Below are positions 1 through 64,000 of a stretch of DNA of 64,000 nt, one piece after another; positions within the stretch are counted from its first letter, which is position 1, and the number at the start of each line of letters is the position of its first letter. This DNA comes from Bifidobacterium sp. ESL0732 (lineage in GTDB: Bacteria; Actinomycetota; Actinomycetes; Actinomycetales; Bifidobacteriaceae). The DNA lies in the NCBI RefSeq assembly GCF_029395535.1, contig NZ_CP113920.1, forward strand, positions 2,108,001 through 2,172,000. The letters are read 5' to 3'. Made by a program: the position numbers and the translations under genes. Under the pieces are notes generated by a model that saw only the letters and a program-made list of their open reading frames with translations, did not search any database and was not told the DNA's origin.

Positions 1-1034
<1,034 letters not shown>

Positions 1035-1082
1035 GGTTCCATTATTGCCGCGAGCCTCGCCATTGATTCCGTCACTGGCACT

Positions 1083-1110
1083 TTGCCGATAACGGAATCA
1101 AAAATACTAT
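1083..1110 (+). promoter_or_regulatory. Candidate promoter of the tRNA-like gene
   Basis: A -35-like TTGCCG (1083-1088) is followed after 16 bp by TACTAT (1105-1110). The -10 lies inside a small palindrome, ACTATGATATAGT, so the site could also serve the minus-strand aldolase gene. A transcript starting near 1117 would run into the tRNA-like element at 1171. Assignment rests on sequence pattern only. Confidence 0.4.
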
Positions 1111-1170
1111 GATATAGTAGTCAAGCGTTCAGCGTTGGAGCGGAAACGAAATCCGACGATGTACGACTTT

Positions 1171-1238
1171 GGGGGATTAACTCAATGGTAGAGCCCGCCG
1201 CAAGGCGGAGATGCACGGTTCGATTCCTGCCTCCTCCA
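1171..1238 (+). ncRNA. tRNA-like RNA without an anticodon loop
   Basis: The 68-nt element has a tRNA acceptor stem (1171-1177 with 1231-1237, one G-U and one terminal mismatch), U8 and A9, a D arm with the GG pair in its loop (1180-1194), a T arm with the canonical loop TTCGATT (1219-1225) and a 5-bp stem with one bulged C, and a discriminator A at 1238. In place of the anticodon arm there is a perfect 5-bp hairpin CCGCC-GCAA-GGCGG (1195-1208) closed by a GNRA tetraloop. There is no 7-nt loop, no U33 and no usable anticodon, and CCA is not encoded. It is either a decayed tRNA or a structural tRNA mimic. The intact hairpin argues against random decay. Confidence 0.55.
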
Positions 1239-1454
1239 CTTTCTTCTGTTGAACATGTCGCCGTTTTCATCCCATTATTTCAAGCAAACTAAGCGCCAAG
1301 AAGACTTCCGAATTAAATGTCAGAATGTGGGCTTTTTCGCGTTTTAAATTGATTCAAAAACTGTGCCCTTTTTGTGCCCTTTCAGAATTTTAGGGAGAAT
1401 ACCCACGCGTTGAAAATCCTTTATTTGCAACAGTTTTCATGAATCAAAGAAAAG

Positions 1455-1525
1455 AGCGGATGACGGGAGTCGAACCCGCCTCTGAAGCTTGGGAAGCTTC
1501 CATTCTACCGATGAACTACATCCGC
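1455..1525 (-). tRNA. tRNA-Gly (CCC)
   Basis: On the minus strand the cloverleaf begins GCGGATGTAGTTC at 1525. The anticodon arm is GAAGC-TTCCCAA-GCTTC, giving anticodon CCC. The T loop is TTCGACT, and the acceptor closes with CATCCGC plus discriminator U, as usual for bacterial tRNA-Gly. CCA is not encoded. Confidence 0.95.
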
Positions 1526-1824
1526 AGCGACGCACGCACATTGACGCGCACACAAATAGTGAGTTTAGCACAGGGCTACGAAACAATGCGTTAGGTAACC
1601 GAAAGGGAAAGATGCCTAATCGATGCATCAACCAATTGATATAACCCAAAAGAAAATGGACTGCTATATTCACAAATCCTTGAAAAATAACGATTGTGAT
1701 GATTTTGTGATGCTTTCGTCAACCAATTGACATTATGTAAGCCATATCGAACGGGCGTTATACAATCAGAATTATATTATTGGGTTAATAAATAGCAAAT
1801 ATCCAATTTATTAAGGGAAAGATA

Positions 1825-2295
1825 TTGGAATGTATGAAAAGTGTGCCTCAAACGAACGCTAGAGTCAGCAACAACGAAACAAACCCCTTCAAGGGCAAAA
1901 AGGTGCTTCTCCGCAATATCTTTCACAACGCTGCCACTGGACTCGGCTTTGGCTCATTCTTCTTCTTGCTGACCACCGCCATCGTGCCCGGATGGATACC
2001 TGTCAATACCTTCAGCATTCTGACCATGTTCGTTTTGAGCGCACTCATCGGAGAGCTGACGTTCTTGGTGAGCGATGGATATCTTTGGGGCTATATCGTC
2101 CACTGCGTGCTGACCTTTACGCTGACCATCGGATGGATTCTGGTCAATGGCTGGACTTTCAAACAGATTCCCGGCGGCCTGGCGAGCGTGGTGGCGGCAT
2201 TCGTGTGCGTATATGCCGCGATTTGGATTATCATCATTGCAAACGAAAAGATAACCGTCAGCAAAATCAACAAGAAAGTCAACGAGCGCCGCTAA
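1825..2295 (+). CDS. Small four-helix membrane protein, DUF3021-like
   Basis: Protein of 156 residues with a hydrophilic N-terminus and four hydrophobic helices (roughly residues 34-55, 62-82, 87-107 and 117-140). The pattern (a tight helix pair, then an HCVLTFTLTIGW-type third helix) resembles DUF3021 membrane proteins, often found with LytTR regulators; none is next to it here. The TTG at 1825 sits at good spacing behind AAGGGA. The in-frame ATG at 1834 is the alternative but lies about 14 nt from that site. It stands alone with tRNA-Gly upstream and no visible terminator. The role is unknown. Confidence 0.75.
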   Translation: MECMKSVPQTNARVSNNETNPFKGKKVLLRNIFHNAATGLGFGSFFFLLTTAIVPGWIPVNTFSILTMFVLSALIGELTFLVSDGYLWGYIVHCVLTFTLTIGWILVNGWTFKQIPGGLASVVAAFVCVYAAIWIIIIANEKITVSKINKKVNERR

Positions 2296-2547
2296 AGATG
2301 CCAAAGACGGCTTGGTTGAGGACATACTAACCATAATTGCAACAGGATAAATAGGATCAGCTGTCGATAATCAGCTCTTGTAGCTATGAATCCCTGCTAA
2401 TCACCCTCGAAGAATCAATCCGGTATTGTCGTGAGCCACCCGCCAATATCGCCAATCTACCGGTATTATTCCAACGCCAATGCAACGCGCAACCAATATC
2501 ATTGGCTCCACACTTCCAAAACCGCCGCATCCGCAGCACAAACTATT

Positions 2548-3516
2548 TCAGTAAGCGACCTGAGCCGATTCGTCGGACCCCAAGCGATTGAAACGTTTCC
2601 CTCCATTCGGGCCAGCCCCGACGCCCTGCATCTCCTGAGCCATCTGCATCAGACGGTTGATGCGTTCCTGGGTGGGAGGATGCGTGGAGAAGAGACGGCT
2701 GAAGCCCTCGTCGGAGAAGGGGTTGGCAATCATCATCGCGGCGGCGGACTGGGTGCCGGCGGTCTGCGGCATCGGGTTGGCGGCCGCTCCGGACGTAATC
2801 TTATTGAGGGCCGAGGCAAGCGCTGCTGGGTCGCCGGTGAGTTTGCTGCCGTCTTCATCCGCGTCGTATTCGCGGGTTCGGGAAATCGCCAGCTGAATCA
2901 GCGAAGCACCGATGGGCGCGAGAATCGAGCTAAGTGCCACACCAAGCAGTCCAAAAATCCCGGAATCGCGGTCATCATTGTCTCGTCCGCCACCGAAGAA
3001 CATCAGCATATAGCCCAAATAAGTAATCACCGTCGCCATCGCGCTGGCCACCGCAGAAGTGAGGATGTCGTGATTGTAGACGTGCATCAGCTCATGGCCG
3101 AGCACGCCGCGCAACTCGCGCTCATTGAGGATCTGCAGGATGCCCTGCGTGCAGCAAACGGCGGCGTGACGCTCGTTGCGGCCGGTGGCGAATGCGTTCG
3201 GGCTCATGGTCGCTGCGATATAGATACGCGGCATCGGCTTGCCGGCGCGGGCGGAAAGTTCGCGCACGATACGGTAGAGCTCGGGCGCTTGCTGCTCCGA
3301 AACCTGTTGCGCACCCATCGAAGCGATGGAGATGCGGTCGGAGAACCAATAGGAGATGAAGGTCGACGCAAGCCCGATGAAAATGTAGTAGATAAGCGTG
3401 TCACGGCTGGCACCGGTAAGCCACCAAATAAGCATGATGATGGCCCACATAACTCCGAAAAGGAGCGTGGTTTTGAGGCCGTTCAAGTGGCCGTGTACTT
3501 TGATCTTGCCTTCCAT
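2548..3516 (-). CDS. htpX: Membrane zinc metalloprotease HtpX (M48)
   Basis: Integral-membrane protease that degrades misfolded membrane proteins. Two N-terminal transmembrane helices (about 19-34 and 41-57) precede the zinc motif HELMH at residues 141-145 and a further hydrophobic pair (about 152-174 and 186-210). The third zinc ligand lies in EYDAD near residue 215. The length of 322 residues and this order match the HtpX family. It is monocistronic on the minus strand. The region upstream of its start holds an inverted-repeat array (3689-3798) that could influence its expression; that is inference. Confidence 0.95.
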   Translation of the reverse strand: MEGKIKVHGHLNGLKTTLLFGVMWAIIMLIWWLTGASRDTLIYYIFIGLASTFISYWFSDRISIASMGAQQVSEQQAPELYRIVRELSARAGKPMPRIYIAATMSPNAFATGRNERHAAVCCTQGILQILNERELRGVLGHELMHVYNHDILTSAVASAMATVITYLGYMLMFFGGGRDNDDRDSGIFGLLGVALSSILAPIGASLIQLAISRTREYDADEDGSKLTGDPAALASALNKITSGAAANPMPQTAGTQSAAAMMIANPFSDEGFSRLFSTHPPTQERINRLMQMAQEMQGVGAGPNGGKRFNRLGSDESAQVAY

Positions 3517-3688
3517 ACACTACAGCCTAACGAATCAGCCTGTATTTTCGCTGAACGTTGGCTGTATCGACCAATTGCCCAAACTGCGTCGAAAAGCAGT
3601 ATGACACCGTCTCATAACATCCATCTGCACGTGAGAACTGCTTTGAACCGCAACAATCCGGCACATTCGATGTCAACACTTTCGACGA

Positions 3689-3798
3689 TGCGATGAAAAT
3701 CAAGAAAACGGCACCGAAATGCTGATTATCATCGCATGTTCAATCGAACATGCGTGCAAACTCACGAAAGCAGCAGTAAAACAGTGAGTATCATCGCA
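3689..3798. repeat. Two tandem 62-bp inverted-repeat units (family C/D)
   Basis: Unit 1 has arms TGCGATGAAAATCA (3689-3702) and TGATTATCATCGCA (3723-3736). Unit 2 has TGCGTGCAAACTCA (3751-3764) and TGAGTATCATCGCA (3785-3798). Both have 14-bp arms and a 20-nt loop and start exactly 62 bp apart. The arms differ between units in a matched way (AATCA/TGATT against ACTCA/TGAGT). A second palindrome with 9-bp arms around AATC (about 3732-3753) bridges the units. The same family recurs at 57727-57836. It lies between the fprA 3' end and the htpX start. Confidence 0.8.
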
Positions 3799-3942
3799 TC
3801 CTCGATGGCAAACGTGACATGCACACTCGACCAACGGCCACACATACAAAAGATGCCAGGCCTTCGTCAAAGAAAGCCTGGCACCGGTTGACACCAGCGA
3901 AACGAATCTTCGCACTCAGCCTAATGTCAAGGTACGCTGCAA

Positions 3943-5421
3943 TCAGCCCAATGCCAAAGCGCGCAGCTGGTCGGGATCGATGACCTTCTTGTGCTCGCGG
4001 CCTTCTTTCGCACCCTCGGCTCGCTCGTAGGCGTCGACCTTCTTCCAGCCGGCGAAGTCGATGGGCTTGACGCCGCGCGAGGCGAGCAGGCGGTCGATGG
4101 ACTCGGGATCACGGTCGGCGGCGACGCAGCCTTTGCCGGCGCCATCAACGTCCTCGGCCTTGGAAAGATCATCCAGCATGTTACCAACGATCAACAGCGC
4201 ATCGGACTTGGTGGAACCGATCAGGCCGACGGGTCCGCGCTTGGCCCAGCCGGTCGCATAGAGGCGAGGACGAACGGTGCTCTTGCCGGTTTCCGCGGTG
4301 AGCGCTGGTTCGGCGAGGATGCGGCCCTCTTCGTTGGCCAGCACATCGCGCTGCTCGTCGTAGGCCACACCCGGCACGCTCGCCGGCTTGTAGCCGATGG
4401 CATGGTAGACGGCCTGAACCGGATAGTCGGTGAATTCGCCGGTGTGGCGCATCACGCCATCGGCTCCGGTTTCGGTGTGCTCGACGTGCAGGCCGACGAC
4501 CTTGCCGTCCTCGCCCAGCACCTGCGTCGGAGCAGAGTTGAAGTGCATGTAATACTTCTTCGGCGCAGGATTGCCTTCGAAATCGACACCGCCGTCGTCT
4601 TGCATATCCTCAGCCATATCGCGGATGGCGTAGAGTTCCTCGACCATCTGGCGGGTGAGCTTGTCCTTGCCGGCCTGCTCGACAGTGTCATCGTCGAGGT
4701 CGAAATCGTCCTCGTTGATGATGATCTGTACACCCGGCAGCTTCTCGAGTTCGCGCAACTCCTGCACGCTAAACTTGGCCTGAGCCACGCCACGACGAAT
4801 AAAGAGGTGCAGCTCTCGGGCCTTGTTGGTTTTGATTCCTTCATAGACATTATCGGGAATATCGGTACGAGCCTTAAGGTCATCGGCATTGCGCATCAGT
4901 TCGCGCGAGACGTCCATCGCCACGTTGCCACCGCCGATGACGGCCACCTTCTCGGCATCGAGCGGCCAAGTACGGGCACCCGTGGGATACCCGTCATACC
5001 ACTCCACGAACCGCGCAGCGCCGTACACGCCGTCGAGGTCGGCCCCGGGAATAGTCAGTGGCCGGTCGGCCACCGCGCCCGTAGCAAAGAGCACCGCGTC
5101 GTAGCGCGGCATCAGGTCGTCGAGGGTCAGATCACGACCAAATTGCACATCGCAATACAAATGGATATCAGGGTTGTCCAGCGTCTTCTCCAACGCGTCG
5201 GCGATGAACTTGATGGCCGGATGGTCGGGCGCGACGCCGTAACGCACGAGACCGAACGGCACCGGTAGCTTTTCGAACAGATCGATACGCGCGTGGCCAG
5301 GCAGCCCGAGGTCGGCGGCCTTCTTCTTCAGCTCGCGTAGGAAGATGTCGGATGAATAGACGCCCGCAGGGCCGGCGCCGACGACGGCGATGCGCAGTTC
5401 GTTGCTGTTGTTTTCACTCAT
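3943..5421 (-). CDS. fprA: Ferredoxin-NADP reductase, adrenodoxin-reductase type
   Basis: FAD flavoprotein moving electrons between NADPH and ferredoxin or flavodoxin. The N-terminal FAD dinucleotide motif GAGPAG lies at about residues 15-20, and PVPFGLVRYGVAPDHP follows, a hallmark of the FprA/adrenodoxin reductase family. The NADPH-binding site is IGGGNVAMDVSREL near residue 160, and the C-terminal flavin segment is ATGWAKRGPVGLIGS. The length of 492 residues is typical. The acidic insertion DDFDLDDDTVEQ lies between the two domains. The gene is single on the minus strand; no ferredoxin gene adjoins it. Confidence 0.93.
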   Translation of the reverse strand: MSENNSNELRIAVVGAGPAGVYSSDIFLRELKKKAADLGLPGHARIDLFEKLPVPFGLVRYGVAPDHPAIKFIADALEKTLDNPDIHLYCDVQFGRDLTLDDLMPRYDAVLFATGAVADRPLTIPGADLDGVYGAARFVEWYDGYPTGARTWPLDAEKVAVIGGGNVAMDVSRELMRNADDLKARTDIPDNVYEGIKTNKARELHLFIRRGVAQAKFSVQELRELEKLPGVQIIINEDDFDLDDDTVEQAGKDKLTRQMVEELYAIRDMAEDMQDDGGVDFEGNPAPKKYYMHFNSAPTQVLGEDGKVVGLHVEHTETGADGVMRHTGEFTDYPVQAVYHAIGYKPASVPGVAYDEQRDVLANEEGRILAEPALTAETGKSTVRPRLYATGWAKRGPVGLIGSTKSDALLIVGNMLDDLSKAEDVDGAGKGCVAADRDPESIDRLLASRGVKPIDFAGWKKVDAYERAEGAKEGREHKKVIDPDQLRALALG

Positions 5422-5598
5422 GCATCTAGGTTATCGCAACCGGCCCGACCGCGAAAGAGCTTGCGCAATTCGAACAACCGAAAAGGTCGGAAACAGACCA
5501 ACCATAAAAGACATTCAACGAGATTGCGACGTTCGAAACAGCCAGTAGCCAAAACCGAGATGCTCCGAACACTCGAAGTATCTGGAGCCAATCCAGAA

Positions 5599-8500
5599 TC
5601 AGCGGCTTTTGGTGAACCGCTCGCGTAATACATGCGTGACGCCAAGCACCATCAGCGAGATGCCGAGCAATGCTGCCAACAACACCAACATCCGCGGCAA
5701 TCCGCCAGTCAGGGGCAGCACGGACCCCGCTCTGCGCCAGATGGCATATAGAGTCACATCGGTTTCAGTGGGAGACTTATCGTAGTCAACGTCCTTTTTT
5801 TGCTGATCAAAGTACGCTGCGGCAGAGGCCCTCGTGTCGTTGGCAGAAGAATGACCAGGCCGCATATCGTCTTTGCCTGCTTCGTTAGCGGCGAGGTTCC
5901 GGTTCCAACCGATAAAATCGAAACCCTCAGGCCCCGTAAGATCACCCTGGGCAGGCAGCGTAATCAGCCCGTTCCTCTCGTCATAATCAATCAATGCCCT
6001 AAGCTCGCCGGGCGGGGTGCCGGAGCCGTGATTGCTTGCGTTCGCCTTGAAGGTCGCCTTGAGCCACGGCAACGTGCCATCCAGATCGGCCGGCTCGGAG
6101 ACGACCTCGCCTATGTTCAGCCGCACCTGAAGATGATGCTCGGTGCCTATGGGGAATTTGGCGACGAAGGTGTCTTTCGGATAGGAGATCGTCCAGTCCT
6201 GCACACCGGTTCCATGCAGCTGGACGTACATGCTGTCGGTGCCCTGCGGCTTTTTGCTGTCGTCATAGAAACCGTAGTTGCCGATCAGCTTGATGTTGTT
6301 GCGGACGATTGCGAAGTGCTCATCGCGCTCGTAGATCCAGATGTCGTAGAGACCGTGGCCCTTCTTGAAATCGCTGTCGGAAGTGGTCCACTCCTGTTCC
6401 TCGGCGAGGTGAACGGTATCGTAATGACCACCGATCTTGAACCCATCGCGCTTATCCGTTACACCCATGCTGTGCAACCGGCCGTCGCTGCCGTTTTCGG
6501 TGAGCATCTCGATGTTCGAGCAATCACGATTCGACGGATCGCTGGTCGCACCACCGCTGGTGAAGTTCGGGAAACGCACCCCGGCCGGACAGACCAGAGC
6601 CTGGACCCAGGTGCCCTTTTGGACGTCATTTCCTTTGAGGCTGTCGGCGGTGCCGGTGATGGAAATCTTGCCGGGGTCCTCGGGGTCGACCTTCATTCCC
6701 TCGACCCTGATGCCCGAAGTGTTCTCGCAAGAGCCCGAATGAGCCTCGTCGGTCATGCAAACGGAGACGACGTCGCCGGTGTCAGTGCCGGTGTCGACCT
6801 TGCCGGTCACGTCCACCGTGTCGGTGGAGCGGTGGTATGCGATCTTCAGATCGTAGGGCGTGGGCGGCACGCCCCATATCGCGTAAAGGGTGACGATGGT
6901 GCCGTGGCCGGACGATGAGGCGATGCCGCCGGTGGTCGGTATTCCTTGCTTGCCCACCGCATAGATGGTGCCGGACGACGAGCTGGCCTCCGCGTCGCTG
7001 CTCCAGCCGAGAAGCTTGCCGCTGGCCCCGGGTATGGAGGCCTGACCGGGCAGGGTGACTTTGAAACTGTTACTGTCGCCGTCGAGAAATGCGTACAGGG
7101 GCGACAGGGTTGCGGTGGGTCCCGAGTGCGCGGCGTTGCTGTCGAGATCGACCTCAAGCCAAGGCAGCACGGCCGACTTCTTGGCCAATGCAGACGTCGC
7201 GGGCGTCGTGAAGCCGGCACTGTCAAGCGTCAAGACAGCGGAAAGATAGTAGTTCGTGTCACGGGGGTACCAGCCGACGAAATCAGCCGCCGAGAAAGTC
7301 ACACTCCACGTATGGCTTCCCGAGCCTTGAACCCTGAACTCCTGGGTTCTCGAGGGGACAGGGTCGGAACGTGTCGAGACGGTGCCGGATGCGGCGCGCG
7401 CGGCGGCCGAAGCTGAAGCCGATGCCGGCGCCGAAGCCTTGGAACCGGACTTCACAGCCGTCTTAGAACCGGACGAAGTCGCTTTAACGGCCGAAGCCGA
7501 CAGAGCCTGCGGGGCGGTGTACTGATAGCGCCAGGCCGCACGCTGCGGCGTGCCCATGACCTCGAAGTTCTGGCTGCGCGTGAACACCCATATGTCGTAT
7601 AAGCCTGAACCGTTCTTGAAATCGCCGTCGGTGGTCATATAGTCGGTATTGGAGGGCGTGGTGAAGCGTCCGCCGATGGTGAAGCCGTCCACATTGGTGC
7701 CGACACCGCCGCTGCGGCTGTTCGTCAAGATTTCAATCATCGAACACTGCGCATTGACGGGGTGATGGCTGGCGTCAAATGCGGGGAACGGGGTGTCGGC
7801 CGGGCACACCAGAGCGCCCGCCCATGTTCCACGGGTGCCGTAACCGGTGGGGTCGAGCCGGTTGGCGGTGGCTGTGATGCCGAACCTGCCGGAGTCGCTT
7901 GGGTCGGAAAACACCGAGCTGACGTTGATGCCGCTTGGTGTGCAAGAGGTGGAGCTCGCCGATTCGTCGAGACAGAGCGTCACTGTGCCGTAGCGGTCGG
8001 TGAGGTCGTCGGCCTTGCCGCTGACGGTCACGGTGTCTTTATCGCTGTGATAGACGGCCTTGACATCGGTGGGCGCGGGTGTGGTACGCCAGACGGCATA
8101 GAGCTTAACCGGGCTGCTCGGCAGCGTTGCGACCTCATACTGGTGCCTGCCGGGACTATAGTTTGAATCCGTCGTGATGGCTCCGGAATCCGTAGACCAC
8201 CCGCGGAACGACTGATCCGGACTGGCAGGCGTCATACCCGTGGAGTCGGGAATCTGGACCCGGCACGCGCCGGCGGCGTCGATCGTACCGGTGATATCGG
8301 CCGGGACTCCCCCCAAGGCACCGTTGCCGTCGAATGACAGCGTCAGGCACGGGTCGCCCACGTTTTGCGCAGAAACCTCACCACTCTTCTTAGCCAACGT
8401 CGACGATGACGCAGCCTGCTCAGACTTCGAATTATCTGTCGTCTTCGACGATGCCGACACCTTCGTATTCGTCGTGTCCCCGGATTTACCGGATGCAGCC

Positions 8501-8703
8501 GAGTTATCTGAACGGATAGAAGTCAATAAATCAGAATTTGCAGCGGAAGAACCCACGTCATGTTCGTCATCTTGTACAGCACTCGAAGAAACCGGAGCCG
8601 AAGCCGACCTTGTCAACGATGCAGCGCCTGCAGGAACCACGCTGAAAAGGCCAGCGGCAACGCATACCGACGCTATAACAACACGCCAGACTTTACCACG
8701 CAC
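5599..8703 (-). CDS. LPXTG surface protein with InlB-like repeats and duplicated modules
   Basis: Secreted, sortase-anchored protein of 1034 residues. The N-terminal signal peptide is followed by a Ser/Ala/Asp-rich stretch. Listeria-Bacteroides (InlB_B/Flg_new-type) repeats appear as LSFDGNG...FRGWSTDSG...LYAVW, again ending in LYAIWG, and a third ending in LYAIWR. A module of about 200 residues (after APTDVKAVYHSDKDTVTVSG) recurs after TPYDLKIAYHRSTDTVDVTG with conserved Cys positions. The C-terminus has LPLTGG, a hydrophobic helix and a basic tail. GTG at 8703 is preferred because AGGGGG lies 7 nt upstream; TTG at 8709 is too close to it. The target ligand is unknown. Confidence 0.88.
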   Translation of the reverse strand: MRGKVWRVVIASVCVAAGLFSVVPAGAASLTRSASAPVSSSAVQDDEHDVGSSAANSDLLTSIRSDNSAASGKSGDTTNTKVSASSKTTDNSKSEQAASSSTLAKKSGEVSAQNVGDPCLTLSFDGNGALGGVPADITGTIDAAGACRVQIPDSTGMTPASPDQSFRGWSTDSGAITTDSNYSPGRHQYEVATLPSSPVKLYAVWRTTPAPTDVKAVYHSDKDTVTVSGKADDLTDRYGTVTLCLDESASSTSCTPSGINVSSVFSDPSDSGRFGITATANRLDPTGYGTRGTWAGALVCPADTPFPAFDASHHPVNAQCSMIEILTNSRSGGVGTNVDGFTIGGRFTTPSNTDYMTTDGDFKNGSGLYDIWVFTRSQNFEVMGTPQRAAWRYQYTAPQALSASAVKATSSGSKTAVKSGSKASAPASASASAAARAASGTVSTRSDPVPSRTQEFRVQGSGSHTWSVTFSAADFVGWYPRDTNYYLSAVLTLDSAGFTTPATSALAKKSAVLPWLEVDLDSNAAHSGPTATLSPLYAFLDGDSNSFKVTLPGQASIPGASGKLLGWSSDAEASSSSGTIYAVGKQGIPTTGGIASSSGHGTIVTLYAIWGVPPTPYDLKIAYHRSTDTVDVTGKVDTGTDTGDVVSVCMTDEAHSGSCENTSGIRVEGMKVDPEDPGKISITGTADSLKGNDVQKGTWVQALVCPAGVRFPNFTSGGATSDPSNRDCSNIEMLTENGSDGRLHSMGVTDKRDGFKIGGHYDTVHLAEEQEWTTSDSDFKKGHGLYDIWIYERDEHFAIVRNNIKLIGNYGFYDDSKKPQGTDSMYVQLHGTGVQDWTISYPKDTFVAKFPIGTEHHLQVRLNIGEVVSEPADLDGTLPWLKATFKANASNHGSGTPPGELRALIDYDERNGLITLPAQGDLTGPEGFDFIGWNRNLAANEAGKDDMRPGHSSANDTRASAAAYFDQQKKDVDYDKSPTETDVTLYAIWRRAGSVLPLTGGLPRMLVLLAALLGISLMVLGVTHVLRERFTKSR

Positions 8704-8709
8704 CGCCAA

Positions 8710-9422
8710 ACCCCCTGTATTACAACTATATCATATTATATGCTCATCTTTCGGTGCCATAACCCTCAACCACTTCCCCCGTGGGAGCACTCACAACACC
8801 TTCGTAGCATATGCCTGCCTAATACGACAATATTGCCATACTTTTAGGACAAACGTTATACACCATTCTCTCAGCTAAAAACTTGACAGTACACACTGTC
8901 TTAAAAAACGATTGGCAAACACCTTGTCTGCCAAGTTTTCAGGAATCCGCTTCGACTCCGTAAAACCGTTCGTGCGGTAGGCAACAGCCAATATGCTCCA
9001 GCTCCAACAGCGCAACAACTTGAGCAACAAAAACGACACACGACGCACGTTAAAGAAAAATCGAGCCTGTCACATTAACTTCATAAAATCGTTTCATTCA
9101 GCCATCAGCAACAGCTTTTGACCATCGCAAATTCTTTTTGGAACTCTTGCGAACCCTTGCGGCTATACTGAGCAATGTTCGCGCGGTTGGTGGCAGCAGC
9201 TGCGCCAAGACGATAATCCAGTAAACGCAAGGGTACGGATACGGCATCAGCAAGGTTATTAGTCTCAGTATTCCAGACCTTCGACCCCGCTCACCAACAT
9301 TTCGGCGGTAAACGTCGATTGGCTCCGTTCCGCCCCTAACATCGGTCTGATTCGTCGCGCGGACTCCTCACCTTTCCGCATGCGTCGCCTCAGGCCGCAA
9401 TACAAAGGCAAGGTGATTCACG
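8710..9422. other. 713-bp divergent intergenic region
   Basis: The region separates the LPXTG gene (minus) from the binding-protein gene (plus). A TATAAT-like box on the minus strand near 8735-8745 could drive the LPXTG gene. TATACT near 9166 could be a plus-strand -10 without a clear -35. The palindrome at 8885-8900 is listed separately. I see no coding region and no riboswitch motif. Confidence 0.5.
8885..8900. promoter_or_regulatory. Palindromic operator candidate
   Basis: GACAGTACACACTGTC has 6-bp perfect arms around ACAC and overlaps a TTGACA hexamer at 8883-8888. This looks like an operator placed on a -35 box. No matching -10 at 16-18 bp is convincing, so the target gene is unclear. 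Confidence 0.4.
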
Positions 9423-10583
9423 GTGAGCATCAAAAGAAATTCTTCTCAGATTTTCAACGCTAGCAAACGCAGTTTGAAGCATGGCCCGAACAATCTGATC
9501 ACAAAGACAGCGGCAATTATCGGGACGGCGGCAATCGGCCTTTCGCTAGCTGCGTGCGGAAACGGCGGCAACAGCTCCGCCGGCAACAACAGCACGACCA
9601 GCGCCAACGGTAAACCAACCCTGACCTTCATGCTCGATTGGACACCGAACACCAATCATGTCGGACTGTATGTGGCCCAGCAGCTCGGATATTTCAAGGA
9701 TGCAGGTATCAACGTGAAAATTCTGCCGACCGCCCAGGCCGGCGCCGAGACCAGCGTGCAGAACGGAGTGGCCAATATCGGCTTCTCGAAACTGACCGAC
9801 CTCGCCAACGCCGACGCGCACGGCGCCGACCTGAAGCTCGTCTTCGACCTGACGCAAAAGCCCATCGCCCGCTGGTGCAGCCTCAAGAGCCGCACCGACA
9901 TCAAGACGCCCAAGGATTTCGCAGGCAAGACCTTCGTTACCTTCGGCTCGGCCGAGCAGAGCGCTTCAGTGCGCCAGATGATCCGTTATGCCGGTGGTGA
10001 CGGTGACTTCAAAACTGCGACGGCAGGCACCAACACCTTCCGCACGCTCACCAGCGGCAAAGGCGATTTCGCCGGCTTCTACGCCAACTGGGAGGAAGTG
10101 GAATCGCAGCTCAACGGCCCGGCCCTGAACTGCTTCGCCGCCGACAAGTGGGGCGTGCCCGGCAATCCCGACCAGCTGGGTTTTGCGGTGAAGAACTCCT
10201 GGCTTAAGAATTCGCAGAACGTCGCCAATCTGCAGAAATTCCTCAAGTCCGCGCGACGCGGTTATGACTATGCTCTTGCCAATCCCGACAAAGCTGCCGA
10301 CATCCTCGTGTCGCAGACCAAAACCTCCCACCTCGACCCGAAACTCGCCAAGGCCTCGATGGAAAAGGTCGTGAAAGAAGGTTACTGGAGTGGCAACGGC
10401 ATGAACGATGACACCACCGATGGTAAGCCCGACCAGAGGCTCACGGCGACGGTCAATGCCGAAGACGGCCAGAAATATCTGGACTTCCAGTACAACGCCG
10501 GCACCTACACCGATTCGCACAACAAGAAGCTTGCCCAAGCGCCCCAAGCCGCCGAGCTTTCGACCAACAAGTACGTGCAATGA
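9423..10583 (+). CDS. ABC importer binding lipoprotein, NMT1/THI5 (ThiY-like) family
   Basis: Extracytoplasmic lipoprotein of 386 residues that captures a small solute for an ABC importer. An N-terminal signal ends in the lipobox LSLAAC, with Cys about residue 45, followed by a Gly/Asn/Ser linker. The segment TLTFMLDWTPNTNHVGLYVA is the signature of the NMT1/THI5-like group, which includes binding proteins for thiamine pyrimidine precursors. A closely related alternative is alkanesulfonate or nitrate uptake. GTG at 9423 lies behind AAGGTGA. The permease gene follows after about 420 bp that hold a repeat array. No TPP riboswitch signature is visible upstream, so the substrate stays open. Confidence 0.85.
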   Translation: MSIKRNSSQIFNASKRSLKHGPNNLITKTAAIIGTAAIGLSLAACGNGGNSSAGNNSTTSANGKPTLTFMLDWTPNTNHVGLYVAQQLGYFKDAGINVKILPTAQAGAETSVQNGVANIGFSKLTDLANADAHGADLKLVFDLTQKPIARWCSLKSRTDIKTPKDFAGKTFVTFGSAEQSASVRQMIRYAGGDGDFKTATAGTNTFRTLTSGKGDFAGFYANWEEVESQLNGPALNCFAADKWGVPGNPDQLGFAVKNSWLKNSQNVANLQKFLKSARRGYDYALANPDKAADILVSQTKTSHLDPKLAKASMEKVVKEGYWSGNGMNDDTTDGKPDQRLTATVNAEDGQKYLDFQYNAGTYTDSHNKKLAQAPQAAELSTNKYVQ

Positions 10584-10773
10584 GATAGCCTTTGCAAAAC
10601 TCCGGGAGCACTGAAATCGCAACCAACAAGTGTGTGGAATGAAGGAGCCGATACCCAAAAAGTTCATGCCATTGGGCACGTCCCTCTTTGCACAACCCAG
10701 AAACTGCACATAATGTATGGCCACAGCTCATTGCAAGCGACAACACGCAAATTCGTGCATCCAAATAACGATG

Positions 10774-10972
10774 TTGGCGCACCAAGTACCCCCTTATCCC
10801 ATAGATTTGTCCCGAATTCTCTAAATTCAACGATGTTGGCGCACCAAGTACCCCAAATATCGAAGAAATCAGAGCAATTCGCTCAAAAATGGGGGTCTTG
10901 GCGCACCAAGTACCCCAAATATCGAAGAATTAACCCCCAATTGACGGAAAACAGCCATCTTGGCGCACCAAG
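10774..10972. repeat. Four-unit tandem array, exact 62-bp period, core TTGGCGCACCAAG
   Basis: The near-palindrome TTGGCGCACCAAG starts at 10774, 10836, 10898 and 10960, 62 bp apart each time. Units 2 and 3 also share the downstream TACCCCAAATATCGAAGAA; unit 1 keeps only TACCCC and unit 4 diverges after the core. The last core ends about 32 bp before the permease ATG. A sister array with core TTGGCGCGCCAAG lies at 16002. The inter-core sequence is not conserved enough, nor the repeat exact enough, for a CRISPR. Confidence 0.85.
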
Positions 10973-11004
10973 ATAATATAAAGACAAATGAAGGAGACAC
11001 GATC

Positions 11005-11823
11005 ATGGACTCTGTGGCACATCACCAACGCCATGCCGCACAACACTGGTGGTGGAAAGCCCTGCCACCGACCGTGACCATCGGCGCGGTACTCGCGCTT
11101 TGGCAGGTTGCGGCAAGCGCTCATCTCGTCAATGAGACCACGCTTGCCTCCCCCGTTGCCATCGCTTCGTCGATGGTCGCTACCTGGCCCGATCTAATGG
11201 CCGCAACCGCCGTAACCACCGGCGAGGCGCTAGCCGGGTTCGCAATCGCGGTCATCGTCGGCATCGCCATCGGCATCGGCCTCTACGCCTCAAAAACCGC
11301 CAACCGCGCCATCTACCCGCTGCTCGTGGCCGCGCAGACCATCCCCATCATCACCATCGCGCCGCTTTTCATGATCTGGTTCGGCTTCAACCCTGCTGGC
11401 AAAATCATTCTTGTGACCGTCTTCGGCCTGTTCTCGATTGCCGTCGATACCTCGCGCGGCTTAACCGCCGTTCCCCGCTTTTATCAGGACGTGGCGCTGA
11501 CCTGCGGAGCGACGAAACCATGGACACTGTTCCACGTGAAACTTCGCGTCGCCGCCCGCCAGATTTTCTCCGGCATCCGCATCAGCGCCGCTTACGTTTT
11601 CGGCACGGCCGTCACGGCGGAATACCTCGGCGCGACCAACGGCCTGGGTGTGTGGCTGCAGGGCGCGTTCAACTCGTTCCAAACAGCGATGATCTTTTCG
11701 GCCGCCATCGTCGTAGTGGCACTCACTGGCATCCTGCTTGGACTGGTCTCGCTCGTCGAACGCCTGTTGCTCGGTCCGGCCGACAAGGATGACGCGATAT
11801 CGCTGGATGACAGCGAATTCTGA
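11005..11823 (+). CDS. ABC importer permease (ThiX/SsuC type)
   Basis: Inner-membrane permease of 272 residues with about six transmembrane helices. The cytoplasmic coupling segment is ALTCGATKPWTLFHVKL, the EAA-like loop that docks the ATPase. It belongs to the BPD_transp_1 group that pairs with NMT1/THI5 binding proteins, matching the gene upstream. ATG at 11005 follows AAGGAG with normal spacing; longer reading into the repeat array is possible but not needed. The expected ATP-binding subunit does not follow; a DUF805 gene comes next. The ATPase must come from elsewhere or the importer is incomplete. Confidence 0.88.
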   Translation: MDSVAHHQRHAAQHWWWKALPPTVTIGAVLALWQVAASAHLVNETTLASPVAIASSMVATWPDLMAATAVTTGEALAGFAIAVIVGIAIGIGLYASKTANRAIYPLLVAAQTIPIITIAPLFMIWFGFNPAGKIILVTVFGLFSIAVDTSRGLTAVPRFYQDVALTCGATKPWTLFHVKLRVAARQIFSGIRISAAYVFGTAVTAEYLGATNGLGVWLQGAFNSFQTAMIFSAAIVVVALTGILLGLVSLVERLLLGPADKDDAISLDDSEF

Positions 11824-12042
11824 TCATTCCAATAACGCGTGCCCCGAAATCCCTTAAAACAGAAAAATACGGCCAAACCGTTCACCCAATACGTTGTCTC
11901 AAGCTGGTGGCTTTCCTTATTATCAGCTAAACTAAAGAAAAATATGTGAAGTCGTGTCTTCACGCTGTATCTGGACGATGTGGATATTCACCCGTTATCG
12001 CAATATGCATAGAACAAGGAACAGTTCAACGAAAGGAAATCG

Positions 12043-13368
12043 ATGAACGACATCAATCCGCAAAACAACGGGGATTACACTCCTTCGGAGCCCAATCCAT
12101 ACACAGGCAATGGCGTTCCAGGAACCTCTGATAATGTCGTAGCCTCGTCGCCTTCGACTTCGGAATCGAACCGGCCCGATGGATTCTCCCAGAACCCTGC
12201 ATCATCCAGCATTCCGCCACTGCCCAACTCAACATCGCAATATCAGAATCCTCAGTACGGGACGTCCCAATATAACGGTTCGCAACCGACGCCACAATAT
12301 AACGCATCCCCTCAGGCATCACAACCGTCGTCACAATACAACAATCCACAGCAAACCCAGAACAGCCTTCCTCCTCAATTCGGGGCGAACCAGCCTGCAG
12401 ACGCTCAAGGCGGGGCGCCTGTATTCCCTGGAAATATGACCGGTCAGCCCTATGGCAATCCAAACCAAGGCCCCAATAATTTCGGGCCTGTGATGGCCGT
12501 TCCGTTGAACATGCCGTATTACGGATGCACGCCGATAGAAGCCGTCAAGCGCTTCTTCCTCAAGTACGTCAAGTTCTCGGGCCGCGCCAGCCGTAGCGAA
12601 TACTGGTGGTCGCAACTGTTCATTTTCCTTGTCTCGATTGTCATTTTCATACTCGATCAGGCGCTGCTCGGCAAGGACACCAGCTTCATCGACACCATCT
12701 GGGAACTTGCAATCATCATCCCCCAAATCTCCGTTGCCGTCCGCCGTCTGCATGATTCGAACAAGTCTGGCTGGTGGTGGTTGCTGCCGTATGGCCTGTA
12801 TATCGCCGCAGTGGTCGTTCTCCTCGTATCCATTGGGGTGGGCATTGGCGTGGGCGCAGCGATGAACCCATCCGTACTGGTTTCGAGAGCCTTCGGAGCC
12901 GGCGTCATAGGAGGAGTAATCGTGGGTCTCCTTTGCGTTTTCGCAGGTGCAATCCTGCAAATCGTGCTTATGGTACTTGGCCCCAATCCGCAAGGCGCGC
13001 GTTTCGACGAAGCCCCGGCTCCCGGAACCTTTGCCAGCGGCCAATACATGCCTCCGATGAATCAGGGAAATACTGCGGGTAACCAATACAGCGAATACAC
13101 TCAACCGATGCCACAGCAGAATCCCTTCAATCAGCCCTATCCGCCGACCCCGAGCCAACCGGCATCTGTGAAAAATCCATACACGCAGGCCGGAAATTCG
13201 CAATACCCGCCCCAAGCCGCGTCGCAACCAAAAGCGTCAAGCCAAAGCCAGAATCCTTTCAGGCAGCAAGGCCAACAAGGAGCGCAGGCACCGCAAACAC
13301 CGCAACCCGATAACGGATTCGGCGCAGGAAACAACTACGAAAACAACGGCAACGACTCCGTTCAGTAA
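12043..13368 (+). CDS. DUF805 membrane protein with long Pro/Gln/Asn-rich ends
   Basis: Protein of 441 residues. Residues 1 to about 160 are low-complexity, rich in Asn, Gln, Pro, Ser and Tyr. The DUF805 core follows (FFLKYVKFSGRASRSEYWW, then four hydrophobic helices with VAVRRLHDSNKSGWWWLLP, the family hallmark). Another Pro/Gln/Asn-rich tail of about 120 residues ends the protein. DUF805 proteins are usually 110-150 residues, so both disordered ends are extra. ATG at 12043 follows AAAGGAA. A terminator lies at 13391-13431. The function is not known for the family. Confidence 0.85.
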   Translation: MNDINPQNNGDYTPSEPNPYTGNGVPGTSDNVVASSPSTSESNRPDGFSQNPASSSIPPLPNSTSQYQNPQYGTSQYNGSQPTPQYNASPQASQPSSQYNNPQQTQNSLPPQFGANQPADAQGGAPVFPGNMTGQPYGNPNQGPNNFGPVMAVPLNMPYYGCTPIEAVKRFFLKYVKFSGRASRSEYWWSQLFIFLVSIVIFILDQALLGKDTSFIDTIWELAIIIPQISVAVRRLHDSNKSGWWWLLPYGLYIAAVVVLLVSIGVGIGVGAAMNPSVLVSRAFGAGVIGGVIVGLLCVFAGAILQIVLMVLGPNPQGARFDEAPAPGTFASGQYMPPMNQGNTAGNQYSEYTQPMPQQNPFNQPYPPTPSQPASVKNPYTQAGNSQYPPQAASQPKASSQSQNPFRQQGQQGAQAPQTPQPDNGFGAGNNYENNGNDSVQ

Positions 13369-13390
13369 ACGGTGATCGCCCTATCAGAAG

Positions 13391-13431
13391 GCCCTTTGGA
13401 TACATCTTCCGGTTGAATCCGAAGGGCTTTT
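13391..13431 (+). terminator. Intrinsic terminator after the DUF805 gene
   Basis: GCCCTTTGGAT pairs with ATCCGAAGGGC (one G-T pair) around a loop of about 14 nt and is followed by TTTT. Confidence 0.75.
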
Positions 13432-13691
13432 GGTTTGTGGCGAGCCGATGACCACGTCATCTGGCAATAGTGCATAAATCTGCAAATATAATATTATTTA
13501 TTCATTTAGAAACTAGTCATCGCTTCGATTAATGGTAAATCACAGAAAACATAAAATCTGTAGCATTTTTAAAAAATGTATAGAACGGACTACTATAATG
13601 AGTCAATGTAAATAAATTTGTACGTCTAGCACTTGTTGGAGCCAACCCGACGCACCGCGGCGTGCGTGGCCGACCAGAAGGGAAAAGCATC

Positions 13692-13886
13692 ATGAGCACA
13701 GCTGATTCAACCAACAATCCACAGGGCACAAACGTTAAAGAACCTCCGTACGACGCAAATACGCGACCCGGCGGTGGCCACGACGGCAAGACGAAGCTGC
13801 CCGGTTCCGGCGGGGAGCCAGCGCAGGGATATATGGGCCCGACTGATATGGGCCCAAACGATAAGAATCCCAAGAAAACGGAATAA
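13692..13886 (+). CDS. Small hydrophilic protein of 64 residues, unknown
   Basis: Short protein rich in Gly, Pro, Asn and Lys, with no signal peptide or membrane helix; it is probably cytosolic and disordered. Support that it is a gene: GAAGGG 7-11 nt before ATG 13692, a TATAAT-like -10 at 13594-13599 about 100 bp upstream, and a very strong terminator starting 15 bp after the stop. It has no recognisable family. The repeated GPTDMGPNDKNP-type ending is the only motif. It forms its own transcription unit and could be stress- or stationary-phase related, which is speculation. Confidence 0.7.
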   Translation: MSTADSTNNPQGTNVKEPPYDANTRPGGGHDGKTKLPGSGGEPAQGYMGPTDMGPNDKNPKKTE

Positions 13887-13900
13887 TGATTGATACTCAA

Positions 13901-13942
13901 AAAAACGTGCGTTACCAGCAAATTGCGGTAACGCACGTTTTT
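13901..13942 (+). terminator. Strong intrinsic terminator, 16-bp perfect stem
   Basis: AAAAACGTGCGTTACC (13901-13916) pairs perfectly with 13927-13942, which ends in TTTTT; the loop is 10 nt. The symmetric A and T ends let it work in both directions, also closing the minus-strand gene ending at 14047. Confidence 0.9.
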
Positions 13943-14046
13943 GTAATGTATAGGAACTAAGCCTGGCTCAGTCGACTCTACCGTTTCAGACGAATCAAGC
14001 GGCCATATCGAAAGAAACCGCAACGGTATATGACCACTTGCTAATC

Positions 14047-15021
14047 CTAGAGTTCCACCGGCGGCTTGTTCTTGTCCTCCGGAATGTCCTTGAATTTTTC
14101 GGCCAGCTTGGCCTTCCTCATCTTTTCTTCCTTTTCCTTTTCGGCCTTCGCCACCGCAACCGGGTCATAGACGACGTCGTTGTGGTGCTTTTCCCACTCG
14201 GCTTTGGCGAGCGGAGAGACGAACCCGGCAACCGCATCAAGAGCGTCTTCTCCAGCATCATCACCGGCTGCTTCATCGTACTTGGCGACCAGATCCTTGA
14301 ACTGCTGGCTGGTCAAATACATGCGCGGAATGGCCATGCGCTCGCACAATTCGTTGATATAGAGCATGATCGGAGTCGCATTGTGGGCGGCGGAATCCGC
14401 ATCCTTCGTGGTGCCTTCGTCGCTTTCGACCAGACCGAACAACCCGCTGATAGCGGCCAATACCACTGCAAGGCGCTGAGCCACGGACTCGACGTCCGGG
14501 CCGTGCGGGGTGGAATCATTTTCCTGCTCGCTGCCCTGCTCGCCTTCACCCGACACGGCGCTGGCACCCGCGGCCTGCTCGATCTCCTCAAGCGCAGCGG
14601 CCACGGCCTTCACCGTCTTTTCGCCCCAACCGACATTGAGATCGCCAGCACCGGCCATCACCAACGAGGTATCACCAGAACGGGAATAGTCTTCCATCTG
14701 CTCGTACGCATCGTTGACGTCAATCAGTGCGTCGACCATCGACTGCGGACGTCCAGGAATGCTGACCGCGCCTTCATAGACGAATTCGGCGTCGGCCATG
14801 GGGATTTCCTCGCCGGTAATGACCTCGGCGACGGCCCGGCAGACCAGAACCTGCAAATCCTCGGCATATTTCGCGTCGTTGCCGAGCTTCTGAGCCGTAT
14901 CCAACGGCCAAAGCGCAATGAGATCGACGCCAGCCTGCGCCGCATCTCTCACCTCGGGCATCAAAGCCAAACGAGCCAATTCACCATCTTTAATGATGCC
15001 GCCTTCAATATCAACCGCCAT
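14047..15021 (-). CDS. Conserved-looking cytosolic protein, unknown function
   Basis: Acidic protein of 324 residues, predicted soluble and mainly helical, with no signal peptide or membrane helix. The middle has an Ala/Ser/Glu-rich stretch (ASAVSGEGEQGSEQEND) that looks like a linker between an N-terminal region of about 185 residues and a C-terminal helical region. The C-terminus is charged and coiled-coil-like (AKAEKEKEEKMRKAKLAEK). I do not recognise the family. It stands between two terminator-bounded units, downstream of a histidine phosphatase gene on the same strand with a 188-bp gap. Confidence 0.75.
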   Translation of the reverse strand: MAVDIEGGIIKDGELARLALMPEVRDAAQAGVDLIALWPLDTAQKLGNDAKYAEDLQVLVCRAVAEVITGEEIPMADAEFVYEGAVSIPGRPQSMVDALIDVNDAYEQMEDYSRSGDTSLVMAGAGDLNVGWGEKTVKAVAAALEEIEQAAGASAVSGEGEQGSEQENDSTPHGPDVESVAQRLAVVLAAISGLFGLVESDEGTTKDADSAAHNATPIMLYINELCERMAIPRMYLTSQQFKDLVAKYDEAAGDDAGEDALDAVAGFVSPLAKAEWEKHHNDVVYDPVAVAKAEKEKEEKMRKAKLAEKFKDIPEDKNKPPVEL

Positions 15022-15209
15022 ATTCGCTCCTTTGCCTTACTTCCAAATTGCCGGTACTCACTCTATCGTAATCCATACACAGCAATGACAACGCCGAAGA
15101 GTTCACGGCCAGAATGGACTTTGTCGCGTCGCGTTGCGTCTTACTTGCGAATCGCAACCATAAAGACATGCACAAACCAGAAACCGTTTGGCTTCCGGCT
15201 TTTCTATGG

Positions 15210-15881
15210 TTACTTCACGTCCTTGGCAGGGTCGACATAGGCGATACGCAACATCTTGCCGGTGGCGCTGTCGTAGGTGATCGAGGTGATTGAGGCGAGC
15301 GCGGTGTGACGCAGCAGCATGTTGTGCTCTGGATGACCGGTTTCCAGCATATGTCGATAGCTCCAAATCGGCGATTCGTGACTGACGATGATGACCTGCG
15401 CTCCGGGATGGTTGCGAACGACCTCCTGCGCGAAATCGCCAACTCGCGCGGCGATGTGCTGATAGCTTTCCCCCCAGCTCGGCCGCCAGAGATTGCACAG
15501 CAGCTTGAGACTTCGCGGACGCCACAGTGCGGCTTTGCCGTAGCCGACGCGCAAGCCACGAAATTCGTTGCCCGCCTCGATGAGCCGAGGGTCGGTTTCG
15601 ATGGAAAGCTCCGTTTCCCCGTGCGAGACTCGAACTGGGTTAAGCGCGTCCAGAATCGCCTGCGCTGTTTCGCACGTGCGGTCCAGCGGCGAGGAATAGA
15701 TCGCCACTGCCTGGTTCATTTGTGCATCCGCCGCGATATAACGCCCACTCGCTTGTGCCATCCGCAAGCCCAACGCGGAAAGGTGGAAGCCGGGAAGACG
15801 CTCGTAAAGCAGGTGATTCGGGTTCTCGACCTTGCCATGACGAACGAAATGCAACGTGGTCTGTTGGTCGGTTGACGACAT
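15210..15881 (-). CDS. Histidine phosphatase family protein (phosphoglycerate mutase-like)
   Basis: Soluble enzyme of 223 residues. The phosphohistidine motif RHGKVENP lies near residues 14-21, SSPLDRTCETA holds the second catalytic Arg, and VIIVSHESP holds the second catalytic His. Such proteins hydrolyse phosphate esters of metabolites or act as mutases; the short length and the RHGKVENP variant favour a broad-specificity phosphatase over a glycolytic mutase. The ATG at 15881 follows GAAAGGCA. Downstream on the same strand is the 324-residue unknown protein. Confidence 0.88.
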   Translation of the reverse strand: MSSTDQQTTLHFVRHGKVENPNHLLYERLPGFHLSALGLRMAQASGRYIAADAQMNQAVAIYSSPLDRTCETAQAILDALNPVRVSHGETELSIETDPRLIEAGNEFRGLRVGYGKAALWRPRSLKLLCNLWRPSWGESYQHIAARVGDFAQEVVRNHPGAQVIIVSHESPIWSYRHMLETGHPEHNMLLRHTALASITSITYDSATGKMLRIAYVDPAKDVK

Positions 15882-15961
15882 GAACTGCCTTTCATTGACT
15901 CCGATTGCTTGGTTACTTTTAAAATACCAGCGCGTCTGCCCGCCTCATGACTATAACGATT

Positions 15962-15996
15962 TGCCCGGCCATCCGGTCACAATCCGGGCATTTTTA
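15962..15996 (+). terminator. Plus-strand hairpin with T-run, no upstream plus gene
   Basis: TGCCCGG (15962-15968) pairs with CCGGGCA (15984-15990) and is followed by TTTTTAT. The nearest upstream gene is on the minus strand, so this terminator would end a short leader or small RNA begun in the 15882-15960 gap. Confidence 0.55.
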
Positions 15997-16000
15997 TCCT

Positions 16001-16138
16001 CTTGGCGCGCCAAGTCCGCCAAAATTTGAAGAATTCAAGCATAATCATCAATTTTCCGTGTACTTGGCGCGCCAAGATACCCGAATAATGAAGAATGAAG
16101 GTCCAATCACCGATTATTGCCCAACTTGGTGCGCCAAG
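16001..16138. repeat. Three-unit tandem array, exact 62-bp period, core CTTGGCGCGCCAAG
   Basis: Cores start (TTGG) at 16002, 16064 and 16126. The first two are perfect 14-bp palindromes CTTGGCGCGCCAAG; the third is CTTGGTGCGCCAAG. A shared GAAGAAT follows about 28 bp into units 1 and 2, as in the array at 10774. It lies between the orphan terminator and the MFS gene. Confidence 0.85.
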
Positions 16139-16454
16139 ATAACTGAAAAATGGCAATATTCGCGGCGTCGCGCGCACCCGGTTATGTGTATCTGAATTGC
16201 TAATGAATACGTTTGCAAAAGATTTACGTTTTGCTCTTCGTTCACCGCGCAATTCAGCGTGTATTTGGGATACATAACCAGTAAAGTAGCAACGCTGAGA
16301 ATAAGAAAATGCGATTACATCAAATCTTCATTTAATTCCACAAATCGGTTTATGCGAACGAATTCATACGCTCAATCGCAAGCCGGTGGTTTTTCTCTGC
16401 CTGCGCACCAAACATAACACTTTCCCACACACCTTGAAAGGAGTCCTCAAAGCC

Positions 16455-17813
16455 ATGCGCTTTATACCCATCTCCGGCATCAAAGATGCTTCCCACCGCC
16501 TCTTCGGAGGCTATGCCGAACTCCTGCGCATGCCGCACACCGCGCGCTTCGCCATCGGCTCGGTCATCGCATGTATGCCGTTTCCGATGGTCGGCATGAC
16601 CATTACCATTTCGGTGCAGCATTATTACGGCAATTACACGCTCGCCGGAGCGTTGAGCGCTGTGCAGGCCATTGCATTGGCGATTATGAGCCCGGTGCTC
16701 GGCAAGTTGGTTGACAAGTTCGGGCAACGACAGGTCTCGATCCCCACGATCATTGTTTGGGTCATCGCGGCCACAGCGCTGGTTTCGTGCATCACCGCAC
16801 GAGTTCCCGCTTGGATTCTTTTCGTTCTCGTGCCGTTCATGTCCGCAATCCCGCCGTGGGGCGCGATGTCTCGCAGCCGCTGGACGTATCTGCTACACGG
16901 CGACCGAGTACGCACTGAACGGGCACTTTCGCTTTCCGGCGTTTTCGACGAGGCGATGTGGGTCATCGGCAATCCGCTGTCCTCGACCTTGGCCGTGATT
17001 TCGGGCGTACTCGCTTTCTCCGTGACCGGCATGTGCGTGATCGTCGGTGCGTTGATGTTCCTGACCGAACTCTCCACGGAACCGCCGTCGCAGACCGACC
17101 TTGCCCGAAAAGCCGGTATTACGCGAAAGGAATACCGCGAGCGCGAGGCTCTGAAGGCCGCCAAAATGCGCGGACGTGATGAAGCCGCCGAAAGAAGATC
17201 CGGCTTGCTGAAAAGCGGCCAATCCATTTGGGGGCCAGGTCTGATCGCCATGTGCGTCACCTGGTTCGGCCTTGGCGCCTTCCAGTCGGCCGCGTCGATT
17301 TCCATCATCTCGTTTGCCGCCGAACAGAATATGCAACAATACACGGGCTTTGTTTTCGGGTGCTTCTCGCTCTCCTCGATGATCGGCGCGATTTTCTACG
17401 GCGCGAAAAACTGGACGATTCCGCTGTGGAAGCGTTTCTACTTCTGCCTTCTCGTGGTGGACCTTGGAATCGGCTCGTTCATGTTCGCCCACAATATCTG
17501 GACCATCATGATCATCTACCTCATCATCGGCGTCTGCCAAGCCCCGACGTGGATCAACGGCAACCAGCTGATGCTGCATCTCGTGCCGCCGACCCGCTTC
17601 ACCGAAGGCATGGCCTGGACCAGCGCGATGAACTCCATCGGCGGTTCCGCAGGTTCGGCCATCGCCGGCGTTTTCATCGACCAGATGGGCTCTCATGGGG
17701 GCTTCCTCGTTGTCACCATTTTGGCGATAGCCTCGCTCGTGCTTTCATTCACCGGCTTCAAGCAGATCAAGCAAAGCACCGAAACCCCAATACTCACGCA
17801 GGTCGAGGTGTGA
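16455..17813 (+). CDS. Major facilitator superfamily transporter
   Basis: Polytopic membrane protein of 452 residues with about twelve hydrophobic helices. The cytoplasmic loop after helix 2 carries GKLVDKFGQRQ, the MFS loop 2-3 signature. A charged central loop (ITRKEYREREALKAAKMRGRDEA) separates the two halves. ATG at 16455 follows AAAGGAG; an upstream GTG at 16386 lacks a binding site. The substrate cannot be read from the sequence. The gene is preceded by the 62-bp repeat array and followed by a bidirectional terminator, so it is probably transcribed alone. The family fold is certain, a drug-efflux role only possible. Confidence 0.88.
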   Translation: MRFIPISGIKDASHRLFGGYAELLRMPHTARFAIGSVIACMPFPMVGMTITISVQHYYGNYTLAGALSAVQAIALAIMSPVLGKLVDKFGQRQVSIPTIIVWVIAATALVSCITARVPAWILFVLVPFMSAIPPWGAMSRSRWTYLLHGDRVRTERALSLSGVFDEAMWVIGNPLSSTLAVISGVLAFSVTGMCVIVGALMFLTELSTEPPSQTDLARKAGITRKEYREREALKAAKMRGRDEAAERRSGLLKSGQSIWGPGLIAMCVTWFGLGAFQSAASISIISFAAEQNMQQYTGFVFGCFSLSSMIGAIFYGAKNWTIPLWKRFYFCLLVVDLGIGSFMFAHNIWTIMIIYLIIGVCQAPTWINGNQLMLHLVPPTRFTEGMAWTSAMNSIGGSAGSAIAGVFIDQMGSHGGFLVVTILAIASLVLSFTGFKQIKQSTETPILTQVEV

Positions 17814-17883
17814 GGTGTAAGGCGTGAGGTATGACATCGATTGAACGATAAATAGCCAAATAATATGAACTACAAAAAGTTGG

Positions 17884-17942
17884 AATGGTAAATGGCCTCG
17901 AACTTTCCCGATAAAAGAGGGAAGCCGAGACCATTTACCATT
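17884..17942. terminator. Bidirectional terminator between MFS gene and gtrA
   Basis: AATGGTAAATGG (17884-17895) pairs perfectly with CCATTTACCATT (17931-17942). A second inner stem with GGGAA/TTCCC makes a long hairpin between two convergent genes. Confidence 0.8.
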
Positions 17943-17968
17943 GATTAAAAATTACTTTAAAAAACTAT

Positions 17969-18520
17969 CTACTGCCAGCCCTTGGGAGTGTGGGCTATCG
18001 ACCACTCGCCGAGCTTTTGGGCGAAAGTCTTGCGCTCGGGGGCGGAAGGCGAAGACGCGGCGGCAGACGCAGAGCCAGCCGACTTGCCTTTCTCTGCAGA
18101 ATGGTCGTCAAGCAGCCACTTTCGGATGACGAAGTTCCAAATGGCCACCACGACGGTAGCCACAATCTTGCCGATATTGGTGCGTAGGATGTACATCCCG
18201 TGCTGCACGATAGCGGCATTGGCAACCATTCCCAAGGTACTCATCCAGATAATCAAGTCATTGATGCCAAGCCCGACCACTGCTGCCGCCAGGAAAATCG
18301 AGCCTTCCATCCAGCGGGCCATATCGGCGCGGCGCTTGAACACATATTTCATACTCGCCCAGTAATTGAACGCCAACGAAACCAGGAACGAAATCGTACT
18401 CGCCACGACGTTGTTCATATGGAAGGCGGCCACCAGAAGATTCAGCACGCCGAAATCGATGACGGCCGCGATGACACCAACAATACCGAATTTCACGAGT
18501 TGTTCAATAAGCTTTTTCAC
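17969..18520 (-). CDS. GtrA-family membrane protein
   Basis: Protein of 183 residues with four transmembrane helices. The start MKKLIEQLVKFGIVGVIAAVIDF and the middle ALNYWASMKYVF-like segment fit the GtrA/DPMS group. These proteins help present polyprenyl-phosphate sugars on the outer membrane face for side-chain glycosylation of wall polymers. The C-terminal tail is Ser/Ala-rich. It sits about 10 kb from the matching lipid-phosphate glycosyltransferase at 28426 and could work with it; that pairing is inference. The 3' end is shared with the terminator at 17884-17942. Confidence 0.85.
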   Translation of the reverse strand: MKKLIEQLVKFGIVGVIAAVIDFGVLNLLVAAFHMNNVVASTISFLVSLAFNYWASMKYVFKRRADMARWMEGSIFLAAAVVGLGINDLIIWMSTLGMVANAAIVQHGMYILRTNIGKIVATVVVAIWNFVIRKWLLDDHSAEKGKSAGSASAAASSPSAPERKTFAQKLGEWSIAHTPKGWQ

Positions 18521-18749
18521 AAGAGTCTATTTAACTACTCACGCCTGCCAAGCGTCTGCAAGAATGCATAATTGCCACTGATTCCTCGCATAGAAGGCTC
18601 AGAATGAGATGGGATCAAATCAAAAATGTCAGCGAGAACAGAATGGCTTTATTTTGATGGTCTCGTTAACTATCTCAGTGTCTTACGATACCGAAATTTT
18701 CGTAATATCTTTCAGTACTTATGAATAATTTCAACTTGATACGTAATGA

Positions 18750-19964
18750 CTACGCTTCGAAACGTACGCCGGCACCCGGCCTATGAACCGCAATCTCACA
18801 GCTCGGCAGACGGTTGCGCAGCTCGTCAGCAACACGTTCGGCATCGCGTCCGTCAGTGAGCACTTTGACATTCGGGCCGGCATCCATCGTCGACCAAGCT
18901 CCCAAGCCGGTCTCGCGGATGGCTGCCACGGCATTCAGCGCCGCAATCGTCTGCGGCAACCAATAGAACACAGCCGGACGCGAGGCCATCATCGCCGCAT
19001 GCATGCCGAGCGCGTTGGCCTCGGTAATCTCACCCAAACGCTCGACATCACCCTCACGAATCGCAGCGAGCGCATCATCCAGATCCTGCCCGCAGGAGTC
19101 AATCCATGCTTGGTAAAGCGGCGAAGTAGCGATAGTGCGACGCATGGCTTCACGGCTGGAAATCGGCTTCTTTTTGCCGGAAATCAGCACAACGATAATG
19201 GCAAGATTCATATTGCCGGAATCCACCGGCTCTGCATATGAGCTTTCATCGTCGTGGCCTGCGTTCCATTTCACCAGTCCGCCGAAAATAGAACGGCAGG
19301 CCGAGCCCGAGCCGCGACGTGCCAAACGGGACAGGTCACGCGGGCTCAGATCAAGTCCGGCAGCCTTGGAAGCCGAAGCTGCGAGCGCCGCAAACGCCGA
19401 CGCGGAGCTCGCCAGACCGGCTCCGAAAGGTACGGTGTTGGCAGAAATAACGCGCGCCGGCAGACTAATACCCGCCTTAGCGCGCACAATATCAAGGAAT
19501 TTCGAGACACGGGCCAACGCTGGGCCCTGCTGCCTCTTGCCGTCGATGGTCAGGGAATCCTGAATCGGCAACCCAGCCGATTTGCCCAAACCAGATTCCA
19601 AAGCCACCGCCATACCTGCTGTCGAGCTTGAAAATGGAGGCAGAGACTGATCCGAATTTGGCTTAGAAGTCGTAAAAGCGGCACTTGATGAGATGGGAAA
19701 TGACGTATTCGCTAAAAGTGACGCCGTGTCCGTCTCCCCGAATTCAACCGTGGTGCGTGTGGAAAGACCGTCAAGGGTCAGCGAAAGGCTCGAAGCGCGG
19801 GGAATAATCAGGTTTTCGTCGGCTTTGCCCCAATATTTGATCAGAGCGATATTGGCGTTGGCGACGGCCGTGGCCTTCTTCGCCCCAGTCTGCTTCATCG
19901 TTTTGCTATGCGAAACAGAACGCGTCTGCTCCTGCAGCTCCCGCGTTTCCGTTCTATCTGACAC
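18750..19964 (-). CDS. mvaD: Diphosphomevalonate decarboxylase
   Basis: Cytosolic GHMP-family enzyme making isopentenyl diphosphate from diphosphomevalonate, the last step of the lower mevalonate pathway. The N-terminal ANANIALIKYWGK, the ATP loop PFGAGLASSASAFAAL and the C-terminal STMDAGPNVKVL are diagnostic. The protein is longer than the usual 320-340 residues: there is a Ser/Thr-rich insertion (TSFPISSSAAF and beyond) after residue 60 and an N-terminal extension. GTG at 19964 is chosen for its GAAGG site. TTG at 20018 or ATG at 19898 are alternatives, the last giving a family-like start. It follows the mevalonate kinase gene on the same strand. Confidence 0.93.
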   Translation of the reverse strand: MSDRTETRELQEQTRSVSHSKTMKQTGAKKATAVANANIALIKYWGKADENLIIPRASSLSLTLDGLSTRTTVEFGETDTASLLANTSFPISSSAAFTTSKPNSDQSLPPFSSSTAGMAVALESGLGKSAGLPIQDSLTIDGKRQQGPALARVSKFLDIVRAKAGISLPARVISANTVPFGAGLASSASAFAALAASASKAAGLDLSPRDLSRLARRGSGSACRSIFGGLVKWNAGHDDESSYAEPVDSGNMNLAIIVVLISGKKKPISSREAMRRTIATSPLYQAWIDSCGQDLDDALAAIREGDVERLGEITEANALGMHAAMMASRPAVFYWLPQTIAALNAVAAIRETGLGAWSTMDAGPNVKVLTDGRDAERVADELRNRLPSCEIAVHRPGAGVRFEA

Positions 19965-20166
19965 ACTGACCTTCACAACCCACGAGTCTATTCCGCTTGC
20001 GCGGCCGGGACTATGCAAATACGAGACTATCTACCAAACCCGCAGAATTCAGGATTTTCTGATGACTCGTTATCGTTAAAAATCGATATTGCCAAATTCG
20101 CAATAATCCACTATCTCGCGCAAGTTTTTACTAGGTATTTTTTACCAAAGATTTTACTGCACACCT

Positions 20167-21315
20167 TTACTGCGCAGCTATGAAAGACTTACTGCCGTAA
20201 CGACTCACGACTTCATTGCCGTCAACGGACTTCTCGTTTGCGCCTTGCCCGGACAAAGCCGAGTCTTGTGCAGCCAACGACTCGGAAGGCTCAAACAACG
20301 GGTGAATCCAGACCTCGCGAGCGCCCTCGTGCAGCAACGCGCGCTTGACGTCTTTGGCAGTTTGTGCATCGGCAGCCAACGCAATCAGGCAGCCGCCCAG
20401 GCCGCCACCGGTCATTTTCGCACCGATAGCCCCGGCCGCGCGCGCTGCCGCGACCAAATGATTGACCAAAGGATGGCTGATGTTGAGCTCGTTGAGCAAT
20501 CCGTGCGCACGGTTCATGCGCTCGCCGAGCATACGCACCGTGCCCAGCTCGAGATCGGTTTCGGAAGCGCGGGCCAGCTCGCCCAGCTCGTCCATGATGG
20601 ACTTAAAGCGCGCGTGATCCTGCTCGTCCTCTTTGTGGACGTTACCAACGGCCTCGCGCGTGCTGCCGGCGATGCCGGAATCCGCGATGATCAGATAGGC
20701 CGGCATATCGACGCGCATTTTCTCGATATCGCCGGATTCGAACGCCACCAAATCACGTGAGCACGTCGTTGCCGCGTCAAGGCCGGACGGGTTGCCGTGC
20801 GTGATCACTTCGGCTTCGTTGGTGAGTTTCAGAATTTGCTGTTCGCTCGTCTTAACATCGCAGGCGTCGAGAATCGCGCGAATCACAGCACCTGCGCTGG
20901 CGGCCGACGAACCCATGCCACGGCCTGCAGGAAATGAGCTATCGGTAACCACATCGAAGGCCAGGCCCGGGTAACCGGCGAATTCCGTGGCTACCTTCAC
21001 CGCACGTTCCAGCCCGCCGAAGCGGCTTCCGGCATCGGAAAGCGAGCCTTGATAATTCAAGGCCTTAAGGGTGCCAAGAGATGCCTGAGAAGAATCTTCG
21101 GAATGAAGGAAATCACTGATCACGGTACGCGATGCACGCACCGGCGCAACCGGCGTAACCCAAGCTCGCATTTTCAACGAAAGCAGAGGCGCGGCGACCG
21201 CAGGATACCCGTAAACCACGGAATGTTCGCCCATGAGAATGACCTTCGCCCAGGTCTCGCCGTATCCCATGTGCACCATCTTGAGCCATCGCCTTTCGTA
21301 CGTCTCAACGGCCAT
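20167..21315 (-). CDS. mvk: Mevalonate kinase
   Basis: Cytosolic GHMP kinase phosphorylating mevalonate. Near the N-terminus is AKVILMGEHSVVYGYPA, the ATP loop is PAGRGMGSSAASAGAV, and the C-terminal motif is KMTGGGLGGCLIAL. ATG at 21315 is chosen because GAGG lies 5 nt upstream; longer and shorter starts exist. It is upstream of mvaD on the same strand with a gap of about 200 bp. In many Gram-positives a phosphomevalonate kinase joins this pair, but none is seen here, so it must lie elsewhere. Confidence 0.93.
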   Translation of the reverse strand: MAVETYERRWLKMVHMGYGETWAKVILMGEHSVVYGYPAVAAPLLSLKMRAWVTPVAPVRASRTVISDFLHSEDSSQASLGTLKALNYQGSLSDAGSRFGGLERAVKVATEFAGYPGLAFDVVTDSSFPAGRGMGSSAASAGAVIRAILDACDVKTSEQQILKLTNEAEVITHGNPSGLDAATTCSRDLVAFESGDIEKMRVDMPAYLIIADSGIAGSTREAVGNVHKEDEQDHARFKSIMDELGELARASETDLELGTVRMLGERMNRAHGLLNELNISHPLVNHLVAAARAAGAIGAKMTGGGLGGCLIALAADAQTAKDVKRALLHEGAREVWIHPLFEPSESLAAQDSALSGQGANEKSVDGNEVVSRYGSKSFIAAQ

Positions 21316-21592
21316 CAATACCTCAACAGATTTCAGCAACGCTAAATCGCAATATCAAGCCCAAAGCGGACTTGGTATCATGCGAACAAACGCAATACAA
21401 TATGTTATTTGCCAATCGTTTATTGCAATTCGTTACCGTCATCTATATCAGCATTGATTGCCTACCGATTCTCGAGTCTAGAAATCGATTTGTGAACTGT
21501 GCGCAAACAAACGTGAAGGTAATGAGAAGACCATAAAAATAATATGGAGATATATTACTTATACGAAGCCATAGTGACTTCATTATTAAAAG

Positions 21593-23890
21593 CTAGCCAT
21601 CAACATCACCTTTAACGTCTTCAGCAAAATCGATATCAACGTCACCAGCCTGATATATATCAATCATTCTCTTCATATCAAGTTCTGTAAAGTCCCAACC
21701 GCTTGCTTGACAACGTTGTTTAAATTGATCGATATAATTTTTTCCCCTCATCTCACGGAGCGTAACTACTACACTGAAATGAAGACCTTTCCCTTTTTGT
21801 ACGTCACTTCGTTCAATCTTACGGATTTTGAAACCCCAAAATCGTTGTCCAAAGGTACTTCTGGGAACAAATATACTTTTGGGAACATCTGATAAATGTT
21901 TGACGTTATCCCACTTCCGATTTAACTTTCGAGCATCACCCTCATATGTGAAGGCTTCCTCTGAGTCTTGTTCATTTTTCTCAAGTGAACGTACACCCTT
22001 GCCATCCATTCGCCCAAAATAGAAATCTAGCTCGGTATCCGTATAATCAACCCCTTGCGAACGCTTACATTCAGGGAAATAGCACAAAGTTGCCCGGGCA
22101 GTGTATTGATACTTATTTTTGTTCGTGGGAACTGGAATCCGATAATTATACGTTTCGTAATCATCTACGCTACCGCGAAGCAAGAAACGGATTTCATCAT
22201 CAGGCGTCCTTAGGATGTCCTCAATCCGCCTCGGTACAATACCATAGCCAATTTTCTTACCATCCTTGCCACTTGACTGCCACCCTGCAGCTGCGTCAAT
22301 GAGCAGAGCTTTTGCCGTCTCTCTAGTCAATCCCATTATTCCAATCAAATATGCTAGTTTACGAGCAATCCACGGAGCAGCAAACGAAGTACCACCTTCC
22401 GGCGTAATCCCATTAGGACCGTAAACCCACATCGGCTCCTCATCGTCTCCGCCAAAATAAGCGATATCGGGTTTCCTAAAGAATGAGAGTACAGGCCCTA
22501 CACGGGTATAGGACGCTGGCTGGCCAAGCTTAGTAACCGCATTGACAACGACTGAATTAATTGAATCCGCGGGAGAACCTATACGCTTCACCATCTCTTT
22601 TTCGTCGCGTTTTTTGTTCGTCCCAGCAACAACAAATAACACATCGTATTTGTGCTGTAATTCATCAAGCAACGAAGCAACGGAAGAGATGGCGTTCGAA
22701 AAAACAGGATCTTCTGAACCCAAACTAAGATTCCATACTTTAATATTCTGGTTGTTTTCAACAATCGACTGAATCTTCCGATACATAGTGAAAATACTGT
22801 TCTTGCCGTCTACCGCCACAGCAAAATGACACACGCGGAACCTTCCACAACCATCATCCAATTCAGGGTTCAGAGATGGCCCATCCACAATAAGAGACGT
22901 CACCTCAGTACCGTGGGCAAAGTCTTTAATCGACTCGTGGTCTGCGCGAATCTCTGGATCTACCTCATCGTGATAGTCCACCCAGTCCGAGAAGTAGACA
23001 CTAGAATCAAAGCCAAAATCGATAACACCAATGATTGGCTCACTGCCGGGATTGGGAATGCGTCGAGTATCCCTACTCCCCTCTCCATGAGGCTCATAAA
23101 TAAGTTGCGACATATCCGGCATCTTCATCGCAACTAAATACGGCGCTTCACTCATAAGCCGATGATATTGATCAACATTCAACCGTACGGTAATTCGATC
23201 AATCATTTCAGCCTTTAAGACATCAATACCCAACTGCTTTAAAAGGTCACGAACGTCTTGCTTTATATCGTAAAAAGTTATCAGCCTAGAATTTTTGTTT
23301 TCTTTCTCTTCTGAGTATTGATCATCACCCTCATACTCTCCTTGAGGCACGGAAAAACAACGGACATAATGCACATCACGTATAATTTGCGCAAATACTG
23401 TTTTCCCAAGATTAAATTTACGCCCAAGTGGAAAGGCATTCTTGGGATTAACGACTTGCTTTAGACCATCGCCATCAATTGAACCACCCATACCATCTAG
23501 AATTTGTGCACATTGCAATAGCTCATTGCTGGTTTTCTGCAGAGTTGCACGTGAAACATAATGAGTAATTACATGTTTGGGGTACTGCGTATTCGCATCT
23601 TCAAACCTGGCACCAACAATAGTGTTGCTGGCATCAGTTCCATTCTCTGCCAGAAGTCTACGAATTCGATTGCTTTTCGCAATTACAGTATTGTAATGAA
23701 CTTCGATCAAGGCATTGATCGCTACCCGCTTCTCATTTTTCCAGAAATCAATAACCTTAATTAGATTATTTCGAAGTGTAGCCACTTCCTGCTTCGTAAC
23801 TTTGGATCCTGCAGGTAGCGTCACAGATCCCCTGTTTTTAGGAGCCTGTTTCGACTGAAGCTCACCTTTGAGCTGTAGCACATTATTCAT
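21593..23890 (-). CDS. Subtilisin-like serine protease, IetS-like
   Basis: Protein of 765 residues without a signal peptide, so probably cytosolic. Residues 1-285 are a helical, poorly known region. The S8 domain carries Asp291 (VIDFGFD), His326 (AHGTEV), the oxyanion Asn near 425 and Ser502 (GGTSFAAP), a complete catalytic set. About 250 further residues are beta-rich and unassigned. The gene overlaps the upstream AAA+ ATPase by 8 bp, so translation is coupled. An AAA+ ATPase with a cytosolic S8 protease is the arrangement of IetAS, described as a plasmid incompatibility and anti-phage pair. Base composition is more AT-rich than the flanking core genes, suggesting transfer. Confidence 0.88.
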   Translation of the reverse strand: MNNVLQLKGELQSKQAPKNRGSVTLPAGSKVTKQEVATLRNNLIKVIDFWKNEKRVAINALIEVHYNTVIAKSNRIRRLLAENGTDASNTIVGARFEDANTQYPKHVITHYVSRATLQKTSNELLQCAQILDGMGGSIDGDGLKQVVNPKNAFPLGRKFNLGKTVFAQIIRDVHYVRCFSVPQGEYEGDDQYSEEKENKNSRLITFYDIKQDVRDLLKQLGIDVLKAEMIDRITVRLNVDQYHRLMSEAPYLVAMKMPDMSQLIYEPHGEGSRDTRRIPNPGSEPIIGVIDFGFDSSVYFSDWVDYHDEVDPEIRADHESIKDFAHGTEVTSLIVDGPSLNPELDDGCGRFRVCHFAVAVDGKNSIFTMYRKIQSIVENNQNIKVWNLSLGSEDPVFSNAISSVASLLDELQHKYDVLFVVAGTNKKRDEKEMVKRIGSPADSINSVVVNAVTKLGQPASYTRVGPVLSFFRKPDIAYFGGDDEEPMWVYGPNGITPEGGTSFAAPWIARKLAYLIGIMGLTRETAKALLIDAAAGWQSSGKDGKKIGYGIVPRRIEDILRTPDDEIRFLLRGSVDDYETYNYRIPVPTNKNKYQYTARATLCYFPECKRSQGVDYTDTELDFYFGRMDGKGVRSLEKNEQDSEEAFTYEGDARKLNRKWDNVKHLSDVPKSIFVPRSTFGQRFWGFKIRKIERSDVQKGKGLHFSVVVTLREMRGKNYIDQFKQRCQASGWDFTELDMKRMIDIYQAGDVDIDFAEDVKGDVDG

Positions 23891-24944
23891 GAGACTTTCC
23901 TTTCAGTTCGCGAGAGGCTGTGCTCTTCGAAACACCACTAAGAATCTCAATCTCCCTTAGAGTGAAGCCTTGAGCGTCAAGCAACGATATGTCCTTGATT
24001 TTACGTTCACCATCCGGTATCGCAGCAACATAGAGCCTTCGAAGGTAATCGCTCCCATCTCCTGGCGAGCTAAAGGCAATCGAGGAGCGAATCATGTTTT
24101 TGAGCTCTCCAGGATACGGAATTTTCTCCATAAGTCCGATAACCTTATTGAATAAACGCATATCCCTATTCACGAACGAAAATTGCTCCGCATATCCATT
24201 CATCAACGAACTTGCTACTTCAGCCAAATCTTTCTGAGAATATTTCCCAAAATTAACCATGGCATCAAAACGACGCACCAGCGCTTTGTCAAAACGATCA
24301 AAAAGATTCGTCGTCGCGAATAAGACCAGTCTACCGTCAGATAATGAATCCAAACCTTTCAATAAAGCTGAGGTCGCTCGCCCCATTTCCCGTACGTCAT
24401 GCGAATCAATGCGATCCATTGCAAGCGCATCGATCTCGTCAAATAACACCACAACCTGTTCGGGATGAGTAAAACTGTTCATTTCAGCAAACAGATTCGC
24501 GATATTCTTAGAAGTTTGCCCTAACTTACTGTCAATCAGCACACTGAAATCGACTGTATATAGTTCACGCCGCAATATCGCGGAAAGCTGCTTGACGCTT
24601 TCCGTCTTACCCGTACCAGCGGGACCGTAGAAAAGAAATCTGTTAACACCAGCATTATGGCCAATAGCATTGAGCACACCCTGAAGGTCTTTCATGATTT
24701 GTTCTGGCAAAGGTAAAGAAGGCTGAGAGACAAGTTCCTTATGCAAAAATTCAGAATGGACAGCTTGCGATGATTGTGGGACAAAAGTGTTGTTATCAGA
24801 GAGCAAAGCAAGCACATATTCAGCTAATTCCGTGTCGCCGGAACGATCAAAATCTTTTGCGATACCGTATGCCTCATTACGGAACGCAGCATCATTGTGC
24901 TCGGTATAGTACCGTATAAGATTCAATACATCGCGCTTTTTCAT
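23883..24944 (-). CDS. AAA+ ATPase with C-terminal helix-turn-helix, IetA-like
   Basis: Protein of 353 residues. Walker A GPAGTGKT is at 107-114, Walker B VLFDEID at about 166-172, sensor-1 Asn at 213 (FATTN) and arginine fingers RR at 224-225. About 90 N-terminal helical residues may sense the trigger. The last 30 residues (GFTLREIEILSGVSKSTASR) read as a helix-turn-helix, which is unusual for this ATPase group and could let it bind its own promoter or target DNA. It is the first gene of the pair and would unfold or present substrates to the protease, or hold it inactive; the mode is inference. Confidence 0.88.
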   Translation of the reverse strand: MKKRDVLNLIRYYTEHNDAAFRNEAYGIAKDFDRSGDTELAEYVLALLSDNNTFVPQSSQAVHSEFLHKELVSQPSLPLPEQIMKDLQGVLNAIGHNAGVNRFLFYGPAGTGKTESVKQLSAILRRELYTVDFSVLIDSKLGQTSKNIANLFAEMNSFTHPEQVVVLFDEIDALAMDRIDSHDVREMGRATSALLKGLDSLSDGRLVLFATTNLFDRFDKALVRRFDAMVNFGKYSQKDLAEVASSLMNGYAEQFSFVNRDMRLFNKVIGLMEKIPYPGELKNMIRSSIAFSSPGDGSDYLRRLYVAAIPDGERKIKDISLLDAQGFTLREIEILSGVSKSTASRELKGKSHE

Positions 24945-25085
24945 AACACCGTCCTTTTATCTTTCAACAAAAAAACATTATCAACAATATATGACTAATT
25001 TTAAAAAAAAATTTTCATTTATAGGATAATTGTCCCAATAGTTGTATGCTGGAAACAGCTTTCTTATGACCAAAGGAGTCTTCTC

Positions 25086-25991
25086 ATGGAATCTCTACAG
25101 ACGATCTGGAATTTTATCAAATCCCTACCTAAGCCCGTGAACTTCATACTTTTGGTGCTGTTCATCCTAATTTATTTAGCACGGAGAATTATTCCTCAGA
25201 TTACAGATTTCCTCAAATCATCAGGAATCAATCTTTCCTTGCCAAATAGCACAAAAGGACTGAACGAAAGAATCAAGATGCTTGATGAGCTCAACACGAC
25301 TTTGACTCTGCCCGGTGACGCTGAAGTACTGTCCAGACGCAAACGTCCATTACAAGAAAAACTAGAAAAACAGCAACTACGAAAACAATTCAGCGAATAC
25401 GTAAAAGACCGTTTGTATTCGAAAGATCCAGCAATCGAAAAATTGTTCAAACCGCAAAAGCTATACGCCTTTTGCATTTACGCACTCTTCTGTGGAACCG
25501 CCACGCTGCTTGTCTCCTCACTAATCTTCTTTCTTGTCCCTTGCCACCCGAAAACAAAGAATTGGGTACCTTTCGCAATTTTTTTTGCTGGCATGGGCAT
25601 ATTCCTCATCGGAATAATGGCATGCATATGCATTCAGAAATTGTGGGTTCGCAATCAAATTAGCTTTACTTTCGAATATTACTTTTCACCTATCATCGAT
25701 ACAGTAGGAGCCTTTGCAATCAAATCTGAAGATTCTGCATTTGACCACATGCGAGCAATCCGAAAAACGCACAACCCAAAACACCCTAGAATAGCGACAT
25801 GGTCAGGGGCCCTAGCAGGCACGGGCACTGCCGGATTTATTGCATCGGCTTATCTCTTGCGCCTATTCCCTAACAACTTACCGTTAACCCTTGTGAATTT
25901 TATTTCAACTCTGATGTGGTGCTATGGAGCCGTCTACTTAAGCATTAGCTGTATTCGTTGCTTGAGCCGAACAGCTAATACAGCATATTAA
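25086..25991 (+). CDS. Membrane protein divergent from the protease-ATPase pair, unknown
   Basis: Protein of 301 residues. One N-terminal transmembrane helix (about 18-32) is followed by a charged, coiled-coil-like cytosolic segment (about 55-120, KRPLQEKLEKQQLRKQF). Two helices (about 128-151 and 161-184) and two more near 241-262 and 268-291 follow. I do not recognise the family. ATG at 25086 follows AAAGGAG. It is divergent from the ATPase gene across 140 bp of very AT-rich DNA and shares its base composition, so the three genes probably arrived together. It might be a membrane effector or a passenger; the sequence does not decide. Confidence 0.75.
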   Translation: MESLQTIWNFIKSLPKPVNFILLVLFILIYLARRIIPQITDFLKSSGINLSLPNSTKGLNERIKMLDELNTTLTLPGDAEVLSRRKRPLQEKLEKQQLRKQFSEYVKDRLYSKDPAIEKLFKPQKLYAFCIYALFCGTATLLVSSLIFFLVPCHPKTKNWVPFAIFFAGMGIFLIGIMACICIQKLWVRNQISFTFEYYFSPIIDTVGAFAIKSEDSAFDHMRAIRKTHNPKHPRIATWSGALAGTGTAGFIASAYLLRLFPNNLPLTLVNFISTLMWCYGAVYLSISCIRCLSRTANTAY

Positions 25992-26085
25992 CAAAAGCAT
26001 GCCAAATCCTGAAAATGGTAAAACTGTGTTCAAGTTTTTCACCACACCCCATCGGGATTCGTTACCAGTATCTACACTTGAGAGC

Positions 26086-27192
26086 ATGACCAATACCGCA
26101 GAACCGCTCGTTTCCATCATTGTGCCTGTATACAACGCGGCCGATTACCTGCATTATTGCGTGGATTCGATTTTGGGGCAGAGCCACCGGAACCTTGAAA
26201 TCATCCTCATCGACGACGGCTCTACGGACGGATCGAGCGAGCTCTGCGACGAATATGCGGGCGCGGACCAACGGGTCAAAGTGATTCACCAAGCCAACGG
26301 CGGTATCGGCAAGGCGCAGAATGCCGGGCTTGACGCGGCGAACGGCGAGTACATCGCATTTTCGGACAACGACGATATCCTCGACCGACGCAACATCGAG
26401 CTGCTGCTGCATGCGCTCGTCTCCACTGGAGCTGACATGAGCAAGGCGCGTTGGCATCAATTCGGAGTTTCGCAGCTTGACGAGGTCGCCGCCGAAGCCA
26501 AAAAAGGTGCTTCCGTCCCCGGCAAGATTACGGTTTTCTCGCATCCACTTCACGCTTATCAGACAGTATTCTGCAAATCGCTGCGACTTCTCGGCACGGC
26601 ACTGGGCCGCGCCACCGAAACGAAATACTTCAACGAGGCCAATTGGTGCCGCCTCTACCGCCGCGAGCTTTGGGACGGCATCCGCTTCCCCGAGGGCGTC
26701 TACGCGCAGGACACCGCCACCGCCTGTAAGCTCTATGCGCGGATGGACAAAGTGGCCGACATCGATGTCAACCTCTACAACTGGCTGCAACGCCCGGATT
26801 CGGTGACCCACAACATGCGTAGCGCCTCGTTCTACCACGACCACGTCGCCGCGTCGCTCAAGAACATGGACATCTGCCGCGAAGCGCACGTGCTCCCGGC
26901 ACGTAGCTATTACACGCTGGTAAGTAATAACAAATATGAGCAACAAGCTGCCAAACTGGAATCGACGGAAAATGACACCACTAATGCGAACGGAGCCAGC
27001 AATAAATCCGCAGTCTCATCTTCAGAAAAGAAAATCTCACAGACATTGCATATCGCCCAAAGCGACAACGAACAAACCACAAAAGTTCTGCAGCAGCTCA
27101 GTCCGTTACAGCGCTTCGAATGCGCAACACTCCGCACCATTCGCCTGGCCGAAAAGTTCGTCTACGACCGCGAAATCAAGAACATGAGGTGA
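26086..27192 (+). CDS. Family 2 glycosyltransferase
   Basis: Cytosolic or membrane-associated GT-A enzyme of 368 residues. The N-terminal VSIIVPVYNAADYLHYCVDS and LIDDGSTDGS bind the nucleotide sugar, and FSDNDDILDRR holds the metal-binding acidic motif. The C-terminal 60 residues are a Ser/Asn/Glu-rich tail and a final helix. ATG at 26086 puts the GT fold at the N-terminus; ATG at 25999 would add 29 residues without a binding site. It opens the polysaccharide locus after the AT-rich insert. The acceptor and sugar cannot be read off. Confidence 0.88.
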   Translation: MTNTAEPLVSIIVPVYNAADYLHYCVDSILGQSHRNLEIILIDDGSTDGSSELCDEYAGADQRVKVIHQANGGIGKAQNAGLDAANGEYIAFSDNDDILDRRNIELLLHALVSTGADMSKARWHQFGVSQLDEVAAEAKKGASVPGKITVFSHPLHAYQTVFCKSLRLLGTALGRATETKYFNEANWCRLYRRELWDGIRFPEGVYAQDTATACKLYARMDKVADIDVNLYNWLQRPDSVTHNMRSASFYHDHVAASLKNMDICREAHVLPARSYYTLVSNNKYEQQAAKLESTENDTTNANGASNKSAVSSSEKKISQTLHIAQSDNEQTTKVLQQLSPLQRFECATLRTIRLAEKFVYDREIKNMR

Positions 27193-27214
27193 GAAAACTA
27201 AGCCGGTCCTTCTT

Positions 27215-28105
27215 TTATTGCAGACCATACTTATTCTTGTTGACGCCGTTCTTGGAAGCATTCATCTGACGAATCTTGCACTTGCCGGCGTGCCAGCCTC
27301 GCAGCATTGCGCCGATTTTCTTGCCTTTGTCACGTTCGAAAAGCAAGACGATAAGCATGTCCTGGGCAATCCTCGCCACGGAATGAAGCCAAGAATACGT
27401 GCCCAGTTTTTTATCGATATACAAAGCGTTGCGCTCGATATAGTACCAGCGGAACGGCGCGTGATTCCATGCGATCGGATGCTTGAAGCCGAGGTTGACA
27501 GTCCGGCTTTCACCGATTTGATGCGGCATGACCACGGCCTTGCACTCGACAATCGGATACCCCGCAGCCACCAGACGACGCGAGAAATCGAAATCCACCC
27601 CGTCGATAAACAGCCAATCGTCAAACCCGCCAATCTCGCGCCATGCGACGACATTGGTCAGGCTACCAGACGTAATACATTCATTTTCATTGCGTTTGCT
27701 ATGAAAAACGGTGCCGTCCTTGCGATTTACGAGCAAGGGGCAAACGATGCCGACCTTGGCTGAACCTTCTTCCCGGTCTTGCCGATCTTTCAAACAACGT
27801 CGGTATCCATCAATCATCCCATCGGGAATCTCAGAATCATCGTCCAGCGTGAGCACCCAGTCGAACCCGGCCTTTTCAGCACACTCAAAAATGCGATTCA
27901 ATGCCGCAGCAACACCGAGGTTCTTCCCGTTACGCAGCAGCGTGACTTGCGGATACCCGGCCACAAAACTTGCGATATCTTCCACGTTGCCCGACCCGTT
28001 GTCAACGACAATGAGCGCCTCGACCTGTTTCAGCAGCGCAGGCACGCTGGCCCGCAAATCGTCCAAAGAGGGGTTAAACGTCACCATTCCCGCTGCTATA
28101 CGCAT
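27215..28105 (-). CDS. Family 2 glycosyltransferase, rhamnosyltransferase-like
   Basis: Protein of 296 residues. AAGMVTFNPSLDDL, LIVVDNGSGN, the segment LLRNGKNLGVAAALNRI and LTLDDDSEIP match the bacterial rhamnosyltransferase group (RfbF/WbbL-like), which uses dTDP-L-rhamnose. WREIGGFDDWLFIDGVDFDF holds the catalytic-loop acidic residues. This fits the dTDP-rhamnose genes at 40-44 kb. It is transcribed against its neighbours, with 22 bp to the convergent gene before it. Confidence 0.87.
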   Translation of the reverse strand: MRIAAGMVTFNPSLDDLRASVPALLKQVEALIVVDNGSGNVEDIASFVAGYPQVTLLRNGKNLGVAAALNRIFECAEKAGFDWVLTLDDDSEIPDGMIDGYRRCLKDRQDREEGSAKVGIVCPLLVNRKDGTVFHSKRNENECITSGSLTNVVAWREIGGFDDWLFIDGVDFDFSRRLVAAGYPIVECKAVVMPHQIGESRTVNLGFKHPIAWNHAPFRWYYIERNALYIDKKLGTYSWLHSVARIAQDMLIVLLFERDKGKKIGAMLRGWHAGKCKIRQMNASKNGVNKNKYGLQ

Positions 28106-28425
28106 CTTTTCTCACCAACGTTTCTGATTCTTGCCGTTATACCCCAAATTATTGCACATAAACTAATGTCATATTCATCTTGTCGAAATTGACTTGATGA
28201 GTTCGGATTCTTCATATCCAGTCTTTATTCTTAGTCATAGCCGTAAAGCGATTTCTTGTATTCTAAATTTTGGCAGCGATGCAGATTTTTTTAAAACTGG
28301 CTATGAACCTGAATCAAATGAAGCAATGACCTATACGATATAAACGAAAACAAACCAAACTTAGGAGGCGAAACAGAATCCAATCCTTCTTTCATTTTTG
28401 ACACACCACGGTATAAGCTGGATAC
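28106..28425. other. 320-bp divergent intergenic region
   Basis: An AT-rich spacer lies between the rhamnosyltransferase (minus) and the lipid-phosphate glycosyltransferase (plus). TATAAG at 28411-28416 is too near the ATG to be a normal -10. AGGAGG near 28363 has no start codon at usable distance. No repeat unit or RNA is recognised. Confidence 0.5.
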
Positions 28426-29469
28426 ATGACTAGACAAGGGAAACCTAAGAGCCTCAGCAATGATTTGGACAACACCTCATCCAATTTAAAAGATGATTCG
28501 AAAGCTGTTATCTCGCTGAGGCCTTCGCCACTTTTGGCGCTGGTCATCCCTTGTTACAACGAAGAGGATGCCCTCAAACAAACCTCAAAAGTAGTGCGCG
28601 ATAAACTCAAAACATTAAAAAAAGAACAAGCAATCGATGCGAACAGCTTTATCATACTTGTTGACGATGGTTCCACCGATAAAACCTGGCAGGAGATTAC
28701 CGCACTTCATGACCAAGAGCCTGAGCTTTTCCACGGCGTGAAATTCTCTCATAACCGAGGCCACCAAAATGCTTTGTACGCAGGTCTTATGCAGGCACGA
28801 GTCTTAAAAGCGGACGTAGCCGTTTCCATGGATGCTGATTTGCAAGACGATCCCAACGCCATCGATAAGATGATTGAGGAATACCAAAAGGGTGCCGAAA
28901 TCGTCTATGGCGTACGAGACAACCGCGACACCGACACCATGTTCAAACGTGGCTCCGCACATGCTTTCTATCACCTCATGCACTGGATGGGTACCGAGAC
29001 CATTCCCGACCATGCTGATTATCGACTGATGAGCAGCGCCGCATTGGACGCTTTGTCACAGTATTCCGAAGTCAATCTTTTCCTTCGCGGTATTGTGCCC
29101 TCACTTGGTTTTAAAACAGCAAAGGTTTATTACAAGCGTTCCGAACGAGTTGCCGGCAAATCAAAATACCCATTGCGCAAGATGGTTTCCTTTGCCATCG
29201 ATGGCGTCACTTCGTTTTCCGTCAAGCCGCTTAGCGCCATCACTGCGGTCGGAGGACTATCCGTCATAGTCGGCATCATTATGTTGATTTACACCATTAT
29301 TTCTCTTTGCACCGGCCACGCCCAATCCGGATGGGCCTCAATCATGTGCTCGTTATGGATCATCGGCGGACTCATCCTCACCGCGCTTGGCATCGTCGGA
29401 GAATACATCGGCCGCATCTACTTGGAAGTCAAGCAACGGCCGCGATATATTATCGAAAAAACAATCTGA
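28426..29469 (+). CDS. Polyprenyl-phosphate glycosyltransferase (GtrB/GacI-like)
   Basis: GT2 enzyme of 347 residues loading a sugar onto polyprenyl phosphate. Residues about 38-260 hold the GT-A fold: ALVIPCYNEED, ILVDDGSTDKTW, SHNRGHQNALYAGL and the DXD-type SMDADLQDD. Two C-terminal transmembrane helices follow, as in GtrB and in GacI of the streptococcal group A carbohydrate. It is followed after 38 bp by a GT-C-like membrane protein, the expected partner that transfers the lipid-linked sugar outside the cell. A GtrA protein is encoded at 17969-18520. Confidence 0.88.
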   Translation: MTRQGKPKSLSNDLDNTSSNLKDDSKAVISLRPSPLLALVIPCYNEEDALKQTSKVVRDKLKTLKKEQAIDANSFIILVDDGSTDKTWQEITALHDQEPELFHGVKFSHNRGHQNALYAGLMQARVLKADVAVSMDADLQDDPNAIDKMIEEYQKGAEIVYGVRDNRDTDTMFKRGSAHAFYHLMHWMGTETIPDHADYRLMSSAALDALSQYSEVNLFLRGIVPSLGFKTAKVYYKRSERVAGKSKYPLRKMVSFAIDGVTSFSVKPLSAITAVGGLSVIVGIIMLIYTIISLCTGHAQSGWASIMCSLWIIGGLILTALGIVGEYIGRIYLEVKQRPRYIIEKTI

Positions 29470-29507
29470 CTATATTCCATCAAGAAATTCGCAGCACGGG
29501 AAACAAA

Positions 29508-30695
29508 ATGCAGACAAAAAAGCTCTTAAAAATCGCGAAACTACCGGTTCTTCAAATTGTTTTCTTCACATTGATCGCCCTAGTCGTGCGACTTCACGGA
29601 TTGAGCTTCATCACGGCGGATATGAAAGTATTTTTGATTCCTTGGTTTCAAAAAATACAAAATGGTGGAGGACTGTTATCGCTTAAACACCAAATCGGAG
29701 ATTATGGAATTCCTTATCAAACAATCATCGCTCTGCTTTCATATTTGCCTTTTAACCCAGTAAAGATGTACAAAAGTGTCTCGATTTTATTTGACTTTGT
29801 ACTTGCCGCAAGCGTCGCTTTTCTTATCAGGACCTTCGTGCCTTCAAAAGATTTATTCATCTCAACTCCAGTTTTGGGTTATGCAATCATTCTCCTCTTG
29901 CCAACAACGATTTGGAACTCATCTATTTGGGGGCAATGCGACGCAATTTATGCTTCATTCTGCATCTTAGCAATTACTTATGCCGAAAAAAACAAGTTAA
30001 TACCTTCCTCATTGTTCCTGGGCTTAGCATTTGCTTTCAAACTACAAACAGTCTTTATCCTGCCCTACTTTATCTACAAAATATTGCAAAACTCTAATTT
30101 TAAGCAATTTTTATATCTACTGTTGGCAATAATTCCCATGATTGTATTGTCAATACCTGCCTTACTCGTAGGTAGAAATCCTATAGAAATCATTACTATT
30201 TACTTCAATCAAGTTTCTACATATAAGGCAATGTCTCTGAATTATCCTTCTTTTTGGCCGCTCATTGCTTCACCACAACAATCAGATTTCTATAGTTCTT
30301 CGAGTTTGCTTGCGATTGCACTTGCAGGAATTGCTATACTCGCACTACTCATTTTCGGGTTATTGCACCTCGATACCGATTCACAAACCAATATTGTTAT
30401 GGCTTTTGTACTTGTACTAACCACTGTGTTTTTTTTGCCGGATATGCACGAACGTTATGGCTATCTGGCAGAGATATTAGTCGTTATCGTCGCGATAATG
30501 CGCCCGAAATTCTCGATTATCGCGTTTGTATTAGAACTAACAGCATCAGCAGCATACGGCACATACCTCTTTGGTGCGAGTGTGCCGTTACCAATCCTGT
30601 CTTGTGTTAATCTAATTTGCCTGTCAACGAGCTTGCTTCTTTTGATATACCCAACCTTGCAGAATAGCCCCCAAATATCAGACTCAATCGGTTAG
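29508..30695 (+). CDS. Polytopic GT-C-type glycosyltransferase
   Basis: Membrane protein of 395 residues with about ten hydrophobic helices. The first external loop has RLHGLSFITADMKVF; acidic residues after helix 1 are the usual catalytic site of GT-C enzymes. DMHERYGYLAEI near residue 315 resembles a conserved loop of bacterial mannosyl- or galactosyltransferases of this class. ATG at 29508 is 38 bp after the GtrB-like gene, so they are probably one operon: one loads the carrier and the other adds the sugar to the wall polymer outside. The base composition is AT-rich. It converges with the gene at 30705 with a 9-bp gap. Confidence 0.8.
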   Translation: MQTKKLLKIAKLPVLQIVFFTLIALVVRLHGLSFITADMKVFLIPWFQKIQNGGGLLSLKHQIGDYGIPYQTIIALLSYLPFNPVKMYKSVSILFDFVLAASVAFLIRTFVPSKDLFISTPVLGYAIILLLPTTIWNSSIWGQCDAIYASFCILAITYAEKNKLIPSSLFLGLAFAFKLQTVFILPYFIYKILQNSNFKQFLYLLLAIIPMIVLSIPALLVGRNPIEIITIYFNQVSTYKAMSLNYPSFWPLIASPQQSDFYSSSSLLAIALAGIAILALLIFGLLHLDTDSQTNIVMAFVLVLTTVFFLPDMHERYGYLAEILVVIVAIMRPKFSIIAFVLELTASAAYGTYLFGASVPLPILSCVNLICLSTSLLLLIYPTLQNSPQISDSIG

Positions 30696-30704
30696 GCGTT
30701 TATC

Positions 30705-32111
30705 CTAGCCGAAGATATAAAGCTGATAACCAACTCTTACAATCCTCGTAATAAAGCTAATTATATTAAGAATCGCGGGAATAAAGATAGCGATATAGAC
30801 AACCTTATTCCTGAACTTACTTTGGATCATCGCTAATATAATGATGATTAACACAGCAGTAACAAACATACTACGGGCACCGGTTGCATAAATCGTCGGA
30901 GAGAAATACATAACCATGCCGGCACAAATTGAGGCCAACACCAAAAAGAGAACCACATACTTCTGCTCCAGGAACCTCATCAAAAGAGCAACAAGGCAGA
31001 CTACGAAAACAGTCCAGAATACATACGGGAAAAGCCAGTCAGCAACGGGTTCGTCCGGGCTGTGAACTTTGAATATGAAAAGAGACGTCCAGAGCTGCAT
31101 CTTGGGTTCCGAGACCAGAAGGATGAGCTGTCCAGTGATAATCCCCATCAGGCCATAGTCAAGAGGCTGCAAGATGTGCTGCTCGTTCAATGAGGAATCG
31201 TTTTGTAGGGCAACAGCATACTCATCACGCTTGAAAGCAACGATAGAAATAACCGCTGCAATAGTCATAAAAGCAATCAGGCCGAACAAATAATTGGCAA
31301 CCTCGCCGTATTGCCAGACAACACCCTTATTGATTTTCGTCATTACAGAAAGCTGATCGAAGTCAGGATACCAGTGCTTAGTCTCATTGACGGACCTCAA
31401 CTTAGATCCAGGGCATACGATTTCGATAACTAATCCGACAATCGAAGCACAAGCATTAGCAGCGACTCCGACGTTTACCTTATGATGTTTGACATATATG
31501 TATATCAAGGCAATCACAGAAAAAGCGACGACACACGGACCAATCTGTTCAACCCCCATCGAGCCCAAGAATGCAGCTATCACATAAAGGAATTTATATT
31601 TTGTGTTCTGGCCACGTACCGCATCAGACAAAAGAATACCACTGAAAACCGCCAAAGAGGACGGCCATAGATAGACAACCGACCCAGCAAGCCAGAAACT
31701 TGAATTGAGCAATATCGTCGGCGCGAGAAGCCAATATGATGCGTAAACAAACAGAACAGAACTAGCCTGAACTTTGTGAAACGCTATTCGAACGATGCTA
31801 TAAACCAGCAAGGTAAGAAATAAGGCATTGAAAAAGCGCCAGACTGTCTGTGGGAATGGAACTGTAAAAGCTGCCGAGGCTTCAGAGAACACACGCCCTG
31901 ACCAAGTCTTGTAGCGCATAATCACCCATTGGAAGCCATTCATCCGGCGTAGTTCACGGGCATATTTGGCATCGTCGCCAGGGGCTCGAAGAACAAGGAA
32001 GGAAATCGCAAAAGTCGTTAGCCAACAAACGAATAGCGCCACACCTGTGCGGAACTTATCTTTATGCAGGACTTTGATCAGTTGTGCACGATTCAAAAGG
32101 TTTCCTTCCAA
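30705..32111 (-). CDS. Polytopic membrane protein, DUF6056-like
   Basis: Protein of 468 residues with about eleven hydrophobic helices. After the first helix, LRAPGDDAKYARELRRMNGF places acidic residues on the outer face, as in GT-C enzymes and DUF6056 proteins found in polysaccharide loci. The tract GRVFSEASAAFTV and the Trp/Asn-rich loop LNSSFWLAGSVVYLW support this group. It is transcribed against its neighbours. A transfer role in wall-polymer decoration is likely from the fold and place, without direct evidence for the sugar. Confidence 0.75.
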   Translation of the reverse strand: MEGNLLNRAQLIKVLHKDKFRTGVALFVCWLTTFAISFLVLRAPGDDAKYARELRRMNGFQWVIMRYKTWSGRVFSEASAAFTVPFPQTVWRFFNALFLTLLVYSIVRIAFHKVQASSVLFVYASYWLLAPTILLNSSFWLAGSVVYLWPSSLAVFSGILLSDAVRGQNTKYKFLYVIAAFLGSMGVEQIGPCVVAFSVIALIYIYVKHHKVNVGVAANACASIVGLVIEIVCPGSKLRSVNETKHWYPDFDQLSVMTKINKGVVWQYGEVANYLFGLIAFMTIAAVISIVAFKRDEYAVALQNDSSLNEQHILQPLDYGLMGIITGQLILLVSEPKMQLWTSLFIFKVHSPDEPVADWLFPYVFWTVFVVCLVALLMRFLEQKYVVLFLVLASICAGMVMYFSPTIYATGARSMFVTAVLIIIILAMIQSKFRNKVVYIAIFIPAILNIISFITRIVRVGYQLYIFG

Positions 32112-32279
32112 TCCTGTAGGTACTGTGGAATAAACAATCTAACTATAGCCCTACCGCTGGCAAATTCCAGATTCAACTTGTTCGATAAGGCTCTGACTGC
32201 CTAAAAAGCAAAATTTTCTGGGTTACGTGTAAAGTTAAGTCATCGTTGTGAATATGCCTATGAGGAGCAGCAAAGTCTT

Positions 32280-34172
32280 ATGAAATTGTCTGAAACTAGC
32301 GTGAATCGTCTCGGCATCTTTTTCTTTTACGATGAAGATGGCGTCGTTGACGATTACATTTCGACTCTCCTCGAAGGTCTTACACCGTTCTTCTCCGATT
32401 TCACCGTGGTTGTTAACGGCAAACTTACCAACGAAAGCCGCGTGAAACTGCTTAAATTTGTGGATAGTACCAAGCTCATTGTACGTGTCAACAAAGGATA
32501 TGACGCTTGGGCTTATAAAACGGCAATGGATTCTTACGGCTGGGATAAACTCGCAAAATTTGACGAAATAGTGCTCTTCAACGCCACCATTATGGGTCCC
32601 ATTTATCCATTCTCTGAAATGTTTGAAGCAATGGACAAGCGGGACCTCGATTTCTGGGGAATCACCAAATTCCACCGTGTCGAAGAGGATCCCTTCGGTC
32701 GTAGCCCGTTCGACTATCTGCCCGAACACATTCAGTCGCATTTCCATGCCTATCGTAAGAGCCTGCACACTAGCAAAGCGTTCCGCGACTATTGGGACAA
32801 TCTGCCGGAAATCAAAAACTACTACGACTCGGTCGGTTACCACGAATCCCTCTTCACTAAGCGCTTTGCGGATAAAGGCTTCAAGTGGGATGTCTACGTC
32901 AACACTGATGACCTTGAGGGCTTTTCGTATGGGCCCATTACTTTCGCAGCAAAGCAGCTGGTGGAAGAGAAGCGTTGCCCGATTATCAAACGACGCTCGT
33001 TCTTTCAATGGTATGGCGACGTCATCTCCCAATCTGTTGGCAACCCTGCCCTGGATCTCTTCGAATATCTGCGCGACCACACCGATTATGACACCGATCT
33101 AATCTGGCAAAATGCGTTGCGAAGCATGAATTTGGCGGATCTGATGAAGAATCTGCATCTGGATTACGTTCTGTCACAAAATGAAGGAGCAAAGCTTCCC
33201 GAGGGTAAAAAAATTGCTCTTGTCATGCACCTTTATTATATGGATCTCCTCGATCAGACCATGCAATACGCTCGTTCAATGCCTGAAGGCAGCGACCTCA
33301 TTCTCACCGTCGGCAGTAAAGAAAACGCTAAAATCGTTCAGGATTATTGCGATAAAAACAATCTGCCTTATAACATCGATATACGCGTCATCCAGAATCG
33401 CGGACGCGATGTCAGCGCCTTGCTTATTGGTGGCGGCAAGGATCTTTTTAACTACGATTATGTCTGCTTCATGCACGACAAGAAAGTGACTCAGGTTTCG
33501 CCGCAATCAGTCGGTGACGGATTCCGCTACAAATGCTTTGAAAACATGCTGCCCACTAAGGAATACGTGGAGAATGTCATCAAACTGTTTGAAGACAACC
33601 CACGCTTAGGCATTGCCATGCCTTCACCTCCGAATCACGGTGACTATTTCCCCAATTTCACGTTCACTTGGGGCCCTAATTATAAAGGAACGAAAAAATT
33701 CCTTGAAAAGACACTCGGCATTCATGTTCCTCTTGATGTCAAAAAAGAAGCGGTCGCACCGCTTGGCACCATGTTCTGGTTCAGGCCGGAAGCGATGCGC
33801 GGCTTGCTCGACCGAAACTGGAAGTACGAGGACTTCCCCCCTGAGCCTAATAAAATCGACAATACGCTTCTGCATTACATTGAACGTTCGTACTGTTACG
33901 TTCCCCAATCCAACGGGTATTTCCCAGCCTATATCTTCTCCGACAGGTTTGCACGTATCGAAATCACGAACCTTGCATTCGGTATGCGAGAGCTTACCCG
34001 CGCGGTGTCCGACCCTTGGATGAAGAAGAATCTAGAGGAAACCAAGGGGGCGGTCGAGGACGGCAAGCGCTTCCGCAAAAGCTTGTTGCGTGTCATTAAG
34101 AATCTCATTAAACGCACGCCAATCATCGGACCGCAAATCGTCAAAGCACGCAAAAAACAAGTCAACTCATAG
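32280..34172 (+). CDS. rgpF: Rhamnan synthesis protein RgpF family
   Basis: Protein of 630 residues. The N-terminal half starts RLGIFFFYDEDGVVDDYI, the RgpF signature. The second half (from about 305, IALVMHLYYMDLLDQ) repeats the glycosyltransferase-like region with DIRVIQNRGRDVSALL and YDYVCFMHDKK. In streptococci RgpF extends the rhamnose polysaccharide on its lipid carrier. The ATG at 32280 follows GAGGAG at a rather long spacing. It leads a short operon with the acyltransferase gene 24 bp downstream. Confidence 0.9.
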   Translation: MKLSETSVNRLGIFFFYDEDGVVDDYISTLLEGLTPFFSDFTVVVNGKLTNESRVKLLKFVDSTKLIVRVNKGYDAWAYKTAMDSYGWDKLAKFDEIVLFNATIMGPIYPFSEMFEAMDKRDLDFWGITKFHRVEEDPFGRSPFDYLPEHIQSHFHAYRKSLHTSKAFRDYWDNLPEIKNYYDSVGYHESLFTKRFADKGFKWDVYVNTDDLEGFSYGPITFAAKQLVEEKRCPIIKRRSFFQWYGDVISQSVGNPALDLFEYLRDHTDYDTDLIWQNALRSMNLADLMKNLHLDYVLSQNEGAKLPEGKKIALVMHLYYMDLLDQTMQYARSMPEGSDLILTVGSKENAKIVQDYCDKNNLPYNIDIRVIQNRGRDVSALLIGGGKDLFNYDYVCFMHDKKVTQVSPQSVGDGFRYKCFENMLPTKEYVENVIKLFEDNPRLGIAMPSPPNHGDYFPNFTFTWGPNYKGTKKFLEKTLGIHVPLDVKKEAVAPLGTMFWFRPEAMRGLLDRNWKYEDFPPEPNKIDNTLLHYIERSYCYVPQSNGYFPAYIFSDRFARIEITNLAFGMRELTRAVSDPWMKKNLEETKGAVEDGKRFRKSLLRVIKNLIKRTPIIGPQIVKARKKQVNS

Positions 34173-34196
34173 CGGAATGATAAGGAAGAATAAATC

Positions 34197-35285
34197 TTGA
34201 CGAAAGAAGTAGCGCGGAAGAAGGAACCTTCACGCAAGCCTCGCCTCTTTTACCTTGATTGGGTAAGAGCAATTTCTGTTGTTTTCATACTGATTACGCA
34301 CTTTAATACTCCGGAATTGCTGAAACACCCGATTTTCGTCAACTCACCCTTTCACATTTTTCTTGGCGATTTAGGTGTGTCGCAATTCCTAATCATTTCT
34401 GGTGCCGCACTCATGTACACCTACGGGGATGCAGAGCATCTCAATCTTAAGGAATTCTATTGGAAGCGTTTCAAGTCTATTTTTCCAATGTTTTGGCTTG
34501 CCTTCCTTTTCGCCAATACTTTTCTTTACATTAAAAATGGCGGCGTGCCTTCAGTAAAAGCACCACTTTGGACGATTATCCTCTCATTTTTCGGAGTGGA
34601 CAGTTATGCTGCCGCTGCTGGTTATATTACATTTGCGACAACCGGGGAATGGTTCATCGGATTCATCATCATTTTTTATCTGCTTTTCCCATTACTTCGT
34701 TATGGGGTGAAAAAGCACCCCGTCGTTACAGCTGCGATTGTTCTTGCGCTGTATTTCGCGACAATAATCTTGAAGCCAACTTTCCGTATTCTTCCACTTG
34801 AATTGTTACCGACATCTCGCCTGCCGGAACTTCTTTTTGGTATGTATTTCGTAAAATATTTCGACAAGACGAACACACTGACAGGAATTATCTCAATCGT
34901 TCTTCTTGTTCTTCAGCAGATTTTCAACCCCATTCCAAATCCCATCATGACCGTTACCTTGACAGGGGTGGCTTTCTTCCTAGTTCTGACATGGATAGGA
35001 CCACTACTTGAATGTCAGCCCATTAGAGTTCTCATCGGCACCATATCTAAATATTCTTATGCCATTTTCCTTACCCACCATGTGGTAATCGAGCAGATTT
35101 TTACTATAGTCAAGGCATCAAGATATGCAAAATATATGGCCGGAGCCTACGTGCTTTTCTTCGCAGACTGTGTGGTTATTATGATTTTGTCAATATTGCT
35201 ATATCAAGCTGATTCCAAATTCAAGCAGTATGTCGCGCGAATGTTTAAGAAAACCGATTCTCCAGCTACAAAAATATCGACCTAG
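34197..35285 (+). CDS. Acyltransferase 3 family membrane protein
   Basis: Polytopic protein of 362 residues with about ten helices. The N-terminal LDWVRAISVVFILITHF holds the conserved Arg and His of the acyltransferase 3 family, which adds acetyl or other acyl groups to surface sugars. FLTHHVVIEQIF near the end is the usual closing motif. TTG at 34197 lies 8 nt after AAGGAA, with no better start nearby. It follows rgpF by 24 bp, so it probably decorates the same polymer. A strong terminator follows. Confidence 0.87.
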   Translation: MTKEVARKKEPSRKPRLFYLDWVRAISVVFILITHFNTPELLKHPIFVNSPFHIFLGDLGVSQFLIISGAALMYTYGDAEHLNLKEFYWKRFKSIFPMFWLAFLFANTFLYIKNGGVPSVKAPLWTIILSFFGVDSYAAAAGYITFATTGEWFIGFIIIFYLLFPLLRYGVKKHPVVTAAIVLALYFATIILKPTFRILPLELLPTSRLPELLFGMYFVKYFDKTNTLTGIISIVLLVLQQIFNPIPNPIMTVTLTGVAFFLVLTWIGPLLECQPIRVLIGTISKYSYAIFLTHHVVIEQIFTIVKASRYAKYMAGAYVLFFADCVVIMILSILLYQADSKFKQYVARMFKKTDSPATKIST

Positions 35286-35296
35286 ATAGTTGTCAT

Positions 35297-35347
35297 ATTG
35301 ATAAAGGGTAGGACCTACTTGTACAGCAGGTTCTACCCTTTATCAAT
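35297..35347. terminator. Bidirectional terminator
   Basis: ATTGATAAAGGGTAG and its partner CTACCCTTTATCAAT form a long stem with an inner ACCT/AGGT extension, between convergent genes. Confidence 0.88.
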
Positions 35348-35361
35348 AACATATAAATTAT

Positions 35362-36195
35362 TTATTTGGCCATAATCTGGCGAATCTTGGTGTCGTCGCC
35401 CCACACTGCAGGCGAATCATACGGACGATCAGGGAAAGCACCGTATTCAAGCGTGATATCAAGATTGTTTTCTTTGATATAGCGCTCAACGCGATCGGCA
35501 AGCGAAACAGGTTCGCCACTGCAGCAGTTGATGATTCCGTTAATCTTATCCTGCGAAACTACAGCTGCGATCTGTTCAGCTAACACATCGACGTTAATAA
35601 AGTCATATTTATTCTTGCCCATGGTGAACGGGAAGGTCTTTTTACCGTCTTGTGCTGCCTGAAGCAGTTTCGAGAAAATCGAGCTTCCGCGCAAATCGTC
35701 GCCGACGATGTAGTAGGCACGAATCCATTGAGCAATGGCATGATGCTCGTCAGCCAGTTGCAAAGTCGCAGCACGCAACGCATTCTTGGCAATGCCATAC
35801 ATGGAAGCGGGGTTGCAAGGCGTGTTCTCGTCGATCGCGCCTTCCCAGTAGCCGACCTCGTGCATCGTGCCCATGACGGCAATCTGCTTCAAGCCGCTGT
35901 CAAGCATCTGCTTGATAAAGCGGTAATGTCCCGACAAATCACCCATATGCGCATCGGAATTATGCTTGAAACCATCACGCCAAGCCATATGTAGGCAGAC
36001 ATCTGGACTTCCCAGCTTTTCAAACAAATCATCATCGGGAGCAAAAAGATCAATCGCCACCTGCTTGGCGCGTGGGTCTATATCCCGAGGATGCCGGTCA
36101 GCCGCGATAACTTCCTGGCCACCGTCCAAGAGTGCCTTCACCACATGGCGGCCGATATAGCCTCCGGCCCCAGTTACAAGAATTCTTTTTGACAT
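35362..36195 (-). CDS. NAD-dependent epimerase/dehydratase (extended SDR)
   Basis: Protein of 277 residues. The N-terminal ILVTGAGGYIGRHV binds NAD(P), and SMYGIAKNA holds the catalytic YxxxK. It is short for the family (about 310). This and the C-terminal VWGDDTKIRQIM suggest a reductase or epimerase acting on a nucleotide sugar, making a second sugar for the polymer besides rhamnose. The exact substrate is not readable. It is transcribed toward the terminator at 35297, divergent from the exporter pair. Confidence 0.83.
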   Translation of the reverse strand: MSKRILVTGAGGYIGRHVVKALLDGGQEVIAADRHPRDIDPRAKQVAIDLFAPDDDLFEKLGSPDVCLHMAWRDGFKHNSDAHMGDLSGHYRFIKQMLDSGLKQIAVMGTMHEVGYWEGAIDENTPCNPASMYGIAKNALRAATLQLADEHHAIAQWIRAYYIVGDDLRGSSIFSKLLQAAQDGKKTFPFTMGKNKYDFINVDVLAEQIAAVVSQDKINGIINCCSGEPVSLADRVERYIKENNLDITLEYGAFPDRPYDSPAVWGDDTKIRQIMAK

Positions 36196-36367
36196 AGTTC
36201 CTTAGTCTATCAGCGTAGACGTAATGAGGTGACTCAAGTTTGTAGAAGAAGTTCGGTTTTTCACAAATCAACCATGACTCTTGCGCTACAGTTCTATGCC
36301 AGAGCTTAAAATTAATTTGTTCGCTCGTAAAATCGAATAAAACGGCAAAGGTATCGGAAAGGTCACG

Positions 36368-37231
36368 ATGACAGCAGAATCTGAAATCGTCTCACATCCA
36401 GGCAAAAGCAGGGGGCTGTTGGATGTGCCCCACTACCTTTACCTTCTTGACCTGCTGGTCAAGAAAGAGGTGAGGATTCGCTATCGCGGTTCCTGGCTTG
36501 GCATGGCATGGACATACGTTAAGCCACTCACTCAATTCATCGTCTTCTATGTGGCCATGGACGTGTTTATGGGCATGGGACGCGCCGGCAACATTCAGGT
36601 CTACCCCGTTTACCTGTTTGCCGGTGTCATCGTCACCAACTTCTTCACCGAAGCGTTTGGCAATTGTACACGTTCGATTCTCGGCAATTCCGGACTTATC
36701 CAGAAAATCTACCTGCCACGTGAACTGTTCCCGTTGGCCTCACTGAGAGTAGCATTCGTCCATTTCTTTCCGCAGCTTGTAGTGCTTATTATCGGTGCCG
36801 CGCTCATGGGCTGGCGTCCAGACCTCAAAGGCCTGCTCATTGCCTTCGCGGGGCTTGTCTCAATTTGCTTATTCGCATTTGGCTTAGGCCTGCTTTTCGG
36901 TTCCATAAACGTTTTCTATCGTGATGCCGAAAACATTACGGATTTGGTAGCCATGATTACCGTCTGGGCCGCTCCATGCTTCTACACTTGGCAGATGGTC
37001 GCCGCCCACGTACCATGGTGGGTTCTCGAACTCTACTATGCCAATCCCATCGCCATCTGCGTGGAATCCTTCCACCGTGGTTTCTGGTGGGGAGCCACTG
37101 ACAGGACATTCCAATTTGCAGGCGCTTGGCCGATGCGAATCGGAGAAAGTCTCCTCGTTTCGTTGCTTTTCCTCATCATCGGAGAGCTAACCTTCAAACA
37201 TCTTGAAGGTCGCTTCGCACAGGAGATCTGA
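36368..37231 (+). CDS. Polysaccharide ABC exporter permease (Wzm/RgpC/TagG-like)
   Basis: Membrane protein of 287 residues with six helices of the ABC-2 type. KEVRIRYRGSWLGMAWTYVKPL at the N-terminus is the hallmark of polysaccharide and teichoic-acid exporters. FRRSFWWGATDR-like text and RFAQEI close the protein. It moves the finished lipid-linked polymer across the membrane. ATG at 36368 follows GGAAAGG. The ATPase gene starts one base after its stop, so both subunits are made together. This fits the RgpC/RgpD pair of streptococcal rhamnans. Confidence 0.92.
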   Translation: MTAESEIVSHPGKSRGLLDVPHYLYLLDLLVKKEVRIRYRGSWLGMAWTYVKPLTQFIVFYVAMDVFMGMGRAGNIQVYPVYLFAGVIVTNFFTEAFGNCTRSILGNSGLIQKIYLPRELFPLASLRVAFVHFFPQLVVLIIGAALMGWRPDLKGLLIAFAGLVSICLFAFGLGLLFGSINVFYRDAENITDLVAMITVWAAPCFYTWQMVAAHVPWWVLELYYANPIAICVESFHRGFWWGATDRTFQFAGAWPMRIGESLLVSLLFLIIGELTFKHLEGRFAQEI

Positions 37232-37232
37232 T

Positions 37233-38003
37233 ATGAAGAAAAAGACAAATCCTAAACTCACTTTGCCAGAAGATGTGGCCATCCAAGTCAGTCATGTCTC
37301 GAAACACTTCTCACTGCGAGCCAATTCCTCCATCAAGGAATCAATCATCAAGCTTTTCACGCCAAAGAAAAGACGACATCACGATCAGTTATTCCATGCT
37401 CTTGACGATATTTCCTTCACTATCGACAAGGGCGAAACTGTAGGCCTTATCGGCGTCAACGGCTCAGGCAAATCCACCATGCTCAAGATGATTTCAGGTG
37501 TGATGCAGCCCGACAGCGGAGATGTTTTGATTCGCGGTAGACTCGCAGGCCTTATCGAGGTTGGCGCAGGCTTCGCCTCAGAACTCACAGGACGCGAAAA
37601 TGTCTACCTCAACGGAGCCATTTTAGGGCTTTCCGAAAAGCAGATCGATGAGCGCTATGACGACATTGTGGCGTTCAGTGGAATCGAGCCTTTCATGGAC
37701 ACCGAAGTGAAGTTCTACTCCTCAGGTATGTTCCTGCGCCTTGCGTTCGCTGTTGCCGTCTACAGCAATCCCGACATCTTCCTAATCGACGAAATCCTCG
37801 CCGTCGGCGACGAGGCCTTCCAGCACAAGTGTATCGAGCGCCTCAAAGAACAGCAGAAACAAGGCCAGACCATGGTCATCGTCTCCCACAGTGAAGGCCA
37901 AATCAAGGAACTATGCCATCGCTGCATCGTCCTCGCCCATTCCCACGTCATCTTCGACGGTGACCCGGAAGAGGCTTTCAACGTGATGCGGCAGAACCTG
38001 TAA
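37233..38003 (+). CDS. Polysaccharide ABC exporter ATPase (Wzt/RgpD/TagH-like)
   Basis: Cytosolic ATPase of 256 residues. Walker A GVNGSGKST, the Q-loop region LIEVGAGFASELTGREN, signature FYSSGMFLRLAF and Walker B FLIDEILAVGDE are all present. SGMFLRLAF replaces the usual LSGGQ, as is normal for polysaccharide exporters. There is no C-terminal carbohydrate-binding domain as in Wzt, so export should not depend on a terminal sugar cap. ATG at 37233 follows AGGAG with ideal spacing and starts one base after the permease stop. Confidence 0.93.
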   Translation: MKKKTNPKLTLPEDVAIQVSHVSKHFSLRANSSIKESIIKLFTPKKRRHHDQLFHALDDISFTIDKGETVGLIGVNGSGKSTMLKMISGVMQPDSGDVLIRGRLAGLIEVGAGFASELTGRENVYLNGAILGLSEKQIDERYDDIVAFSGIEPFMDTEVKFYSSGMFLRLAFAVAVYSNPDIFLIDEILAVGDEAFQHKCIERLKEQQKQGQTMVIVSHSEGQIKELCHRCIVLAHSHVIFDGDPEEAFNVMRQNL

Positions 38004-38084
38004 TACTGCTGTCTTTTGAAGTTGTCTAGATTTGCATAGACAATTATCTGATTGGGAAAACAACAATTAAATTAGAGGAAAGAA

Positions 38085-39182
38085 TTGCAAGGTTTACAAC
38101 GAGGTAATTCCGGACAATCCAAGCAAACGATGCGTCAATCGAACTTGGAGTTGCTTCGCATCCTCTCAATGATGATGATTGTCCTATGCCACTTCTTCTA
38201 CTACAACAAGTTTTCCCTCGACCAGCAGCCGATGGGACTCAAAAGAATCGTCCTTAAAACTTTCCTAGGCAGCCAAGGCAGAGTTGGCGTCGACATATTT
38301 TTCGCAATCTCCATTTGGTTTTTATGCAAGCCAAAGCGTCAGCTCACTTTTCACGATACGTCAAAACGAGCTTGGATTCTTGAACGTACTCTGCTTTTCT
38401 GGTCAGCCGTCCTCGGTATAGCGTGTATAGTCGCCGAAATCGCGCCAAAAAATATCTATATGATCTTGAATACGATTCTTCCGACTTTGAGCAATGACTG
38501 GGGATATGCGACTTGCTATATCGTCATCCTCTTGCTCATGCCTTTTGTCGTCAAAGGTCTTGCCTGTTTGAAACGCCAAGAGCATTTGATTCTGTGCGCC
38601 ATCATCATTTTCATCGGCCCTGTTATGTCAACGATACCCGGACTCGAACATCACCTACTTAATAGTGGATTACTGAGCTTTTTGGCTCTTTTGACCCTGG
38701 TAACGTATATTCGCTGGTATCATTGCGAACCGGCCAAACCTCTTATCGGCGTGATTTGCTTGGCAATGGGATACTTGATCATCGGAGTCCAAGCCTATTT
38801 CGGATTTCAGATTTACGAAATGATGGACATGGGTATTTTATTGGAAACATTCGGCTGGTTCATTCTTTTTTCAAAGTTGCACTTTTCCAGTCGGTTCGTC
38901 AATTGGATCGCATCGCATGTCTTCGCTATCTATCTGATCACCGAATTCATACCAATCAGACAATGGCTGTGGGGAACCATATTCGATTACGGTCCCTATT
39001 ATCATGGACTGGCTTCCATTTTTTATCCTATTGCCGTCACCCTGCTCATAAGCGCAATCTGCATTTTATTTGATATAGCAAAATCGGCAATTTTCAGGTT
39101 AACCGTTGACCGTAATAAAGGCCATTGGTTCGAATTGCTTTGGTCGAAAATCTCGATGAAAACAAAACAATCAGGGAGCTAA
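38085..39182 (+). CDS. Acyltransferase 3 family membrane protein, tandem copy 1
   Basis: Polytopic protein of 365 residues. QSNLELLRILSMMMIVLCHFF is the conserved start, then GRVGVDIFFAISIWFLC, typical of streptococcal-type wall-polymer acyltransferases (OafA-related). TTG at 38085 follows GAGGAAAG closely; ATG at 38130 is the alternative and starts directly with the conserved region. It is a clear paralogue of the next gene, with long runs of identical residues, so the two arose by tandem duplication. It lies about 80 bp after the exporter ATPase, likely in the same operon. Confidence 0.87.
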   Translation: MQGLQRGNSGQSKQTMRQSNLELLRILSMMMIVLCHFFYYNKFSLDQQPMGLKRIVLKTFLGSQGRVGVDIFFAISIWFLCKPKRQLTFHDTSKRAWILERTLLFWSAVLGIACIVAEIAPKNIYMILNTILPTLSNDWGYATCYIVILLLMPFVVKGLACLKRQEHLILCAIIIFIGPVMSTIPGLEHHLLNSGLLSFLALLTLVTYIRWYHCEPAKPLIGVICLAMGYLIIGVQAYFGFQIYEMMDMGILLETFGWFILFSKLHFSSRFVNWIASHVFAIYLITEFIPIRQWLWGTIFDYGPYYHGLASIFYPIAVTLLISAICILFDIAKSAIFRLTVDRNKGHWFELLWSKISMKTKQSGS

Positions 39183-39285
39183 ATTCATAAAGACATATAT
39201 TTTTCAATTAGAATCAAATACGTGTTTTCACACTGATCAAAATATCGTATTCGGTATTGTATAGATAAGACCGCAGGGAGCGTCA

Positions 39286-40428
39286 ATGAAGGAAAACGAA
39301 GGTCGCAAGCTTCAAGTTCGCCAGTCGAACCTAGAGTTGCTGCGTATCGTCGCCATGGTGATGATTATCATGCATCACTTCTTTTTCTTCAATAAATTTC
39401 CCCTATACGCCCAACCTTTAAGCAGGAAACGACTGCTGATTCAGACGTTTCTCGCTACCGAAGGGCGGGTCGGCGTCGATTTGTTCTTCGCGCTTTCAAT
39501 CTGGTTTTTGTGCAAACCACACCGACAAATCACTCTGCATAGTGCTGCAAAACGCTCATGGATTCTCGAACGAACGCTTTTATTCTGGTCCCTGGTTTTA
39601 GGCATTGCCTGCATAATCTTCAGACTTACACCGATCAACACAACCCTCATTCTGGAAATGTTCCTGCCGCTACTTACCAATCACTGGTGGTATGCGACCG
39701 TTTACGTCATTATCCTTCTTATGTTGCCCATGCTGGTCAAGGTTTTAGGGGTGCTCACCCAACGAGAACATTTCATTCTTGCTTGCATAATCTTCTTCAT
39801 TGGCCCGATCATGGGCGATATTCCTGGGCTCAATAATCTTATGATCAACGACGATCTCTTGGAAATGCTGTGCCTTTTGGTACTGGTTTGTTATCTACGT
39901 TGGTACCACGAACAGCTTCCTTCCCTCGGAATCGGCTTGGCTTGCCTCGCTTTCGGCTATTTGGTCATCGGCATTCAGGAAGCGACTGCAGACACCGTTT
40001 TCTCGCAGAATCCTTCGGTTTTTATCTTCCCTAAAATGATGAACCTCGGCATCCTGGTACAAGCGTTTGGATGGTTCGTTCTCTTTTCGCATATGCACTT
40101 CCAAAGCCGAATCATCAACTGGATTGCTTCGCACGTCTTCGCTATCTATCTCATCACTGAATTCGTCCCGATTCGAGACTGGATCTGGAGAAGCGTATTC
40201 GACTACGGACCGTACTACCAAAGCCGAATAATGGCCATCGTCTACCCAATAGCTGTGGTCCTGCTCATATGCGTGGTATGTATCCTGCTTGATGTCATTA
40301 AATCGGCAATTTTCAAACTCACCATTGACCGGCATAAGGGTCGTTGGTTCGAAGCCATATGGAACTGGACTGCCCAAAAAATAGCTAAGAACAACCAAAC
40401 ACTCAAAACCAGCAACGAGCTACAATAA
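39286..40428 (+). CDS. Acyltransferase 3 family membrane protein, tandem copy 2
   Basis: Polytopic protein of 380 residues and paralogue of the gene before it: VRQSNLELLRIVAMVMIIMHHFF, EGRVGVDLFFALSIWFLC, SWILERTLLFW and the ending FAIYLITEFVPIR correspond one to one. Differences cluster in the external loops, so acceptor or acyl specificity may differ. ATG at 39286 follows CAGGGAG. The 100-bp gap to copy 1 is AT-rich. Together with the acyltransferase at 34197, three genes could modify the polymer. Confidence 0.87.
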   Translation: MKENEGRKLQVRQSNLELLRIVAMVMIIMHHFFFFNKFPLYAQPLSRKRLLIQTFLATEGRVGVDLFFALSIWFLCKPHRQITLHSAAKRSWILERTLLFWSLVLGIACIIFRLTPINTTLILEMFLPLLTNHWWYATVYVIILLMLPMLVKVLGVLTQREHFILACIIFFIGPIMGDIPGLNNLMINDDLLEMLCLLVLVCYLRWYHEQLPSLGIGLACLAFGYLVIGIQEATADTVFSQNPSVFIFPKMMNLGILVQAFGWFVLFSHMHFQSRIINWIASHVFAIYLITEFVPIRDWIWRSVFDYGPYYQSRIMAIVYPIAVVLLICVVCILLDVIKSAIFKLTIDRHKGRWFEAIWNWTAQKIAKNNQTLKTSNELQ

Positions 40429-40522
40429 GCCAACAATACCAAGCCGAACCTTTGGTGCATGTGGGTTCGTCATAAGGCCGAATACCGCATATTTGTGCTT
40501 GAACCTTGTAGTTATCAACTGA

Positions 40523-41581
<1,059 letters not shown>

Positions 41582-41664
41582 TTTTCGTCGCGCGCCGCCC
41601 GAAAGGTGTGGCGCGTTTTGTCTTGAAATAGTTCGGCAATTACGTAACGCAAGCGAGGCTAGAT

Positions 41665-43113
41665 ATGGCATTTGATTTTGAAAAGGACCTGAAGGTCACT
41701 AAGACGAACATTCCGGGGCTGCTGGTGTTCGACCTGCCGGTACACGGCGACAACCGAGGCTGGTTCAAGGAGAACTGGCAGCGCGCCAAGATGACGGCGC
41801 TGGGGTTGCCGGACTTCGGGCCGGTGCAGAACAACATCAGCTATAACGACAAGAAAGGCGTCACGCGTGGCATCCACGCCGAGCCTTGGGACAAGTACAT
41901 CAGCATAGCGGCCGGCGAGATCTTCGGCGCATGGGTCGACTTACGCCCCGGCGAGAGCTTCGGTCAGGTCTATACGACCCGTCTTGATCCGTCTCGCGCG
42001 ATTTATGTGCCGCGTGGCGTGGGCAACAGCTTCCAGGCGCTGCAGGATGGTACGGTCTATACGTATCTGGTGAACGCGCACTGGTCGCTGGAGCAGAAGA
42101 AGACGTATACGTTTGTCAATCTCGCGGATCCGGATCTGCATATCGATTGGCCCATTCCGCTGGAGGAGAGCGAGCGCAGCGAGGCCGACCTGCATCACCC
42201 GATGCTCAAGGACGCCAAACCCATGGCACCCAAACGCACGCTGGTCACCGGATGCAACGGACAAGTCGGCCATGCAATCCGTAAGTATGTTCAGGAGCAT
42301 CAGCTCGACAGCTTTGAATTTGTCGATTCCGATACGTTCGATATCACCAATCCTGCCGCTTATGAGAACTATGACTGGGACCTTTACGGCACCATCATCA
42401 ACACTGCAGCCTTTACAGCGGTAGACAAGGCCGAAACTCCGGCAGGACGCAAGGCGGCATGGAACACAAATGTCAATGGCGTTGCGAATCTCGCCAAAGT
42501 TGCTACGCGTCACGGCATCACTCTCGTTCACATCTCCAGCGATTACGTTTTCGACGGAACCACCGAGCAACACACGGAGGATGAAGGTTTCGCTCCACTC
42601 GGAGTCTACGGCGAGACCAAAGCCGCGGCCGATGCCATCGTTTCCACTGTCCCCCGCCACTACATCATCCGCTCCAGTTGGATCGTCGGCGATGGAAAGA
42701 ACTTTGTGACCCGCATGCTCGGCCTTGCTGAGCAAGCTGCCGAAACGCAAAAACAGACCGCACAGGCACCCAACGACCAAAGTGGCCGCCTGACTTTCGT
42801 CGGAGACTTGGTCAAGGGCATCTTCCATCTGCTCGACTCCGGTTGCGATTATGGCACTTATAATCTCACTGGTTCCGGTCGCGTTGCTTCTTGGTACGAT
42901 ATCGCCTCCAAAATCTTTGAGCTTGAAGGAGTCGATACCAAATACATCGACGCGAATTCTGTAGATACTTATGCCGCCCAAACCGGCGGTTCTAAGCGTC
43001 CGCACCACTGCGCGCTGGATCTCACCAAGATTCGCAAGACTGGTTTTGAGCCTACGAATTGGGAAGAGCTTTTAGAAACGTATCTGGCAAACCACAAGCG
43101 CAATCAGGACTAA
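41665..43113 (+). CDS. rmlCD: RmlC-RmlD fusion: dTDP-4-dehydrorhamnose epimerase and reductase
   Basis: Protein of 482 residues joining two steps of dTDP-L-rhamnose synthesis. Residues 1 to about 185 are RmlC, a cupin, with GVTRGIHAEPWDKYI holding the catalytic His and IYVPRGVGNSFQAL. From about 190 the RmlD reductase starts TLVTGCNGQVGHAI, with SSDYVFDG and YGETKAA (YxxxK). The reading frame is continuous, so the fusion is real and not a frameshift effect. The channelled product dTDP-L-rhamnose feeds the rhamnosyltransferases upstream. Confidence 0.95.
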   Translation: MAFDFEKDLKVTKTNIPGLLVFDLPVHGDNRGWFKENWQRAKMTALGLPDFGPVQNNISYNDKKGVTRGIHAEPWDKYISIAAGEIFGAWVDLRPGESFGQVYTTRLDPSRAIYVPRGVGNSFQALQDGTVYTYLVNAHWSLEQKKTYTFVNLADPDLHIDWPIPLEESERSEADLHHPMLKDAKPMAPKRTLVTGCNGQVGHAIRKYVQEHQLDSFEFVDSDTFDITNPAAYENYDWDLYGTIINTAAFTAVDKAETPAGRKAAWNTNVNGVANLAKVATRHGITLVHISSDYVFDGTTEQHTEDEGFAPLGVYGETKAAADAIVSTVPRHYIIRSSWIVGDGKNFVTRMLGLAEQAAETQKQTAQAPNDQSGRLTFVGDLVKGIFHLLDSGCDYGTYNLTGSGRVASWYDIASKIFELEGVDTKYIDANSVDTYAAQTGGSKRPHHCALDLTKIRKTGFEPTNWEELLETYLANHKRNQD

Positions 43114-43122
43114 GGAGGCACC

Positions 43123-44010
43123 ATGAAAGGTATTATTCTCGCAGGAGGTTCGGGCACACGTCTTTATCCGTTGACGACGGTAACCTCGAAACAGCTGTTG
43201 CCTGTCTACAACAAGCCGATGATCTACTATCCAATGAGCGTACTCATGCTCGCAGGAATTCGCGATATTCTAGTGATTTCCACACCTAAAGACCTGCCGA
43301 ATTTCGAGCATTTGCTCGGCGACGGCAGCCAGTTCGGCCTCAACCTTTCCTACAAAGTGCAGCCCAGCCCCGATGGTCTCGCCCAGGCGTTTATCATAGG
43401 TGAGGACTTCATCGACGGCGATTCCTGCGCGCTGGTGCTCGGCGACAACATCTTCTACGGCAATGGCCTGAGTCAGGTACTTAAGCGTGCCGTCAAAGTG
43501 AAGCATGGCGCTTCCGTATTCGGCTATTATGTCGACGATCCGGAACGCTACGGCGTGGTGGAATTTGATAGGAACAATAAGGCCGTTAGCATCGTCGAAA
43601 AGCCGGAACATCCGGCTTCGAATTACGCTGTTACAGGCTTGTACTTCTATGACAATCGCGTGGTCGATTTTGCCAAGCAGGTCAAGCCTTCGGCGAGAGG
43701 TGAGCTGGAAATTACCGACCTTAACAAAATGTATCTCAACGATGGGTCGCTGAACGTGCTGACGCTGAGCCGCGGCTATGCTTGGCTTGACACCGGCACC
43801 ATGGACTCACTGTATGAAGCCGGCGAATTCGTCCGCACCGTGGAACGTGCACAAGGTCTGCCGATTGCAGTGCTTGAGGAAATCGCCTACGAAAACAACT
43901 GGATCAGCCGCGATCAGTTGCTCGAAGCCGCCCACAAGTACGGCAAGAGCCCCTATGGCCAGCATCTATTACAGGTGGCAGAGAACAAGATTCTCGCTTC
44001 TGATCTTTAA
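43123..44010 (+). CDS. rmlA: Glucose-1-phosphate thymidylyltransferase RmlA
   Basis: Enzyme of 295 residues making dTDP-glucose, the first step of the pathway. The N-terminal [16 protein letters not shown] is the nucleotidyl-transfer signature, [16 protein letters not shown] follows, and [10 protein letters not shown] holds the metal-binding Asp. [11 protein letters not shown] near 230 is conserved. ATG at 43123 follows AAGGAGG, 9 bp after rmlCD. It ends the operon, closed by the terminator at 44066. Confidence 0.97.
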
Positions 44011-44065
44011 AGTTTCTTTGGCTGTTATTATTTGCAAATAAGTACAAAATTGTAGTTGCATGCAC

Positions 44066-44110
44066 AAAATGGGTGGGAACCGAATCACTTGTTCGATTCC
44101 CACCCATTTT
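44066..44110. terminator. Bidirectional terminator after rmlA
   Basis: AAAATGGGTGGGAA pairs with TTCCCACCCATTTT, with an inner CGAATC/GATTCG part, between convergent rmlA and the muramidase gene. Confidence 0.9.
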
Positions 44111-44146
44111 ATCTGCCATAAGGATGTAGCAGGCTACCTCAACTTA

Positions 44147-46012
44147 TTAAACTCCAAATGCATATGTTCTGGTGTCAGCAAGCCGGCCATCCGATGTATA
44201 AAGCTCATAGTGAGTCCAATACACACCCCGATGTGGTTGCCAAGTAGCCCATTGACCCCAAAATTGTGATACCCATTGCCTCGCGTTGTAGTCGTAGATT
44301 TTGACCACATATCTAGCCGAAGGATCATTGGAACTCATACCAAGCAAAATGCCATTGCCCTGATAACCTGCGTAAGTCCCCGTAATCGCAGCATAACCTG
44401 CCGAATAGCGGAATGAGATGGTCTTAGTCCCAATCAAATTATGGCTTGAAGCATTACGAACTTCCAAGTGAAGCCAAAAATCTCCAGGCTCAGCCTCCCA
44501 GCCTGCCCAATTAGCACCATTCCAATCGGCAATATTAGTCCATATATGAGTGTTCAGATTATATGATTGCCACTTGTATTCCAAGTTTCCTGGCACATTG
44601 ACAGCCGCTCCTACGGCAATATCTTCTTGCCGAACCTGCCACAAAAGGTTAATATCGCTTACAAAATTATAATTGCCAAAAGCATTGATATCGACATTCC
44701 CGATACCAGGAACATTACCATCGTCGGCATACTGCCAGCCACGCTCGTTGGTGGAATATCCAAAATTAGTGCGCGCCCCATAACTTGCAACCCAACGAGT
44801 TCTGGAACGAATATTGTATGAATTGAGTGCCGTATTTAGATAATATGTATAGGAATAAACAGCCACATTACCGTAACCATTCAATTGCACCTGCATGAAG
44901 AAATTATTGACAATACCGTCGTAGGTACCGGAATCTGATGGCGGCACACGCCCTGAATCAGTCCAATATTCAAGATCATAGAAAATCGGATAGCTCAGAT
45001 CACTTGGGTTTACACCGACGCTACGTAATTTACCAACTAAATCAGAGCCTTCATAAGCACCTTCAGATGGCGTTGCCGCATACGAATAGAAATAAATGCC
45101 AAAGGGGATGCCAAGTCGCTTGCATTCGTTGATATTGCGTTGGGCCTGATAATCAAACCTATTACCCCAGCCGAAACCAACACGAATAATTGCACCTTCG
45201 ACACCATTATTTTTCGCGGTTTGCCAATCAATATTGCCTTGATATTCAGAAACGTCCACCACACCTTTGGCCTGTTGTGCGAAGAGATTGCCACCGGCCT
45301 CGAAGAATGCTGGGGTATTGTTGTAGCTACCCCAATAAGCACCCCAATCACCATTGCCTAACGACACGTTGCGCACGGTGCCGACTGGTTTATTCGTTGC
45401 CTGGGCTTGAACCTTGGAAGCGGCATTTGCATTGGTCGAAGCGGAATTATTACCGCTGGGAGTATCCGAAGAAGAACCCGATTCCGCGTTATCCGTCGCA
45501 TTAGCATCGCCGCCGTTCTTTTGGACGGCCTGCTTCACTTCATCGGCGGAGACAGGAATAAATCGCTTACCATCCGTCTTGGCCAACGGGTCCGGCTGCT
45601 TATCCTTGGTGCCAACCACCTTCGGGTCGGTTACCGGCTTGCCGGTCTCTATATTCTTTACCTGACCGTCCTTGGTCACGGCCAAATCCTTCGAAACCAC
45701 CGTCGCGTCATCAGGTACGGCGGCGCTGACCTTGTCGGGCAGCTTCTGGCTCGGGTTGTCCGGCATGGCGTCTTTCGGCGCATCTGCGGCCGGAGACACC
45801 TTCTGATTGCCGATGGTCTTAGCACCGAAGCCATTGCGCTGCCTGTCACCGTCAGCCCCTGAAGACACAGAACCGATGCCGGCCTGATCGAAGCCGCTCA
45901 GATTCGTGTCCGTCGCCGCCTGTGCCGGAACCGCTGTCAACGCAAGCCCCAGCGCTGGCGCCGCCAATACGGCCGCAAGTTTGGCGGCCACCTCAACTAA
46001 TCCGTTCTTCAT
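44147..46012 (-). CDS. Secreted GH25 muramidase with C-terminal repeats
   Basis: Secreted enzyme of 621 residues cutting the N-acetylmuramic acid-N-acetylglucosamine bond of peptidoglycan. ATG at 46012 follows AAGGGAAAG and gives a clean signal peptide ending AQA-AT. A Pro/Asp/Lys-rich linker runs to about 230. The GH25 domain has GVVDVSEYQGNIDW, AIIRVGFGWG, YPIFYDLEYW and VDINAFGNYN with the catalytic acidic residues. Two related repeats of about 60 residues at the C-terminus (YKWQSYNLNTHIW..., YVVKIYDYNARQW...) probably bind the wall. It lies next to the polysaccharide locus. Cell-separation or remodelling roles are likely. Confidence 0.9.
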   Translation of the reverse strand: MKNGLVEVAAKLAAVLAAPALGLALTAVPAQAATDTNLSGFDQAGIGSVSSGADGDRQRNGFGAKTIGNQKVSPAADAPKDAMPDNPSQKLPDKVSAAVPDDATVVSKDLAVTKDGQVKNIETGKPVTDPKVVGTKDKQPDPLAKTDGKRFIPVSADEVKQAVQKNGGDANATDNAESGSSSDTPSGNNSASTNANAASKVQAQATNKPVGTVRNVSLGNGDWGAYWGSYNNTPAFFEAGGNLFAQQAKGVVDVSEYQGNIDWQTAKNNGVEGAIIRVGFGWGNRFDYQAQRNINECKRLGIPFGIYFYSYAATPSEGAYEGSDLVGKLRSVGVNPSDLSYPIFYDLEYWTDSGRVPPSDSGTYDGIVNNFFMQVQLNGYGNVAVYSYTYYLNTALNSYNIRSRTRWVASYGARTNFGYSTNERGWQYADDGNVPGIGNVDINAFGNYNFVSDINLLWQVRQEDIAVGAAVNVPGNLEYKWQSYNLNTHIWTNIADWNGANWAGWEAEPGDFWLHLEVRNASSHNLIGTKTISFRYSAGYAAITGTYAGYQGNGILLGMSSNDPSARYVVKIYDYNARQWVSQFWGQWATWQPHRGVYWTHYELYTSDGRLADTRTYAFGV

Positions 46013-46817
46013 TTTCTTTCCCTTTAGATAAGTCTTCGGATAGCTCGACGCCAATCGAGAATCCGGTTTGCCCGCATCCGCTCCATGCGCTTTCCGCAGC
46101 GGCTCTCGACCCGACATGTTTACCATCTTTTTGCTTTCAGTTTTATTCTTTGTCCAACAAAACGAACGCTGCCCCATGCAGCAGGGCTAATCACGTCCAA
46201 TCCAATGTAACAGTAATACTTATAAGGAAAAATAGGGATATATGGGACGAAATATTAGCAAAATCATAACAGTTAATCACGCTCTGACTAAGAATTAGCA
46301 TTCTGTATCTCCGTTTGCGTTTGCCGAAATTTGCCTAATTCAGATAAACAAAGCGGCAAAGTTGCGGCATAACGCGACAACATCACCATCGGTTGTGTGG
46401 CCTTAAATAGGAGTCAACACTATTCAAAATCAACAATATCGGGAATAATACCCATTGTGACCCGCCAGAGAGCCCCGGCCAATTGCCACTAATATCATCA
46501 GACCTGATAACAATTACCTAAATGATATAAAGCAAAACTAACATTTTAAATGTTAGTTTCACGACATTTATTCGTCACTAATCCATCAACTGAATATTTA
46601 TTTGTCGGAACCATAGCAAATAGGCGGCATAGTGACGAAATCTACAAAATTCAGAACCTCCACCCAAAACTCGTGTGCTACACTGAGTGAGTCGGCACGG
46701 CAAAGTGTCGGAAAGATCTGAACGAGTTGTTCTTGCGAAAAGGATGTTCATAGTAACATTTTCGAACAAAACATCCCGTCGTCTATTGGCAAGAAAGTCG
46801 ATAGGAAGGAATGCATC
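46013..46817. other. 805-bp divergent intergenic region
   Basis: No coding region is supported. A perfect inverted repeat lies at 46535-46559 (12-bp arms AAACTAACATTT around one T) and may be an operator. Close to the downstream gene, GGATGTTC (about 46742) and ACATCC (about 46770) form a looser inverted repeat. The rest shows no recognised RNA or repeat. Confidence 0.5.
46535..46559. promoter_or_regulatory. Perfect inverted repeat, operator candidate
   Basis: AAACTAACATTT and AAATGTTAGTTT flank a single T. It lies between two divergent genes, so a terminator role is unlikely and a repressor site more plausible. The regulator is unknown. Confidence 0.45.
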
Positions 46818-47219
46818 ATGGCAGATGACAAAACCATCGTCGTTGATCCGGCGCTGTACGGCGAAACCGCAGCAGAAAAGACCGCAGAGGCCAACAAGGT
46901 AGCCCGCAAATTCGGCATCGGGGACGACGCCCTTGCCAAAGTCGAGGATTTCAAGAAGGAACTGACCGACCATAACGCTTGGGATTTGCCGTTTATGGGC
47001 TATATCGACGAGGACGGCTATGGCTATGCCTACGTTCCCGACAAGGCTATCGCGCCGCCGAACTGGGATGCACACGCGGCTTTCAAGGCCCTGCCCTACG
47101 ATGCCCAGACCGCGTTCGCGATTCGTATGCTCTTCACCCACCGCGACGTCGACCGTTACGGCGCCACAATGTTCCTGCACTATGAGCGCAACTTCGACAT
47201 CAAGTTCAAGGAAGACTGA
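46818..47219 (+). CDS. Small acidic cytosolic protein of 133 residues, unknown
   Basis: Soluble protein with no signal peptide or membrane helix. AGGAAGGAA before ATG 46818 and a strong terminator after the stop support it as a gene. It starts MADDKTIVVDPALYGETAAEK, has an aromatic middle (GYIDEDGYGYAYVPDKAIAPPNWD) and ends YERNFDIKFKED. I do not recognise the family. The transcription unit appears to be monocistronic. Confidence 0.78.
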   Translation: MADDKTIVVDPALYGETAAEKTAEANKVARKFGIGDDALAKVEDFKKELTDHNAWDLPFMGYIDEDGYGYAYVPDKAIAPPNWDAHAAFKALPYDAQTAFAIRMLFTHRDVDRYGATMFLHYERNFDIKFKED

Positions 47220-47243
47220 AGATAACCAGTCTTTGCAAATGCG

Positions 47244-47305
47244 ATAACGCTATGTTCGCCGGCACTCTTTCCATTGGAGGGTTTCGGCGAGCATAGCGTT
47301 ATTTT
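47244..47305 (+). terminator. Intrinsic terminator after the 133-residue protein
   Basis: ATAACGCTATG pairs with CATAGCGTTAT, with an inner TCGCCG/CGGCGA stem, followed by TTTT. Confidence 0.85.
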
Positions 47306-47360
47306 GTGTGCCTCGACCAATCAAGAGGTCACAGAATTAGTGGTTTCAGCCTATCGAACC

Positions 47361-47530
47361 TGCACTTTTTCACGTCACTGCCCAAAACGTGCAGTTAGCG
47401 CCATCCATAACGCACTTTTCGTGTATTACCGTCAAAAAAGTGCACATTACGCTCTTCAACATGCATAATTCACGCATTACCATCAGAAAAGTGCAGGCTG
47501 CGTTCTCCAACTTGCACTTTTCTGACGCTG
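47361..47530. repeat. Four-unit tandem repeat, about 51-bp period
   Basis: GCA(C) cores start at 47362, 47412, 47463 and 47514, spaced 50, 51 and 51 bp. Each of the first three units pairs a TGCACTTTT-like left arm with an AAAGTGCA-like right arm about 15 nt later; unit 3 keeps only the right arm well. Units 2 and 3 share TTACC and a CTCTTCAAC/TTCTCCAAC tail. It lies between the terminator and tRNA-Ser. Confidence 0.7.
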
Positions 47531-47655
47531 GCTTACAAAATACCATTGAACCGCCACGCCGGCGCCGAAATTGCTTGCGAAGCTCGGGACCTCATGATAT
47601 CTTATTTAAGTTGTGTGTTGTGAGGTCTGCTTGCAGGCTCGGCAATGTGCATGCT

Positions 47656-47743
47656 GGAGAATTCGCCTAGTGGTCTATGGCGCACGCTTGGAAAGCGTGT
47701 TGGTGTAACAGCCTCACGAGTTCGAATCTCGTATTCTCCGCCA
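47656..47743 (+). tRNA. tRNA-Ser (GGA)
   Basis: Class II tRNA with acceptor GGAGAAT (47656-47662) and ATTCTCC (47733-47739), anticodon arm CACGC-TTGGAAA-GCGTG giving GGA, a long variable arm, T loop TTCGAAT and discriminator G. CCA is encoded at 47741-47743. Confidence 0.95.
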
Positions 47744-47746
47744 CTC

Positions 47747-47775
47747 CGAAACCCCTTGATTTTCAAGGGGTTTCG
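47747..47775. terminator. Terminator after tRNA-Ser
   Basis: CGAAACCCCTTGA pairs perfectly with TCAAGGGGTTTCG around TTT, starting 4 bp after the encoded CCA. Confidence 0.85.
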
Positions 47776-47880
47776 TCATATCTATGACACTGCCGAAAAT
47801 GGTTCTATGTTATTGCTTTGTTATTAAAACGAAATGGTCTCGCTATAACCTTTGGAAGCTGGGTTATAGGCCAAAAAGTC

Positions 47881-47914
47881 GTGTGGGCTGTCAACTGAAG
47901 CCGACAGCCCACAC
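47881..47914. terminator. Bidirectional terminator at the sortase 3' side
   Basis: GTGTGGGCTGTC pairs perfectly with GACAGCCCACAC. A-rich DNA on the right and TTTTT on the minus-strand exit suit termination of the sortase transcript. Confidence 0.85.
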
Positions 47915-47950
47915 AGAAAAAACCGCGAAGAACACGGTCAATCCCAAAAA

Positions 47951-49087
47951 TCAATACATGATTTCTTGGGTAGTAGCGGTGTGACGCGCGCCTGCGTTCT
48001 TTCGGAAACGGCGACCGCGCAAACGGGACGGCAGGCCGATAAGCGCGGCGTGGCGCACCGGGGATGGACGGCTCGCGGGACGGAGCACACGGCTCAGGAT
48101 CGCGGCGACGAGGCCGATGACGAGTATGGCGATGGTAGTCAATATTGCTAAGATCACGGGATCTCCTTTGGCGTTGTTGGGGTCGGGAATTGGGTCCGGG
48201 ATGGGCTGACGGGTGCCAGTGATAACCAGGCGCTGGGTGTTGACGCCGTAGGGCGTGCAGGTCATGAGCGTCATCAGGTCGCGGCCGGGCACGACCTTAT
48301 ATAAATAGGTATCGCTCGGGTCGATGACGTGGATGCCGACCACACGGTAGCCCATGGTGCGGTTGAGGGTCTGCACGTAAAACACGTCGCCGCGGCGCAG
48401 CTCGTCGATGCGCGTGAACAGCAATGCCGTGCTCAGGCCGCGGTGGCCGCTCAGGACGGCGTTGGTGGATTTACCGCCGACCGGCAAGCTCGTGCCGTAC
48501 AGGTGACCCACGCCTTTGAGCAGCACGTCGTCGGAAGTGCCATGATAAATCGGCAGGTTCACGGAGACCTTGGGGATGCGGATGGTACCCATCACGCCGG
48601 TGCCGTCGTTCAAGAGTGACTGGTATTCCGCGTCTTTCGCGCTCTGCGGCTTGGGTTTGGCGGCGGTTTTGGATTTCCTGGCACCGGAAGTGCCGGAACC
48701 GGAGCTGGAATTGCCGGAACTACCCGCACCATCCGCGTCGGCGAAGGGATCGGCGAACTCCCCCAACGTCGTCTGCCCGGAATCGGCGACCTTCCGGTTA
48801 TAGGCCTGCACGCGGTGGTATTCGTCGATGGTCTTGCCCTGCGGCCACTTCGCGATGCGGTTGACGGCGGTGTTGACCTCCTGGTTCTCGCGGTAGGCAT
48901 GCACCAGCCAGATGGTCGGGAACCACGAGATGGCCACCACCAGCGCCACCAAGCAGCAGACGATCAGCACGTCGATGATGACAGCGAGCCTGCGACGCCA
49001 CGGGCTGATGCGCGCCTCGCTGCCGTCGATGATCGTCTCGAACATCTGCAATCTCAGCGGCAGAACGTTGTCGGGCTCTACTACCAT
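47951..49087 (-). CDS. srtC: Class C (pilus) sortase
   Basis: Membrane-bound transpeptidase of 378 residues joining pilin subunits by isopeptide bonds. An N-terminal transmembrane helix (about 24-46) is followed by a Ser/Gly/Ala linker. The catalytic region has GHRGLSTALLF with the active His and TLMTCTPYGVNTQRL with Cys and Arg, the class C pattern. A second hydrophobic helix lies near the C-terminus, also typical. ATG at 49087 follows GGGAGG at ideal spacing. The pilin gene lies upstream after an unusually long 509-bp gap, and the tip gene before that. Confidence 0.93.
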   Translation of the reverse strand: MVVEPDNVLPLRLQMFETIIDGSEARISPWRRRLAVIIDVLIVCCLVALVVAISWFPTIWLVHAYRENQEVNTAVNRIAKWPQGKTIDEYHRVQAYNRKVADSGQTTLGEFADPFADADGAGSSGNSSSGSGTSGARKSKTAAKPKPQSAKDAEYQSLLNDGTGVMGTIRIPKVSVNLPIYHGTSDDVLLKGVGHLYGTSLPVGGKSTNAVLSGHRGLSTALLFTRIDELRRGDVFYVQTLNRTMGYRVVGIHVIDPSDTYLYKVVPGRDLMTLMTCTPYGVNTQRLVITGTRQPIPDPIPDPNNAKGDPVILAILTTIAILVIGLVAAILSRVLRPASRPSPVRHAALIGLPSRLRGRRFRKNAGARHTATTQEIMY

Positions 49088-49240
49088 CGTTGCCTCCCTA
49101 CCGGAACCTGGACCATTCGGCGAATAAAAGTATGGATGAAACTGTCGGATAACAATCCGTAAAAAATATCGGGTAACCATACCTGCGGAATATCAGGAAA
49201 GCGCCCATAAAACATCAAATAAAAGTACGCGCAAAACTTT

Positions 49241-49390
49241 CGGGAAACGTTCGGTGAGTTAGCCGAAACGTTGGCGAAAGCTATCGGCACAATAAAAGAA
49301 AAGTATCGGAAACGTATTCGTAAAACGTCGGAAAAGTATTTCTTCAGGTATCGAAATATATGCCGAAAACCATAGACACGAATATCGAAA
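49241..49390. repeat. Degenerate 11-12-bp tandem motif CGGAAACGTAT
   Basis: CGG/CGA motifs start at 49241, 49252, 49264, 49275, 49285, 49307, 49319, 49329, 49352 and 49364, an average step of about 11.2 bp with two missed steps. Typical units are CGGGAAACGTT, CGGAAACGTATT and CGTAAAACGT. Looser copies reach 49102. It fills the gap between the pilin stop (49597) and the sortase start (49087). The rest of this gap holds no gene. Confidence 0.7.
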
Positions 49391-49596
49391 TCAAAATTCG
49401 TAATACTTTCACCAAAATGCAGGAGACGGACCCGTCTCCGAGTTCCGCCTCCTTCAAATCAGCGAACCGCTTGACACACACCGCTGTCAACTCAACATCT
49501 AGCGCACAGCACGTCAACACGCAGAAGCGCCGTGTCTCGACCATCTGAGATGCAAGATACACGCTAAGCGATTTCCATTGAAAGCGCCTACCGACT

Positions 49597-51633
49597 CTAC
49601 TCGCGAATCTTACGACGAGCAGTGATGAGCAGCGCGGTGGCCAGCATCAGCGCGACGACGACAAGCAGGGCGAGGATCGCGCCCGCGCCACCGGTCATCG
49701 GCAGCTGCGAGATTGAGGTGACGTTGCACACCACGATGGCGTTGGTGTTGTCGGCGCTCTCGACGACGGATTCGGCGGGAGCCCAGTTAACAGTCTTGCC
49801 CTCGTGGATGCCGTCGGTGAACGGGGTCGTGACATCCTTGCTGGTCAGGCCCCAGAAATCGCCCTTGGAAACCTTGACCTGGAACTGGACGTCACTGGTC
49901 ACCTTGGCATCGGACGGACGCGGAGTGGTGTCATCCACGGAAAGCTTGACTTGGAAGTCCGGCAGGAAGGAGTGGGAGTAATCCGTCGCCTCCTTGGTCT
50001 GCGCAATCTCATAGACACCTTCGCCGAGGCCGGTGACGGTGATCTTGCCCTTGCTGCTTGTGGACAGCGTGGTGGACACCGTGGTGTCGCCTTCCTGTGG
50101 GGCGACGACCTTCTTGTAAGAGCCATCGGCGAGCTTGCGGAAGGAGATGTTCTCGCTGTCGTCCTGGGCGGACGCACCCTGAGACACGGACTTGATGGTG
50201 AACGTGGCGCCGGTGAGCACGGTGCCGTTGAGCTTGTCGGCGTTCAGCAGGCTGAAGTGGCGGAAGTGGATCTTCGCGCCCGTTCCGCCGTCGGTCGGCG
50301 AAACGGATGCCACGGAACCGTTCGCAGCACCAGAGTTCACGGCACCGCCGTCACCGGCGGTGGCGGCCGCATTCTTGGTCTGGTCGTTGACGTCGTTGGA
50401 ATAGGAGAGCGAGACGCCGTTGGATAGGCCGTCGTTCTCATCGGCGTTGTCGTTGACGGTCATCTCATAGGTGACCACGATCGAATCCTCCCAGATGTAC
50501 TGCTGGTCGGTGATGACCGAGGAAAGATCGAAGTCGATGAAGTCGGTGTCGCCAGTGCGGCCATCGGCGCTGGACGCGCCGGTCTTGACCGTGTAGCCCT
50601 TGGCGGTGCCGGTCTGGGCATCCACGTCATGGCCGTTGATGGTCACCTTTTCGCTGCCCTGCTTGTAGGTCAGGCCCTTGCCAGGCTTATCGACCATCGT
50701 GTAGATGAAGTGGTCGAAGCCGGTGGTCAGCGGCACCTGGCCGGTGAGCTGGTACTTGACGGTTCCGCCGATCGAGGCGTCGGTGGACACAATCTTCTTG
50801 TCGATGGTCGGGTTGTAGCTCTTCATCTCGATGCTGCCCAGCGGATCTCTCATGTCTGCCATCTGGGTGTACTTGGTGTTTGCATCGATGGTGATGCCGG
50901 TGCCCACGAGCATTGGGATGGAGTTGGAGTTGGCGCCGGACTTGGTGCTGGCGCTCGTCGCCTCCCCAGTCACGTCCTCGACCACGTAAAGGCCAGGAGC
51001 AAGACCCGAAATGGTGACGGTCGACTTGGAAGTATCGCTGTCGGTCTGCACGTCTTCCGGCTTGGTCGCAGTCGCCTTCTTCACCAAATCGGAAAAGTGG
51101 GTGGTGCCATGCTCGGCCTTGGCCAGAGCAGTGACGAACTTACGCAGGTTGCCGTCGCGGCCCCACGCATCGGCCTTGGTACCGCTGTTGGAGACCTCGT
51201 CCTTATTGGCACTCGCGACGCTGTCGGAGTGGTAGCCGAGCCACTTGGAGGCGACTTCACCGACCGGATTGCCCTTGTACTTGGCATCCTGATCGGCAGG
51301 CTTGATGACCCCGTCCAGAGCGGACTGCGCAAGATCCTTTGCCTGCCCGTCGGTTTCGACGCCGATCTCGCTGAGCTTGTCGCCCGAGGCGCTGGCGTAG
51401 GCGTATGTGCCGATTCTGACAGCAGCGAAGGAATGCCCTGCCATCGCAGCAGTCTCGCCGTGAATGGCAATGGTTTCCTGATTCTTGGTCGGCATGGTGA
51501 TGCGCCCGGCATCTTTGGTCGAAACGTCGACCTGGCCGGCCGCGTTAGCGACGCCGAACGGCGCCAGCGCGAGCAGCGTGGCCGCCGTAAGCGCGACCCC
51601 TGCCGCACGACGAATCGTCTTATCAAACAACAT
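49597..51633 (-). CDS. Major pilin subunit (LPXTG, isopeptide type)
   Basis: Secreted protein of 678 residues forming the pilus shaft. The signal peptide ends ANA-AGQ. The middle has YNPTIDKKIV, a pilin-motif-like Lys used for subunit linkage. Segments LYVVEDVTGEA and VYEIAQTKEATDY resemble E-box strands of SpaA/Cna-B-like domains. The C-terminus has LPMTG, a hydrophobic helix and a basic tail. ATG at 51633 follows AAAGGG. The gene lies between the tip protein and the class C sortase on the same strand, the usual order for bifidobacterial and corynebacterial pili. Confidence 0.9.
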   Translation of the reverse strand: MLFDKTIRRAAGVALTAATLLALAPFGVANAAGQVDVSTKDAGRITMPTKNQETIAIHGETAAMAGHSFAAVRIGTYAYASASGDKLSEIGVETDGQAKDLAQSALDGVIKPADQDAKYKGNPVGEVASKWLGYHSDSVASANKDEVSNSGTKADAWGRDGNLRKFVTALAKAEHGTTHFSDLVKKATATKPEDVQTDSDTSKSTVTISGLAPGLYVVEDVTGEATSASTKSGANSNSIPMLVGTGITIDANTKYTQMADMRDPLGSIEMKSYNPTIDKKIVSTDASIGGTVKYQLTGQVPLTTGFDHFIYTMVDKPGKGLTYKQGSEKVTINGHDVDAQTGTAKGYTVKTGASSADGRTGDTDFIDFDLSSVITDQQYIWEDSIVVTYEMTVNDNADENDGLSNGVSLSYSNDVNDQTKNAAATAGDGGAVNSGAANGSVASVSPTDGGTGAKIHFRHFSLLNADKLNGTVLTGATFTIKSVSQGASAQDDSENISFRKLADGSYKKVVAPQEGDTTVSTTLSTSSKGKITVTGLGEGVYEIAQTKEATDYSHSFLPDFQVKLSVDDTTPRPSDAKVTSDVQFQVKVSKGDFWGLTSKDVTTPFTDGIHEGKTVNWAPAESVVESADNTNAIVVCNVTSISQLPMTGGAGAILALLVVVALMLATALLITARRKIRE

Positions 51634-51786
51634 GGAAGGATACCCTTTCTTATCGGTTTCTTTTTCATTCCATAACGGCCCACGCATTCAAGCCGCAAAG
51701 CGACGGTCATGGACCAAATCTTTGATTATCACTGAGTTGGTTCAGTCAGCGGTCTTTTTCATTTATAAGACTTTTATTATTTATTT

Positions 51787-51795
51787 GTCTAATTA
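51787..51795. promoter_or_regulatory. GTCTAATTA motif at the pilin promoter
   Basis: GTCTAATTA overlaps a minus-strand promoter-like pair: TAGACA, 18 bp, TATAAA, about 150 bp before the pilin start. It resembles half of the perfect palindrome at 55344-55359 before the tip gene. Confidence 0.45.
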
Positions 51796-51941
51796 ATAAA
51801 TGGCGGATGCAATCCACCGATTTGTCATCTCGATTGCAGCCATGAGGCCAACAGCAGCCAGACTTTTGCATTGCCCTGCAACGCAAGCCGTCCGGGTATC
51901 GACCTCACAGCGACCTCACAGCAACTCAGACAAGCGGTATC

Positions 51942-54900
51942 TCACCCAGAGTGCCTGGCGTTCTGCCCCCGAGACCGGAACCACACCAGCGAGACGCAGG
52001 CGGCGATCAGCAGCGCCGTCACACCGGCGAGCAGCAACATCACTCCAAACCAACGCGAACCGGTGAACGGCAGTGCGAGAGCCGGCAACGGTTCGGTGAG
52101 TTTGGCCTTCGCCAGGTTCGAAACGTTGCCGTGCCCGTCCATCTCCACACCGTCGATATTCCTGTTGTGGTTGCTCTGCAGCGTACCGGCACGATCGGTG
52201 GCCTGCACCGTGATGTTGCCCGGCTTCATTCCATCTGGAATGTCGGCGTGCCAGTTACCGTCCTTGTCGGTTTTCACCGTAGACGACCTGCCGTTGGGCC
52301 AGGTGATCTTCACCGGAATGCCGGAGTTGCCATCGTAACCGACCGTGTTTTCCGTGGGTTTCAGCGAACCTTCGGCGGTTGTCTCGGGAATCGTCACCTT
52401 GCCGCTGAGGCCCTTGTCTCGTCTTACGGTCTGGCTGACCGAAACCAGCGGAGGAATCATATCGATAATCTGGTTATTGGCCCTGCCGATAGCCGGACTT
52501 GCGCCGGCAAGCGAAACGTCCTGACGCACCGCGGAAATCTCATACAACACGTGGTGGTAGTAAGGGTTGGAGGTCTTCACGCCATTGGCGTCCGTACGAT
52601 CCTTGTCGAGGAAGACCGACGGGTCAACGGAACACGTCCAATTGGCTTTCCAAGCGTCGTCGGAGATGGCCGTATCGCCGTCAGCCGGGCGCTTAGTGAC
52701 GTCAAGATCTTGTACCGCTCCGACATAGCAGAGCTTGTAGGAAGGATCCGGGACCTCGTTGTTGTTGCTCGGATCGATACCCGTCGGCAACTGGTCCGGT
52801 TCGCTCTTGGTCGCGGCAGTCGGTACGTTCCCCGATTCCGACGAGCCTGACGACCCATCCGTCGGCGTTGAAACCGACGTGGAGTTGGTAGAGGAATGAG
52901 CGACACTGGTCTGCGGCCTGGCATAGACCCAAATCCGGTCAGTGCCGTGCGGCGCCTTGACCTGCCCGCTGATGACTACTTTCTTGCCTTTGGCGGGAAC
53001 AGGGGTGACGCCGTCGGCGGCAGTAGTGCTGTGCGGTGAGGAGACCAGTCTGATTTCCGGGTTGACGTTGATTCCTTGCTGGAAATAGCCGTAGGCGGTG
53101 TTCGAAAACTCCGAGACGACGTGGAAGGCGCTCGTATCGGTTTGCGTGGCGTGGTATTCCACCACGTTCTCCTTGTCGGAATCGATGTCGTCATCATCTT
53201 CCACCGACCAGATGCCTATACGCTGGCCCGTGTCGTCCTTTGTATCCGTGCCGGGTTTCGGCTGGACGACGACCGGCTTACCCACTGCGATGCCTGTACG
53301 GTCCAGATTCTGCGGATCACTGGGATCGAAGGGGTTCTTCGGGTCTGAACGGTAGACCTGCACGGTGTCGCCGACGATGCCGGTGCCGGTAATGATGCGC
53401 TTCGAGCGCTGCACATAGCCCGGGAACTTGTCGATTTCCGGAGGAGCAGGACGCGAGATGCTGTACTTGTAAAACACCGTGCCCATGGTCCAGCCGTCAC
53501 TCAGGCGCTTCTCCACATCACCGCTTTTGTTGGTCTTTTCCTCATTCACCATTTTCCAGTTGATTCCCGGATTGTCCTGCGGCACCGTGGTGGCGCAGCC
53601 GCTGGCGTCGAGATTCGGCCAAGTCACCAGCTTGAAGTAACCGTCCGACTCGGTGCCATCGTCAAGTTTCTTGGCTTTAGCGAAGTCGATCGAGCCGTCG
53701 CGGAGCTGGTCCTTGGCGTCAGGATCGTAGAGTTTGTTTGTCTTGCCGGGATCGTTGTTGTTATAGGCCATGATATTGGTCTTTTTAGGGTCAGCACGGT
53801 ATGGTTTGCTTCCCGACTCGTATGCAGCATCCTGACCGGTGACGAATTTGGCACCATCTCCGGTGAGCCCGGTTACGGGCACCCATTCGTCGTTATTCCT
53901 CAATGCGACCCATTGATACCAATACGACGTGTATTGATGGCAAGCATCTGTTGGCGCACTGTGCTCCCCGTAGTACCAGCTGATGAGGAACGAGTCCTTG
54001 GGCGCGATACCTTCTCCCACTTGAGGCGTCGATGACGTACGATGAGCGCGATAATTGTTGGGATTAGTCGTATGAGAGGCGCCGGAAGTGTCCGTGAAAT
54101 TCCCACCCAAACCGTAATCGGTGACCATGCCCCAATAAGGTTGTTCTCCAGTCCAATAATACCCGTAACCATCCCAAGAGAGGAACGCGGCCGGCTCCTT
54201 GCAGGCATCTTGGGAATCACCCGCACAAGTTCCCGGGAAGATATGGACCTGCTGGTTTTCCATGATATTGGTGCCCAACGGGGCATTTTTCAGATAGTTG
54301 AAATCAGACGAGTCATTTTTCGCTGATTTGCCAACGATAGCATAGACTGGGGCAGCTTGCGTAACCCGGCCTTCTTCCTTCGTGGTCTTTCCCTTCCACC
54401 ACAATGTGGCACCAGCGTCGGGATAGTTGATATCACCTTCCAACGAGATGGTGACGTAATCGTAGTCGCCAATCTGGCTGATCTGGTGAATGGTAAAGAA
54501 CTCGTCTTCGTTGCCGGCCCACGCGTTCGCACCATCAATACCATCGCCGGTGTCGGCGTACTTAACATTTCGGTAATTGTTTTTGATTACTCCATTTCCG
54601 TCAGACCCATCCATATAGTTATATGCGATCTTAAGACCCGTCTCACCGTGGCTTGCAGTAGTCGCGACTCTCTTGCCGTCCTGCCCATTCTGGTAATACG
54701 ACACCTCGCCATGAGCCACACGAATCACCGCATCCACACGTTCCTCGTCAACCTCACTGTCAATAGAGTTGTTGTCACCAAGTATCTGGAAGAGCATCGG
54801 TTTGCGGCTCGCGCCCGTGGGTGAGTTGGGGCAGTCTGTGGAGCGCCAATCGACGGGATTATTATTTGCGTCCTTGAAGGTCGTGCAGACGTCGTTGGCG

Positions 54901-55043
54901 GGCGTGGCCGCGGTGGCCTCGCTCGGCGCAACGGTGCCATTGAGGGTTGCCAGCAGCGTCGCCAGCACGATCAGCACGGCGAAAATGCGCGTCGTGGCCT
55001 TCGCGGCATAGCGACGCTTCACGCCCTGCCCATGCTCTGACAC
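51942..55043 (-). CDS. Large LPXTG pilus tip or ancillary protein
   Basis: Secreted protein of 1033 residues. GTG at 55043 follows AGAGGG at 7 nt and gives a signal peptide ending EATAAT. The N-terminal half is Asn/Asp/Tyr-rich (KPMLFQILGDNNSID, DEFFTIHQISQIGDYDYV) and looks like an adhesive region without a known fold. The C-terminal half has Ig-like segments (ITWPNGRSSTVKTDKDGNW). LPFTG, a hydrophobic helix and a basic tail close it. It is first in the tip-pilin-sortase set. The ligand is unknown; no von Willebrand A motif is seen. Confidence 0.87.
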   Translation of the reverse strand: MSEHGQGVKRRYAAKATTRIFAVLIVLATLLATLNGTVAPSEATAATPANDVCTTFKDANNNPVDWRSTDCPNSPTGASRKPMLFQILGDNNSIDSEVDEERVDAVIRVAHGEVSYYQNGQDGKRVATTASHGETGLKIAYNYMDGSDGNGVIKNNYRNVKYADTGDGIDGANAWAGNEDEFFTIHQISQIGDYDYVTISLEGDINYPDAGATLWWKGKTTKEEGRVTQAAPVYAIVGKSAKNDSSDFNYLKNAPLGTNIMENQQVHIFPGTCAGDSQDACKEPAAFLSWDGYGYYWTGEQPYWGMVTDYGLGGNFTDTSGASHTTNPNNYRAHRTSSTPQVGEGIAPKDSFLISWYYGEHSAPTDACHQYTSYWYQWVALRNNDEWVPVTGLTGDGAKFVTGQDAAYESGSKPYRADPKKTNIMAYNNNDPGKTNKLYDPDAKDQLRDGSIDFAKAKKLDDGTESDGYFKLVTWPNLDASGCATTVPQDNPGINWKMVNEEKTNKSGDVEKRLSDGWTMGTVFYKYSISRPAPPEIDKFPGYVQRSKRIITGTGIVGDTVQVYRSDPKNPFDPSDPQNLDRTGIAVGKPVVVQPKPGTDTKDDTGQRIGIWSVEDDDDIDSDKENVVEYHATQTDTSAFHVVSEFSNTAYGYFQQGINVNPEIRLVSSPHSTTAADGVTPVPAKGKKVVISGQVKAPHGTDRIWVYARPQTSVAHSSTNSTSVSTPTDGSSGSSESGNVPTAATKSEPDQLPTGIDPSNNNEVPDPSYKLCYVGAVQDLDVTKRPADGDTAISDDAWKANWTCSVDPSVFLDKDRTDANGVKTSNPYYHHVLYEISAVRQDVSLAGASPAIGRANNQIIDMIPPLVSVSQTVRRDKGLSGKVTIPETTAEGSLKPTENTVGYDGNSGIPVKITWPNGRSSTVKTDKDGNWHADIPDGMKPGNITVQATDRAGTLQSNHNRNIDGVEMDGHGNVSNLAKAKLTEPLPALALPFTGSRWFGVMLLLAGVTALLIAACVSLVWFRSRGQNARHSG

Positions 55044-55343
55044 GTCGAGGCCCTCTTGCCTTCTGTATCCATCGTTGCCTTTCACCACAATCACCTCTAG
55101 CGCGATAGTCCGCGCGACATCGAAATTGTTGTACGTGTTGTCGTACTTCTTGCTAAGTTCTCTGGTACCTGTCGGTATGAAATTTTCTGCTGCGTATCGG
55201 TAGCCAAGCGAGAACGTCAAACGGTCTACATGACTTCATCGATCGCGTCGTCTTCCAACGGAATCGCATCCCGCTTTTAGACAACGAGAGACAAAGATGC
55301 CATATAAAGTTGACAAAATGGTTCACATATAGAATAATTTAAT

Positions 55344-55359
55344 GTCTAAATAATTAGAC
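55344..55359. promoter_or_regulatory. Perfect palindrome GTCTAAATAATTAGAC before the tip gene
   Basis: It has 6-bp arms GTCTAA/TTAGAC around ATAA, in AT-rich DNA 300 bp before the GTG. A related half-site lies before the pilin gene. It is a candidate common operator for pilus genes. Confidence 0.5.
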
Positions 55360-55659
55360 TAATATTTATCATCTTTGATGTTTTTTCGCAGTAAACTTCC
55401 TCTTGCGTTTTTTGAAATCGTTGAAATTCCAGCGCTATTTCTATTGCACTACATAAGCGACTACATATCACAACTTCGTCGGCGACAGCGCCAAAGAAGG
55501 TACGAATGCGACATTCCACATACCTTAAATGTGAATATAACCACATCGCCAATTCGGCGTGTCAAACGTTTCTTCATGCCCCATTATTTCTATCTAATCA
55601 GGTAGTAGCATCGACGCCGGTACCTCCAGGACAAAAGAGACCGACAATAATCCGACTAC

Positions 55660-55767
55660 GCGTCGAAAAGCAGAAAAAGTCGATTGTAAATCTGCTTTTC
55701 AACGCAAGACTGAAACTACGTGCGTCGAAAAGCAGAGAAACAACCCTGTAAATCTGCTTTCCAACGC
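55660..55767. repeat. Two tandem 62-bp inverted-repeat units, core GCGTCGAAAAGCAGA
   Basis: Unit 1 arms are 55660-55674 and 55691-55705; unit 2 arms are 55722-55736 and 55753-55767. Arms of 15 nt pair with one mismatch in unit 1 and two in unit 2, and all parts are offset by exactly 62 bp. It lies between the glnK stop and the tip gene. Confidence 0.8.
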
Positions 55768-55818
55768 ATTCGTTATACTCGAACGCTTACCGTTCAGGTC
55801 AGACCGCCCAGCAACCGC

Positions 55819-57452
<1,634 letters not shown>

Positions 57453-57726
57453 TTCGCGTTTCCCCTCTCCGGCCTGTTTTGCGCGACGGGGCTCGACGCG
57501 CCTTGAACCGTATGTGGCTATGAAACACGGGAAACGTAAGGAGAAGTTTGACGCGAGATTACGGCGATGTAAAAAGCAAGCAACTATCGAAACATAATGG
57601 TTACGTTCATTCAACGAGGCTGTCGTCATGCGACAGGAACCGGATTTCGGCCGACAAGGGCAGAAACAGCAGACGACCACTCCCACATGCGGCGGATGAC
57701 CACTGCTGGGCATGCCCATTTGAGCC

Positions 57727-57890
57727 TGCGAGCAAAATCAACAAAATGAGACGATAACGCTGACTTTCATCGCAACCCCATTTGGCGCAGCGTGCAAAAT
57801 CACGAAAATGAAGCGATAATGCTGATTCTCATCGCAGATTCAGCCGTGGCGGCATGCAAAAGACCGCACATTATCATCCGAGATAAAATG
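57727..57890. repeat. Tandem 62-bp inverted-repeat units (family C/D), two clear and one degenerate
   Basis: Unit 1 arms are TGCGAGCAAAATCA (57727-57740) and TGACTTTCATCGCA (57761-57774). Unit 2 arms are AGCGTGCAAAATCA (57789-57802) and TGATTCTCATCGCA (57823-57836). Loops are 20 nt and the offset is exactly 62 bp; a weak third copy begins at about 57851. It matches the array at 3689-3798 in arm sequence, loop size and period. It lies between the ftsY stop and the amtB start. Confidence 0.85.
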
Positions 57891-57924
57891 TGACCTGCTA
57901 CGATTCGATGGCGATCCTACAGAC

Positions 57925-59280
57925 TCAGGCAAGGATGCCGTCGACGAAGCCTTCCGAATCGAAGGGAGCGAGGTCGTCTGGGCCTTCGCCAAGACCGACG
58001 AGTTTGACCGGAACGCCGAGTTCCTGCTGCACGGAGATGACGATGCCGCCCTTGGCCGAACCGTCGAGCTTGGAAAGCACCACACCAGTGATGCCGATAG
58101 CTTCTGCGAAGACCTTGGCCTGTGCCATGCCGTTCTGACCGGTGACGGCGTCGAGCACGAGCAACACCTCATCGACCGGCAGGTTCTTTTCGGTGACGCG
58201 ACGAATCTTGCCGAGCTCGTCCATCAGGTTCGCCTTGTTCTGCAGACGGCCGGCGGTGTCGATAATGAGGACGTCGACGTTCTGTTCCTTGGCCTGCTTG
58301 GAGGCATCGAACGCCACGGACGCGGGATCGCCGCCTTCCTTCTCGCTGCGTACGACCGGCACACCGACCTTCTGCCCCCAGGTCTCGAGCTGGTCGGCGG
58401 CTGCGGCGCGGAATGTATCGGCGGCGGCAAGCATGACGCTCTTGCCTTCTGAGACGAAGAGGCGTGCGAGCTTGCCGGCGGTTGTGGTCTTGCCTGTGCC
58501 GTTGACGCCGACCATGATGATGACGCTTGGCTTCTTGGCGTCCGGCTTGTCCGCGTTGAGCGCGCGGTCGGGCTGGGAATTGACCAAATCGATGAGCTTG
58601 GAGCGCAGAGCTTCGCGCACGGCTTTCGGGTCGGAGGTGCCGGTGATGCGAGCGTCGTTGCGCAGCTCGTCCACAAGCTTTTCACTGGCTTCGCTGCCGA
58701 CGTCGGCCAGCAACAGTGTGTCTTCGACATCTTCCCAATCAGACTCCGAAAGCTGATCCTTCGCGAGAATATTGAAGAGTACGCGCCCAAACGGATTCGA
58801 CGACTTGCTGAGCTTCTCCTTGAGACGAATGGCACGCGAGGCCTTCGGTTCAGGAGTCTCGACATCTGGCTTTGCGGGAGTTTCTTCCTTCGAAGCGCTC
58901 TCGGCTTTCTTTTCATCGGCTTTCTGGGCGCTTTTCGCCGTATCACTGGTTTTTGCTTTGCCTGACTTGTCCGATTTGCTCGACTTAACCGACTTATCTG
59001 ACTTGCTTGGCTCACTGGCATTGGCTGATTTGCCAGCTTCATCGGCACTTTGAGCTTCTGCTTTCCCGGCATTTTTAGCGGCTTTGACCGATTCCTTATC
59101 TTTGCTACCGCTCGCCTCCCCGGCTTCAGCGCTTTTCGCACTTTCGGAAACGTTGGCATTCTGGGCGTTCGCCTCGTTTTTTTTGTGCGAATGCGACACC
59201 AGCACGGCCACAGCAATAAGCACGACGGCGACGACAACCAGCGCCACGACGATAAGCATGGGATTCATAGTAAGACTCAT
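57925..59280 (-). CDS. ftsY: Signal recognition particle receptor FtsY
   Basis: GTPase of 451 residues bringing ribosomes to the membrane. An N-terminal hydrophobic helix (about 8-28) is followed by a Lys/Ser/Ala/Glu-rich linker to about 150. The NG domain has G1 GVNGTGKTT, AAADTFRAAAADQL, G3 DTAGRLQNK and G4 LSKLDGSAKGG. The length and order match actinobacterial FtsY. The ATG at 59280 lacks a clear binding site; ATG at 59268 is an alternative. amtB-glnK follow on the same strand after the repeat array. Confidence 0.95.
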   Translation of the reverse strand: MSLTMNPMLIVVALVVVAVVLIAVAVLVSHSHKKNEANAQNANVSESAKSAEAGEASGSKDKESVKAAKNAGKAEAQSADEAGKSANASEPSKSDKSVKSSKSDKSGKAKTSDTAKSAQKADEKKAESASKEETPAKPDVETPEPKASRAIRLKEKLSKSSNPFGRVLFNILAKDQLSESDWEDVEDTLLLADVGSEASEKLVDELRNDARITGTSDPKAVREALRSKLIDLVNSQPDRALNADKPDAKKPSVIIMVGVNGTGKTTTAGKLARLFVSEGKSVMLAAADTFRAAAADQLETWGQKVGVPVVRSEKEGGDPASVAFDASKQAKEQNVDVLIIDTAGRLQNKANLMDELGKIRRVTEKNLPVDEVLLVLDAVTGQNGMAQAKVFAEAIGITGVVLSKLDGSAKGGIVISVQQELGVPVKLVGLGEGPDDLAPFDSEGFVDGILA

Positions 59281-59342
59281 ACTTCAAGATTATTGGCGAG
59301 GCGCGACGCAAAGTTAGTTCAAGCGTCACATACAATATAACT

Positions 59343-60212
59343 ATGTCGAATGCTTCCAGGATGACCTCGTACCAGCGCCGTGAACAGCTCATCGCCATCG
59401 GGCGCGGGCTTTTCGCCGCCAAAGGTTACGAAGCGGTGAGCGTCGAGGAAATCGCCGCCGCCGCGAAAGTGTCGAAGCCGATCGTTTATGAGCACTTCGG
59501 AGGCAAGGAAGGGCTTTACGCCGTCATCGTCGATCGCGAAATGCAGAAGCTGACGACCACCCTTATCGACGCGCTTTCCGCCGGTGACATTCATCCACGC
59601 CAGATTGTGGAGCGCACGGCCTTGGCGCTGCTCACCTACATCGAAGAGAACTCCGAGGGCTTCAACGTGCTCGTGCGCGACTCCCCCACCACTGATCCGG
59701 CCGGCTCATTCAGCTCGCTTCTGGGAGATGTGAGCCTGCGCGTCGAGGAAATCCTTACAAAAGCATTCAAGCAATATAAGCTGCCCGCGAAAGGCGTTCC
59801 GTATTATGCGCAGATGCTTGTCGGCATGACCGTCTTCACCGGGCAGTACTGGGCTGCGAACCAAAAGAAAATCAGCAAGGAACAGCTTGCCGCACACATC
59901 GTCAACCTGGCCTGGAACGGTCTTTCGCGCCTTCAGGCCAAACCGAAGCTGAAGTTCGAGAATGACTTGAACGCAGGAGACGACGACAAAGGCAACAATA
60001 AAGCCGAGACCAAAGATTCTGATGTCAAAAATGCCGACACCAAGGATTCAGGCGACGACAACAGCAACATCGACGATGCAGAAGGCAACAATGATGACGA
60101 TATGGATAATCAAGATGCCGATACCGCAAAGCCCGCCAGAAATAACGGCAATTCCGGTAATGCCAGTGATGCCGAATCAAAAGAACCGCGAAGGCGCAAA
60201 AGTCATAAATAA
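59343..60212 (+). CDS. TetR-family regulator with long acidic tail
   Basis: Protein of 289 residues. The N-terminal helix-turn-helix is RREQLIAIGRGLFAAKGYEAVSVEEIA with VSKPIVYEHFGGKEGLYA, a clear TetR DNA-binding domain. A helical ligand domain follows to about 205. The last 80 residues are almost all Asp, Asn, Lys and Ser and must be disordered; TetR proteins usually end near 200. The final RRRKSHK is basic. It is divergent from ftsY across about 60 bp, so it may bind there; the ligand and targets are unknown. Confidence 0.9.
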   Translation: MSNASRMTSYQRREQLIAIGRGLFAAKGYEAVSVEEIAAAAKVSKPIVYEHFGGKEGLYAVIVDREMQKLTTTLIDALSAGDIHPRQIVERTALALLTYIEENSEGFNVLVRDSPTTDPAGSFSSLLGDVSLRVEEILTKAFKQYKLPAKGVPYYAQMLVGMTVFTGQYWAANQKKISKEQLAAHIVNLAWNGLSRLQAKPKLKFENDLNAGDDDKGNNKAETKDSDVKNADTKDSGDDNSNIDDAEGNNDDDMDNQDADTAKPARNNGNSGNASDAESKEPRRRKSHK

Positions 60213-60371
60213 ATTAGACATACGATAAACAACCAGTTTAATAACCACTTTGGCACAACTTGCGAAGAAAGTGCCGCATTTCATGCGCTCAGGCTCCTCA
60301 TTTTCATACTTGCATGGTAGATTAGCTTTTGTTCGTCGCATCAACGCAGCGAATTTCGATAATGAGGAAAC

Positions 60372-61409
60372 ATGTCGCAAACTAGCCCGAAAACGCTCAC
60401 TTTCGTAGTGCCTGCGTTCAATATGGACACTTACCTCGAACGCTGCGTCTCGTCGTTGACCGCAAATCCTGACAGCGATGACATCGAAGTCCTTATTGTC
60501 GACGACGGCTCTTCAGACGGCACCCCAGAACTTGCGGATCGCCTTGCGGCGGCGAACCCGAACATCATTCACGTCATTCACCAGACCAACAAAGGTCACG
60601 GCGGCGCGGTCAACACCGGCATTGCCAACGCAGAAGGAATGTACCTGAAAGTCGTCGACGCCGACGATTGGGTGGGCGCGAAGTCGCTCAAAGAACTCAT
60701 GAATGTAATGCGTCGGCAAGGCAACGCCAGCGAGCCGATCGATCTATTCGTTACCGATTATGTCTACGACAAGGTGGGCAAGAAACGCAAGCACGTCGTG
60801 AAATTCGACAGCGTAATGGACGCAGACAAGCGTTTGGATTGGGACGATCTCAAGCACTTCGGCATCGCACAATACATGATCATGCACGCGCTGATTTTCC
60901 GCACGGAAGTCTTGCGAGCGGCCCAGACACAGCTGCCCGAGCACACCTTCTACGTCGATTTCATTTACGCCTATCAGCCGTTCCCGTGGGTCAAATCGCT
61001 AATGTATATCAGCACGCCGTTCTACCACTACTTCATCGGCCGCGACGGGCAAAGCGTGCAGACCGACGTGATGATCCGGCGGGTGGACCAGCTGGTGCGC
61101 GTCAACCGTGCGATGGTTGCCGCCACACCCGAGCGCAAGAACGTTTCCGACGGTCTCTACCGCTATATGATTCATTTCCTTTCCATCGAATCCGTGGTCG
61201 CCAGCGTCTTCCTTATCCTCTCGCGCCAACCCGCAAACTACCAGATCAAGCAGGAGCTTTGGGAACACCAACGGGCCGTGTCACCTCGCATCGCACGTGA
61301 TGTGCGCCGTCAGCTGCCGTCCCGCGCCATTAATCTGCCCGGTTCAGTCGGGCGCTGGATTATTCGCGTGGGCTATAACGTAGCGGAAAATATTATCGGC
61401 TTCAACTAA
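60372..61409 (+). CDS. Family 2 glycosyltransferase
   Basis: GT-A enzyme of 345 residues. TFVVPAFNMDTYLERCVSSL, LIVDDGSSDGTPE, QTNKGHGGAVNTGI and VDADDWVGAKSL are the conserved sites. The rest has no transmembrane helix of the GtrB kind. It starts at ATG 60372 after GAGGAA and is followed by a terminator. It stands outside the main polysaccharide locus and may work on another wall polymer or glycolipid; the substrate is unknown. Confidence 0.88.
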   Translation: MSQTSPKTLTFVVPAFNMDTYLERCVSSLTANPDSDDIEVLIVDDGSSDGTPELADRLAAANPNIIHVIHQTNKGHGGAVNTGIANAEGMYLKVVDADDWVGAKSLKELMNVMRRQGNASEPIDLFVTDYVYDKVGKKRKHVVKFDSVMDADKRLDWDDLKHFGIAQYMIMHALIFRTEVLRAAQTQLPEHTFYVDFIYAYQPFPWVKSLMYISTPFYHYFIGRDGQSVQTDVMIRRVDQLVRVNRAMVAATPERKNVSDGLYRYMIHFLSIESVVASVFLILSRQPANYQIKQELWEHQRAVSPRIARDVRRQLPSRAINLPGSVGRWIIRVGYNVAENIIGFN

Positions 61410-61457
61410 AAGCAAGTCCAATTTAATCAAGTAAAATCCGAATAAATTGAATATATA

Positions 61458-61501
61458 AAGAGCCCGATCCGGCGGCAAACCGCGGAATCAGGCTCTTTTT
61501 T
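61458..61501. terminator. Bidirectional terminator
   Basis: AAAGAGCC pairs with GGCTCTTT around an inner GAT/ATC and CGG/CCG part, with TTTTTT on the plus side, between convergent genes. Confidence 0.88.
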
Positions 61502-61567
61502 AATCTGCCATGACAACTATGTTCATATACTCATACTCACAGCTGATATTCCCGAGTAAACGCCCGC

Positions 61568-63388
61568 TCACTGCGGACGGTCGGAAAGCGCGAAAGAGTT
61601 GTTCATCAAATCGCTCGAGGTAAAGAGCACTTTGCCAAGCAATTGCTGGCTTCGCGCCTCGAGATAGTCGGACATACGCTGGTTCGCGGCTTCCATGATC
61701 CGACGGGCCTCGTCCGTATCCGACGTTTTAGCCAACTTCGCGTCGGCCTCGGCTACGAAAACGTGGCCGCGACTGGCGATGTCCTCATGGAAAGCCTCGA
61801 TGGCATTGCTGTTGGCGTCGAAATGCGAGTCTGCGATCACGGCGATAAGACGATTAGTCCAGTAAAGCGTCGACGTGGAAACCTCGCCGGTGGTCTCGCG
61901 AAGGTAGGCGGGGGTCTGAGCCACGTTGGTATAGAACGGCGCGACGCAGGTGGTGGGCTGTGAGCCAAACGCCAGCCACATCACGGAGCGGTAGGCCTCA
62001 GGCTCGTACCCGCGAATCTGCATGATGGCGAGGTGGCCGGTGCGGCTGATGCCGATCGGACGGTAGCGATGGCGGGTCTCGGACGTGCCGAGACGGCCAT
62101 ACGGATCGTAGGGCGTGTCTTCATAATGCGAGCTCAGAATATTATCCATATCCTCTACGCTCACCTTGCTTTCCGGCACGCGACACCACGGGATGTCGTC
62201 GGAAATCGGCGTATAGCGGGCGCTGGGCGAATCCCAGTCATCGCTGGGATTCAGGCAGCGCTCCATGTACCAGGCGCGCGGGGTGTTGTAGATATGGTCC
62301 TTGGGCGTGGCGGTGCCGAAAATCTTACGCGGGTTGAGGTGCTTGAAATGCTCGGGCGTGGTGTCCATGCTGCGATCGAGGTGATTGTTCACAATGAACT
62401 CGCGCAGGTCGGCGGAGCACAGATAGTCGCGCTTGCTGCCAAGGCTTTCGTCCAGCGCCTCGTCAAGGTCGAAGTGGTCGAGACCAAGCTGGTTGGGAAT
62501 GGCGGCGTAGCAGTCATCGGGCACACGGCGGGCAATCCAGTGGTGGCCGCCGATGGTCTCGACGTACCAAACTTCATCGGCATCGGAGATGCTCACGCCG
62601 TTGGATTCGTAGGTACCGTAACGTTCCAGCAACGAGCCAAGACGTATTACACCTTCGCGGGCGGTATTGACATAGGGAAGCACCAGAGTAATGAAGTCTT
62701 CTTCGCCGATGCCACCGGGAACTTCGCGGCGAGCGCCGGCGGAAGTCGTAGACGAACCAGCAGCAACATTCCCTGCGGAAGTTTCAGCGACAGTACTGTT
62801 ATCGGCCGACTCGGAAGAGTTGACGTCGGCAGAATCATCAGCGAGATAAGCCTCCAAACCGCAGTTGGCAATGTCGTCAGCAATGCTGGGATCGTAAGGT
62901 TTCGGTTCACCTACTGAGGCCCAAAATTCTGCAACAGAGGACTTGGCATTCGCATCAGTATGAGAATCACGACTTGCGTGAGCAGCACCCTGATTGTCAG
63001 CGTCATCACCACCAACCGCCGAACCACCGCAAGTTGCGACGGGAACCGTATGCAGCACCACCATCGGGTCGGCCCCGAGCAGGCGTTCGTTGGCAGTGAT
63101 AGTTTCGGTCGCGCTCATGGCGACGTTGCGGACGCTGACACCGGCTTCGGCCAAAATCCCGCGGTTTCTCAAGGCATTGGGCGCGATGAGATACGCACAC
63201 GGGTCATCCGGCAGTTCGATTTCGACATGGCTCAGCACGCTGCGATAATGCCGGGGCTGGTCCTCCGGGCGCACCGCGACCAGGCGCTTCGGGTCGTAAC
63301 GGCCGTGGCCGCTGTCATCGTCCCTGGCAATCATCGTTGAACCGTCGTAACTGGCGTTTTTTCCTACAAGTAAAGTTGTGCAAGACAT
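61568..63388 (-). CDS. pepD: C69 family dipeptidase (PepD)
   Basis: Cytosolic Ntn-type dipeptidase of 606 residues. The N-terminal MSCTTLLVGKNASYDGSTM puts the nucleophilic Cys at residue 3, as in lactobacillal PepD. IARDDDSGH and ETIGGHHWIARRVPDD are conserved. The protein is longer than the usual 470 residues because of two hydrophilic insertions (about residues 125-150 and 185-225, rich in Ala, Asp and Ser). Both sit between conserved parts. A surface-loop role is possible. It is monocistronic on the minus strand. Confidence 0.92.
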   Translation of the reverse strand: MSCTTLLVGKNASYDGSTMIARDDDSGHGRYDPKRLVAVRPEDQPRHYRSVLSHVEIELPDDPCAYLIAPNALRNRGILAEAGVSVRNVAMSATETITANERLLGADPMVVLHTVPVATCGGSAVGGDDADNQGAAHASRDSHTDANAKSSVAEFWASVGEPKPYDPSIADDIANCGLEAYLADDSADVNSSESADNSTVAETSAGNVAAGSSTTSAGARREVPGGIGEEDFITLVLPYVNTAREGVIRLGSLLERYGTYESNGVSISDADEVWYVETIGGHHWIARRVPDDCYAAIPNQLGLDHFDLDEALDESLGSKRDYLCSADLREFIVNNHLDRSMDTTPEHFKHLNPRKIFGTATPKDHIYNTPRAWYMERCLNPSDDWDSPSARYTPISDDIPWCRVPESKVSVEDMDNILSSHYEDTPYDPYGRLGTSETRHRYRPIGISRTGHLAIMQIRGYEPEAYRSVMWLAFGSQPTTCVAPFYTNVAQTPAYLRETTGEVSTSTLYWTNRLIAVIADSHFDANSNAIEAFHEDIASRGHVFVAEADAKLAKTSDTDEARRIMEAANQRMSDYLEARSQQLLGKVLFTSSDLMNNSFALSDRPQ

Positions 63389-63752
63389 ACTTTAACCTTA
63401 CTTTTCCCCGCAGAATTTACCACTGACATCTTGCAAGCGAACTACCCCCACGCGCAATCGCGCACCTGTGCGCCTGTACATCTGCAAATTGAATCAGAAA
63501 TCGTGCATTCCTAAGTAATCCATCACCGCACGTAGGTCAATGAGATAATTCCCGCCGTGTGCCGACATCAATTCAGATTAAACCTATTGGCTCGCAAATT
63601 CTGGGACTAAAGGCAAAATCGAAATCAAGGAGTAACCCAAAATCAAGCCAGTAGAGACCAAAGCCAAGTTCAGCCGGTTGTTTCTGATTTCAAAACTCAA
63701 TCAGAGACAACCGGCTGAATGCAACACAATCGGCAATTGACACGCACAACAC
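63389..63752. other. 364-bp intergenic region with hairpin
   Basis: A long inverted repeat at 63669-63719 (arms beginning TTCAGCCGGTTGT with an inner TCTGATT/AATCAGA part) probably terminates the minus-strand regulator gene ending at 63753. The rest shows nothing recognisable. Confidence 0.65.
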
Positions 63753-64000
63753 TCATGCAGCAGCAGCTAAAATGTTTTGCAGTTTGGGCTGCTTTTCTTT
63801 GAGCAAGCCTGTGATGAACGCCCGTTTCCTATCCGTCATGCGGAAGGAAGGTGTCGCCACACTAATCGCAGCCTTCGTCTGCGAATCACAAATAAGCGGA
63901 ACCGCGACACACTGTACACCGACAGTAGATTCTTCCTTTTCATACGCAACACCGGTTTCGCTGATTTCTTTCAGCTGATTGTCCAGCACGTTGAAGTCAT
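63753..64000 (-). CDS. IclR-family regulator, C-terminal part only
   Basis: The last 82 or so codons of a gene that continues past the window end. ETGVAYEKEESTVGVQCVAV and ISVATPSFRMTDRKR match the end of the IclR effector domain (the Glu-Glu and Cys-Ala region of the ligand pocket). The start and DNA-binding half are outside the window. Target genes cannot be assigned. Confidence 0.8.
   Translation of the reverse strand, partial: DFNVLDNQLKEISETGVAYEKEESTVGVQCVAVPLICDSQTKAAISVATPSFRMTDRKRAFITGLLKEKQPKLQNILAAAA

Follow-up and report, generated by a model that had tools for sequence, protein, structure and literature searches.

The window, i.e., the whole stretch of DNA that was analysed (64,000 nucleotides; G000:C1:2108001-2172000), lies in a Bifidobacterium genome of 2.39 Mb, G000. 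It holds three arrays of one palindromic repeat family (F1) and two of a second (F2). One of the F1 arrays has ftsY as its upstream neighbour and an amtB-type gene as its downstream neighbour. Genes were called with a codon-usage-based caller built for this analysis. The features, in window coordinates, are as follows.

2548-3516, minus strand: htpX (NF002839), downstream neighbour of the 3690 array
3690-3735, plus strand: F1 unit, class A arms GCGATGAAAATCA / TGATTATCATCGC, 20-nt loop
3736-3751, no strand: 16-bp spacer ATGTTCAATCGAACAT, itself palindromic
3752-3797, plus strand: F1 unit, class A arms GCGTGCAAACTCA / TGAGTATCATCGC, 62 bp after the 3690 unit
10773-10972, no strand: F2 array, four CTTGGYGCRCCAAG-type palindromes at 10773, 10835, 10897 and 10959
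16001-16138, no strand: F2 array, three palindromes at 16001, 16063 and 16125, 62-bp steps
55660-55705, plus strand: F1 unit, class B arms GCGTCGAAAAGCAGA / TCTGCTTTTCAACGC
55722-55767, plus strand: F1 unit, class B arms, 62 bp after the 55660 unit
56157-57719, minus strand: amtB-type ammonium transporter ORF (TIGR00836), downstream neighbour of the 57728 array
57728-57773, plus strand: F1 unit, class A, left AATCA and right TGACT, a mismatched pair
57790-57835, plus strand: F1 unit, class A arms, 62 bp after the 57728 unit
57925-59280, minus strand: ftsY (TIGR00064), upstream neighbour of the 57728 array

The TIGR00836 match starts only at residue 94 of the amtB-type ORF, so the true start may be further in. 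The closest named AmtB in the collection scanned, from which very near records may be missing, was that of B. commune (82% identical). At 1171-1238 there is a tRNA-like Rfam match of 31.2 bits (cut-off 29) with no ARAGORN call, possibly a decayed tRNA. For comparison we used 112 Bifidobacterium genomes including G000 (G-numbers below); the group of relatives was set by array abundance and AmtB identity, and the stretches of their sequence were selected partly around known matches.

A sequence-only reading of the window had described four F1 units with 14-nt arms, a 20-nt loop and a 62-bp step at two loci, and its positions proved exact (3690-3735, 3752-3797, 57728-57773 and 57790-57835; each unit is 46 bp, the arms being 14 nt when the outer T/A is counted). 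Allowing up to three mismatches, the F1 consensus pattern gave five matches in the window (four places, one on both strands) compared with none in 100 shuffles. The further copies that this reading called for were found: pattern and covariance-model searches recovered about 31 F1 arrays in G000 (18 pairs, 7 triples and 6 single units), a list that takes in weak covariance-model matches with E up to 0.4. Among them is the third window array, at 55660-55767, which the reading had overlooked and where the F1 family is also retained in G084 and G087. The step is mostly 62 bp, with 60, 61 or 63 bp rare, and the arms fall into classes A (GCGAKSAAAATCA), B (GCGTYRAAAAGCAGA) and C (GCGACGAAAAGCAC). 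Class A spacers of 16 bp near ATGTTCAATCGAACAT, a conserved palindrome, also occur at G000:C1:658790-658805, 1517084-1517099 and 2321893-2321908, besides window 3736-3751.

The F2 family, with core CTTGGYGCRCCAAG, is unrelated in sequence to F1 and has the same 62-bp step; its two arrays in the window had likewise been overlooked in the sequence-only reading. There are 25 F2 arrays in G000, a set that leaves out four single F2-like matches (up to two mismatches) and keeps the single exact palindrome at 2040974. Exact copies of CTTGGYGCRCCAAG number 64 in the genome compared with none for the control. In the first window array, the palindromes at 10773 and 10835 each differ by two mismatches from CTTGGCGCGCCAAG, and Tandem Repeats Finder reported a 62-bp repeat at 10836-10972. 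In 1.07 Mb of sequence, chosen largely around arrays, we counted 75 palindromes with up to two mismatches, and 43 neighbour distances were exactly 62 bp; this tolerance admits chance matches (5 in one shuffled 464 kb vs 26 real). Exactly three palindromes are present in 20 of 23 arrays. The outer palindromes of some arrays in G084 and G087 (L209, L293, L296 and L297) have one more base at the centre (CTTGGTGGCACCAAG or CTTGGTGCCACCAAG), which makes the spacing of half-sites variable by one.

The 62-bp step is not confined to these two families. Scanning periods of 20-130, we obtained five arrays at 62 bp in the window and at most two at every other period. This was also the top period in 464 kb of G000 (15 arrays, followed by 61 bp with 8 and then 5), and in 395 kb from other Bifidobacterium genomes it was not one of the 14 leading periods. 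Further families with 61-63-bp steps occur in G000 and its relatives, including F3 (TGCAAGAAAnnGGYCRCT, 61-bp step; TGCAAGAAA...), one with CATTTATGGCG, and one with GTGACGC...GCGTCAC plus GTTTGCAA; such families lie at G000:C1:137951, 314690, 459053, 537535, 877362, 1702761, 1785739, 1845674, 1962557, 1965405, 2007905, 2320343 and 2333155. A contiguous 473 kb of G000 has 251 intergenic regions that are 60 bp or longer, and a detector of 59-65-bp repeats, with its threshold at 27 (maximum in 300 mononucleotide shuffles, 26), flagged 25 of them. Relatives carry other arm sequences in an identical layout (CAGAGTTAATCACA, TGCTGGTAAACGGAC, GGAAGAAAAGCAACG and TGCGGGAAAAGACGTA). A mirrored 62-bp array with arms GGATGCGAATTGAGACA was present at L240:7284 in G111, a genome with just 8 F1-model matches, so this arrangement may extend further across the genus than the families F1 and F2 do. 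Two odd cases were seen: a 60-bp repeat flagged at G000:C1:1559129 resembles coding sequence, and a 61-bp array of G084 (L154:1204-1307) has two steps of 52 bp, a variant shorter by nine bases.

The spacing is tied to the pitch of the helix. Across 21 F2 triples, 18 blocks of 95-100% A/T lie about 10.33 bp apart from position -19 to 158 (178 bp), symmetric about the middle palindrome; 6 of the 18 fall in the palindromes used for array selection and 12 outside. Of 13 periods tried, A/T content peaked at 10.33 bp in F2 and at 10.33-10.5 bp in F1. With blocks recurring every 10.33 bp, 62 bp amounts to six helical turns. At F2 columns 22-25 and 33, A and T are interchangeable, while at columns 32 and 34 the base itself is conserved too. 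The sequence-only reading had proposed a copying or spacing rule; the spacing is real, and copying is not needed for the shared step because unrelated families share about six helical turns. That unrelated families have one helical step suggests that the geometry itself is selected.

Selection of the F2 palindromes by their sequence partly accounts for how uniform they are within G000. In orthologous F2 arrays, 11 of 420 half-site positions had changed (2.6%) compared with 269 of 921 between them (29%) when one misaligned row was dropped; with that row (own 2011268 vs G082) kept, the 16 comparisons gave 21/450 for half-sites and 328/989 for inner positions. Changes affected 36 of 168 palindrome-centre positions, about 17% of the flanks and 37 of 381 A/T-block positions, 22 of these 37 keeping A or T. 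For this set, the relative needed at least one palindrome, and some loci of G000 entered it twice, each time against a different relative. The pattern in F1 is similar: across six orthologous comparisons, picked as loci with the same family in both genomes, 7 of 216 arm-core positions had changed (3.2%) compared with 52 of 191 in loops (27%), 20 of 143 variable arm positions, 29 of 96 in spacers and 336 of 1532 in the rest of the region. Judged from these alignments, the arms are degenerate half-sites constrained between species, and the DNA between them is mostly free except in composition. The symmetric site that had been proposed as one of two options, the other being a hairpin, is thus upheld.

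We consider that the arrays are probably multi-site platforms for one or more putative sequence-specific, oligomerising DNA-binding proteins that bend or wrap DNA. Each arm would be a half-site, and half-sites would be mirrored about every 31 bp (three helical turns), so that one unit would span six turns and all sites would face the same side of the helix. A protein binding these half-sites would wrap the array DNA, and its role would be chromosome organisation or supercoil handling, not control of individual genes. The families may be read by different, similarly built proteins, or by one machine reading geometry. This reading draws on the step shared by unrelated families, the A/T phasing, the constrained half-sites, the lack of covariation within families, the position of arrays between genes with the F1 bias to 3' ends, the F2 loci common to several carriers, the F2 gap at the terminus and the absence of an apparent regulon. 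It counts against such platforms that the two candidates searched for, Y1 transposase and Lrp/AsnC, had no match in G000, and that arrays have been gained and lost between relatives, with arm families differing at one locus, F2 carriers included.

A platform could also be one for a known enzyme. Transcription accumulates positive supercoils downstream of genes, and phased A/T blocks could let DNA gyrase wrap BIME-like arrays there, although we think this improbable. The 54 arrays examined lie in 53 intergenic regions and none falls within a called gene. Of the F1 arrays, 14 are convergent, 16 codirectional and 1 divergent. The convergent share (14/31) exceeds that of background regions of at least 60 bp (93/585, p=2e-4) and, at a 150 bp cut-off, 11/28 exceeds 62/446 (p=0.0013); the bias is significant at cut-offs of 60, 100 and 150 bp and weaker at 200 bp (p=0.033). 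These backgrounds were size-matched, and a background of longer regions gives p=6e-5. In 14 of 16 codirectional cases F1 is nearer the upstream gene's 3' end (median 43 bp vs 190 bp to the next start). Such placement is what gyrase sites would favour, as is phasing at 10.33-10.5 bp in both families over a length comparable to the published motif, which, in the available text of PMC6379681, is about 130 bp in E. coli, symmetric and periodic in GC at 10.75 bp; BIME-2 elements are enriched for gyrase cleavage sites in the same text. However, F2 has neither a convergent nor a 3'-end bias, and it is phased through its centre, whereas the two periodic regions of the E. coli motif, as described there, flank a distinct central part. 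In addition, that motif is a degenerate phased composition, while here half-sites of 13-15 bp are conserved.

A second explanation, to which we give about the same low weight, is that the arrays are REP/MITE-like, non-autonomous mobile repeats, spreading one family at a time, inserting where intergenic gaps tolerate them and then decaying. There are many families, with dozens of copies of the two studied, and the neighbouring genes share no functional theme. The F1 model matched 20 of 112 genus genomes at E<=0.01: twelve (G000, G082-G085, G087-G093) have at least 42 both-strand matches each, with at most 55 candidates scored, and the other eight have 1 to 12. F2 is abundant in five of 112, namely G000 (64), G092 (60), G084 (48), G087 (48) and G082 (38); G083 has two matches, five genomes have one each and the other 101 have none. 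Because a reversed control pattern likewise matches once in each of five genomes, the single F2 matches are at chance level.

Both presence and family vary at single loci, as mobile repeats would predict. Between ftsY and amtB, three other, clearly different families occur in G083/G084/G087, in G085 and in G082, single related copies in G090/G091, and none in G086, G089, G092 and G009. Among F2 carriers, thyA has four F2 palindromes in G092 and a different family in G082, and purA has three in G084 and in G087 and none in G092. In genomes without abundant F2, inspection by eye found another family at thyA (G083, G091) and purA (G088, G093), with none evident in the others. The family also differs at own 141218 (G087), 604829 (G087) and 2060155 (G083), and between G087 and G093 at own 587004. 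Array gain and loss, together with family switches, also fit mobile elements settling in tolerant gaps.

Other results argue against mobile repeats. The sampled DNA of G082, G084, G087 and G092 contains 19 distinct multi-palindrome F2 arrays, and 17 of them map to an F2 locus in G000. The G000 sequence used for this mapping covered 45% of the genome and had mostly been picked around its own arrays, a choice that tilts the result towards shared loci. The two unmapped arrays (one in G082, one in G092) have flanks without a match, and the matching own DNA may be outside the sample. As for single F2 palindromes, two of G084 are unmapped, three (one G084, two G087) lie away from own F2 arrays and the others are at own F2 loci. 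A RAYT/Y1 transposase (PF01797) that might mobilise the arrays had no match in G000 or G082-G093, while 7 of 112 genus genomes and 5 of 14 control genomes did match. Two array patterns had no match in viral contigs, in scans that may omit close records, which also speaks against a phage origin. In orthologous arrays of both families, half-sites have changed far less than the DNA that separates them, the opposite of the uniform neutral decay of a MITE. The arrays may have been gained through a mobile origin; the present constraint is strong.

F2 alone might be a nucleoid-occlusion or macrodomain signal, its palindromes spread chromosome-wide and kept from the terminus, as Noc and SlmA sites are; we rate this somewhat lower still. 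The GC skew of sampled G000 stretches switches near 0-50 kb and near 1.2 Mb. Near the contig start, genes resembling dnaN, recF and possibly dnaA were recognised only by eye, and dnaA was not confirmed by a motif check. Among the 64 exact F2 palindromes of G000, none lies from 0.876 to 1.609 Mb, a gap centred on the skew switch, and none of the 25 arrays lies 300 kb or less from the terminus, where 6.3 would be expected (P=7e-4), with 1 of 25 within 350 kb (7.3 expected). Intergenic space there is ordinary, and F1 has no significant terminus gap (4/32 within 250 kb, 6.7 expected). Among the matches listed, which are 35 of 48 sites by position in each genome, G084 has 0 of 21 arrays near the terminus (5.2 expected, P=0.0025; none listed at 0.938-1.683 Mb) and G087 has 1 of 19 (5.1 expected, P=0.022; one site in 0.395-1.103 Mb), the largest listed gap of G087 falling in the part of the chromosome beyond its listed sites. 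Both termini were placed by GC skew, which is noisy in G087. Noc has about 70 palindromic sites that are absent from the terminus (PMC4331003), but phased triplets do not feature in its site description in the available text of that paper. Further points against a Noc-like role are that F2 is abundant in so few genomes of the genus and that the arrays are shared by descent, so the terminus tests are not independent.

The weakest alternative, very improbable in our view, is a structured RNA with selected stems (mRNA 3'-end stabilisers or terminators), which the position of F1 near 3' ends and the pairing of pooled arms favour and which the behaviour of arms within families contradicts. Pooling 44 F1 units, arms pair at 86.1% compared with 75.9% in shuffles; this covariation arises because the arm classes differ from each other. 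Within families there was no compensation: with right arms shuffled, class A (n=12) scored 133 against a mean of 138.3 (p=0.94), and with shuffled arms class B (n=23) scored 305 vs 300.9 (p=0.16) and F3 (n=13) 185 vs 183.8 (p=0.43); 9 of the 44 units fall outside classes A and B. Arm covariation, which the sequence-only reading offered as a test of its hairpin, thus fails at the level of the class. The matched arm changes that it reported (AATCA/TGATT, ACTCA/TGAGT) hold in three of the four units, and the 57728 unit pairs AATCA with TGACT. At the pair of positions that the reading had compared (AATCA/ACTCA; columns 10/37), class A has two left and four right changes in five units, with both arms changed in one; that sole unit is the one seen earlier (3752-3797). 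A hybrid unit, its left arm of class B and its right arm of class A, occurs at own 1967522 (E=0.19, a weak match to the model) and at the orthologous locus of G084. The lack of joint arm change within families and this unlike-arm unit in two species argue against a selected hairpin. Moreover, the F1 loop A/T blocks are anti-pairing (columns 17/30: AA 24, TT 10, TA 5, AT 1, 4 other; n=44), and in the window Rfam found only tRNAs above the gathering score and nothing at the arrays. F2 mirror positions outside the palindromes show Watson-Crick pairing about as expected. The pooled F1 arms are complementary, and hairpins could still form. More generally, covariation pooled across arm classes can mimic a hairpin.

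To return to platforms for a DNA-wrapping protein, Lrp/AsnC octamers were an attractive candidate, as four dimers at 31 bp fitted F1 well. The PF01037 domain had no match in G000; it matches 73 genomes, yet of the 12 array-rich genomes just G088 and G093. As far as profile matches can tell, Lrp/AsnC and RAYT are excluded as general answers. A regulon was also considered: the 24 F2-facing genes tested (of 25 distinct, one spanning two stretches) are mostly unrelated housekeeping genes with no common theme, so no regulon is apparent, and no theme was found among the F1-facing genes tested (6 of 18). In the contiguous 473 kb, 10 loci had an array in G000 and a relative, 9 in G000 only, 4 in the relative only and 46 in neither (p=1.5e-4); this locus preference is weak evidence, because much of it is same-family inheritance and its family switches come mainly from the ftsY-amtB locus. 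Among the matches listed from openly licensed PMC papers we found no description of Bifidobacterium intergenic palindromic repeats; the F2 12-mer occurs in 18 papers of that literature, and by title none of the 10 listed was about such sites; and word searches of the available text of PMC3733652 and PMC4449606 found no description of such arrays.

A bolder version of the platform reading is a geometry-coded chromosome-organising system of one Bifidobacterium group. Positioned, nucleosome-like wraps would sit at about a tenth of intergenic regions, the mirrored six-turn layout would be kept while one family's half-site sequence replaces another's at a given locus, and F2 would mark everything but the terminus. 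We regard this as a doubtful proposition. Confirmation that the geometry itself is selected would open, through sequence, a way to a DNA-wrapping machine in Bifidobacterium, and would allow a test of whether wraps or division signals are placed at fixed loci in a bacterium.

Several known systems resemble the arrays in part. The E. coli gyrase motif and strong gyrase sites are, in the source text available, likewise symmetric, longer than 100 bp and A/T-G/C phased with the helix; the arrays differ in their long conserved half-sites and in phasing through the centre, and gyrase binding here is hypothetical. Noc sites in B. subtilis and SlmA sites in E. coli are, in the accounts available, dozens of palindromes around the chromosome kept from the terminus, like F2, whereas F2 occurs mostly as triplets with six-turn spacing and is abundant in few species. 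The BIME/REP elements of Enterobacteria and Pseudomonas, as presented in the available text of PMC3733652, are also extragenic, with palindromic sites of alternating orientation in short arrays, and the 3'-end and convergent preference of REPs is shared by F1. In contrast, F2 has no convergent bias, the arrays have neither a RAYT match nor a constant GTAG/CGTC tag (by eye, GTAG is not constant in F1 and CGTC appears in some F1 left arms, column 5 being C in 15 of 44; neither is constant in 43 F2 units), their arms do not covary within families, and unrelated families share a 61-63-bp step.

Some CRISPR arrays have a period of about 61-62 bp and palindromic repeats, in which they resemble F2. 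However, CRISPR repeats are identical, have unrelated spacers and lie beside cas genes, while F2 repeats are degenerate and dispersed as arrays of 2-4 sites at about 25 places, and the DNA between F2 sites shares a phased composition and diverges by substitution at orthologous loci.
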